Source: Chloroflexota bacterium (GTDB lineage: Bacteria; Chloroflexota; Anaerolineae; UBA1429). Taken from it: a stretch of 34,068 nt of DNA. Positions 1 to 34,068 of this stretch are shown one piece after another. The stretch's first letter is position 1, and each line of letters opens with the position of its first letter. The notes beneath the pieces were generated by a model, which worked only from the letters and a program-made list of their open reading frames with translations, had not been told where the DNA came from and did no database searches. A program made the translations under genes and the position numbers. The DNA lies in the NCBI GenBank assembly GCA_019873625.1, contig JAIOAW010000026.1, positions 1-34,068 on the forward strand, read 5' to 3'.

Positions 1-328
1 TGCGGGAGGGTTGCTGAAGCTGCGCTTCAGCACTCCATACTCGGAGCGCGGGCCTCCCGGCCCGCGACGCGAGGCAGGAGCCTCGCGCTCCTTATCCCCT
101 CTCCCGCGTTGGCGTGGGAGAGGGCTAGGGTGAGGGCCAAACACCCTCCTGCGACTTCAAGCCCTGCGGGAGGGTTGCTGAAGCTGCGCTTCAGCACTCC
201 ATACTCGGAGCGCGGGCCTCCCGGCCCGCGACGCGAGGCAGGAGCCTCGCGCTCCTTATCCCCTCTCCCGCGTTAGCGCGGGAGAGGGCTAGGGTGAGGG
301 CCAAACACCCTCCCGCGACTTCAAGCCC
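1..328. repeat. 164-bp tandem repeat, two copies, hairpin-rich
   Basis: Bases 1-164 and 165-328 are the same unit. I count three substitutions (111/275, 115/279, 150/314), so about 98% identity. A further 5 bases of unit-like sequence follow at 329-333, and the array may continue left of the window. In copy 1 the unit folds into a 9-bp stem (12-20 with 24-32), an 8-bp stem (47-54 with 59-66), a 7-bp stem (69-75 with 80-86) and a 12-bp stem (97-108 with 113-124). An alternative long-range pairing is 43-50 with 84-91. The 12-bp stem is perfect in copy 2 (261-272 with 277-288); in copy 1 the substitution at 115 leaves a G.U pair. The 12-bp hairpin resembles the REP-like palindromes scattered between genes in many GC-rich bacteria. 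No credible gene lies inside, so 1-430 is non-coding. Confidence 0.9.
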
Positions 329-360
329 TGCGGCGGTTTGACGCCGCGCCGTGCCCTCGC

Positions 361-389
361 TTGCGCGCTCAGGCGCTTTCTGCCATAAT
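361..389 (+). promoter_or_regulatory. candidate sigma-A promoter for the 431-2613 operon
   Basis: A -35-like TTGCGC (361-366) and a -10-like CATAAT (384-389) are separated by 17 bases. This would start transcription near 396, about 35 bases before the first gene. It lies just after the structured repeats. The -10 box matches consensus at five of six positions and the -35 box at only three. Confidence 0.45.
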
Positions 390-430
390 GCCTCGCGGTT
401 TTGCCACATCGAATGGGGAGGTAAAAGGAG

Positions 431-751
431 ATGTTCTTCGAGTTCCGCTTCTACCGCGTCAAAGAGGGGTGCCGCGAGGCCTTTGTCAAACTCATGGAAG
501 AGGAGGTCATCCCCTTCCAAATTTCCAAAGGCATGGTGGTGGTCGGCAGTTTCGTGGGCGAGCAGGAGGAGGATCTCTACGTCTGGATCCGCCGCTTCGA
601 AAGCGAAGAAGAGCGTGAGGCCCTCTACAAAGCCGTATACGAGAGCGATACCTGGAAAAACGTCATCTCACCCAAAGTGGGGGACCTCCTGTATCGCGAA
701 AAGATCGTCGTATACCGCCTGGTGCCCACGCCCAAGTCGGTCATCCGCTGA
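431..751 (+). CDS. NIPSNAP / Dabb-like small ferredoxin-fold protein
   Basis: This 106-residue protein opens with a beta-strand-rich segment (FFEFRFYRVKEG) followed by a helix. The middle holds a V-V-G-S-F strand and a YVWIRRFES segment. This pattern is typical of the NIPSNAP family, whose members are dimeric alpha+beta barrels. Family function is poorly defined; some relatives are monooxygenase-like or stress proteins. The ATG at 431 follows GGGGAGG at 415-421. The gene is first in an apparent operon with the nitroreductase 30 bases downstream and the beta-lactamase-like hydrolase after it. No signal peptide is present, so it is cytoplasmic. The family call is by pattern and the biochemical role is unknown. 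Confidence 0.7.
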   Translation: MFFEFRFYRVKEGCREAFVKLMEEEVIPFQISKGMVVVGSFVGEQEEDLYVWIRRFESEEEREALYKAVYESDTWKNVISPKVGDLLYREKIVVYRLVPTPKSVIR

Positions 752-781
752 ACCTCGAGTCTCTAAAAGGAGGGCCTGCGT

Positions 782-1312
782 ATGGACGTGTTCGAAGCCA
801 TCGAGAAGCGTCACAGTTATCGGGGGCCTTTCAAAGACGTTCCCGTGCCGCGTGAGGATCTGGAGCGCATCGTCCAGGCGGCCCTGCGCGCGCCTTCGGG
901 GTACAATGCGCAGACCACGTCGTTCGTCATCGTGGATGATCCGGCGCTCTTGGCCGCGTTGAGCGCGATGAACCCGGAAAGCGTGGCCCTACGCACGGCC
1001 AAGGCCGTCATCGTCTGCTGTATGGATAAACCCGAGCCGGATTCGGAGCGCATATTCTTCGGGCCGGAGAATTACGGCGCAGCGGTGGAGAACGCCTGGC
1101 TCGCGGCCACGGCCCTCGGCTACGCCACGGTGTGGATTGACGGCTGGCTGCGGCGCGAGGGGCGCGCTCAGGCCGTGGGGCGCCTCCTTGGCGTGCCAGA
1201 AAACGTTGAGGTGCGCGTCTTACTGCCCATCGGCGTGCCGGCGGAGCCGGGCCGCCAGCGCGAAAAGCGCCCCTTCCACGAACGCGCCTGGTGGAACCGC
1301 TACGGCGGGTGA
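782..1312 (+). CDS. nitroreductase family protein (FMN-dependent)
   Basis: The 176-residue length and the N-terminus (AIEKRHSYRGPF) match the nitroreductase superfamily, in which the R-x-S-x-R motif helps bind FMN phosphate. A second conserved block, APSGYNAQ at about residues 37-44, is the usual helix-capping segment near the flavin. The central G-A-A-V-E-N-A-W-L-A-A region is the family's dimer and cofactor helix. Members use NAD(P)H to reduce nitro compounds, quinones, flavins or similar substrates; the substrate here cannot be read from sequence. An AAGGAGG site (767-773) sits 8 bases before the ATG. The gene lies between the NIPSNAP-like and beta-lactamase-like genes on the same strand with short gaps, so cotranscription is likely. 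Confidence 0.85.
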   Translation: MDVFEAIEKRHSYRGPFKDVPVPREDLERIVQAALRAPSGYNAQTTSFVIVDDPALLAALSAMNPESVALRTAKAVIVCCMDKPEPDSERIFFGPENYGAAVENAWLAATALGYATVWIDGWLRREGRAQAVGRLLGVPENVEVRVLLPIGVPAEPGRQREKRPFHERAWWNRYGG

Positions 1313-1344
1313 TGAATATCGCAACACGCTAGGAAAGAAGCACG

Positions 1345-2613
1345 ATGCAAGACGCTGACACATTCCCCTATGCCGTAATGCCGCCGGAAAGCGTGGGCCT
1401 TTCTTCCAAGCGGCTTGAGCGCATAACGCGCCTGCTGGAAGGCTATGTGGAAAGGGGCCAGGTGGCCGGGTTCTTGGCCGCCGTGGCCCGGAAAGGATAC
1501 ATTGTCTACTCAGAATGCCTGGGCTGGGCCGACCGTGAGGCGGGGTTGCCCATCCGGCCGGAGACGATCTTTCGCATCTACTCGATGAGCAAGCCGATTA
1601 CGGCTGCCGCCTTGATGACCCTCTACGAGGAGGGGCACTTTCGGCTGGATGACCCCGTTTCCGCGTACATCCCCGCCTTCAAAGAGACGCCGGTCTATGC
1701 CGGCGAGGGAGGCTTGGGCATTGCCACGGCGCCCGCCGAGCGCCCGATGACGATTCGGCACCTCTTTACCCACACCTCGGGGCTGGTGTACCCGGCCGGC
1801 ATTTTGGAGGGCGAACAGGTTCACCCCATAGAGCGCTTATTCGCCGAGCGCCTGCGGGAGCATCACGGGGGCGATGCGGATTGGCTGTTTGACGGCGATC
1901 TGGCCGCCTTCGTCGAGTTCGTGGCCCAAATCCCGCTGGCGCACCAGCCGGGCACCGTGTGGCATTATGGCGTCTCGGTGGACGTCTTGGGGCGGCTGGT
2001 GGAGATCTTTTCGGGCAAGACGTTCGGCGAATTCCTGCGCGAACGCCTCTTTGAGCCGCTGGGGATGAAGGACACGGCCTTTTTCGTGCCGCCGGCCAAG
2101 TTGGAGCGCTTTTCCGTCGTATACGGCCCCGATGAAGCCGGGCGCCTCGCCCCACTGGACGGCCGCGACGGGGGCTTCTCTCGGCCAAGGGCCTTTGAAA
2201 TGCCCGGCGGGGGCCTGGTGGCCACGGCGGGAGATTACCTCCGCTTTGCGCAGATGATGCTCAACGGGGGCGAGTTGGGCGGCGTACGCGTCTTGGGCCG
2301 CAAGACGGTGGAGTTTATGTGCCTTGACCATATGCCCACCACGGCCAAACCCTTCTCGATGGATGGCGATGGGATGTGGCATGGCTATGGCCATGCCTTG
2401 GGGTTTGCCATGGTCAAAGAGCCAGCCCTCACGGGGCTTCCTCACTCCAAGGGGACGTTTCATTGGGCGGGGGCGGCGGCCACCTATTTCTGGGTGGACC
2501 CGCAGGAGGAACTCATCGGCCTCTTGATGCCTCAATTTATGGGGCTGGGCCGGGCCTCTTACCCCTTCCAAGAGCAGTTCCGCACCTTGGTCTATCAGGC
2601 CCTGGTGGATTGA
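1345..2613 (+). CDS. serine beta-lactamase / class C esterase-like hydrolase
   Basis: This 422-residue protein belongs to the beta-lactamase (PF00144-type) family of serine hydrolases, which includes EstB-like esterases, D-aminopeptidases and transpeptidase-like enzymes. The catalytic S-x-x-K tetrad SMSK is at residues 80-83. A Tyr motif (HYGVS, Y208) fills the place of the Y-x-N element. A WAGAAATYFWVDP block near the C-terminus matches the K/H-x-G region of the EstB-like subgroup. There is no signal peptide, which favours an intracellular esterase over true antibiotic resistance. AGGAAAG (1331-1337) precedes the ATG. It ends the operon that starts at 431 and meets a minus-strand gene across a long hairpin. 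The substrate is unknown. Confidence 0.88.
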   Translation: MQDADTFPYAVMPPESVGLSSKRLERITRLLEGYVERGQVAGFLAAVARKGYIVYSECLGWADREAGLPIRPETIFRIYSMSKPITAAALMTLYEEGHFRLDDPVSAYIPAFKETPVYAGEGGLGIATAPAERPMTIRHLFTHTSGLVYPAGILEGEQVHPIERLFAERLREHHGGDADWLFDGDLAAFVEFVAQIPLAHQPGTVWHYGVSVDVLGRLVEIFSGKTFGEFLRERLFEPLGMKDTAFFVPPAKLERFSVVYGPDEAGRLAPLDGRDGGFSRPRAFEMPGGGLVATAGDYLRFAQMMLNGGELGGVRVLGRKTVEFMCLDHMPTTAKPFSMDGDGMWHGYGHALGFAMVKEPALTGLPHSKGTFHWAGAAATYFWVDPQEELIGLLMPQFMGLGRASYPFQEQFRTLVYQALVD

Positions 2614-2672
2614 CCGCGATGACGACCCCGTTCCTCAGAGCCGCCTAAGCCTTGCGCGAAGGGGGCAAAGGT

Positions 2673-2718
2673 AGCCACTCTGGGAGGCCGCCCCGAGGCG
2701 CGGTCTCTCAGAGTGGCT
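2673..2718. terminator. long hairpin between convergent genes
   Basis: Bases 2673-2691 pair with 2700-2718 to give a 19-bp stem containing two G.U pairs, with an 8-base loop. It lies in the 133-base gap between the convergent hydrolase (ends 2613) and ATPase/propeller gene (ends 2747). There is no strong T-run on either side, so it is a structural terminator candidate acting on both strands rather than a textbook one. Confidence 0.6.
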
Positions 2719-2746
2719 CCTTGGGTGGGGGCGAAGGAATACCGCC

Positions 2747-4831
2747 TCATGGCCCCCAATGCGGCCACTGTTCCAGCGCCGTGCTCGTCGTCAGGTTGAG
2801 GCGCTCGCCCGTTTGCGTATCGAGGCGGTAGATATCCCAGCCCTTGTCTCGGTTTGAGTACCATACCAGGTAGCGGCCCCAGGGTGCCCAGGCGGGGCCG
2901 TGGTCGTTGGCATAGGTATCTTGGCTGAGGTTGCGCAGGTTCGAGCCATCCGGCGCGGCGCTATAGATTTCCATATTGCCGTCGCGGTAACTCTCCCAAG
3001 TGATCTCGCCCTCTGGCGACCACGTGGGCGCCTGGTCGGTAGCGGGGTCGTTCGTAAAGCGCACCACGGCACCCGTGGCCAGTTCAAGGATGTAGATCTC
3101 GAGGTTGCCGTCCCGATCGGAGACGAAGGCCAGCCGCGAGCCATCGGGGGACCAAGCAGGGCTGTAATCGGCGGCGCTGTGGCGCGTCAACCGCTTCGGG
3201 TTTGAGCCGTCGGCGTTCATCACATAGAGTTCCCAGTTGCCGTCTCGATACGAGGCAAAGGCAATCTGTTTGCCATCGGGCGACCATGTCGGCGTCCAAT
3301 CTTCGGCGGCGTTCCGCGTGAGGTTCTGCTGATCGCTCCCGTCGGCGTTCATCACATACACCTCGCGGTTGCCATCCCGGTCGGAGACGAAGGCGATGCG
3401 GCGCCCATCGGGCGAGACGGCCGGCGCCGTATCGTTTGCCTCGTTGAAGGTCAGGCGCGTGGGGTCCGAACCATCCGCCCGCATATGGTAAATGGCCCAT
3501 TTATCCTGCGGCGTGGCCTTGGCGATGTACACGATGCTCCCCCCTAAGACACCCCGCTCCGGCGTGATCGAGGGCACGGGCGATGGGGAATTGCCCGTTG
3601 GGGCCTCTTCTGGCGTGGGGGTTGCCGTCCAGATAGTTTGCACTTCGCGAGAACGCCACACAAAGGCAATGGCCCCCACCAGGAAGACGGCGATGGCGCT
3701 CAGCACCACGCTCATCCAATCGACGCGTTGGCGCCGCCAGGGAGAGATGGCCCTTTGGCGGATGGGTTGAACCCCCGGCGCGCGGCGCACCACCGCGGCG
3801 AGGCTCTGGGTCTGCTTGATCCAGTGAAAGAATAGCCCATTGCGGATGCGAAAGGTCCGCCCTCCCAATTCCTCCAAAATGCCCCGCCTTTCAAGGCGAT
3901 CGAGCACCTCGTCGGCGGCCTCTTTGGAGAGGCGCACGTGGGCGCGCGCCAAGTGCAGCATCACATCCTCGGCGGTGCCCAGGCCCTGGTTGCCGATGCG
4001 TTCCGCAAATACGCAGAGCACCACGCGCTCCAGGGGGCTGGCCGCCTGCCAAAGCGTTTCGAACTCCGCCGAGGCCTCGGCGACGATTCTCTCTGCGGCG
4101 CGGTCTACATCCGGCAGGCTCACCCAACCGTGGCGCTCGCGGGCCTCAAAAAGGAGCCGCCCGAAATGCTGGACGAAAAGCGGCTCCCCGCCGGAGAGGA
4201 CGTGAATGCGCCGCACGGATTCGGGGTCAAAGTGGATCGTTCCCTCGGTGAGGAACATCAGGAGTTCGGAGGTATCGTCAAGGGAGAAGGGGCCGAGCAC
4301 CAGCGTGCGGCCGGGCAGCGCCCCTAGGGGCTGGGTCATCTCCTCCGGTTTGCCCTCCACGGCGATCAGGATGGCCAGCGAAGGCGCTTGCCGCAGGGCC
4401 TCTGCGAGCGCCTCCAGGGCGTGCGCCCCGTTCATCTCCCCCAGGCTGCGGATGGGCAAGGCGTCAAAACAAAAGAGGGCGATACGCCCTTCGGGCACAT
4501 CGCGCTGAAGCGCCCGGAACGCCTCGGCGAGGGGAAGGGAGGGCGCCTCTTGCCCTAGGGTAGAGGCCATCTCGCGCATCAAAGCCTGAGGAACGGATGC
4601 CCCGGGCACAGGGGCCTCGCCCCACAGGATGTGATACACCTCGTAGCGACTGCCGAGCCGCAAAGGGAGTTGGTTGAGGAAAGAAGTCTTTCCGATGCGG
4701 CGTTTGCCAAAGAGGAAGAACAGCCGCGCGCCTTCCAAAAGCCCCTCTTGTAGGCGCTCAAACAGGGCATCTCGGCCGTAAAAGGGATCCTCTTCGGTTA
4801 GGGGGCGATCCGTGATAAACGGGTTGCGCAA
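2747..4831 (-). CDS. single-pass membrane protein: P-loop ATPase fused to PD40/TolB-like beta-propeller
   Basis: The 694-residue product has three parts. Residues 1-350 form a P-loop NTPase: the NPFITDRP...FYGRD opening is typical of AAA_16-type ATPases, Walker A is GKRRIGKTS (42-50), a Walker B-like strand ends ALFCFD (118-122), and a winged-helix-like region follows at about 265-340. A basic stretch (350-370) precedes one transmembrane helix (about 372-392). A Pro/Thr-rich linker (400-428) then leads to five or six PD40/TolB-like blades (430-694) with repeated SPDG, FVSDRDGN and MNADGS motifs. By the positive-inside rule the ATPase is cytoplasmic and the propeller extracytoplasmic. The start is TTG (4829-4831): an in-frame stop lies 42 bases upstream, shared with the preceding gene, and GGAG lies about 11 bases before it. 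Function is unknown; signalling across the membrane is an inference. Confidence 0.8.
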   Translation of the reverse strand: MRNPFITDRPLTEEDPFYGRDALFERLQEGLLEGARLFFLFGKRRIGKTSFLNQLPLRLGSRYEVYHILWGEAPVPGASVPQALMREMASTLGQEAPSLPLAEAFRALQRDVPEGRIALFCFDALPIRSLGEMNGAHALEALAEALRQAPSLAILIAVEGKPEEMTQPLGALPGRTLVLGPFSLDDTSELLMFLTEGTIHFDPESVRRIHVLSGGEPLFVQHFGRLLFEARERHGWVSLPDVDRAAERIVAEASAEFETLWQAASPLERVVLCVFAERIGNQGLGTAEDVMLHLARAHVRLSKEAADEVLDRLERRGILEELGGRTFRIRNGLFFHWIKQTQSLAAVVRRAPGVQPIRQRAISPWRRQRVDWMSVVLSAIAVFLVGAIAFVWRSREVQTIWTATPTPEEAPTGNSPSPVPSITPERGVLGGSIVYIAKATPQDKWAIYHMRADGSDPTRLTFNEANDTAPAVSPDGRRIAFVSDRDGNREVYVMNADGSDQQNLTRNAAEDWTPTWSPDGKQIAFASYRDGNWELYVMNADGSNPKRLTRHSAADYSPAWSPDGSRLAFVSDRDGNLEIYILELATGAVVRFTNDPATDQAPTWSPEGEITWESYRDGNMEIYSAAPDGSNLRNLSQDTYANDHGPAWAPWGRYLVWYSNRDKGWDIYRLDTQTGERLNLTTSTALEQWPHWGP

Positions 4832-4870
4832 AGGTGGGCCATCTCCATCGGGCAGGGTAGGGGAGAGAGA

Positions 4871-5575
4871 TCACCCTCGGTAAAGGATGCGCCCGCATCC
4901 CTCGCAAAGGACGATCGTCTCATCGCCGCGCTCGATCATCTGAGCCTTTCCGGAGGGCACCGAGACGCGGCAAGCCTGACAAATGCCATCTCGCACGGGG
5001 GCGAGGGGCGTTCCCCCCTTGGTACGGCGCAGCGCATCGTATACCACGAGGGCACGCGCCTCGATTTGGCTCCGCAGGCGCTCGCGTTCCTCCTGCAAGG
5101 CCTGCAGGCGGGCGCGGAGTTCGTGATAGAGGGCCGTATCCGCCTCGCGTTCCGCGGCCCAATGCGCCTCGAAGGCGGCCAGTTCGGCCTCCCCCTGAGA
5201 GGTCTCGCGCTCCAGGGCCTCCACCGCTTCCATCAGGTCAAGGAGCGACTCTTCGATTTGGCTGATGCGCTGTTTGAGATGCTCGCAATCGCGCCGAAGG
5301 TTCTCCAATTCGCGTGAGGAGGTGATGCGCCCGCTGTAAAGGGCCTCTTCGGCCTGCCGAACCTTCTCTTGGAGTGTGCTCAATTCGAGTTCGCCATCTC
5401 GCAAGGCGCCACGCTTTTGGCTGAGGGCTGTTCGGCGGGCCTCTTGGGCTTGGCGCGCGGCCTCTAAAGGCGATGAATCGGCCAGGCGCTGGCGCACGGC
5501 CTGATAGAGCCGCCCCTTTTCATCCCACTCTTGATCTATGGCATTCAATCGGCAAAGGGCCTCGATGAGGTGCAC
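4871..5575 (-). CDS. COG1579-like coiled-coil protein with C4 zinc ribbon
   Basis: The 234-residue protein has a long N-terminal alpha-helical hairpin (about residues 1-180), rich in Glu, Arg, Leu and Ala heptads. A C-terminal zinc ribbon follows with two Cys pairs, C-x-x-C in ICQACR and C-x-x-C in LCEGCG. This is the layout of the COG1579 family of predicted nucleic-acid-binding proteins, common in Chloroflexota and Actinobacteria and with no settled function. The start is a GTG (5573-5575) placed 9 bases after GGGAGGG; the nearby ATG is out of frame. The ATPase/propeller gene follows 39 bases downstream on the same strand, so the two probably share a transcript. There is no signal peptide or membrane segment. 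Confidence 0.8.
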   Translation of the reverse strand: MHLIEALCRLNAIDQEWDEKGRLYQAVRQRLADSSPLEAARQAQEARRTALSQKRGALRDGELELSTLQEKVRQAEEALYSGRITSSRELENLRRDCEHLKQRISQIEESLLDLMEAVEALERETSQGEAELAAFEAHWAAEREADTALYHELRARLQALQEERERLRSQIEARALVVYDALRRTKGGTPLAPVRDGICQACRVSVPSGKAQMIERGDETIVLCEGCGRILYRG

Positions 5576-5622
5576 GGGTCATCCCTCCCGGTGCGCAGAT
5601 GGCCCAACGTCAGGTGAAAGCG

Positions 5623-5651
5623 AGTATACCACGCCCTTAGGGGGGCGGCAA
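5623..5651 (-). promoter_or_regulatory. sigma-A promoter for the zinc-ribbon / ATPase-propeller pair
   Basis: On the minus strand a -35 TTGCCG (5646-5651) and a -10 TATACT (5623-5628) are 17 bases apart. Transcription would start near 5616, about 40 bases before the GTG start at 5575. The -35 box lies inside the last codons of the upstream glycosyltransferase gene. Confidence 0.65.
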
Positions 5652-7571
5652 CTCGATGACGCCGGCCAGGTGCACCTCGCCGAGGAGGAGTTTATCCTGC
5701 CCATCGGGCGTGGTGAGGCGCTGGCCGGTTTGCGGGTCATACAGGCCCACGTAGAGAAGAAGGGTGCTCGGCGCACCCTCCGGCAAAAAGAGGCCGTGAC
5801 GATCCAAAATGGTCTCGCCGGGTGCCCAAATGGTGGTGGGGGCGCGGCCTGCAGCGGGGATGCCGTCATGTTGGGCCACCAAGCGCCCCGCGCTATCTAG
5901 GGCGTGCACGAAGACGGCTAGGTTCCCTGAAATGGGCTGTTCGGCCTGCCACAGGAGGGCCAAGGTGACGGCCCCCCCTTGGGGGATATCGTCCGTCCAT
6001 ATGGCGCTTTCAAGGCGGATGTAGCCCAACGTTTGGCCAATGGGCGCCTGGCGCCAGGCGCCCTGGGGCGTGGCATAAGCGCGGTAGAGCGTATTCCCCT
6101 GCCATTCGCCGCCGGCGGGGTAAAAGGTGCCGTCGAGCCATTCCAGAAGGGGTGCGTTCGGGCCATAGTCCCCCATATGAAAGACGAACCAGAGGCGATG
6201 GTGCGTGCGCCCGTATGCCTCGAGGCGCGCGATGAGGCGATCCATCGGCTCGATGATCGGCTCCCAGCGCTGAGCGTAGAACCACGGTGCGTCTTGAGGG
6301 GAGCGCAAAGCCTCATACCACCCGGCCCGCGCCAACACGTTGAAAAAGACGAAATCTTGCGGCCCGGCGTGCTGGGCCAGGTAGCGGTAATCTTCCGTGG
6401 GGTCAAAAGGATCCGTAACCTCGAGCGTCTTTTCATAGACGAATCGCGTACTACTCGGCCAGTAAAAGAAGGCAAAGAGGACCAGGGCGATGGGCAACAG
6501 GATTTTGGCCCTTTGGGCCAAACGGTCCAACGCCCAGCCCACGGCAAGGCCGAATAGGGCGCTGGCCGGCACAAGGTGGCGGACGGCGAACCACAAGGTG
6601 CGCACGCTGTAGGCCACGCCGATGATGCTCCACCCCACGGCGAGGAAGGGCAGGAGCAGGCCCCTGGCCTCCGTGCGGCGCCATGGTCGGGCCGCCGCGC
6701 CCAAGAGGAGCACCCCGCCCAGGAGCCATTCCACGCCCGGCCGCGTGCCATACGCAAAGGCCAGCCCTCCCCAGCAGGCCTTGAGGAGGGAGAGCATCTC
6801 CAAAAGCGCGTTTTCGCCTCCGGGGCCGCTCCCCAGGCGCGCCGTGAGCGTGCCGTAGGCGTAAAAGAGCCAAGGGAGGTATAGAGCGAGCACGCCCAAC
6901 CCCACGAACATCAGCCGCTTCCAGCGGCGCGGGTAGGCCAAGAGGCCATAGGCCCACACCCCGGCCACGGCCCAGGCGGTGTGGTATAGCGTGTAAAGGC
7001 TCAATAGGGTGCTGAAAAGGAGCGCGGCCTCCCAGCGCCACGAGGGCGTGCGGAGACTGCGGATGAGGCACCATACGGTGAGGAGCACGGCGAGCGCCGA
7101 AAGGGCGTACATCCGCGCCACCTGCCCATAATAGACGAGGAGCGGCCACACGGCCGCGTAGGCGGCGGCCAAAATCGCCAAACGCGCGGGGTGTTTTGCC
7201 CCCCAGGAGATGGCCCATTCCCTGGCGGCGGCATAGGCCGTAGGGATGGCCAAAACGCCCCAAAAGGCCGAAAAGAGGCGGATGCCCCACCCCGTGATGC
7301 CCCCTTTGGGCAGGCCCACCAAAAGCCACAGTTTGAGGAGGGCCATATAGAGCGGGGGGTGGCGGTCTTCGGCGGCCACGCGCACGAGGTCTGCCCAGGG
7401 GAGGCTGGCATGGGCCAGGCTCCAACCCTCATCCCAACGCAACACCGGGCCGCCCAAGCGGTAAAGGCGCAGCGCAAACCCCAAGAGGGTCAGGGCGCCC
7501 ACCCACAGGGCGGGGAATTGCCCAAGGCTCCGGGCGCTCTCGATCAAGGGGCGGAATCTAACGCGGTTCAT
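5637..7571 (-). CDS. GT39/ArnT-like polytopic membrane glycosyltransferase
   Basis: With the ATG at 7571 the product is 644 residues. The N-terminal two thirds contain about ten hydrophobic segments. Two acidic motifs lie in the first extracytoplasmic loop: WDE at 46-48 and DRHPPLY at 69-75. This is the signature of the GT-C fold (GT39/PMT, ArnT-like), which transfers sugar from a polyprenyl-phosphate donor on the outer face of the membrane. The last 130 or so residues form a soluble beta-rich domain often seen on chloroflexotal members. An upstream in-frame ATG at 7634 exists, but the internal ATG follows a GAGG site and overlaps the maf stop by 14 bases, a typical coupled start. Acceptor and donor are unknown. 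Confidence 0.82.
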   Translation of the reverse strand: MNRVRFRPLIESARSLGQFPALWVGALTLLGFALRLYRLGGPVLRWDEGWSLAHASLPWADLVRVAAEDRHPPLYMALLKLWLLVGLPKGGITGWGIRLFSAFWGVLAIPTAYAAAREWAISWGAKHPARLAILAAAYAAVWPLLVYYGQVARMYALSALAVLLTVWCLIRSLRTPSWRWEAALLFSTLLSLYTLYHTAWAVAGVWAYGLLAYPRRWKRLMFVGLGVLALYLPWLFYAYGTLTARLGSGPGGENALLEMLSLLKACWGGLAFAYGTRPGVEWLLGGVLLLGAAARPWRRTEARGLLLPFLAVGWSIIGVAYSVRTLWFAVRHLVPASALFGLAVGWALDRLAQRAKILLPIALVLFAFFYWPSSTRFVYEKTLEVTDPFDPTEDYRYLAQHAGPQDFVFFNVLARAGWYEALRSPQDAPWFYAQRWEPIIEPMDRLIARLEAYGRTHHRLWFVFHMGDYGPNAPLLEWLDGTFYPAGGEWQGNTLYRAYATPQGAWRQAPIGQTLGYIRLESAIWTDDIPQGGAVTLALLWQAEQPISGNLAVFVHALDSAGRLVAQHDGIPAAGRAPTTIWAPGETILDRHGLFLPEGAPSTLLLYVGLYDPQTGQRLTTPDGQDKLLLGEVHLAGVIELPPP

Positions 7572-8253
7572 CGCACCCTCGCACCTGGGCAAGCCACCCG
7601 CCATGCAGGATTTCGCCCGCCCATTCGCACCCACTGTGTTCTACCGCCCAGGGGCAGGCCTCAAGGGGGTGGCGCGGTGGAGATATCCCCCAGCCTTGGA
7701 GAGCGCAGTATAGGTGGCATAGAGGCAGGCCCACCACGTTCGCATAGCAACCCTCCAGCCGTTCCACAGGCGCGAACCCCTCGTGCTGCACGGCATACCC
7801 CCCGGCCTTATCGAGGGGGTCGCCGGTGGCCACATAGCGCTGAATCTCCTCATCGCGATAAGGGCGCATCCAAACGGGCGTTTCGGCCACCCAGGCTCCC
7901 TGGCGGTGGGCCAAGGCCCACCACAGGGCAAACCCCGAATCCACCAGGTGGCGGCGCCCTCGCAGGCGTTCCAGCATAGATACGGCCTCTTGGGGGGAAC
8001 CGGGCTTGCCGAGGATCTCCCCCTCGAGGACGACGAGGGTATCCGCCGCGATGATGAGGGCCTCCGGAAATTGTTCGGCCACTTTGCGCGCCTTGGCGCA
8101 GGCCAGGCGAAGCGCGAGGGCGCGCGGGTCCGCTGAGGGCGAGAATGACTCATCCACGTCGGCGGGGGCGATGTGGAACGTCAAACCAAGGGCGGCCAAA
8201 AGTTGGCGTCGCCTTGGCGAGGCCGAGGCTAATACAAGATACGTGTGTGCCAT
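7558..8253 (-). CDS. maf: Maf-family nucleoside triphosphate pyrophosphatase with Cys-rich tail
   Basis: Starting at ATG 8253 (GGAG 6 bases upstream) the protein is 231 residues. The Maf signature is clear: SASPRRRQLL (10-19), VDES (33-36) and the catalytic-site AADT with D71. The family hydrolyses non-canonical or bulk NTPs such as dTTP/UTP to monophosphates and can affect septation. The final 63 residues carry six cysteines (169, 179, 183, 200, 209, 227), beyond the usual Maf core; metal binding there is possible but unproven. The longer open frame to 8364 would cross the promoter region and is rejected. The gene is followed, with a 14-base overlap, by the GT39-like gene. Confidence 0.88.
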   Translation of the reverse strand: MAHTYLVLASASPRRRQLLAALGLTFHIAPADVDESFSPSADPRALALRLACAKARKVAEQFPEALIIAADTLVVLEGEILGKPGSPQEAVSMLERLRGRRHLVDSGFALWWALAHRQGAWVAETPVWMRPYRDEEIQRYVATGDPLDKAGGYAVQHEGFAPVERLEGCYANVVGLPLCHLYCALQGWGISPPRHPLEACPWAVEHSGCEWAGEILHGGWLAQVRGCDEPR

Positions 8254-8280
8254 AGGCGCTCCATAGGGCGATCTTGGCGT

Positions 8281-8307
8281 ATTATACGCGAGGTTTCGTG
8301 TGCGCAA
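8281..8307 (-). promoter_or_regulatory. candidate promoter for maf-GT39 operon
   Basis: On the minus strand a perfect TATAAT (8281-8286) lies about 28 bases before the maf ATG. The best -35-like element is TTGCGC (8302-8307), with a short 15-base spacer, so the -10 is stronger evidence than the -35. Confidence 0.5.
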
Positions 8308-8353
8308 GCCTCGCTCACCGCGAACATTCCCCAGAAGGGGCACATAGGCCCAT

Positions 8354-8381
8354 TTGGAATTCAACGCAAGTTATGTATAAT
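8354..8381 (+). promoter_or_regulatory. sigma-A promoter for the metallophosphoesterase gene
   Basis: A -35 TTGGAA (8354-8359), a 16-base spacer and a perfect -10 TATAAT (8376-8381) are present. Transcription would start near 8388, which argues for translation from the ATGs at 8456/8459 rather than from the GTG at 8393. It diverges from the maf promoter within the same 200-base gap. Confidence 0.7.
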
Positions 8382-8455
8382 AAAAATGTTTTGTGCGTCG
8401 CTTCCGGGAGCCTCGCTGCCGCAAGCCACGCGAAATCTCTATAGAAAGCACGCGG

Positions 8456-9415
8456 ATGATGCTTACCGGTAGCGGCCTGGATTTCGAGACCTCTTCGTTT
8501 CTACTGCCCAGCCTGTATCAAGCCTTTTGGTACCACGTGGCGCAAGAGCGCTTTTCGGGGATTTTGGCCAAGGCCGAACGAATCCCTTTTGATACGCATT
8601 CGCGCCTCGTCTTTTTCTCCGATCTCCATCGGGGAGACGCCGGCCGCGCCGATGCCTTTGTGCGCAACCGCGCTATCTTCCTTGGCGCCCTGGAGTACTA
8701 CTGGGAGCGCGGGTTCACCTACATCGAGGTGGGCGATGGCGATGAGTTGTGGAAGAATTCCTCGTTCCTAGAGGTTCGCCGCGCCCACGGCGCCGTGTTC
8801 GACACACTCCATCGCTTTCACGAGGCAGGGCGATTGCGCCTCCTCGGCGGGAACCACGACGGCATCCCCTCTGGCGGCCGAGATGGCCTCCCGGTGAGCG
8901 AAGCGCTGCTCCTCCAATTCCGCGAGACGGAACAAGAGGTCATCGTCCTCCATGGCCACCAGGCCGATTTCAAGAACGACCGCCTTCAGCCCGCCCTGCA
9001 ATGGTTTGCCCGCCACATCTGGCGGCACCTGCAAGATCACGGCCTGCGCAACACCCTGCCCGACGTGGAAGATCTCCCGGCAGCGCGGCGCATCGTGCGC
9101 GGCGTGGCGCATTTGGCCATGGCCAACCAGGGCGCCATCGAGAATCGGCTGAAAGCGCTCGCTCAAAATCTTGGGCGGGCCATCATCTGTGGCCACACCC
9201 ATCGCCCCGCCTTTGCCCCAGAGGGCGGCGTGCCCTATTTCAACTCGGGGAGCGGCATCCAGCCCGGCTACATTACGGGCCTGGAGATTGCCCAAGGGCA
9301 AATCGCGCTCATCCGCTGGAAAGAACCCTCTATGGGTGCAGCCGGTCAGCGCGAGGTGCTCGCCGCGCCCCGGCCGCTTGCCCTCTTTGCCCCGCGCGCC
9401 CCGGCCTGGGCCTAA
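8456..9415 (+). CDS. calcineurin-like metallophosphoesterase
   Basis: The 319-residue product shows the metallophosphoesterase motif series in order: FFSDLHRGD (D56, H58), VGDGDELW (G93-D94), GGNHDG (132-136), a VLHGHQAD block and ICGHTHRP near the C-terminus. These residues bind the two-metal centre of phosphodiesterases such as LpxH-like and UDP-sugar hydrolases. The D-E-L-W after the second motif is close to the LpxH/YbbF group, but the true substrate is unknown. No signal peptide is present. Two adjacent ATGs (8456, 8459) are the likely starts; the ribosome site is weak. The stop overlaps the stop of the convergent lipoprotein gene by 4 bases, leaving no room for a terminator. Confidence 0.8.
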   Translation: MMLTGSGLDFETSSFLLPSLYQAFWYHVAQERFSGILAKAERIPFDTHSRLVFFSDLHRGDAGRADAFVRNRAIFLGALEYYWERGFTYIEVGDGDELWKNSSFLEVRRAHGAVFDTLHRFHEAGRLRLLGGNHDGIPSGGRDGLPVSEALLLQFRETEQEVIVLHGHQADFKNDRLQPALQWFARHIWRHLQDHGLRNTLPDVEDLPAARRIVRGVAHLAMANQGAIENRLKALAQNLGRAIICGHTHRPAFAPEGGVPYFNSGSGIQPGYITGLEIAQGQIALIRWKEPSMGAAGQREVLAAPRPLALFAPRAPAWA

Positions 9416-10677
9416 CGCCCCGCGAGCGCCCGCTGGAGGTCCTCGCGGCTCCTCAAGCGCGAGGCCCGTTGCATAAACTCGGCCAGCGAGGCGCTTTGGG
9501 CGCGCAGGGCGCGCATCTCCTCGCCGATGGGGTCCACGGAGGTGGGGGCATCCGCATAGGTGCCGTGAAAGGCAAAGTAGGCCTGGTTCAGCCGCCGGAT
9601 AAAGTACCCCTCTTCCAAGAGTTGCTGTCGGCGGGCCTCCATATAGGCCTCGGCCTCCTCAATCTCCCCAGCGGCCAAAAGGCGATCCACCTCCAAACGG
9701 GTTTCGCGCATAAAGCGGTTATAGTCAAAGGCCGGCTCCCCAAGGGCGGGTGGGGCCGTGCCCTCCGGCCTAGGTGCCAACTCGGGATAGTACCTCTGCA
9801 GGATTTCGTCGCGCAGTTCCTTGGCCACGATGCCGGCCGCCGTCTCGTTCAGGCGGGCGATCTCGTAATCTCGGCGCAGGCCCAATAGGTGCAGCACGTA
9901 GCGGAAGCCGAGCGGCGTAAAGGCGAAATATTGGTGCGCCCACTCCTCGCAGATCGTCTCCAGCGTGCCGCGTGGCGACCCGGATTCCACGACGAGGCTG
10001 GGGAAGGTACCGCCGAACCCGCCAATCTCTTCGACGAGGGCCGAAACGCCCCGAGGCGCCCACGGGGCCTCGAGGCGCTCTACGGCGCGTTCGAGGGCCT
10101 CGATGTGCGCGAGCGAAAGGTCGCTCACGAGCAGGGCTTGCCGCGCGCTCTCGATGCGGTCTCGCGGGGAGACGATGAGCGTATAGGGGGCCTCGGTGAG
10201 GACGAACCGCACCGGCGGGAAGAGGATTCGCCCCGGCCAAAGGCCCCAGGGGTTTGCGGCGCCTTCGGCCCGTAGGACCTCCTCGACTTGCCCCGCCAAG
10301 ATGCCCTGCACCCGAGGGCGAAGGGCATCGTAGCGCTTGCGAAGGGCCTCCAGGTCATATTCCTCGCAATGGGGGCAGGTGATGCGTTCCGCGCCGCGCT
10401 GCGAGGCAATCATCTGCTCCTGCTCGCGCACGGCCTGGGCCAAGGCGAAATACAACCGCACCGCGTTCGCCCCTTCCGAGAGGTCTTCTCGCGGGTAAGC
10501 CCTGAAGGCTTGAGGGAGGTGGGCGACTTCCCACTGGAGGAGGCGAAAACGGTACGGGGCGATGAGGCGCCCCAGGTGCGCATCGAAGGTCGCCCTGGGC
10601 GCACAGCCTATGAGCGCGGCGAACAAGGCCCCGGCCGCAAGCAGGATGGTCGCTCTTCTCGCCCACCCGCGGATCAT
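9412..10677 (-). CDS. gluzincin-like lipoprotein with altered HExxH motif
   Basis: From ATG 10677 the product has 421 residues. It starts with a basic, hydrophobic signal and a lipobox ending LIGC (C25), so it should be anchored on the outer face of the cytoplasmic membrane. Residues 244-248 read EEWAH where zinc metallopeptidases have HExxH, and about 30 residues later comes LNET (276-279), which fits the third-ligand Glu helix. A C-P-H-C pair is at 101-104. The arrangement resembles predicted aminopeptidase lipoproteins, but the first metal-binding His is Glu here. A purine-rich GGGGGAGG lies directly before the ATG, unusually close. Longer open frames upstream run into the divergent gene and are rejected. 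Activity is uncertain. Confidence 0.65.
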   Translation of the reverse strand: MIRGWARRATILLAAGALFAALIGCAPRATFDAHLGRLIAPYRFRLLQWEVAHLPQAFRAYPREDLSEGANAVRLYFALAQAVREQEQMIASQRGAERITCPHCEEYDLEALRKRYDALRPRVQGILAGQVEEVLRAEGAANPWGLWPGRILFPPVRFVLTEAPYTLIVSPRDRIESARQALLVSDLSLAHIEALERAVERLEAPWAPRGVSALVEEIGGFGGTFPSLVVESGSPRGTLETICEEWAHQYFAFTPLGFRYVLHLLGLRRDYEIARLNETAAGIVAKELRDEILQRYYPELAPRPEGTAPPALGEPAFDYNRFMRETRLEVDRLLAAGEIEEAEAYMEARRQQLLEEGYFIRRLNQAYFAFHGTYADAPTSVDPIGEEMRALRAQSASLAEFMQRASRLRSREDLQRALAGR

Positions 10678-10704
10678 ACCTCCCCCCACGCATGCGTTAG
10701 GGCG

Positions 10705-10734
10705 ATTATAACCCATCGCTTGCCCTTGCGGTAA
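10705..10734 (-). promoter_or_regulatory. candidate promoter for the 10677 lipoprotein gene
   Basis: A minus-strand TATAAT (10705-10710) is a perfect -10 box. The matching -35 is weak (TTACCG, 10729-10734, 18-base spacer). Transcription would start close to 10698, about 20 bases before the ATG. Confidence 0.45.
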
Positions 10735-10754
10735 CGGGGCGTTCGGGTTATCCT
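10726..10754 (+). promoter_or_regulatory. candidate promoter for the iron alcohol dehydrogenase gene
   Basis: TTGCGG (10726-10731) and TATCCT (10749-10754) are 17 bases apart, giving a start near 10761. The -35 box overlaps the -35 of the divergent promoter. Each box has only moderate agreement with consensus. Confidence 0.35.
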
Positions 10755-10795
10755 TGGCCCCCGAGGGGCGTTGCATCTTTGCAAGGAGGATGCCG

Positions 10796-11950
10796 ATGTT
10801 TATGGAGATTACGCGGTTTCGCTGTGCCCAGGTGGTCCATTTTGGGCCAGGCGCCGTAGCCCGCCTGGGCGATGAGATTGGCCGCTTGGGCGCCGAGAGG
10901 GCCGCGCTCCTCACGGACCCCGGCGTGCGCGCGGCGGGGCTGGTGGAGCAGGTCCTGAAGAATATCCCTGTGCCGGTGGAGGTCTTTGCCGAAGTGGAAC
11001 CGGAGCCGCCTTACCCCTTGGTGATGCGGGCGACGGCGTTCATCAAGGCCTGTGGTGCCCAGGTGGTCATCGGCCTGGGGGGCGGCAGTTCGATGGACGT
11101 GGCCAAGATGTCCGCCGCGATGACGGCCAACCCCGGCACCGTGGCGGATTACTGGGGGGTGGATCGCCTCCCACGCCGTGGCTTGCCGGTGATCGCCATC
11201 CCTACCACGGCGGGCACGAGCAGCGAAATCTCGCCGGCCGCCGTCTTTATAGACCCCGAAAGCCGCACCAAGCGCGGCGTCAATTCCAGCCACCTGCTCC
11301 CGATGGTTGCCATTCTGGACCCCGAGTTGACCTTGGGCTTGCCGCCCCATCTGACGGCCTCCACGGGGATGGATGCGCTTACCCATGCCATCGAGGCCTA
11401 CACCTCGCCCCGCGCTTCGCTCCTCACCGAGGGGACGGCCGAACGGGGCATTCAACTCATCGGTCAGTTCTTGCGGCGCGCCTATGCCCGCGGGCAAGAC
11501 CTGGAGGCGCGCACGGGGATGTTCGCCGGCTGCTTTTTCGCCGGGATGGCCCTGGCGGAGGTAAACGTCGGCGCGGTGCACGGCCTGGCACAAGCCTTGG
11601 GCGGATGCTTCCCCGTGGGGCACGGGCTAGCGAATGCCCTCTTTTTGCCCTATGTGATGGCCTTCAACCGCATCGCCTGCCGAGAAAAGTATGCCCGCGT
11701 GGCCGCGCTACTAGGCGAACCCATCGAGGGCTTCTCGCTTGATGAGGCCTCCGCAATGGGTGTGGAGGCCGTGCGCCGCCTCACGCAGGATTTGGCCATT
11801 CCTCAGCGGTTGCGCGATATCGGCGTGCCCCGAGAGTTGCTCGATGCGGTGGCCCAAAGTTGTATGGAGAGCCAACAGCGCGTCTTGGGGAACAATCCCC
11901 GCGCGGTAACCTTGGCACAGGCCCGCGCCATTTTGGAGGAGGCCTGGTGA
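10796..11950 (+). CDS. iron-containing alcohol dehydrogenase
   Basis: The 384-residue length is standard for group III (iron-dependent) alcohol dehydrogenases. GLGGGSSMD (93-101) is the nucleotide-binding loop and PTTAGTSSE (136-144) the second cofactor motif. The four metal ligands are visible: D193 and H197 in GMDALTHAIE, H262 in GAVHGLA and H276 in PVGHGLANA. The enzyme interconverts alcohols and aldehydes or ketones with NAD(P); the substrate cannot be told from sequence and could be butanol, propanediol, lactaldehyde or another. The ATG at 10796 is 6 bases after AAGGAGG (10783-10789); the ATG at 10790 touches the site and is less likely. It is convergent with the alkyltransferase gene across only four bases. 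Confidence 0.92.
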   Translation: MFMEITRFRCAQVVHFGPGAVARLGDEIGRLGAERAALLTDPGVRAAGLVEQVLKNIPVPVEVFAEVEPEPPYPLVMRATAFIKACGAQVVIGLGGGSSMDVAKMSAAMTANPGTVADYWGVDRLPRRGLPVIAIPTTAGTSSEISPAAVFIDPESRTKRGVNSSHLLPMVAILDPELTLGLPPHLTASTGMDALTHAIEAYTSPRASLLTEGTAERGIQLIGQFLRRAYARGQDLEARTGMFAGCFFAGMALAEVNVGAVHGLAQALGGCFPVGHGLANALFLPYVMAFNRIACREKYARVAALLGEPIEGFSLDEASAMGVEAVRRLTQDLAIPQRLRDIGVPRELLDAVAQSCMESQQRVLGNNPRAVTLAQARAILEEAW

Positions 11951-11954
11951 GGCG

Positions 11955-12509
11955 CTAGCCCTTGGGCGGCTCGGCATAGTACACGGGGCCATTGACGCGA
12001 TCGCCTTGGAAGGGGACCCCTTCCATCTCTAACAGGGCGCGTTTCATCGCCAGGCCTGCCTGGTAGCCGCCCAAGGTGAGGTCGGAACGGACCGCCCGGT
12101 GGCAGGGGATAACGATGGGGAAGGGGTTCGTGGCGAGCGCCCGCCCTACGGCACGCCCCGCGCCGGGTTTGCCCAAATGAGCGGCGATGAGGCCATATGT
12201 GCTCACCCAGCCGCGCGGGATGGCGTATTCCGCCAGGAGCACGCGCCGCTGAAAGGGCGAACACCGTTCCAAGGCGATATCCTCCAAAGGGAAGGGTACC
12301 GCCTCTCCTTGGAAGAAGCGCTGAAAGCGCATCAGGAGGGCATCCACCACAGGGCAGGAGGCGGTTGCCACATCGGCGGGCCAAGGCTGCGCTTCACCTT
12401 GGGGGGTGGGCAGGAGAATCTGCACGATGCGCGGCCTAGGCTCGCGGGTTTCCCAAAGGATGGCCATTGGCCCGAACGGCGTCGAAAAGGGAACGGCATA
12501 ACGTCTCAT
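11955..12509 (-). CDS. ogt: methylated-DNA-protein-cysteine methyltransferase
   Basis: Starting at ATG 12509 (GAGGAG about 8 bases upstream), the 184-residue protein has the full alkylguanine-DNA alkyltransferase core. FQRRVLLAEYAIPRGWVSTY is the helix-turn-helix entry, GKPGAGRAVGRALATNP carries the recognition and arginine-finger residues, and IPCHRAV holds the alkyl-accepting C136. It directly removes O6-alkyl groups from guanine in a suicide reaction. Upstream in-frame ATGs at 12575 and 12533 would place the ribosome site inside the coding region and are less likely. The active Cys is present, so it is not an alkyltransferase-like (ATL) protein. It faces the iron alcohol dehydrogenase gene tail to tail. 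Confidence 0.9.
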   Translation of the reverse strand: MRRYAVPFSTPFGPMAILWETREPRPRIVQILLPTPQGEAQPWPADVATASCPVVDALLMRFQRFFQGEAVPFPLEDIALERCSPFQRRVLLAEYAIPRGWVSTYGLIAAHLGKPGAGRAVGRALATNPFPIVIPCHRAVRSDLTLGGYQAGLAMKRALLEMEGVPFQGDRVNGPVYYAEPPKG

Positions 12510-12647
12510 CGGTTGGCTCCTCGAGGGCATTGTCATAAGCCTCGAGAGGGTAACCCAACGTACATCTGCGCGCAAGTAAACTTGTACCCCAAGAATACGA
12601 CGGCCTGAAACGTCGCTTCAGCATAGCGCCTTTGCAGGAGGGAATAC

Positions 12648-13277
12648 GTGGCCTATACGGATCAGCGAATCCAAGATTTTCTTGAATTTCTTGCCTCGTC
12701 CGAGCCGACGCCCGGCGGCGGGAGCGCCTCGGCCTTGGGCGGGGCGCTGGCGGCCGCGCTCGTGAGCATGGTGTGCAACCTGACGCTGGGCAAAAAGGGC
12801 TATGAGGCCGTGCAGGGCGAGATGGAAGCCATCCGCGCCCGCAGCGAGGCCCTGCGGGGCGAACTCACCCGTCTGCTCGAGGCGGATACCCAGGCCTACC
12901 AACGCGTGATGGCCGCCTACCGCTTGCCTCGCCGCACGGCGGAGGAGAGAGAAGCGCGAGACGCCGCGCTCCAAGGGGCGCTCGTGGAGGCCACGGAAGT
13001 TCCCCTGGCCATCGCCGAAAAGTGCGCCGAGGTGATGTCCCTCGCCCTGCCGGCTGCCCAAAGGGGGAACCGTTGGGCGGCCAGCGATGCCGGGGTGGCC
13101 GTGCTGCTCGCCGAGGCCGCGCTCCACGGCGCATTGCTCAATGTGCGCACGAACTTGGCGAGCCTGCGCGATGAGGCCCTGGCCCAAAGCATCCGCGAGC
13201 GGATGACCGCCCTCGTCGAAGGGGTGGAGGGCCTCAAGGAACGCGTCTTGGGGGCCATCGCCCAGGCGCCGCGCTAA
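12648..13277 (+). CDS. cyclodeaminase/cyclohydrolase family protein (FTCD C-terminal-like)
   Basis: The 209-residue all-helical protein opens with QRIQDFLEFLASSEPTPGGG, the hallmark of the formiminotransferase-cyclodeaminase C-terminal family, followed by SASALGGALAAALVSMV. Stand-alone members act as methenyltetrahydrofolate cyclohydrolase (FchA) or formimino-THF cyclodeaminase in one-carbon metabolism. No separate formiminotransferase is in the window, so the exact activity is open. The start is a GTG (12648-12650) about 7 bases after AGGAGG. The next gene begins about 30 bases later on the same strand, so the pair is probably cotranscribed. No clear promoter was found in the 138-base gap from the alkyltransferase gene. 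Confidence 0.88.
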   Translation: MAYTDQRIQDFLEFLASSEPTPGGGSASALGGALAAALVSMVCNLTLGKKGYEAVQGEMEAIRARSEALRGELTRLLEADTQAYQRVMAAYRLPRRTAEEREARDAALQGALVEATEVPLAIAEKCAEVMSLALPAAQRGNRWAASDAGVAVLLAEAALHGALLNVRTNLASLRDEALAQSIRERMTALVEGVEGLKERVLGAIAQAPR

Positions 13278-13308
13278 AACACTTTACCTTAGGAGGATGA
13301 GGAAATCT

Positions 13309-14019
13309 ATGCCCGATGAGCCGATCGTCGCCGAACACTGGTTGCCCCCGTCGCCCCATCGCGAGGCGGTCTTGGAATACCTGCGCGATGGGCGCGCGCA
13401 CCTCGTGGAAAGGGGGCACCGCGTGCCGCCCCTCTTGGTGTTTGAAGATGGCGGCGCCATCGAACTGCCCCGCGTCCGCTACCAGATGACGCGGCGAGGG
13501 ATGGCGCTCGTCGCCGCCGAGGGGGATGTTCCCCCCGACCAGACGCGGTTTTATGACGTCTGCGGCTGTGTGGACGAATTCAAGGGCCGCCTGAAGGAAA
13601 GGGAGGCCCTCGATGCCGGGGAACGCGCCGACTTGGGGCGCCTGTTGGAGGACGCCTGCCGGATGATCCAACGGATGGAGCGGCGGCGCGAGCGCTATGA
13701 GCGCTTTGCCCAACGGCTGGCCGAGTTGGCCGCCGAACTCCAAAAAAAGATCGAGGCGCGCCGCTGGGCGACCCTCGACGAGGCCCTGGCCCAGGTGGAG
13801 GAGATCAAGGCCCTCCTCGCCGCCAACGAGCGCATAGATGAAGCCCTACGGGAGCGGCTGGACCTCCTCGCCGAGGGGGTGCGCGCTGTGGCCGATGCGC
13901 TCGAGGGGGTGCTTTCCGCCGGCAAGGAGACGGCCCTTGCCGCCCTGGCCGAATATGAAGAGATACGCGGCGGGAGGGCCTGGCAACTCCCGCCGAAGGA
14001 GGCAACAAATCGGGCCTGA
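13309..14019 (+). CDS. unassigned protein with C-terminal coiled coil
   Basis: I do not recognise this 236-residue protein. The first 90 or so residues look globular, with short strands (PPLLVFEDGG, MALVAAEGD) and a VCGCVDEF segment. From about residue 95 it is a long run of Arg-, Glu-, Ala- and Leu-rich helix that should form a coiled coil up to about residue 215. There is no signal peptide or membrane helix. The ATG at 13309 has GAGG 7 bases upstream; an ATG at 13297 touches the AGGAGG site and is less likely. It follows the cyclodeaminase-family gene closely, which links them by position only. Confidence 0.6.
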   Translation: MPDEPIVAEHWLPPSPHREAVLEYLRDGRAHLVERGHRVPPLLVFEDGGAIELPRVRYQMTRRGMALVAAEGDVPPDQTRFYDVCGCVDEFKGRLKEREALDAGERADLGRLLEDACRMIQRMERRRERYERFAQRLAELAAELQKKIEARRWATLDEALAQVEEIKALLAANERIDEALRERLDLLAEGVRAVADALEGVLSAGKETALAALAEYEEIRGGRAWQLPPKEATNRA

Positions 14020-14037
14020 CCTTGCGCCAGGCCCGAT
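14009..14037. terminator. bidirectional hairpin terminator between convergent genes
   Basis: A perfect 10-bp stem (14009-14018 with 14028-14037) with a 9-base loop overlaps the stop of the coiled-coil gene and sits just beyond the end of deoC. On the minus strand the stem is followed by a TTTGTT stretch, so it probably serves the deoC operon best. Confidence 0.7.
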
Positions 14038-14042
14038 GCCGT

Positions 14043-14732
14043 TTAGAGCATCCCCAAGCGGCGTTTGCACTCGTCGAGGATTTCGACGGTGCGGCTCGCG
14101 CCCACGCGGCTTACGCCCACCGCGCGCACCTCAAGCAGGGCGTCAAACGTGCGCACACCGCCCGCCGCTTTGATGCGCACGTTCGGCGGCGAATATTGGC
14201 GCATCAATTTCAAGTCGGCCAAGGTGGCGCCCCCTGTGCCGTAGCCCGTGGAGGTCTTGACGAAATCCACCCCCAGTTCGCCGCAGATTTGGCACAGCGT
14301 GATCTTGTGCGCATCCTGCAAATAGCAGTTCTCAAAGATGACTTTGAGGATGGCCCCCGCCTCGTGCGTCACGCGGAGCACGGCCTCGATATCCTGGCGG
14401 ACGTATGCCCAATCTTCGCTCAACACCTTGCCGATGTTGACGACCATATCGAGTTCTTCGCCGCCATCCTGCAAGGCTTGCATCGCCTCGGCCACCTTGA
14501 TGGAGGTGGTATGCCCGCCGTGGGGGAAGCCGATGGTGGTGGAGGCCTTGACCGTGCTCCCCTTGAGGATTTCGGCGCAGCGTTTGAGATAGTACGGTTT
14601 GATGCAGACGCTGGCCACATCGTATTTCAGGGCGATCTCGCAGCCCTCCTCGAGTTCCCGGTCGGTCATCACCGGGTTCAAGAGGGAGTGGTCAATCATC
14701 TTGGCGATTTCCTGATAGGTATAGGAAGACAT
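14043..14732 (-). CDS. deoC: deoxyribose-phosphate aldolase
   Basis: From ATG 14732 the protein is 229 residues, normal for DeoC. The Schiff-base Lys is K159 in FVKTSTGYG. The supporting catalytic residues are D96 in ELDMV and K188 in IKAAGGVR. It splits 2-deoxyribose 5-phosphate to glyceraldehyde 3-phosphate and acetaldehyde, letting cells feed on deoxynucleosides. AAAGGAG lies 5-6 bases before this ATG; the open frame extends to 14783 but lacks a better site. It is the last gene of a minus-strand operon after the sugar phosphate isomerase-like and ROK kinase genes. The acetaldehyde product could feed an alcohol dehydrogenase such as the iron enzyme at 10796, but that link is speculative. 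Confidence 0.95.
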   Translation of the reverse strand: MSSYTYQEIAKMIDHSLLNPVMTDRELEEGCEIALKYDVASVCIKPYYLKRCAEILKGSTVKASTTIGFPHGGHTTSIKVAEAMQALQDGGEELDMVVNIGKVLSEDWAYVRQDIEAVLRVTHEAGAILKVIFENCYLQDAHKITLCQICGELGVDFVKTSTGYGTGGATLADLKLMRQYSPPNVRIKAAGGVRTFDALLEVRAVGVSRVGASRTVEILDECKRRLGML

Positions 14733-14806
14733 TTTGGCTCCTTTCGAAACGCATAGGGGCGCACGGCGTTCCCTCTCGGCCATGCGCCCCGCAGGTTGCT
14801 CGATGG

Positions 14807-15775
14807 CTAGGCCACTTGGCCCCGTTTCATCGCCAGGGCGATGCCCCCCAGGGTGCCGGCCCGGTCTCCTAACAGGGAGGGTTCGATGCGCACCGTTTCG
14901 GGGGGAATCATCCGGACGCGTTCCTTGACCGTGGCGCGCACGGTGTCAAACAGGAGCGCGCCGATGTTCGCCACGCCCCCGCCCAAAACGACGAGATCCG
15001 GATGGATGGTTACGATGACGTTGCAGATGCCGATGGCAAGGTACTGGGCCGCGCGGATGATGGCCTGTTTGATCGGCTCATCGCCCGCCGCCGCGGCCTC
15101 GGCCATCACCTTGGGGGTTACCTTGGAATAGTCGCCCTCGACCATCTCGTACATCTTGGGCGCCTGGCCGATGAGCATAAGGCGCACGCCTTCCGCCGTG
15201 ATGGCTGGGCCGCTGGCCAGGGCCTCCATACACCCCCGGTTGCCGCAGCCGCACAGTGGCCCATCCGGCTCGATGATGAGGTGGCCCAATTCGCCCGCCG
15301 CGCCGAGAGGCCCCAGGCGCAATTTGCCGTCAATGGCGATGCCGCCGCCGATCCCCGTGCCCAGGGCGAAGAAGGCCATCGTCTTGGCCGTCTTCCCGTG
15401 GCCGAAGGTCAGTTCGCCCAGGGTGGCCGTGCGCACATCGTTCAAGAGGTAGACGGGGCAGCCCACTTGGGGGGCCAAGAGGTCTCGCACGGGGACGTTG
15501 CGCCACTGGCCGGGCAGGTTAGGCAAAAAGAGCGTCACGCCGTTGGGCAAATCGGCCAAGCCGGGTACGGCCATCCCCACGGCGGCGGGCCGCTGGCCAG
15601 CCTTTTCGGCGAGGTCATTGATGAGGCGGGCGATGCGCTTGATGACGTTCTCCGGCCCCTCGTAGGATTCCGTGGGGGCGCGGTCTTCGGCGACGATCCG
15701 CCCTTCCGCATCGCCAAAGGCGCAGGCGATCTTGGTGCCGCCCAAATCTACGCTGGCATAGAGTTCTTGGGTCAT
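14807..15775 (-). CDS. ROK family sugar kinase (glucokinase-like)
   Basis: The 322-residue protein has the ROK ATP-binding start DLGGTK (10-15), the catalytic LLND with D113, the GTGIGGG phosphate loop (139-145), GELGH (161-165) and the zinc motif CGCGNRGC (175-182). ROK kinases phosphorylate glucose, mannose, fructose, N-acetylglucosamine, N-acetylmannosamine or allose. ROK repressors carry an extra N-terminal DNA-binding domain, absent here. GGGGAG lies 6 bases before the ATG. The gene sits 13 bases downstream of the TIM-barrel gene and 74 bases before deoC, all on the minus strand. Glucokinase is the most likely role because the ELGH and zinc motifs are intact, but specificity is not proven. 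Confidence 0.9.
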   Translation of the reverse strand: MTQELYASVDLGGTKIACAFGDAEGRIVAEDRAPTESYEGPENVIKRIARLINDLAEKAGQRPAAVGMAVPGLADLPNGVTLFLPNLPGQWRNVPVRDLLAPQVGCPVYLLNDVRTATLGELTFGHGKTAKTMAFFALGTGIGGGIAIDGKLRLGPLGAAGELGHLIIEPDGPLCGCGNRGCMEALASGPAITAEGVRLMLIGQAPKMYEMVEGDYSKVTPKVMAEAAAAGDEPIKQAIIRAAQYLAIGICNVIVTIHPDLVVLGGGVANIGALLFDTVRATVKERVRMIPPETVRIEPSLLGDRAGTLGGIALAMKRGQVA

Positions 15776-15788
15776 CTCTGGCTCCCCA

Positions 15789-16703
15789 TTAGGACATAAA
15801 TTGGCGGAGGTAGCGGCCGCTTTGCTTCAAGGCCGCCTTGCGGCTCTCCAGGGTGCCCTCATAGGCGCGGTCTTCCACCTCGATGCAGACGGGGCCGTCA
15901 TAGCCCGTATCCGTTAGGACGGAGAAGAACTTGCCCCAGTCAATCTCCCCCAGGCCGGGCAGTTTGGGCGTGTGAAACTGGAGCGGGTAGGCGAGGATGC
16001 CCACTTCGTCCAGCCGGTGGCGGTCAATGCGCACATCCTTGGCGTGGATGTGGAAGATGCGATCGGCGAACTCGCGCAGGGGTTTGAGGTAATCCATCTG
16101 CTGCCAGACCATATGCGAGGGGTCATAGTTCAGCCCAAAGTTGGGGCTGGGGATTTCTTCGAACATACGGCGCCAGATGGAGGGCGTGGTGGCGAGGTTC
16201 TTGCCGCCGGGCCATTCGTCCGCCGTAAAGAGCATAGGGCAGTTCTCGATGCCGATGCGCACGCCGTGCTCCTCGGCAAAGGCCACCAGCGGCCGCCAGG
16301 TGTGCAGGAAGCGGCACCAGTTATCCTCCACCGATTTCGTCCAATCTCGCCCGATGAAGGTGTTCACCGTCTTGATGCCCAGGCGTTCCGCCGCCTGGAT
16401 GACCTTTTTGATGTGCTCGACGTATGTGGCGGCCTCTTCGGGGTCTGGCGCTAGAGGGTTGGGGTAGTATCCCAAACCGCTGATGCTCACCCCTGTCTCC
16501 GCGAGGAGTTGTTTGATCTCATCCACTTGGGTAGCCGTCAGGGTGGAAACGTCAATGTGTGTTACGCCGGCGTAGCGGCGCTCAGCCTTGCCCACGGGCC
16601 AACACATCACCTCCACGCAGTCAAAGCCCTCGGCGGCGGCAAAGCGCAGCACCTCGGCAAGCGAAAGATCCGGCAAAATCGCGCTGACAAATCCGAGTTT
16701 CAT
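15789..16703 (-). CDS. sugar phosphate isomerase/epimerase-like TIM barrel
   Basis: This 304-residue protein belongs to the xylose isomerase-like TIM barrel family (AP endonuclease 2 superfamily). Expected metal-site residues occur in [25 protein letters not shown] and CIEVEDR. Members isomerise or epimerise sugars, inosose or hydroxypyruvate; the substrate here is unknown. The ATG at 16703 is preceded by GAGGAGG with a 6-base gap. It is the first gene of the operon with the ROK kinase and deoC and is driven by a promoter in the 211-base divergent region. No signal peptide is present. Confidence 0.85.
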
Positions 16704-16749
16704 AGGTGACCTCCTCGTCTTGCAGTGCCAGGGGAACCCTGGTGCCCAT

Positions 16750-16778
16750 AGTATACCAAAGGAAGGCGCGGGGGTCTA
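16750..16778 (-). promoter_or_regulatory. promoter for the isomerase-ROK-deoC operon
   Basis: On the minus strand a -35 TAGACC (16773-16778) and a -10 TATACT (16750-16755) are 17 bases apart. Transcription would start near 16743, about 40 bases before the ATG at 16703. Confidence 0.6.
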
Positions 16779-16812
16779 GCCCACGCACTGTATTAAACAT
16801 CGCGAGGGGCGC

Positions 16813-16842
16813 TTGACATCTCCGTTCCGCGCCATCTACAAT
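16813..16842 (+). promoter_or_regulatory. strong sigma-A promoter for the two-repeat lipoprotein
   Basis: A perfect -35 TTGACA (16813-16818), an 18-base spacer and a -10 TACAAT (16837-16842) are present. Transcription would start near 16849, giving a leader of about 65 bases. This is the closest match to consensus in the window. Confidence 0.8.
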
Positions 16843-16914
16843 TGGGCTATGCATCCCAAAGGGCAGGCAAAGGGCGGCGCATCGCATAGAACGTAGCCTC
16901 CGAAGGAGGATACT

Positions 16915-17568
16915 ATGGAGCGGTTAGCAAGAGGAATCGGCCTCATCGTGTTGGCGGCGCTCTTGGGGGGGTGCCTGGTCCAACCTGGCGCGCCTTCGAC
17001 GCGCCTTTCTTACACGTTGCCGACGACCTTGACGGTTAAAGCAGGGCAAGCCTTGGCGGGCACGGATATCATCTACCAAAAGATGGAGGGGGATAACGCC
17101 CGCGTGCTCATCAAGGGTCAGCCGGCCACTAAACGGAAAGGCGATTCGGTGGATTGGAAGGGTTCCCCTATGAGCGGCGTGGCGGTGGATATGCGCCTGC
17201 GCGTGGTGTGGTACACCGAGGAGGAGTTGCGCCTGGCGGGCACCGTGAAGGTCTCGGTGGACGAGGTAGACCCCAAGGCGGGCACCCTTCGCACGACCTC
17301 GCCCTTACACTTTACAGGGCCGGTGGCCTATGGCGTGGCCAAGGGCGCGAGGATTCCCGGCACCACGCTCTATTACGAGGGGCAAACCGAGGAGGGCGCT
17401 CAGTTGGGCGGCCTGGGCGAGTACCCCTTCCGCAAGATGGGCGATTCCATCCTCTGGGAGGGGCAGTTGCGCCCGGGCGTGTACATTCGCCTCGATGTGC
17501 GCGCCGTGCAGTTTGATGACCGCAGCCTGCGCGTGGCCGGCCTGGTGAACCTTTGGCTGGGCGAGTGA
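16915..17568 (+). CDS. lipoprotein made of two homologous repeats
   Basis: The 217-residue product begins with a short basic signal and a hydrophobic stretch ending in the lipobox LGGC (C20), so it is lipid-anchored outside the membrane. The rest is an internal duplication. Residues 43-55 align with 143-155, 73-83 with 172-183, and 92-115 with 192-215, an offset of about 100. Shared elements are an A/P-G-T strand, a GDS-(VDW/ILW)-x-G motif and a final strand pair ending in L-R-(L/V)-AG. Both halves look all-beta. I know no family for it. AAGGAGG (16903-16909) is 5 bases before the ATG. It lies between the sugar-kinase operon and a GH51 gene, so sugar binding is a guess only. Confidence 0.75.
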   Translation: MERLARGIGLIVLAALLGGCLVQPGAPSTRLSYTLPTTLTVKAGQALAGTDIIYQKMEGDNARVLIKGQPATKRKGDSVDWKGSPMSGVAVDMRLRVVWYTEEELRLAGTVKVSVDEVDPKAGTLRTTSPLHFTGPVAYGVAKGARIPGTTLYYEGQTEEGAQLGGLGEYPFRKMGDSILWEGQLRPGVYIRLDVRAVQFDDRSLRVAGLVNLWLGE

Positions 17569-17632
17569 GGCCGGCGGCGCCCTAGGCTTTTCCATCCTCG
17601 CGTGAAGGCATTCGTTTGAATAAGGAGGTCCG

Positions 17633-19084
17633 ATGAACGTCATCGCCTTGGATCCTCGGCGCGTGGTGGCGGAATTGGATCGCAACGTGTTCGGCGGGTT
17701 TGCCGAGCACCTGGGTCGGTGCATCTATGGGGGCATTTATGACGAGGGGTCGCCCCTTGCCGATGAGGAGGGCTTCCGAAAAGACGTCCTCGAGGCCCTC
17801 AAGGGCCTGCGGATGCCCATCATCCGCTACCCCGGCGGGAATTTCGTCTCGGGGTATCGCTGGATGGATGGCATCGGCCCCAAAGACGAGCGGCCACCCC
17901 GCGCCGAGTTGGCCTGGCATACTGTGGAGAGCAACCGCTTCGGCACAGACGAGTTCGTCTCCTTCTGCCGCAAACTCGGCGCCGAGCCATACCTCGTGGT
18001 GAATTGCGGCGATGGCGATATGCGCGAGGCGCGCGATTGGGTGGAATATTGCAATGGCACGGCCGATACGCACCTCGTGCGCTTGCGCCGCCGCAACGGC
18101 TACGAGGCGCCTCACGCCGTTACGTATTGGGGCATCGGCAATGAGGTGGATGGCCCTTGGCAGATGGGTATGAAGACGCCCCAAGAGTATGCGCGGGCCT
18201 TTACCGAGTTCGGCAAACTGATGAAGATGGTGGACCCCTCCATCAAACTGGTGGCCTCGTGGACGAGCGGCTGGTTCGAGGATTGGGTGGAGCGCGGCCA
18301 ACTCCTTTTGGAGCAAGCCGGCAACCTTGTGGATTATATGGCCATCCATTGGTACGTGGGCAACCGCGAGGACGATTTTGCCCGCTATATGGCCCTCTCG
18401 GAACTCTTTGAGGAGCGCCTATCGGCCACAGAGGGCCTCCTCAAGGCGATGCTGGCCTGCCGCAAGATCAAGCGCCCCATCTACCTAGCGGTGGACGAAT
18501 GGAACGTCTGGTATCGCGCGCGGGGGGCGGAAGGGCTGGAGGAAGTCTATAACCTGGAAGATGCCCTCGTGGTGGCCCTGCAACTGAACGCCTTTATGCG
18601 CCACGCCCGCTGGGTCAAGATGGCCAATCTGGCCCAAATCGTGAACGTCATCGCGCCCATCCTCACCCGGCCAGATGGCCTTCTCCTCCAATCCATCTAT
18701 TATCCCTTTGCCCTTTACAGCCAACAGGCCGGCGGCGAGGTGTTGGACGTCTATTGGGAGGGGGATACCTTCTCAGGGGGCGACTATACGGGCCTGCGCG
18801 TGCTCGACGTCGCGGCGACGCGCCGCGCCGATGGGCACATCGCCCTGTTCGTGGTCAACCGCAGCACGGGCGAGGCGGAGGCGCGCATCTCGCTCCAAGA
18901 GGGCGCCTTCGCGGGCGATGTGCAGTGTTGGGTGGTGAATGGGCCGCACATCAAGGCCTATAATACCTTTGAGGCGCCCCATACCGTAGCCCTGACTTCT
19001 CGGCGCCTTGAGGGGCAGGGGAACCGGCTGGACGTGACCTTTGAACCCCATTCGGTTACGGGGTTGGTCTTTCGCATCGCGTGA
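17633..19084 (+). CDS. alpha-L-arabinofuranosidase, GH51
   Basis: The 483-residue enzyme has the GH51 (clan GH-A) active site: acid/base E171 in GIGNEVDGPWQ and nucleophile E289 in AVDEWNVWY. RYPGGNFVSGYRW (65-77) is the family's substrate-binding block. The C-terminal 110 or so residues form the usual beta-sandwich. It releases terminal L-arabinofuranose from arabinan or arabinoxylan oligosaccharides. There is no signal peptide, so it acts on imported oligosaccharides in the cytoplasm. AAGGAGG (17622-17628) precedes the ATG. The UlaG-like and phosphoglucose isomerase genes follow with gaps of 26 and 34 bases, suggesting one transcript. Confidence 0.93.
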   Translation: MNVIALDPRRVVAELDRNVFGGFAEHLGRCIYGGIYDEGSPLADEEGFRKDVLEALKGLRMPIIRYPGGNFVSGYRWMDGIGPKDERPPRAELAWHTVESNRFGTDEFVSFCRKLGAEPYLVVNCGDGDMREARDWVEYCNGTADTHLVRLRRRNGYEAPHAVTYWGIGNEVDGPWQMGMKTPQEYARAFTEFGKLMKMVDPSIKLVASWTSGWFEDWVERGQLLLEQAGNLVDYMAIHWYVGNREDDFARYMALSELFEERLSATEGLLKAMLACRKIKRPIYLAVDEWNVWYRARGAEGLEEVYNLEDALVVALQLNAFMRHARWVKMANLAQIVNVIAPILTRPDGLLLQSIYYPFALYSQQAGGEVLDVYWEGDTFSGGDYTGLRVLDVAATRRADGHIALFVVNRSTGEAEARISLQEGAFAGDVQCWVVNGPHIKAYNTFEAPHTVALTSRRLEGQGNRLDVTFEPHSVTGLVFRIA

Positions 19085-19110
19085 ACTCTGCTCTAGGAGG
19101 CCGCTAGGAG

Positions 19111-19974
19111 ATGAAAACAGGGCGTGCGCTGATCGCCGAGGTGGATGAGACGAGGCTGCCCCCCGGCGCGGTGGCCTTTTGGTGGCTGGGGCAGATGAGT
19201 TACATCGTCAAGGTGGGCGATCTCGTGCTGTATTTTGATCCGTACCTCACCCCCTCGGCGCGACGCAACGTGCCGCCCCTCCTACGGCCGGAGGAGATCG
19301 CCCATGCGGATTGGGTGTTCGGGAGCCACGACCATAGCGACCATATTGACCCCTATGCCATCCTCGGCATAGCCCAGGCCTCGCCGCGGGCGCGCTTTGT
19401 CGTCTCTCGCGTGGCGCAACAGCACCTCCTTGCCCTCGGCCTGCCTCCGGAACGCATCGTGGCCCTCGATGAGGGGCTGACGCACGTTTCGGGAGATTTG
19501 GCCATTTTGCCCATCGCCGCGGCGCACGAGTTCCTCGACCGCGACCCGGCCTTGGGGCACCCCTATCTGAGTTACATCGTCTGCTGTGGGGGCGTAGTTA
19601 TCTATCACGCCGGAGATACCTGCCTCTATGAGGGGATGATCTCCAAACTCCTGCGGTGGAAGATAGACCTGGCCTTTGTGCCCATCAACGGGCGCGATGC
19701 TGCCCGTTTGGCGCGGGGTTGCATCGGGAATATGACCTATCAAGAGGCGGTGGACCTAATCGGTGCTATTGCCCCCAGGCTGGCTGTGCCGGGCCATTAC
19801 GATATGTTCAGCGATAACAGCGCCGATCCGCACCTCTTTGCGGCCTATATGGAGGTCAAGTATCCCCATCTCCGCTATTGGATCGGCGAGCACGGCGCAC
19901 GCGTCGTCCTTCCTCCGGCCGAAAACGTAAACAAAAACAAGCCCTTGTTTGACGAAGAGGCCCGAATGGAGTAG
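19111..19974 (+). CDS. MBL-fold metallo-hydrolase, UlaG-like
   Basis: The 287-residue protein has the metallo-beta-lactamase metal motif HDHSDH (73-78), a second metal segment around YHAGDTCLYEG, and GHYDMF near the C-terminus. The overall layout, with WLGQMSYIVK near the N-terminus, is that of the UlaG group (L-ascorbate-6-phosphate lactonase and relatives). The true substrate may be a sugar-phosphate lactone or another ester, and no other ascorbate genes are present. AGGAGG lies about 10 bases before the ATG and a second AGGAG touches it. It sits between the arabinofuranosidase and phosphoglucose isomerase genes in the same orientation. Confidence 0.82.
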   Translation: MKTGRALIAEVDETRLPPGAVAFWWLGQMSYIVKVGDLVLYFDPYLTPSARRNVPPLLRPEEIAHADWVFGSHDHSDHIDPYAILGIAQASPRARFVVSRVAQQHLLALGLPPERIVALDEGLTHVSGDLAILPIAAAHEFLDRDPALGHPYLSYIVCCGGVVIYHAGDTCLYEGMISKLLRWKIDLAFVPINGRDAARLARGCIGNMTYQEAVDLIGAIAPRLAVPGHYDMFSDNSADPHLFAAYMEVKYPHLRYWIGEHGARVVLPPAENVNKNKPLFDEEARME

Positions 19975-20008
19975 GCTACGGCGGAATTTTCGTGACTGTG
20001 GGGGGTAG

Positions 20009-21742
20009 ATGACGCACGTAGCGGAGACGGTTCGCTGCCCGAGAATGGAATGCTCACCGGGCGCCTATGAGAGGGCTTGGGGGCAAGCCCTGGAGCGGCT
20101 AGAGGCCCTCGATGCGGCCCGCCGCATTGGGGAGCGCGATGGGAGTTTATGGTCGGCTGACCCGAAGGTGGCCAAAGCCATCGAGAACCGCTTGGGTTGG
20201 CTGGATTTGCCTATGACGATGGGCGTGCACCTCTCGGGGCTGAAGGCGCTCCAATTGGAGACCTGGGCGGCGGGGGTGCGTCGCGTCGTGCTCTTGGGGA
20301 TGGGGGGGAGCAGCCTGGCCCCTGAGGTGATGCAGGAGGTCTTTGGCCGGTCGCCCGAGCACGCCACCCTGATCGTGCTCGATACGACGGACCCTGCCCA
20401 AATCCGCCGCGTGGCAAACGCGGGGGACCTCGCCGAGACGCTCTTTATCGCCGCGAGCAAGTCGGGCACCACCATCGAAATGGAGAGCCTTCTCGCGTTC
20501 TTCCGCGAACGCGTTCGAGAGCGCGTGGGTGCCTCTTGGCCGCGCCATTTTATCGCCATCACTGACCCTGGCACCCCGCTTGACGCCTTGGCCACCGAAC
20601 AGGGCTTTCGGGCCATCTATCGCAACCCGCCGGATGTGGGTGGGCGCTATTCGGCCCTTTCGCTCTTTGGGTTGGTGCCCGGGGCGCTCATCGGCGTGGA
20701 CCTGGATCGCCTTCTGGAGCGCGCCCGCGAGATGGCGCGATGTTGCCGCCCCACGGCGGGCGTGGCCGAAAACCCCGGCCTCCTGTTGGGCGCCCTGATG
20801 GGGGCACTGGCCAAGGCCCAGCCGCCCTGCGATAAACTTACCCTCCTCGCCTCGCCCCCGCTGGCTCCCTTTGGCGCGTGGGTGGAGCAGCTCATCGCCG
20901 AAAGTACCGGCAAGCAGGGCAAGGGCATTTTGCCCGTCGAATCGGAACCCCTTCAAGAGCCGGCGCGGTATGGGCGAGATCGGTTCTTCGTTTATCTTCG
21001 CCTGGAGGGGGCTGATAACGCGCCGCTGGATGCCTTTGCGGAGGAATTGAAGGCCCTGGGATATCCGCTTGCCCTCCTCCCCTTGCGAGACGTGTACGAT
21101 CTCGGCGCCGAGTTTTTCCGCTGGGAATATGCGACGGCCGTAGCGGGCGCCCTGCTAGAGATTGATCCCTTTGACCAGCCCAATGTGGAGTTGGCCAAAC
21201 AGCGTTCGGTGGCGCTCCTTTCCTCGTATACGCAAGAGGGGTCTCTCCCCGTGGGAGAGCCGACCCTGGTGACCGAGGGCTTGCGAATCTATGGCCCCTC
21301 TCTCGAGGCGCGCACCGCCGGCGAATACATCCGGGCCTTCCTTCAGGGGGCATCGGCCAACGGCTACATCGCCCTGATGGCCTACCTGGAGCGCAGCGCC
21401 GAGACCTTGGCCCGCCTTCAGCGCGTGCGCGCCCTCTTGGGCCGGGCGACCGGCCTCGCCACGACCATCGGCTATGGGCCGAGGTTCTTGCACAGCACGG
21501 GGCAACTTCACAAAGGGGGGCCGAATACGGGCCTATTCATCCAAATCACCCATGAAGAGGCGGAAGACCTGCCCATCCCCGGCCAAACCTATACCTTTGG
21601 CGTCCTCAAACAGGCCCAGGCGGTGGGAGATTTCTTGGCCTTGCGCGAGATGGGCCGCCGCGTGATGCGGCTTCATCTGGGCACTGCTGTGTTGGAGGAT
21701 CTGGAGCGCCTGATTGAGGACGTGGAGAAAGCCCTTTCGTAA
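20009..21742 (+). CDS. pgi: phosphoglucose isomerase (transaldolase/PGI-fusion type, stand-alone)
   Basis: The 577-residue protein has the SIS-fold phosphoglucose isomerase motifs: VLLGMGGSSLAPEV early, ASKSGTTIEMESL as the phosphate-binding loop, and a C-terminal block with FLHSTGQLHKGGPNTG carrying the catalytic His/Lys region. It interconverts glucose 6-phosphate and fructose 6-phosphate. The sequence style matches the C-terminal half of the bifunctional transaldolase/phosphoglucose isomerase proteins known in Chloroflexota and Actinobacteria, but the transaldolase half is absent from this frame and from the window. The ATG at 20009 follows a GGGGGG tract; an internal ATG at 20045 is a possible alternative. 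It ends the GH51-UlaG-PGI gene string. Confidence 0.9.
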   Translation: MTHVAETVRCPRMECSPGAYERAWGQALERLEALDAARRIGERDGSLWSADPKVAKAIENRLGWLDLPMTMGVHLSGLKALQLETWAAGVRRVVLLGMGGSSLAPEVMQEVFGRSPEHATLIVLDTTDPAQIRRVANAGDLAETLFIAASKSGTTIEMESLLAFFRERVRERVGASWPRHFIAITDPGTPLDALATEQGFRAIYRNPPDVGGRYSALSLFGLVPGALIGVDLDRLLERAREMARCCRPTAGVAENPGLLLGALMGALAKAQPPCDKLTLLASPPLAPFGAWVEQLIAESTGKQGKGILPVESEPLQEPARYGRDRFFVYLRLEGADNAPLDAFAEELKALGYPLALLPLRDVYDLGAEFFRWEYATAVAGALLEIDPFDQPNVELAKQRSVALLSSYTQEGSLPVGEPTLVTEGLRIYGPSLEARTAGEYIRAFLQGASANGYIALMAYLERSAETLARLQRVRALLGRATGLATTIGYGPRFLHSTGQLHKGGPNTGLFIQITHEEAEDLPIPGQTYTFGVLKQAQAVGDFLALREMGRRVMRLHLGTAVLEDLERLIEDVEKALS

Positions 21743-21816
21743 GGTACGAATGACGCCTCACCCAAAGGGCCTATGGGGGCCTACGAGGAAATTCTTAACG
21801 AGTTTTTTCGTTTGAC

Positions 21817-21845
21817 TTTACGAAGTCTTTCATTTGTGCTATGAT
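21817..21845 (+). promoter_or_regulatory. extended -10 promoter for the hybrid histidine kinase
   Basis: A -35-like TTTACG (21817-21822), a 17-base spacer and a TATGAT -10 (21840-21845) preceded by TGC form an extended -10 promoter. An overlapping TTGACT (21812-21817) would be too far away. Transcription would start near 21852. The surrounding bases are markedly AT-rich against the rest of the window. Confidence 0.65.
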
Positions 21846-21910
21846 GGCAGTGTATTGAGTGGCCGTTGGCAAGAGGGGTCGTTCACCTTACCTTCTGAGG
21901 GGCACTGGCC

Positions 21911-24442
21911 ATGAAAGTGATAGACCATGGGCAGAGTTCGGCGCCCGAAGAGGAGTCTCCACAGCATCTCTTGCGGGCAGGTCATAAGGATGAGGGCGCT
22001 GTGTTAGGGCCGAAGGGTGGCTTTTTGCGGCGCCGAACGGAAGCGCGGGCGCGCCCCCCTGGTGAACGCGAGGCGCGTCTGCATGCCCTCCTCGAGAATC
22101 TCCCCGATATGATCTTTGTGGTGGATGCTCAAGGCGCCCTGGCCGATATCGTGGGCGACAGTATGGGCATCGCCGGATATATGCGCGAGGAACTCCTCAC
22201 CTATGATTTCGCCGGTTTCTGCCGTACCTTGTTTTCCCCCGACGATGTGCCCCTCATCATAGAGGCCGTTCAACGCACCCAAGGGGCGCTGAACGGCACA
22301 CGGCTGCGCGTGTGCCTGCAAGACCGCGCCGGCGAAACGCGATGGTGTGAACTCACCTGCCTCCCTTTGCGCGATGAGCACGACCAGGTGCTCGGCGTGC
22401 AGGGGATTGTGCGCGACGTCAGCGAATACGTCCGCACGGAGATGATCATTCACGCCCTGAACAAGGCGGCAGAGGCCGTCCAGCAGGCTTCCCTTTCCGT
22501 GGGGGGCGTGCTCGATGCGATCGCGGCCGAATTGACGGCCCTAGGGTTCTATGCGGCGATCATCCTATTGAAAGACGAGGGGGTTCAAACCTTCCGCCTG
22601 AGTGGCGACGCGGTGACCGTGCAGGCCCTTTTGCGGTTCATCGCGCGTGAGAAGGGCATAGGGCCGCTGACCCTGGCCGATTTTATCCCCTTTGAACAGG
22701 CCCTTCGCGAGAGGCGGCCGGTGCTCTTTGTGCTGGACGAAGCCTCTCTGGAGCGCGTCATCCTCAGGCGCGAATTCGCGCGCGGCCTGGCAACCCTGCT
22801 GCCCCCTATGCGGGCTGCGGCGATCCCTCTCCTTGCCGATGATGCCGTCATAGGCCTCCTGTGGGTGGGCCACAAGGCCCTGAATGACGCCCTTCTGCCA
22901 GCGATGGAGGTCTTGGCGAACCAGACGGCCATCGCCATCCGCAATGCGCAACTCCTCTCGCGCCTTTCGGAAAGCGAAGAGCAGTATCGCGGTATATTTG
23001 AGGCGACGCGCGATGGCCTCTTTGTGTTGAACGAGGAGGGGGCCATCGTCGAGGCCAACCCGGCAGCCTCCGCACTATTTGCCTATGAGCACGGCGCCTT
23101 GCTCGAGCGGCATATTGAGGACGTGCTTGACCTGATCTCCTTTGGGGGCATCCAAGGGTTTGTGGCGGCGGCGCAAGAGACCCCCGTGTGCCAGGTAGAG
23201 GGTGTACGCCAAGGCGGGGAGCGCTTCCCCGTCGAGGTGCGTATGGCCCCGCTCACTTTTCGGGGGCAAGCGCATCTCCTCGCCGTGGTGACGGATGTTA
23301 CCGAACGGGTCAAGGCGCAAGAGGCCCTCTTGCAAACGGAACGTTTGCGCGCCCTGGGCCAAATGGCGGGCGGCATTGCACACGATTTCAATAATATCCT
23401 CGTGGGCATTCGTGGGTTTGCGGATATGGCTCTTATAGACCTTGAGGAAAACCCCTCCTTCCTCAAGGCCGATTTGGAGCACATCCTCGTGGGCACCAAA
23501 GATGCGGCCGATGCCGTGCGGCGCTTGCAATCGCTCTACCGCGAGCCGGATGATACGAGCGATTTCGTGGCCGTGCAGTTGAATGCCGTGGTCGAAGATG
23601 CCCTGGCCCTCACCCGGCCCCGTTGGAAGGATCAACCCCAATCCCTCGGCTATACCATCTCGGTGGTGAAGGATTTGGGCGAGCCGACTTTGGTCCACGG
23701 CAACCCGAGCGAACTGCGCCGCGTGCTGAGCAACCTCATCCTTAACGCCGTGGATGCGATGCCCGAGGGCGGCACCCTGACCATCCAAACGGGGCGCGAG
23801 GGAGATTGGAACTGGGTGCGCATTACGGATACGGGAATCGGCATCCCGCCGGAGGTGGCCGCGCATCTCTTTGAGCCATTCTACACCACCAAACGCGGCA
23901 CGGGCCTGGGGTTGACCGTCTCGAAGGCCATCGTCCAGCGCCACGGGGGAGAAATATCCTTTGAGAGCACCCCTGGCCGTGGCACGACCTTTTGGGTGCG
24001 CTTGCCCGTGGTGCGAGACCTAAGCGACCCCTCATCGGCCGGTTCGAAAAGGAACCCGGAGGAGCGCCTGAAGAAGGGCTGTCGCGTTCTGGTGGTGGAT
24101 GATGAGGCTGTAGTGCGCGAACTCCTCAAACGTTTTTTGGAGCGGTTCGGCCAAGTGGTTACCTTGGCCTCGACCGGGCGCGAGGCGCTGAGCCTTCTCC
24201 AGCGGGAATCTTTTGACCTCTTGGTGACCGACCTGGGTATGCCCGATGTATCGGGGCACCAAGTGGCCCAAGGGGCGCGTTCTTTGCACCCGAACCTGCC
24301 CATCGTCCTCACCACGGGCTGGGGAGAGACGATCACGCCCGAAAAATTGGCCGAAATCCACGCGATCGCGCTCTTGCCCAAGCCCTTTACCCATCACGAA
24401 CTCATTGCCGTGCTGGAAAAGGCGTTGGGGCCGGCTGCCTGA
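21911..24442 (+). CDS. soluble hybrid histidine kinase (PAS-GAF-PAS-HK-REC)
   Basis: The 843-residue protein has no membrane segment. Domains in order: PAS (about 55-175), GAF (about 180-350), PAS (about 355-470), a histidine phospho-acceptor domain with H491 in GGIAHDFNNIL, an ATPase domain with N-box (N608/N612), DTGIGIP (640-646) and GTGLGL (663-668), and a receiver (about 723-840) with acidic D730/D731, phospho-acceptor D774 in TDLGMP, and K824 in PKPF. The IAHDFNN type of H-box is common in soluble sensor kinases. The first 50 residues look disordered. The signal is probably cytoplasmic; a ligand or redox cue is possible but not visible. No separate output regulator lies next to it. GAGGGG is 8 bases before the ATG. 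Confidence 0.92.
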   Translation: MKVIDHGQSSAPEEESPQHLLRAGHKDEGAVLGPKGGFLRRRTEARARPPGEREARLHALLENLPDMIFVVDAQGALADIVGDSMGIAGYMREELLTYDFAGFCRTLFSPDDVPLIIEAVQRTQGALNGTRLRVCLQDRAGETRWCELTCLPLRDEHDQVLGVQGIVRDVSEYVRTEMIIHALNKAAEAVQQASLSVGGVLDAIAAELTALGFYAAIILLKDEGVQTFRLSGDAVTVQALLRFIAREKGIGPLTLADFIPFEQALRERRPVLFVLDEASLERVILRREFARGLATLLPPMRAAAIPLLADDAVIGLLWVGHKALNDALLPAMEVLANQTAIAIRNAQLLSRLSESEEQYRGIFEATRDGLFVLNEEGAIVEANPAASALFAYEHGALLERHIEDVLDLISFGGIQGFVAAAQETPVCQVEGVRQGGERFPVEVRMAPLTFRGQAHLLAVVTDVTERVKAQEALLQTERLRALGQMAGGIAHDFNNILVGIRGFADMALIDLEENPSFLKADLEHILVGTKDAADAVRRLQSLYREPDDTSDFVAVQLNAVVEDALALTRPRWKDQPQSLGYTISVVKDLGEPTLVHGNPSELRRVLSNLILNAVDAMPEGGTLTIQTGREGDWNWVRITDTGIGIPPEVAAHLFEPFYTTKRGTGLGLTVSKAIVQRHGGEISFESTPGRGTTFWVRLPVVRDLSDPSSAGSKRNPEERLKKGCRVLVVDDEAVVRELLKRFLERFGQVVTLASTGREALSLLQRESFDLLVTDLGMPDVSGHQVAQGARSLHPNLPIVLTTGWGETITPEKLAEIHAIALLPKPFTHHELIAVLEKALGPAA

Positions 24443-24472
24443 AAGGTATTTTGACGTTTGCCTATGGATTGA

Positions 24473-24515
24473 GGGCGCCGAGAGAGGGCATCATCTCGGG
24501 CGCCCATTTTATTTA
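24473..24515 (+). terminator. Rho-independent terminator or leader attenuator before arsC
   Basis: An 11-bp stem with one bulged base (24473-24483 with 24494-24505), a 10-base loop and an ATTTTATTTA tail form a textbook terminator. It follows the histidine kinase gene and ends only 18 bases before the arsC ATG, with the AAGGAG site at 24520-24525 just beyond. Confidence 0.85.
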
Positions 24516-24533
24516 TCGTAAGGAGATATTCTG

Positions 24534-24965
24534 ATGACCAACAAACGGAAGAAGGTGCTTATCATTTGCACGGGGAACTCGGCGCGCAGCCAAATGGCCG
24601 AGGCCTTTATCAACCGCGAACTTGGCGACGAGTGGGAGGCCGTCTCCGCGGGCACCCGCCCCGCCGAGAGGGTGCATCCCCTCGCCGTTCGCGCGATGGC
24701 CGAAGTGGGGATAGATATTTCTCACCAACAGCCCAAATCGCTCGATCTTTTTCGAGAGGTGCCGCTCGATGCCGTCATCACCGTGTGCGATGCGGCGGCG
24801 CAAACGTGCCCCCTTTGGTTGGGGCAGGGGCGCGTAACGCACATCGGCTTTCCAGATCCGGCGGCCGCCGAGGGCACGGAGGAAGAACGGCTGGCCGTTT
24901 TCCGGCAGGTGCGCGATGACATCCGCGAGCGCATCCTCCATTATCTACGAACGTGGGATCTATGA
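24534..24965 (+). CDS. arsC: arsenate reductase, low-molecular-weight phosphatase type
   Basis: The 143-residue protein carries the P-loop CTGNSARS near its N-terminus. The downstream Cys pair in CDAAAQTCP is the thioredoxin-coupled redox pair of the ArsC family related to low-molecular-weight tyrosine phosphatases. FPDPA and RDDIRERI near the C-terminus are also family features. It reduces arsenate to arsenite. No arsenite efflux gene is in the window. AAGGAG is 8 bases before the ATG. Its stop shares ATGA with the start of the HD-domain gene, so translation is coupled. The phosphate-analogue chemistry and the neighbouring PhoU suggest the operon answers to phosphate or arsenate. Confidence 0.92.
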   Translation: MTNKRKKVLIICTGNSARSQMAEAFINRELGDEWEAVSAGTRPAERVHPLAVRAMAEVGIDISHQQPKSLDLFREVPLDAVITVCDAAAQTCPLWLGQGRVTHIGFPDPAAAEGTEEERLAVFRQVRDDIRERILHYLRTWDL

Positions 24966-25732
24966 GCATCGAGGTACCGGCTCGACATAACGCAAAATTG
25001 CGCGCCGCGATGGCCGCCGTCAATGCGGATGCCGAACTCCTCCAGTTGTTCCGCTGTGCCAACATTAACGCCGTGGATCGTTCCGGTATGAACGATCACG
25101 GCGAGGTGCACATTCGCATCGTGGCCAATGCCGCCTTGAGGATCATTCGTCTTCTGGTGGAAGCGGGCGTCCAGCCAAGCGTCGTGCTCAATGACGGCCT
25201 TGAAGTGGCCGATGCGGAGGTGGTCGTCTTTCTCGCCTGTTGTTTACACGATATCGGCATTGCCGTGCACCGCGATGATCACGAGCGCTACAGCCTGATC
25301 TTGGCCTACCCCAAGGCGCGGGCGCTCCTCGGCGGCCTGTATGAGGAACCCGCACTCACCACGATGGTGGCGGAAGTGCTTCACGCCGTGGTGGCGCACC
25401 GCTGGGATGAGCGATGTTTGACGCTGGAGGCCGGGGTCGTCAAAGTGGCCGACGCGCTGGATATGTCTCAAGGGCGGTCGCGCATCCCCTTTGAGGCGGG
25501 GCAGGTGAACATCCATTCCGTCTCGGCGATGGCCGTGCGCGAGGTGGAGATCGAGCGAGGCGCCCAGAGGCCCGTGCGGTTGGAGATTCTCCTCGAAAAC
25601 CCAGCCGGCATTTTTCAGGTGGATGAACTCCTGCAACGCAAACTGCGCAATTCCACGTTGGCGCCCTATGCCGAGGTGGTGGTAAAACTGGCCGGCGAGG
25701 AACCGAGGCTCCTCAAGGAATACCTGTTGTAG
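24962..25732 (+). CDS. HD-domain phosphohydrolase-like protein
   Basis: Starting at ATG 24962, which overlaps the arsC stop as ATGA, the protein has 256 residues. An HD-domain pattern is visible: H46 in NDHGEVH, CCLHDIG with H96-D97, further His at 103 and 107 (AVHRDDHER), and a late Asp in KVADALDM. HD proteins hydrolyse nucleotides or other phosphate esters with a bound metal; the substrate is unknown. After the HD core, a C-terminal segment of about 75 residues has an alternating strand pattern and may bind a ligand. It sits between arsC and phoU with an overlap and a 9-base gap, a tight three-gene operon. Confidence 0.75.
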   Translation: MSIEVPARHNAKLRAAMAAVNADAELLQLFRCANINAVDRSGMNDHGEVHIRIVANAALRIIRLLVEAGVQPSVVLNDGLEVADAEVVVFLACCLHDIGIAVHRDDHERYSLILAYPKARALLGGLYEEPALTTMVAEVLHAVVAHRWDERCLTLEAGVVKVADALDMSQGRSRIPFEAGQVNIHSVSAMAVREVEIERGAQRPVRLEILLENPAGIFQVDELLQRKLRNSTLAPYAEVVVKLAGEEPRLLKEYLL

Positions 25733-25741
25733 GGGAACACA

Positions 25742-26410
25742 ATGGCTATCCGAACGAATTTTGACCGCGAACTGCAACGCCTGCAAGATAACCTTTCTGC
25801 TATGGGCAGTATGGTCGAAGAAGCCCTGACCCGCTCCGTCGAGGCCCTGCGCCGCCGCGACCTGGAGGCGGCGCGCCGCGTGATCCAAGAGGATTACGCC
25901 ATCAACGCCAGGCGCTTTGCCCTGGAAGGGGATATCCTTGTCCTCATCGCCCGCCAACAACCCTTGGCGAGCGATCTGCGCATCCTGGCGGCTATGCTGG
26001 AAATCGTAACCGAGTTGGAACGCATCGCCGACTATGCCAAGGGCATTGCCAAGGTCACCCTCCTCTTGGGGCAGGAGCCGCTCATCAAGCCGCTGATAGA
26101 TATCCCGCGTATGGCCGAAAAGGCCACGGATATGCTCCACCGCGCCCTGAATGCCTTCTTCGAGCGCGATGTCGAGGCGGCGCGCCGCATTCCCTATGAG
26201 GATGACGAGGTGGACGCGCTCTACAACCAAGTGAACCGGGAACTCCTCACCTACATTATGGCCGACCCGCATACTATGGAACAGGCCAACTATCTCCTCT
26301 GGGTGGCGCACAACCTAGAGCGCACCGCGGACCGCGTGACGAACATCTGCGAGCGGATCATCTTTATGGTGACCGGCGAGATGAAAGAGTTTGACGCCTC
26401 TGCGCGCTAA
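25742..26410 (+). CDS. phoU: PhoU phosphate-signalling regulator
   Basis: The 222-residue all-helical protein consists of two PhoU repeats. Each has a conserved D/E-rich helix: LRILAAMLEIVTELERIADY in the first and MEQANYLLWVAHNLERTADR in the second. The E-x-x-A-D residues bind metal clusters. PhoU represses high-affinity phosphate uptake and links the PstSCAB transporter to the PhoR kinase. No pst or phoB/phoR genes lie in this window, although a soluble histidine kinase is just upstream. A GGGGAA site lies about 7 bases before the ATG. It is followed by a strong terminator. Confidence 0.92.
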   Translation: MAIRTNFDRELQRLQDNLSAMGSMVEEALTRSVEALRRRDLEAARRVIQEDYAINARRFALEGDILVLIARQQPLASDLRILAAMLEIVTELERIADYAKGIAKVTLLLGQEPLIKPLIDIPRMAEKATDMLHRALNAFFERDVEAARRIPYEDDEVDALYNQVNRELLTYIMADPHTMEQANYLLWVAHNLERTADRVTNICERIIFMVTGEMKEFDASAR

Positions 26411-26417
26411 CTAACAG

Positions 26418-26456
26418 AAAGGCCGCCCCAGTTGGCGAAAAACTGGGGCGGCCTTT
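26418..26456. terminator. strong terminator after phoU
   Basis: A perfect 16-bp stem (26418-26433 with 26441-26456) with a 7-base loop runs into a short T-tract on the plus strand. It separates phoU from the convergent glycoside hydrolase gene and may serve both. Confidence 0.9.
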
Positions 26457-26466
26457 TGGGCGCGCC

Positions 26467-28473
26467 CTATTCCGCCACGACCATCTGATGGCCCTGCACA
26501 CAGGGCACAATCACGCGGGCGTACCCCTGATCGTAGGTGAAATCCAGCGGCGTTCGGCTGGGCGCCAGGTAAACCCGTTGGGGGGCCTGCGCCGTGCGGA
26601 AGGCCAGCGGCACGTTATAGAGGGGAATGACGTCTTCCACCGTGTCGAACTCCAAACCGCGCCGCTCGGGGATGTAGTGGAGCAGGTGCACCACGGTGCG
26701 CGGGGCGGGGCCTTCCCACGCTTGGTGCAAAAGTGTAACGTGCAAAGTGCTGGGGCCTTGGCACACCACGAGGGGGTCCGGCAAGAGGAGCCGCAGGGCC
26801 GCCAGAAAGAGCACCTTGTACCACAACACGGCCTGCCGGCGGTAGCCCATAAAGATGGGGTTGGCAAAGTAGATGACGTTCCCCGCCTCGTTGCGGAGGA
26901 TGGCGCCAAAGCGCGGCTTGGCCGTGAGGTCGGGCGGCGTCTGCCGGTGAGAGCAAAAGTGATCCCACGCGCGGTTGAAATACGGCCCCGACGTATCGGC
27001 GAGGATGGTCGAGCCAGAAAGCGGCTGGGTCTCTAGCCCCGGCTCATACATCACGTGCTCGGCATCGGACAAGTCAGCGCCCAGTTCCGGCCGTGGGCGA
27101 AGGTAGTCAGGCGCGAAGGGGCTGGGGCCGATGAGCCGCACGCCCCATTCGGGGAGGGCGAACCCGGTGCCGTCGGGCCGCAGGCCGGCGCGATAGGAGG
27201 CGATGACCTTGCCTCCCCCTTGCAAAAAGGCCCGCACCTTATCCGCCAAGACCTCGTCGAGGGGCACCTTATCCGGCAAGACGAGCACCTTATAGGCTGA
27301 CCAATCGGCCTCGCCATCCACAAAGTCAAACTGATGGTGCCCCTCCAAGAGCATACGCAAGGCGCCACTATGCGAGGTATCTACCCGGCCATCTTCCATA
27401 CCCACGGCCTCGACGTTGAACACGGCGATATCCGCCTGGGGCACGGCGCCCAGGCACCACGGTTCCTTCTCGGCCACGCTAGCATAGACCTTGCCGATGA
27501 GGTCATAGGTGGGTGCGTTGAGCCGGCCACGGGGGTGAAGTTGATCTCCCACCGAACAGGCCGCGCCGTTGGCCAACATCTGAAAGCACTCGTACTCGAG
27601 CGCGGCCTGGTTCTTGAGCGAGGAGAAATCTCCCCAGGCCGTGTGGAATTTGCCGGTCATCCCCAAGAGGGGTTTGCCGAGGGTGCGCGCATAGCGCACC
27701 GTGATGGGAAAGTGATTATAGCCCCACATCCCCGTGCTGGGCAGAGATTCGAGTTCAAAGTGGCTGAAGGTGTTCGCCGTGGGGCGCAACGAGGCGTGAA
27801 TGTGCCCCGCATTGTGAAAGATGGTGCAGCCCGGCAGGCGCGACCACACGCCTTGGGCAAAACGCCGGCGAAAGGCATCCAGCACGCCCTGGGCGAAGCG
27901 CCGGCGATCTTCGGCGCGTTCGGGGTTCAGGCCGGCGGCGCGCATATCGCGCCGGCAGTAGCGGCAGACGCATTCCCCTTGGTGGATGATGTCAAAGAAA
28001 AAGCCGTCTATCTCCCGCCCAAAGAGGGCGATGACCTCCAGCGTCTGCTCCCACACGTAATCGAGATAGGGCGAGTTGAGGCAGAGTTTCTTCCACCGCG
28101 CCTCCAGGGGGCTGTGCTGCCCCAAGATGCCCTCCGGCGTAACCTCTTGCCATTCGGGGTGCTCGTAGGCAGCCAACTCATCCCAGCCGACGGTGATGTA
28201 GATGGGCACGCGGATGCCCGCGCGGTGGCAGGCCTCGATTTGCTCACCGAGGAGGTTGATCTTGAGCGCGGGGTGCGGGGTAAAATGCGTCGGCAGATAA
28301 TAGACGTAGCCGTGGTGGCAGCGCGCAAAACAGGTAATCGAGTTCACATGGGCGCGCTTGAGCGTCTCCACAAAGGCTTGGGCATCCCAATCGGCGGCCA
28401 CATCGGGGATGGCCGCGGCCGTATGGAAATCCAAATGAACCTGCCGCATCGGCAAATGGGTTAGGGTGGTCAT
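26467..28473 (-). CDS. GHL6-type glycoside hydrolase with trimerisation domain
   Basis: From ATG 28473 (AGGAGG 7 bases upstream) the protein has 668 residues. The N-terminal part, about residues 10-340, reads as a TIM-barrel of the hypothetical glycosyl hydrolase 6 family: VNSITCFARCHHGYVYYLP, VDGFF-like DGFFFD, and a C-x-C-x-x-C cluster in ECVCRYC typical of the group. A beta-galactosidase-trimerisation-like domain follows (about 370-560), then a C-terminal beta domain. Relatives are annotated as alpha-L-fucosidase- or beta-galactosidase-like, without firm substrates. No signal peptide, so intracellular. It is divergent from the GHMP kinase gene, with which it may form a sugar-salvage set. 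Confidence 0.75.
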   Translation of the reverse strand: MTTLTHLPMRQVHLDFHTAAAIPDVAADWDAQAFVETLKRAHVNSITCFARCHHGYVYYLPTHFTPHPALKINLLGEQIEACHRAGIRVPIYITVGWDELAAYEHPEWQEVTPEGILGQHSPLEARWKKLCLNSPYLDYVWEQTLEVIALFGREIDGFFFDIIHQGECVCRYCRRDMRAAGLNPERAEDRRRFAQGVLDAFRRRFAQGVWSRLPGCTIFHNAGHIHASLRPTANTFSHFELESLPSTGMWGYNHFPITVRYARTLGKPLLGMTGKFHTAWGDFSSLKNQAALEYECFQMLANGAACSVGDQLHPRGRLNAPTYDLIGKVYASVAEKEPWCLGAVPQADIAVFNVEAVGMEDGRVDTSHSGALRMLLEGHHQFDFVDGEADWSAYKVLVLPDKVPLDEVLADKVRAFLQGGGKVIASYRAGLRPDGTGFALPEWGVRLIGPSPFAPDYLRPRPELGADLSDAEHVMYEPGLETQPLSGSTILADTSGPYFNRAWDHFCSHRQTPPDLTAKPRFGAILRNEAGNVIYFANPIFMGYRRQAVLWYKVLFLAALRLLLPDPLVVCQGPSTLHVTLLHQAWEGPAPRTVVHLLHYIPERRGLEFDTVEDVIPLYNVPLAFRTAQAPQRVYLAPSRTPLDFTYDQGYARVIVPCVQGHQMVVAE

Positions 28474-28512
28474 CGCCTTTCCTCCTGAAAGGGATATTGC
28501 CTTGGCGGCCAT

Positions 28513-28541
28513 ACAATAGCCCCTCTTTCGAGGGCCGTCAA
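28513..28541 (-). promoter_or_regulatory. promoter for the GHL6-like gene
   Basis: On the minus strand a -35 TTGACG (28536-28541) and a -10 TATTGT (28513-28518) are 17 bases apart, starting transcription near 28506, about 33 bases before the ATG. Confidence 0.65.
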
Positions 28542-28566
28542 TCGGCTAACCGATCAAGGATGCCCC

Positions 28567-28595
28567 TAGACAGGCCCTGGGCTTGGCGCTAGAAT
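28567..28595 (+). promoter_or_regulatory. promoter for the GHMP kinase gene
   Basis: A -35 TAGACA (28567-28572) and a -10 TAGAAT (28590-28595) are 17 bases apart, giving a start near 28602. This falls downstream of the GTG at 28600 and supports the ATG at 28624 as the start of translation. Confidence 0.65.
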
Positions 28596-28623
28596 AGATG
28601 TGAGAATCCTTAGGAGGTTCCCT

Positions 28624-29697
28624 ATGCCCCGAGAAGAGGCTATGCCTCTGCGCGTCATCAACAGCGTCGCGCCCATCCGTATCTGTGATAACGGCGGCTG
28701 GACCGACACATGGTTTGCCAAGCGCGGCTGTATTTTCAATATCGGCGTGTATCCCTATGTCGAGGTGCAAATCGAGGTCTATCCCCTGACGGATCCCTCG
28801 CGCCGTATCATCCTGAATGCCGAGAATTTTGGCGATCGGTATATCGTCCTCCCGCGCAACGAGCGCCACGAGTGGATTCACCACCCCCTGCTGGAGGCGG
28901 CTATTGACTATATGGGCGTGCCGCAGGATTTGGCCGTGCAAATCTCCATCTACTCTGAAGCGCCGGCCGGCTGTTCCACGGGCACGTCGGCCTCGGTTAC
29001 GGTGGCGCTCATCGGCGCCCTCGATCAACTGACCCCCGGCCGGATGACGCCCCTCGAGATCGCCTATGCCGCCCACTATGTCGAGACGGGCATCCTCGGC
29101 CAGCAGAGCGGCATCCAAGATCAACTGTGCGCCGCATACGGGGGCATCAACTATATCGAGATGTTCGATTACCCCTACGCTGCCGTCTCGCAAATCCTCG
29201 TCTCCAACCCCATCTGGTGGGAGTTGGAACGGCGCCTGGCCCTCATCTTCCTGGGGCGCTCGCACAGTTCCTCCAAAATCCACGAGATGGTCATCCAAAA
29301 TTTGGAGGATGCTGGGCCAGATAACCCCAAACTCGAGGCCCTCCGCAAGACGGCCAAACAAGCGCGCGATGCCCTCTATGCTGGGGATTTCGCTGCGCTA
29401 GGCGCCTCGATGATCGCCAACACCGAGGCCCAGGCTAACCTGCACCCCGCCTTGGTGAGCCGCGAGGCCCTGCAAATCATCGAAATCGCCAAGGCGCACG
29501 GCGCTTTGGGCTGGAAGGTGAACGGCGCCGGCGGCGACGGGGGGTCCATCACCCTCCTCAGCGGCCCCTCGATGAGCCAAAAGCGCGCGATGATCCGCGC
29601 CATCGAGGAGACGAACCCCCTTTTCCAGAATATCCCCATCTACCTCAGCCGCTTTGGGCTAAGGGTATGGGATCAGGAGCCGAACCACGTGAGGTAA
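28624..29697 (+). CDS. GHMP-family sugar kinase (heptose/fucose kinase-like)
   Basis: The 357-residue protein has the GHMP ATP-binding motif APAGCSTGTSAS (113-124), an N-terminal substrate block (SVAPIRICDNGGWTDTW) and a late GAGGDGG motif. The substrate block resembles the HddA-type heptose-7-phosphate kinase and the L-fucokinase group, in which R-x-x-GGxTD contacts the sugar. It would phosphorylate a sugar or sugar phosphate at C1; which one is unknown. AGGAGG (28612-28617) lies 6 bases before ATG 28624. The open frame to 28600 is rejected because transcription probably starts there. It ends 41 bases before the convergent dehydrogenase gene. Confidence 0.8.
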   Translation: MPREEAMPLRVINSVAPIRICDNGGWTDTWFAKRGCIFNIGVYPYVEVQIEVYPLTDPSRRIILNAENFGDRYIVLPRNERHEWIHHPLLEAAIDYMGVPQDLAVQISIYSEAPAGCSTGTSASVTVALIGALDQLTPGRMTPLEIAYAAHYVETGILGQQSGIQDQLCAAYGGINYIEMFDYPYAAVSQILVSNPIWWELERRLALIFLGRSHSSSKIHEMVIQNLEDAGPDNPKLEALRKTAKQARDALYAGDFAALGASMIANTEAQANLHPALVSREALQIIEIAKAHGALGWKVNGAGGDGGSITLLSGPSMSQKRAMIRAIEETNPLFQNIPIYLSRFGLRVWDQEPNHVR

Positions 29698-29702
29698 AGC
29701 GT

Positions 29703-29726
29703 GGGGGCCGGGTTGCCCCAGCCCCC
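29703..29726. terminator. possible G/C hairpin between convergent genes
   Basis: Six G/C pairs (29703-29708 with 29721-29726) could form a hairpin in the 41-base gap between the GHMP kinase and dehydrogenase genes. There is no T-run, so it may be a weak terminator or chance. Confidence 0.3.
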
Positions 29727-29738
29727 GTTCGGAACGCC

Positions 29739-30881
29739 CTAATGGTGGACGGTATCCGTAATGCGCAAGTCTGGCCCAGAGCGCTTTCGGAACGTGGAAG
29801 TAGCCCGCAGTTGGGCCAAAAAGGCGTCATAGCGGGCGCGATCCACCGGGATGGACACCTCCTCGCCCGTGTGGCCGGAGAGGATGGTCGCGTTGATGAG
29901 TTCCACCGTGTTGAGGCCCTCCACGCCCGGCGCCACGAGTTCCTCCCCATAAAGGATATGCCGCGCCATATTGCGCAAAATGGCGATGTGCCCCGATTCG
30001 CACGGTTCGATTTCCACGTTCACCTCCACCGCCGGCGGGTGCGCCCACATCTCGGGCGAGGTGTCGCTGAACGCCTTGACGCCTTGCGGTAATTCCCAAA
30101 AGCGTAACGTCTTGCCGATGACCTGCAATTTACCCCGTTCGCCCGAAAGTTCGAGGATATCCGTGCCGGGGGCCTCGGTGGTGGAGCAGTAGAGATAGCC
30201 CACCGCGCCGTTGGGATATTCGAGCATAGCCGCGGCCACATCTTCCACCTCGATGCGGTGGTTCTTGGTAGCCGTATAGGCGCGCACTTTGCAGGGCAAC
30301 CCGCCGAGCCAAGTGAAGCGATCCAGCGAGTGGGGCGCCTGGTTGATCATCACGCCGCCGCCCTCGCCATCCCAGGTGGCGCGCCAGCCCGCCGAGTCAT
30401 AATACGCTTGGCTGCGGAAATCCGCATAGACGAGCATCGTGCGGTAAATCTCGCCCAGCCGCCCCTCTTTGACCAGGCGGTGCGCCGCGCGCCACACCGG
30501 TTCCGTGCGCGATTGGTACATCACGGCAAAGGGCGTCCCCGTGCGCCGCGCCGCCTCGACCATCGCATCCGCCGCCGAGACGGTTACCGCAATGGGCTTT
30601 TCGGAGATGACCGGTTTACCGCGTTCCATCGCATAGATGGAGATTTCGGGGTGAAAGTAATGCGGCGTGGCCACCACCACGGCGTCCACATCGGGCCGGT
30701 CAATCAGTTCGTGGTAATCGGTGCAGTAGGGGACGTTGAACTCTTCGCCGACCGCCTCGGCCACCTCGGGCACGATGTCGCACACGGCGGCGAGCACGCA
30801 CTCCTCGATGCGTTGCATCGTGCGGGCATGGCCTGTGCCCATCCCGCCCGTGCCTACGATGCCGTAACGAATCCTAGCCAT
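29739..30881 (-). CDS. Gfo/Idh/MocA family oxidoreductase
   Basis: The 380-residue protein has the Rossmann start IRYGIVGTGGMGTGHA with G-x-G-x-x-G, the family EKP motif in VISEKPIAVT, and a C-terminal alpha/beta domain with NQAPHSLDRFTWL carrying the catalytic His region. Family members oxidise or reduce inositol, glucose-fructose pairs, UDP-sugars and other sugars with NAD(P). The substrate is unknown. GAGGAGG lies 7 bases before the ATG. Its neighbours are a GHMP kinase and a phosphodiesterase, so a sugar substrate is likely. No signal peptide, so it is cytoplasmic. Confidence 0.9.
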   Translation of the reverse strand: MARIRYGIVGTGGMGTGHARTMQRIEECVLAAVCDIVPEVAEAVGEEFNVPYCTDYHELIDRPDVDAVVVATPHYFHPEISIYAMERGKPVISEKPIAVTVSAADAMVEAARRTGTPFAVMYQSRTEPVWRAAHRLVKEGRLGEIYRTMLVYADFRSQAYYDSAGWRATWDGEGGGVMINQAPHSLDRFTWLGGLPCKVRAYTATKNHRIEVEDVAAAMLEYPNGAVGYLYCSTTEAPGTDILELSGERGKLQVIGKTLRFWELPQGVKAFSDTSPEMWAHPPAVEVNVEIEPCESGHIAILRNMARHILYGEELVAPGVEGLNTVELINATILSGHTGEEVSIPVDRARYDAFLAQLRATSTFRKRSGPDLRITDTVHH

Positions 30882-30911
30882 TCATCGCCTCCTCACGCAT
30901 GAACTGGGCAC

Positions 30912-30941
30912 ACTATAGCGCGAGAAGGGGTTCCTTGGCAA
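30912..30941 (-). promoter_or_regulatory. promoter for the Gfo/Idh/MocA gene
   Basis: On the minus strand TTGCCA (30936-30941) and TATAGT (30912-30917) are 18 bases apart, giving a start near 30905 and a leader of about 25 bases. Confidence 0.6.
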
Positions 30942-30951
30942 ACCGCGAGCC

Positions 30952-30980
30952 TTGCCGCCCGCCGGAGTTTGTGCTAAAGT
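30952..30980 (+). promoter_or_regulatory. promoter for the phosphodiesterase gene
   Basis: TTGCCG (30952-30957) and TAAAGT (30975-30980) are 17 bases apart, with an extended TGC just before the -10. Transcription would start near 30987, which rules out the ATG at 30899 as the start of translation. Confidence 0.55.
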
Positions 30981-31018
30981 GCGCGGCGTCATCCGCTTGG
31001 TATGAGGTGATCGTGCGC

Positions 31019-32314
31019 ATGCTCTCTCCGCAGGCTATGGAACAAGCCCTGTGCGCCCGTTCGGATCCCGCGCTCGCCCCCGCTTCGGAAGGCTGGGTGC
31101 TCCCTTGGTATGAGGGGCGGTCTTTGGTAAACGTCCCGGCGACGCTGGCCCACTTCTTGGGCGCGAGCCTCCCGGCCTGGGCCGCGCCGCCGCTGGAGGC
31201 GCCCTACCTGGAGGGCCTGCCGCGCGACCGAACGCACATCCTCCTCGTCCTCCTCGATGCGCTGGGCTATCGCCAGTTTCTGCGCCTCCTTGCAGAACGC
31301 CCGCGCTGCATTTGGGGGCGCTTGGCCGAACGGGGGGTATTTCTCCCGATGACCTCCGTCTGCCCTTCCACCACGGCCACCGCCTTGGCGTGCCTGGCCA
31401 CCGGGGCGGAGCCGATTGTCCACGGCCTGTTGGGGTATGAATTGTGGCTGCGCGAATATGGCGTGCTTACGCAGATGCTCCAACTCCGGCCCGTGTATGG
31501 CACCGATGACGAGTGCATCACGGCGTGGGGGTTCGTGCCCGAGGCCTTTTTGCCCGTCCCCAGCCTTGGGCAAACGCTGGGGCCGCAGGGCATTATGACT
31601 ACCCTCTTTACGCCGGCGGCGTACATCCAAAGCGCCCTTTCGCGCATCCTCTATCGGGGGTTTGGCCGCGTGGTGGGCTATTCCGATGTGGCCGACCTCT
31701 GGCTGCGCGCGGCCCAGTATTTTGCGCAACCCCCGGCCGAACGCAGCCTAAACCTGGTCTATTTCAGCGGGATAGATACGGCCATCCATCTGCACGGCTC
31801 GGAGGGCGGCGTGTGGGAGGCCCAGTTTGACCTGGTTACCCGCGCGTTCGAGGCGCACTTTTATAACCGCCTTACGCCAGCCCAACGCCAGCGCATCCTC
31901 CTCATCCTCGTGGCTGACCACGGCTTTGTGGATACGCCCGTCGAGGCCGCGCTGGATGCAGACGCCGACCCTGTCCTGCGCCAAGAGATGCTCATCCCTT
32001 ACAGCGGCGAATCGCGCCTGGCCTATTTGCACCTCCTGCGGGGGGCAGACCCCACGGCTTGGGAGCGGCTCCGCGCGGCCCTGGGCGAACGCTTCGCCCT
32101 GGTGGAGGCGGGCCAGGCCGTGGCGCGTGGCCTATTTGGCTGGGGCACGCCGGGGGCGGAATCGCTCGCCCGCTTGGGGCAGGCTATCGCCTTGGCGCGG
32201 GGCAACCATTATCTGGATCGCCAAGAGAAGCGCTTCAAACTGCGCGGGCGGCACGGGGGCCTTTTGCCCGAGGAGATGCTCATCCCTTGGCTCGCCGCCC
32301 CGCTCGACCTCTAG
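31019..32314 (+). CDS. alkaline-phosphatase-superfamily phosphodiesterase / nucleotide pyrophosphatase-like
   Basis: Starting at ATG 31019 (GAGGTG about 10 bases upstream; GTG at 31013 is an alternative) the product is 431 residues. Superfamily residues are visible: the metal Asp D80 in LLVLLDALGY, a nucleophile block CPSTTATALACLATG (T118 region), YFSGIDTAIHLHG and VADHGF. These match the type I phosphodiesterase/nucleotide pyrophosphatase group. No signal peptide is present, unlike most secreted members, so the substrate may be an intracellular phosphodiester or a nucleotide sugar. Its TAG stop shares the CTAG of the convergent UroD-like gene. Confidence 0.82.
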   Translation: MLSPQAMEQALCARSDPALAPASEGWVLPWYEGRSLVNVPATLAHFLGASLPAWAAPPLEAPYLEGLPRDRTHILLVLLDALGYRQFLRLLAERPRCIWGRLAERGVFLPMTSVCPSTTATALACLATGAEPIVHGLLGYELWLREYGVLTQMLQLRPVYGTDDECITAWGFVPEAFLPVPSLGQTLGPQGIMTTLFTPAAYIQSALSRILYRGFGRVVGYSDVADLWLRAAQYFAQPPAERSLNLVYFSGIDTAIHLHGSEGGVWEAQFDLVTRAFEAHFYNRLTPAQRQRILLILVADHGFVDTPVEAALDADADPVLRQEMLIPYSGESRLAYLHLLRGADPTAWERLRAALGERFALVEAGQAVARGLFGWGTPGAESLARLGQAIALARGNHYLDRQEKRFKLRGRHGGLLPEEMLIPWLAAPLDL

Positions 32315-33393
32315 GCCGGCCGCCAGGGGTCGCCCGGCGCACGGCCCATCCGGCGAACGATGAGGCACAGCCCCTCGTGGGGTAACGCTTCGAGGAGGAG
32401 CGCGACGTCGGCCTCGGTCATTTCGCCATCCACCACGAGGGGCTTTTTCTCAAGGATCTTTTGGCAAATAGCGAGGATGGCCCGCACCGGCGGGCCGCTC
32501 GGCTCTGGGTCGAGCGAGATTTGGATGGCCTGCGGCCGCTCGACCTCGAGGAGGGCATCCACCGTGTGCAGGCACCCCGAGTGCAGGTGGATGATGGCAT
32601 AGTCTGCCGCTTCGCTAATGCGCACATCGTGCGGCAGGAACCAGCGCGCATACTGCTTGGCCGAAAGGAACGCGGAGGCGTCGCACTGGGTGCGCACCAC
32701 GGTCCCCGGCGCCCAAATGCCGAACCAGTTCACGTACCCGCCCTCTAAAGGGGGGATAAGCGCCATCTGCCGGCGCAGGACGTCAATAAAAACGTCCGTT
32801 ACATCCCATAGGAACCCCTGCAGTTCCGCCGGGTGGTCATAGAGCGAAAAGCAGGTCATCTCCGGCCCGAGCACGGCCTCGGCGAGGTCTGAGGGGCCGC
32901 GCATAAGGGGCTGGGTGATAGCGTAACGCCCGTTGGCGCGCCTCACGAGCATTTCCGTGAGGCGTAAAAGGAGGTTTTGCCACTGCCGGTGCAGTGCGCG
33001 GCGGTGCTTGGGCCACTCTTCCCAAGAGGAGATAAAGGCTTGGCTGCGCATGCTGCCCCCTTGGATGGTGGCGCGGATGGGGCAGCCCAAAATCGCCTCT
33101 ACCCAAGGGATGCGCGCATACGGCCCACGGGCCTCGATGAGGTCTCCCCACAGGTTCAGGGGACCCTTTTCCTGCACGGGGCCGGCCAGGCGGTCGAGGT
33201 CGAGCATCTCCGGCTGGAGGTCCAAGTCCCGCTCGGCCAGGGAACCATCGGCCAAGGGGAGCCAGAGGTCTCCGAGCGGCTCGTGGGGCACCTCGGCATA
33301 GAGCATCCCCTGCCGTTCCCACCAGGCCGCGTGGCGCCGAAGGAGCGGGCGGATATCGCGTGCTAGGCAGATGTTCCCTCCGGGTTGCCCCAT
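32311..33393 (-). CDS. UroD-like protein (uroporphyrinogen decarboxylase superfamily)
   Basis: From ATG 33393 (AAGGAGG 8 bases upstream) the protein has 360 residues. It has the TIM-barrel pattern of the UroD superfamily, with GPLNLWGDLIEARG, the LYDHPAELQGFLWDVTDVFID helix region, and HLHSGCLHTVD, which recalls the zinc-binding His/Cys motif of cobamide-dependent methyltransferases such as MtaA. The N-terminal heme-pathway motif of true HemE is missing, so heme synthesis is unlikely. Similar proteins often lie in sugar-catabolic clusters with unknown roles. Longer upstream starts are rejected because they would cross the promoter. It overlaps the convergent phosphodiesterase by 4 bases. Confidence 0.72.
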   Translation of the reverse strand: MGQPGGNICLARDIRPLLRRHAAWWERQGMLYAEVPHEPLGDLWLPLADGSLAERDLDLQPEMLDLDRLAGPVQEKGPLNLWGDLIEARGPYARIPWVEAILGCPIRATIQGGSMRSQAFISSWEEWPKHRRALHRQWQNLLLRLTEMLVRRANGRYAITQPLMRGPSDLAEAVLGPEMTCFSLYDHPAELQGFLWDVTDVFIDVLRRQMALIPPLEGGYVNWFGIWAPGTVVRTQCDASAFLSAKQYARWFLPHDVRISEAADYAIIHLHSGCLHTVDALLEVERPQAIQISLDPEPSGPPVRAILAICQKILEKKPLVVDGEMTEADVALLLEALPHEGLCLIVRRMGRAPGDPWRPA

Positions 33394-33414
33394 TGCGGCA
33401 GCCTCCTTTGCAAA

Positions 33415-33443
33415 TTGCCAAGTTGCCCTCAACTCGCTACAAT
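33415..33443 (+). promoter_or_regulatory. promoter for the DOMON-like lipoprotein
   Basis: TTGCCA (33415-33420) and TACAAT (33438-33443) are 17 bases apart, giving a start near 33450 and a leader of about 95 bases before the ATG at 33545. It interleaves with the minus-strand promoter. Confidence 0.65.
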
Positions 33444-33448
33444 GGGCC

Positions 33449-33477
33449 ATCATATTCGCGAACGCACCGGCTGACAA
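33449..33477 (-). promoter_or_regulatory. promoter for the UroD-like gene
   Basis: On the minus strand TTGTCA (33472-33477) and TATGAT (33449-33454) are 17 bases apart, starting transcription near 33442, about 50 bases before the ATG at 33393. Confidence 0.65.
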
Positions 33478-33544
33478 GGCCAAACCCATCGTATCGAACG
33501 CTCACCTGGCTTACCGTTTACGTGGTGCACAAAGGAGCATTGCG

Positions 33545-34068
33545 ATGAACATCAAGCATAGCCTTTTCCTCGTTGCCGCCCTTCTTGCCCTCGTGGGTTG
33601 CGCCGCCCCCCAGGCGCCTACGGCGGCGCCCACGCGCTTGCCCTCTACGCCCTTGCCGGAGCCGACGCTTGCGCCCACGGCGGCGCCTTCGCCCACGGCT
33701 ACGGTCGCGCCTACCACGGCGCCGGCTGGCCCTACGGCCTACCCCGCGCCAGAGACGCCCACCCCTCCTACCGCGCCGGGCGCCACGTCGGAGGCCTATC
33801 CCGCCCCTGGGGCAAGCCAAGCGGGCGCTGGGGGCTGGGCGGCGGATGGCCTCATCTCCGAAGGGGAGTATCCCGCGAATGCCAAAATCGGCCCGATGAC
33901 CATCTGGTGGGGCAACGATGCCGAATTCCTCTATATCGCCGCCGAGGCGCCCACGAAGGGATGGGTCGCTGTGGGCCTCGCCCTCGAAGAGAAGATGAAG
34001 GGCGCGAACTATATCATCGCGGCCTTTGACGGGGAACCCAAGATCGAAGATGGCTTTGGCACCGCGCC
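33545..34068 (+). CDS. lipoprotein with Pro/Thr-rich linker and DOMON-like domain (3' end outside window)
   Basis: The gene is open to the right edge: 174 codons plus 2 bases are visible. It begins with a signal peptide and lipobox LVGC (C19), so the protein is lipid-anchored outside. Residues 20 to about 90 are a Pro-, Thr- and Ala-rich linker (repeats like APTAAP and YPAPE) typical of chloroflexotal surface lipoproteins. From about 98 onward the sequence (WAADGLISEGEYP, then WWGNDAEFLYIAAEA and GWVAVGLAL) matches the DOMON fold, a beta-sandwich that binds heme or sugar in many surface proteins. Whether this copy binds heme cannot be seen, since the domain is cut. AAAGGAG lies 8 bases before the ATG. 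Confidence 0.8.
   Translation, partial: MNIKHSLFLVAALLALVGCAAPQAPTAAPTRLPSTPLPEPTLAPTAAPSPTATVAPTTAPAGPTAYPAPETPTPPTAPGATSEAYPAPGASQAGAGGWAADGLISEGEYPANAKIGPMTIWWGNDAEFLYIAAEAPTKGWVAVGLALEEKMKGANYIIAAFDGEPKIEDGFGTA

Follow-up and report, generated by a model that had tools for sequence, protein, structure and literature searches.

Invasion sensing in the cytoplasm is the role for which STAND proteins are mainly known. CED-4, the plant NLR resistosomes and the nSTAND1 proteins all combine an NTPase core and a winged helix with a C-terminal repeat domain, an order shared by the protein analyzed here, which is encoded on contig JAIOAW010000026.1 of the Chloroflexota assembly GCA_019873625.1 (the window, a stretch of 34,068 nt). 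In the window protein (the product of the minus-strand reading frame at 2747–4831), however, the sensor lies across a predicted membrane helix and is conserved instead of variable, there is no effector, and the catalytic acid has been lost in the lineage. The archaeal MNS-type STAND ATPases 2qen (PABY2304) and 2fna (SSO1545) have the fold of the NTPase core and winged helix in common with it at about 17–20% identity, but their chains carry neither a membrane helix nor a propeller.

A sensor placed across a membrane helix is also seen in STAND-TPR-membrane helix-FGE proteins and in the NACHT-CLec targets of DGRs (PMC10907252). These differ from the window protein in having TPR and FGE or C-type lectin domains in place of a PD40 propeller, and in the sequences compared their Walker motifs are intact. 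Six-bladed PD40 propellers are found both in the window protein and in TolB of the Tol-Pal system, which has an N-terminal TolA-binding domain where the window protein has a STAND module and a membrane helix. The product of the gene next to it shares a coiled coil and a C4 zinc ribbon with FlgZ (HP0958), CT398/CdsZ and MSMEG_4306 (COG1579/DUF164).

Architecture of the STAND-propeller protein

From N to C terminus, the window protein consists of a STAND P-loop NTPase with winged helix (residues 1–350), a basic patch, a hydrophobic helix, a Pro/Thr linker and a propeller (residues 430–694). The first-pass annotation, made from the letters of the window, had read this order in one frame with five or six blades; our analysis bears it out, and the model has six. 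It had further called the combination unusual, in line with which no model in Pfam, NCBIfam or PADLOC, nor any other curated family, spans the full protein, and a literature search mostly outside subscription journals found no description of a STAND or other ATPase joined to PD40 in Chloroflexi. As every part is conserved across 59 sequences, a chance arrangement is excluded, and the computational support for both architecture and conservation is strong.

Table 1. Features of the STAND-propeller locus (window coordinates; residues refer to the window protein).
Feature	Position	Strand	Basis or remark
Tandem duplication, 164 nt	1..328		98% identical; at contig end
STAND-propeller gene, complete	2747..4831	-	694 aa, TTG start; whole-chain AlphaFold2 model from 24 aligned sequences, mean pLDDT 87.3
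P-loop NTPase core, STAND clade, residues 1-235	4127..4831	-	nSTAND1 and AAA_16 matches in relatives; fold matches
Walker A GKRRIGKTS, residues 42-50	4682..4708	-	Lys in 52/59 members
Walker B Asp123, then Ala124 where an acidic residue is expected	4460..4465	-	Asp in 56/59 members
Helical part and winged helix, residues 236-350	3782..4126	-	secondary structure of model
Basic juxtamembrane stretch, residues 351-371	3719..3781	-	contains RRAPGVQPIRQRAISPWRRQR, just N-terminal to the hydrophobic helix; net charge
Predicted membrane helix, residues 372-396	3644..3718	-	hydropathy peak in every member; helix in both models
Disordered Pro/Thr linker, residues 397-429	3545..3643	-	pLDDT <50 at 396-426
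Six-bladed TolB-type propeller, velcro closure, residues 430-694	2750..3544	-	PD40; TolB structures; 51% mean pairwise identity
COG1579 gene, CT398-like coiled coil and C4 zinc ribbon	4871..5575	-	about 40 nt upstream of the STAND-propeller gene
Promoter-like site TTGCCG-17-TATACT, before the gene pair	5623..5651	-	consensus match only

The modeled fold assigns the NTPase half to the STAND clade: it has a P-loop core, which starts less than 20 residues from the N terminus, followed by a winged helix at about residues 255–335. The model matches the archaeal structures 2qen and 2fna with Z scores of 22 and 21 over about 310 residues, and CED-4 and the plant NLR resistosomes with Z scores of 15–17 over ~300 residues including the winged helix; Foldseek likewise returned STAND structures. 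The G-x-P motif that follows the core in STAND proteins is present as GGEP at residues 214–217, with its Pro in 59/59 members. The label "AAA_16-type" given in the first-pass annotation is right about a P-loop module and loose about the family: AAA_16 (PF13191) scores 22.8 bits in the window protein, below the Pfam gathering cut-off of 32.6, and although 22 of 24 relatives match AAA_16, the fold together with nSTAND1 matches in 14 of the 24 (best E 1.8e-11) favors STAND.

The C-terminal half matches PD40 in five stretches (E 2.8e-53), and in the model the first of the blades is closed by the last, C-terminal strand. It aligns to TolB structures over 268 residues (Z about 36, rmsd 2.2, 23% identity), and the TolB family TIGR02800 scores 202.7 bits against the whole protein, below the NCBIfam cut-off of 343. 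The repeat is visible even in the DNA, as a 132-nt unit in three copies at 3075–3445. Matches to the propeller elsewhere in the same genome reflect weak repeat similarity only, and we reject them as paralogues. OmpA/Pal domains were found in none of the 15 genomes searched, in which control searches were positive, and a role in Tol-Pal is therefore rejected.

The two halves are joined by a hydrophobic helix with a Kyte-Doolittle mean of 2.65 over 19 residues. A structure model had been proposed as a check on this helix, and both the whole-chain model and a second model of residues 1–430 (pLDDT 88.0, pTM 0.79) contain it. The pTM of the whole chain is 0.56, so the relative placement of the two halves is undefined, as expected given the flexible linker. 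Hydropathy and charge indicate that the NTPase half is likely cytoplasmic and the propeller outside: across the 59 members the 25 residues leading into the helix carry a mean net charge of +3.5, compared to -0.4 after it, and the side before the helix is the more positive one in 48 members. As this assignment rests on hydropathy and charge, and the charge rule does not favor an outside propeller in the remaining 11/59, one may ask whether the helix does not span the membrane or the propeller lies inside. We consider this highly improbable, as the strong hydrophobic peak is at the same place in every member and the window protein itself combines a strong basic signature on the NTPase side with a disordered Pro/Thr linker after the helix.

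Distribution and descent within Anaerolineae

The window genome is 97.6% complete and has one copy of the gene. An orthologue of the NTPase half was found in 14/14 other genomes of the same GTDB family, and further members turned up in many families when 396 genomes from the class Anaerolineae were searched; where the same loci have named records, these are Anaerolineae/Chloroflexi MAGs. Distant relatives were sought in genome contigs with an 11-row alignment, and in a within-phylum sample of 301 genomes no match outside the class reached the membrane helix. Our family comprises the fetched sequences that align over the full architecture, 59 including the window protein, all from Anaerolineae; in every one of them the hydrophobic helix lies between NTPase and propeller. 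In other proteins this NTPase is combined with different partners, for example in TPR-membrane helix-FGE and kinase architectures. At two loci (L061, L098) the STAND-TPR-membrane helix-FGE protein, another STAND architecture split by the membrane, is adjoined by a second STAND gene.

In a gene tree built with a quick method (branch support as SH-aLRT), each GTDB family forms one group. As the tree follows the GTDB families, inheritance looks vertical.

Conservation is strongly uneven along the chain. The propeller has a mean pairwise identity of 0.51 among the 59 members; the winged-helix part (0.32), the NTPase core (0.29) and the juxtamembrane stretch with the helix (0.20) lie lower. Within the propeller, identity is 0.54 for the same blade across proteins versus 0.33 between different blades, and residues including D511, W512, W533, E613, W665 and Q688 are near-invariant. 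This indicates selection on specific positions beyond mere conservation of a repeat, as expected if the ligand is fixed, and speaks against a diversifying or hypervariable immune sensor.

These data bear on the idea of a conflict or anti-phage sensor akin to Avs/nSTAND systems, in which the propeller would sense an invader. The similarity to nSTAND1 is in line with such a role, as is the description of STAND proteins with membrane segments and outside sensors in multicellular bacteria (PMC10907252). On the other hand, the protein has no effector domain, its sensor is the best-conserved part, GTDB families stay together in the tree, the gene neighbors are of housekeeping type, such as proC- and yggS-like genes, and PADLOC gave nothing but a weak match to PDC-S27 (E 2e-4 over 50 residues). 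A defense function is therefore very improbable.

Gene pairing with COG1579 and loss of catalytic residues

The gene upstream in the window encodes a COG1579 protein with matches above cut-off to CT398_CC (1.5e-13) and Zn_ribbon_9 (2.9e-8), and its two CxxC motifs (CQAC and CEGC) are present. Both genes are likely carried on one transcript, in line with the promoter-like site ahead of the COG1579 gene, a consensus match that was the sole one found between positions 2550 and 5800 (0.4 expected), with none between the two genes. COG1579 is directly upstream on the same strand in 14/14 members of the window family with sufficient contig, window included, and likewise directly upstream in three further GTDB families. 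Three other families have a FAD-dependent oxidoreductase gene in between (a DAO gene, at loci L046, L048, L142, L145, L146 and L155), and one has a gap of 1.6 kb, so that in total eight families, with 30 sequences, have COG1579 no more than 1.6 kb away. In the tree, a branch with 99% SH-aLRT support separates these COG1579-linked members from the rest.

COG1579 had been suggested as a possible partner, and as a conserved gene pair it remains a candidate; as a universal partner it is rejected, for it is absent nearby in 29/59 aligned members. In the sister group, 14 of those 29 have a methyltransferase gene directly upstream instead, often together with genes for a diacylglycerol-kinase-like protein and a PLP-dependent enzyme. 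At locus L163 (6832–9764), and similarly at L156, L157, L159, L161 and L164, radC-like, PLP aminotransferase-like, diacylglycerol-kinase-like (YegS) and methyltransferase genes precede the STAND-propeller gene in a conserved run, which hints at a link to lipids. The proC- and yggS-like genes are oriented convergently with the STAND-propeller gene in many genomes (L036, L038, L039, L042–L046); such a neighborhood is often tied to division clusters.

Relatives of COG1579 bind sigma-54 and regulators of secretion ATPases (PMC3372290, PMC5947703); CT398, for instance, binds the ATPase regulator CdsL (PMC5947703). A sigma-54 DNA-binding domain was found neither in the window genome nor in nine genomes of its family, and a role of COG1579 as an RpoN chaperone is rejected for the window lineage. 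COG1579 is also present in genomes without the STAND-propeller protein, and this, together with its absence beside half of the members, means that the pairing could reflect shared expression only.

The two sides of the tree also differ in their Walker residues. In the window protein, Lys48 and Asp123 are present and Ala124 is non-acidic, whereas related STAND proteins are acidic at this position. Across the family, the residue after the Walker B Asp is acidic in 30/59 members. The COG1579-linked group keeps this acid in 5/30 and the Walker A Lys in 23/30, the other group in 25/29 and 29/29 (p = 7e-8 for the acid and 0.01 for the Lys in Fisher tests, which ignore relatedness). Thus, Lys loss is confined to the COG1579-linked group, and loss of the catalytic acid occurs mostly there. 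Among 45 propeller-less sequences, including one truncated member of the propeller family, the Lys is present in 45/45 and the acidic residue in 44/45. The propeller family as a whole is without its relatives' Asp-Glu, with Glu in 3/59 members compared to nearly all propeller-less sequences, and the sister group mostly has Asp-Asp with an intact Walker A.

The first-pass annotation had envisaged that an outside binding event is passed to an ATP-driven switch inside, an idea that fares poorly here, with Ala124 in the window protein and the Walker A Lys missing in several close relatives. Such a switch, in which an outside ligand would trigger ATP binding, hydrolysis and oligomerization in the manner of STAND receptors, is compatible with the STAND fold with winged helix, with the Walker A motif and Walker B Asp that the window protein retains and with the Asp-Asp of the sister group, whose kept catalytic residues speak for nucleotide cycling there. 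Given Ala124 and the family-wide loss of Asp-Glu, we nevertheless consider it unlikely. For the window protein itself, nucleotide binding appears plausible and efficient hydrolysis doubtful. The inside half thus seems to be losing its ATP-splitting residues in the window's lineage, which points to a sensor or scaffold over an ATP-driven machine.

The same losses could be taken further, to a static envelope anchor whose propeller grips a wall or surface component while an inactive NTPase fold serves as a platform for cytoplasmic partners and no signal is passed. The Walker A Lys is lost in 7/59 members and the catalytic acid is gone in most COG1579-linked members, yet helix and propeller stay, as would be expected of an anchor. 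However, Walker A is intact in the 52 others, including the window protein, and comes with Asp-Asp in nearly all members of the other group, indicating that most lineages remain under selection for nucleotide binding; a purely static role is therefore rather unlikely.

A putative envelope sensor and docking scaffold

Our best fit, to which we give slightly less than an even chance, is a sensor or scaffold of the envelope to which a cytoplasmic partner docks, and which in the window lineage turns over little or no ATP. It builds on the retention of helix and propeller in 59/59 members, on the TolB type of the propeller and its blade-specific conservation far above that of the NTPase, on the STAND fold, on the COG1579 pairing over eight families and on the clade-specific catalytic loss. 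The protein would be a type II single-pass membrane protein with its propeller outside the cytoplasmic membrane, where we infer that it binds a conserved cell-envelope ligand, probably a wall component or a segment of a protein. The helix and the cytoplasmic STAND/winged-helix module may then change their position or oligomer state upon binding, a presumed outside-to-inside direction of signaling. In the window lineage, this module would most likely hold nucleotide, or keep the fold alone, without an efficient hydrolysis cycle, and act as a switch on which a cytoplasmic partner docks, for which the co-encoded coiled-coil/zinc-ribbon protein COG1579 is the most likely candidate. In TolB, binding of Pal or of a disordered colicin segment by the propeller is relayed to the other domain (PMC7391070), and by analogy TolB may serve as a model for a propeller that binds a partner and passes the event on.

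Taken further, the protein could stand for a bacterial receptor class that is new: a TolB-like propeller would drive, from outside the cell, a STAND module of the NLR/apoptosome type, and in the COG1579 lineage this module would work as a non-hydrolysing switch or as a pseudo-ATPase hub on which partners dock, in the service of a core function of the envelope or of gene expression; we regard this as possible though doubtful. The clade-specific loss of catalytic residues provides a natural series for testing if signaling by a STAND module requires ATP hydrolysis, and the pairing with COG1579 is a testable lead to the role of COG1579 in bacteria without sigma-54. A membrane-spanning STAND protein that appears to be vertically inherited and carries a highly conserved outside propeller suggests a core, non-defense use of STAND modules in a bacterial class that is large and has received little study.

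Follow-up and report, generated by a model that had tools for sequence, protein, structure and literature searches.

The window, by which we mean the whole 34,068-nucleotide stretch of DNA that was analysed, contains on its forward strand an open reading frame of 217 amino acids that runs from ATG to TGA, at the position given by an earlier sequence-only reading (Table 1). The encoded protein begins with a hydrophobic signal followed by the lipobox LGGC, whose cysteine is residue 20. A divergent TIM-barrel gene precedes the lipoprotein gene and an alpha-L-arabinofuranosidase gene follows it. Elsewhere in the window, two reverse-strand frames of 665 and 500 amino acids (5637–7634 and 9412–10914) had no Pfam match at 0.001, and another on the same strand (2747–4831) combines a PD40 beta-propeller with an AAA_16 ATPase-like part that is weak and under its cut-off. 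No structured RNA or tRNA was found in the window at the thresholds of the tools used.

Table 1. Features of the lipoprotein locus; positions are counted from the first letter of the window.
Feature	Position	Strand	Basis
Promoter-like site TTGACA-18-TACAAT	16813–16842	+	11/12; top-scoring of 12 sites in the window
Ribosome-binding site AAGGAGG	16903–16909	+	Direct reading; 5 bases 5' of the ATG
Lipoprotein gene, 217 aa	16915–17568	+	Match at E < 1e-12 in 48/100 genomes, its own included
Signal peptide and lipobox LGGC (Cys20)	16915–16974	+	Sequence; Cys20 in 30/30 aligned members
Beta domain 1, residues 31–118	17005–17268	+	Profile match to domain 2; predicted strands E31–42 to E104–115
GDS motif of domain 1, residues 76–78	17140–17148	+	G76 54/58, D77 58/58, S78 56/58
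Beta domain 2, residues 128–217	17296–17565	+	Predicted strands E131–142 to E204–215; modelled alone, pLDDT 96.3
EYPFRK loop (family consensus GYPYRK), domain 2 only	17419–17436	+	Y170 51/58, P171 53/58, R173 50/58
GDS motif of domain 2, residues 176–178	17440–17448	+	G176 37/58 (Ala in 17), D177 57/58, S178 58/58

The product of this gene is a real protein that family databases do not name. It gave no match in Pfam (E up to 1), NCBIfam (E up to 10) or PHROGs (E up to 1), Pfam searches with 30 members and 60 halves returned stray matches only, and the open-access literature that was searched names no such family. The earlier proposal of an undescribed family is borne out by these searches, and a match to a well known repeat family, the result that was said to speak against it, did not occur, as none passed its cut-off for members or halves.

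Relatives are widespread within the class. Beyond the genomes counted in Table 1, loosening the threshold to E up to 1 brings the tally to 61 of 100, which includes chance matches. A search of the class matched 140 of 396 genomes at E up to 0.01; 138 are credible, counting partial copies in two genomes (G518 and G076), and two others (G664 and G735; E 0.005–0.006, internal stop) look like chance and were rejected as members. The gene is single-copy in the listed genomes, except in G677, which has a second match at a contig edge. Six of 400 genomes of the phylum matched, all of them from the window's class, Anaerolineae, and a half profile run over 400 phylum genomes, probably the same sample, returned the same six; neither search found a member outside the class, and none was found among viral contigs, plasmids and phages. 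A scan of 84,980 species genomes gave one match, but as a single-protein query that reaches close relatives only, it does not truly exclude other phyla. The family is thus wide in its class and, in what was searched, found only there. Within the taxonomic family of the window, the gene is missing from 4 of 15 genomes (G001, G002, G006 and G008), three of which are 95% complete or more (G008 99%, G001 97%), and on this basis it is dispensable.

The lipoprotein identity proposed from the sequence was supported by the lipobox and by the invariance of Cys20 in all aligned members. A scripted lipobox pattern fits 50 of 58 members, and six more show a cysteine at the same place by eye. Two proteins from a single genus (L064 and L065, from G082 and G051) lack a lipobox and instead have a hydrophobic, membrane-spanning-like segment ahead of domain 1, and therefore anchoring seems to be kept by other means in these two. 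The linker between the cysteine and domain 1 ranges from 6 to 67 amino acids in the 50 members measured and is rich in proline and threonine in some, as expected of a spacer. In six members of one family (L081, L082 and L095–L098), linkers of 59–67 residues are rich in leucine, proline and aspartate (LPDL-like). The protein is probably anchored on the cell surface.

Beyond the anchor, the protein had been proposed to consist of an internal duplication of about 100 residues, with blocks at a constant offset. Self-alignment after residue 20 (BLOSUM62, best split) gave 29 identities in 96 positions and a score of 113, whereas 1000 shuffles averaged 27.0 (sd 4.5) and reached 52 at most. Profiles made separately for the C half (A3) and the N half (A4), both from one alignment of 30 members (A1), matched each other at 99.7% with an E of 2.9e-27 over 87 columns. 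The shuffles and the profile match rule out that the halves are alike by chance and, together with the predicted strands, which are all displaced by about 100 residues from one half to the other, they uphold both parts of the proposal.

The duplication is ancient, and all members seen retain it. A tree built from 116 halves places N and C halves on opposite sides of a single branch of length 0.89, with support of 100/99 and recovery in all 200 bootstrap trees; the bootstrap was not fully settled, and with few columns many inner forks are weak. Because the halves separate only once at this support, a recent duplication was rejected, and if the root lies on the branch between them, the duplication would predate the divergence of the families sampled. 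Exactly two repeats are present in all 58 distinct members collected from fetched loci, and the half profile matched 101 of 249 class genomes, 98 of them twice. Of the three single matches, the one in G518 is a copy cut short in a frame of 82 aa, a truncation not explained by a run of N; those in G018 and G563 are weak and resemble a DUF11-type repeat and a chance hit. G076 also has a partial copy, as does G677 in its second match at the contig edge. The suggested search for single- or multi-repeat relatives therefore returned two-repeat members and a few truncated or weak single matches only. No single-domain ancestor is in reach, and the fold searches described below give no clear relative either. 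The pair is a clean case of one ancient duplication whose halves took different loops.

AlphaFold2, run on the whole protein with a 30-row alignment (pLDDT 91.1, pTM 0.81), predicted the same run of main strands in both halves, shifted by 100 residues, or by 101 for one strand (31–42/131–142, 52–58/153–158, 78–86/178–186, 89–100/189–200 and 104–115/204–215). The same strands were obtained when the C half was modelled alone with 60 halves as the alignment. Each half is thus predicted to be an all-beta domain of about 90 residues, as the sequence-only reading had supposed, and the two are predicted to be alike rather than to fold differently, which was the other result that would have spoken against it. 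Foldseek found no match at E 0.001 or better in the PDB, with the whole or the half model, or among viral models. All Z values from VIA-align, for which a Z below 8 may reflect merely a common arrangement, fell in the range of no clear match; the top match of the half model was SecB (Z 4.4, rmsd 5.2, 54 aligned). The absence of a clear fold match is no proof of a new fold. Of the earlier suggestion that the domain may be of an undescribed type, the part that stands is that no named family matches it, and a new fold is neither supported nor disproved by the fold searches.

Both copies share a motif consisting of DS..W.G, then an arginine, then a glycine. D77/D177, S78/S178, G83/G183, R96/R196 and G109/G209 are each present in 56–58 of 58 members, W81 in 47 and W181 in 56. 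This motif is read as the structural core: the register of the strands would bring D177, R196 and G209 next to one another. Other conserved positions belong to one half. Y170, P171 and R173 are conserved in the C half only, where domain 2 has its own GYPYRK loop before the GDS, and at the same place domain 1 has a lysine-rich loop, the loops being placed from strand positions rather than from model coordinates. In the N half, A71 is found in 50 of 58 members and K73 in 43 (arginine in 14).

The gene had also been said to have the best promoter in the window, and this holds, as the site in Table 1 is the only one of the window's 12 sites to reach 11/12; shuffling leads one to expect about 6.7 sites in all (3.0 + 1.6 + 2.1). 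Sites of 10–11/12 were found upstream of all 11 same-family members tested, the window's own included, and for each of these 0 or 1 of 200 shuffles was as good. Overall, 15 of 29 members have a site of 10/12 or more, and outside the window's family 4 of 18 members score 10 or more; the test covered 29 of 30 members, one being left out for upstream DNA that was too short, and the start codons of relatives were chosen by a script rule. By its conservation within the family, the promoter is real, and it is absent or different in most of the other members tested. The high expression expected from it is a different matter. The conserved promoter argues for steady transcription, but the codon score of 0.723 is unremarkable among the 15 window genes compared (itself included; 0.674–0.771), against a rough reference of 11 ORFs from one ribosomal region, some likely miscalled, that themselves score 0.542–0.786. 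Codon bias is uninformative here, and high expression is neither shown nor excluded by it.

Gene neighbours recur only within families. Among 42 loci compared, in 8 of which the gene caller missed the lipoprotein, no neighbour recurred across the class, and a conserved operon was rejected at that level. Downstream of the gene, six genomes of the window's family have S1, Clp-type and RadA-like genes, as identified by Pfam for L068 only and by sequence cluster for the others, with RadA being a name read from domains; this is not so at the window. In several loci of family f38, one gene without an assigned family recurs downstream. In family f36 (L083, L094, L099 and L100), the gene follows, on the same strand and at 4/4 loci, one for a DsbA-like and cyclophilin-type folding factor (domains assigned by Pfam on L083 only), so that in this family the protein may be linked to protein folding. 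Changing neighbours say little on function. Because none recurs across the class, a stand-alone protein fits better than an operon-coded subunit of a machine.

We suggest, tentatively, that the gene encodes a single-copy exported lipoprotein with an ancient pair of beta domains, and that this protein is made constitutively, is tethered to the membrane and serves the envelope in binding or as a scaffold. This is a plausible best guess rather than a result: the gene, its anchor motif, the duplication, the family membership and the within-family conservation of the promoter are observed and the folds are predicted, but the location, the binding, the ligand and the scaffold role are inferred. The lipid anchor would hold one end of the protein in the cytoplasmic membrane, with the two beta domains outside the membrane. 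The pair would go back to a single tandem duplication that preceded the divergence of the sampled families of the class, and would have been kept since. The protein, made constitutively, would act as an envelope scaffold or tether, and its two domains may bind a component of the wall or surface layer through basic or aromatic loops.

A broader possibility, which we consider doubtful, is that the protein represents a new beta-domain family, possibly with a new fold, that is a general envelope tether of the class and grips the wall or an outer surface layer. Were this true, the lipid end would sit in the membrane and the domains on the wall or surface of cells without a classical outer membrane. 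According to an extract of one source, Chloroflexota stain Gram-negative and are considered monoderm, some having layers of unknown make-up (PMC13319060). SLH domains were found in 0 of 100 genomes, so no co-occurrence with them was seen. The envelope of Anaerolineae is poorly understood, and a single-copy lipoprotein carried by roughly one in three of the class genomes searched (138 of 396) provides a concrete handle on it.

Each half could instead be a strongly diverged DUF11-type Ig-like repeat, cut to two copies on a lipid anchor. DUF11 matches were found in 37 of 41 genomes, with 37 matches in the window's own, and a weak half-profile match (E 0.003) falls inside a 1638-aa ORF that also bears a DUF11 match. 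When compared by hhalign with a set of 99 DUF11 repeats from relatives, collected via an iterated profile search from 19 seeds of which L161 covers a wrong stretch and L164 is shifted, the family scored 20.8 (A2) or 20.6 (116 halves). The best decoys scored 17.0 when the columns of the halves were shuffled and 15.4 when those of DUF11 were (60 shuffles each), and the best of 118 real windows compared with the halves came only slightly below the family, at 18.8. However, the hhalign match has a probability of 15% over 27 columns, about 1% when global and 2.5–4% with the N halves alone, and Pfam detected no DUF11 in 60 halves (E up to 1) or 30 whole members (E up to 0.1). The top PDB rows for the half model, SecB and SlyD, are not Ig-like, and the short turn between strands 178–186 and 189–200 would form a hairpin, unlike the E–F crossing of an Ig domain. 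A DUF11 origin is thus improbable. In the window's genome, the DUF11 matches that were listed (G000:C15, C13 and C41) lie in ORFs of 3305, 2987 and 942 amino acids, and such long ORFs are possibly adhesins.

We give similarly little credence to a substrate-binding or sensing lipoprotein, or to a relative of the periplasmic domain of CcsBA/ResB, the cytochrome c synthase. Structurally, the two-domain model is matched best by CcsBA (7s9y), with a Z of 6.9, an rmsd of 3.0 and 72 aligned residues at 17% identity, but this Z lies within the range of no clear match, and no CcsBA appears among the best 50 half-model matches listed. ResB had no match in the window's genome (E up to 0.001) and is found in 24 of 48 genomes with the lipoprotein as compared to 27 of 52 without it (Fisher p 1.0), and no neighbour cluster recurs across the class.

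The least probable reading takes each half as a distant PilP or GspC homology-region beta domain, and the protein as an adaptor for a machine of the type IV pilus, Tad or archaellum-like kind. At E up to 1, five of 30 members match TIGR03021 (pilP_fam), the best with an E of 4.4e-6 and 27.7 bits, yet the four matches viewed singly (L021, L023, L024 and L030) stay below the 34.65-bit cut-off and span 17–41 of 119 positions, and the window protein itself has no match at E up to 10. PilP (2lc4) ranks second among the structural matches to the two-domain model (Z 4.5, rmsd 3.7, 60 aligned), again at a Z that, by the tool's own note, may signify just a common arrangement, and it too is absent among the best 50 half-model matches listed. 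Single sequences of GspC and HofP from E. coli K-12 reached hhalign probabilities of 0.2–0.6%. Of the 48 genomes that have the lipoprotein, 12 have PilN, and of the 52 that lack the lipoprotein, 6 do (Fisher p 0.12), so that 36 of the 48 do without PilN. No pilus genes were found among the 18 window ORFs given to Pfam (up to 24.4 kb) or among 9 scanned neighbours of relatives. The likenesses to TIGR03021, which stays under its cut-off, and to DUF11, which does not reach significance, are faint, and neither is counted as membership.

Considered against these known systems, the protein that we tentatively place in the envelope as a tether has partial resemblances to each. It is likened to the periplasmic domain of CcsBA by its best structural match, and differs from it in having no sequence match in PDB searches and in not being co-inherited with ResB. 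With DUF11 it has in common a W.G.L..G...L...V motif, a similar repeat length and an abundance of that repeat in the same genomes; DUF11 repeats form long arrays, whereas here there are two copies, with DS and R motifs of their own and no match at the level of Pfam. It departs from PilP in its partial, sub-cut-off match (27.7 of 34.65 bits), in its two copies and in having no clear co-occurrence with PilN. The likeness to PilP and GspC lies in a small all-beta domain and in a TIGR03021-matched stretch of the V..G..IPGT..V..I....G..L...G type, a pattern that we take to be that of GspC and PilP. According to the extract cited above (PMC13319060), PilP is itself a lipoprotein.
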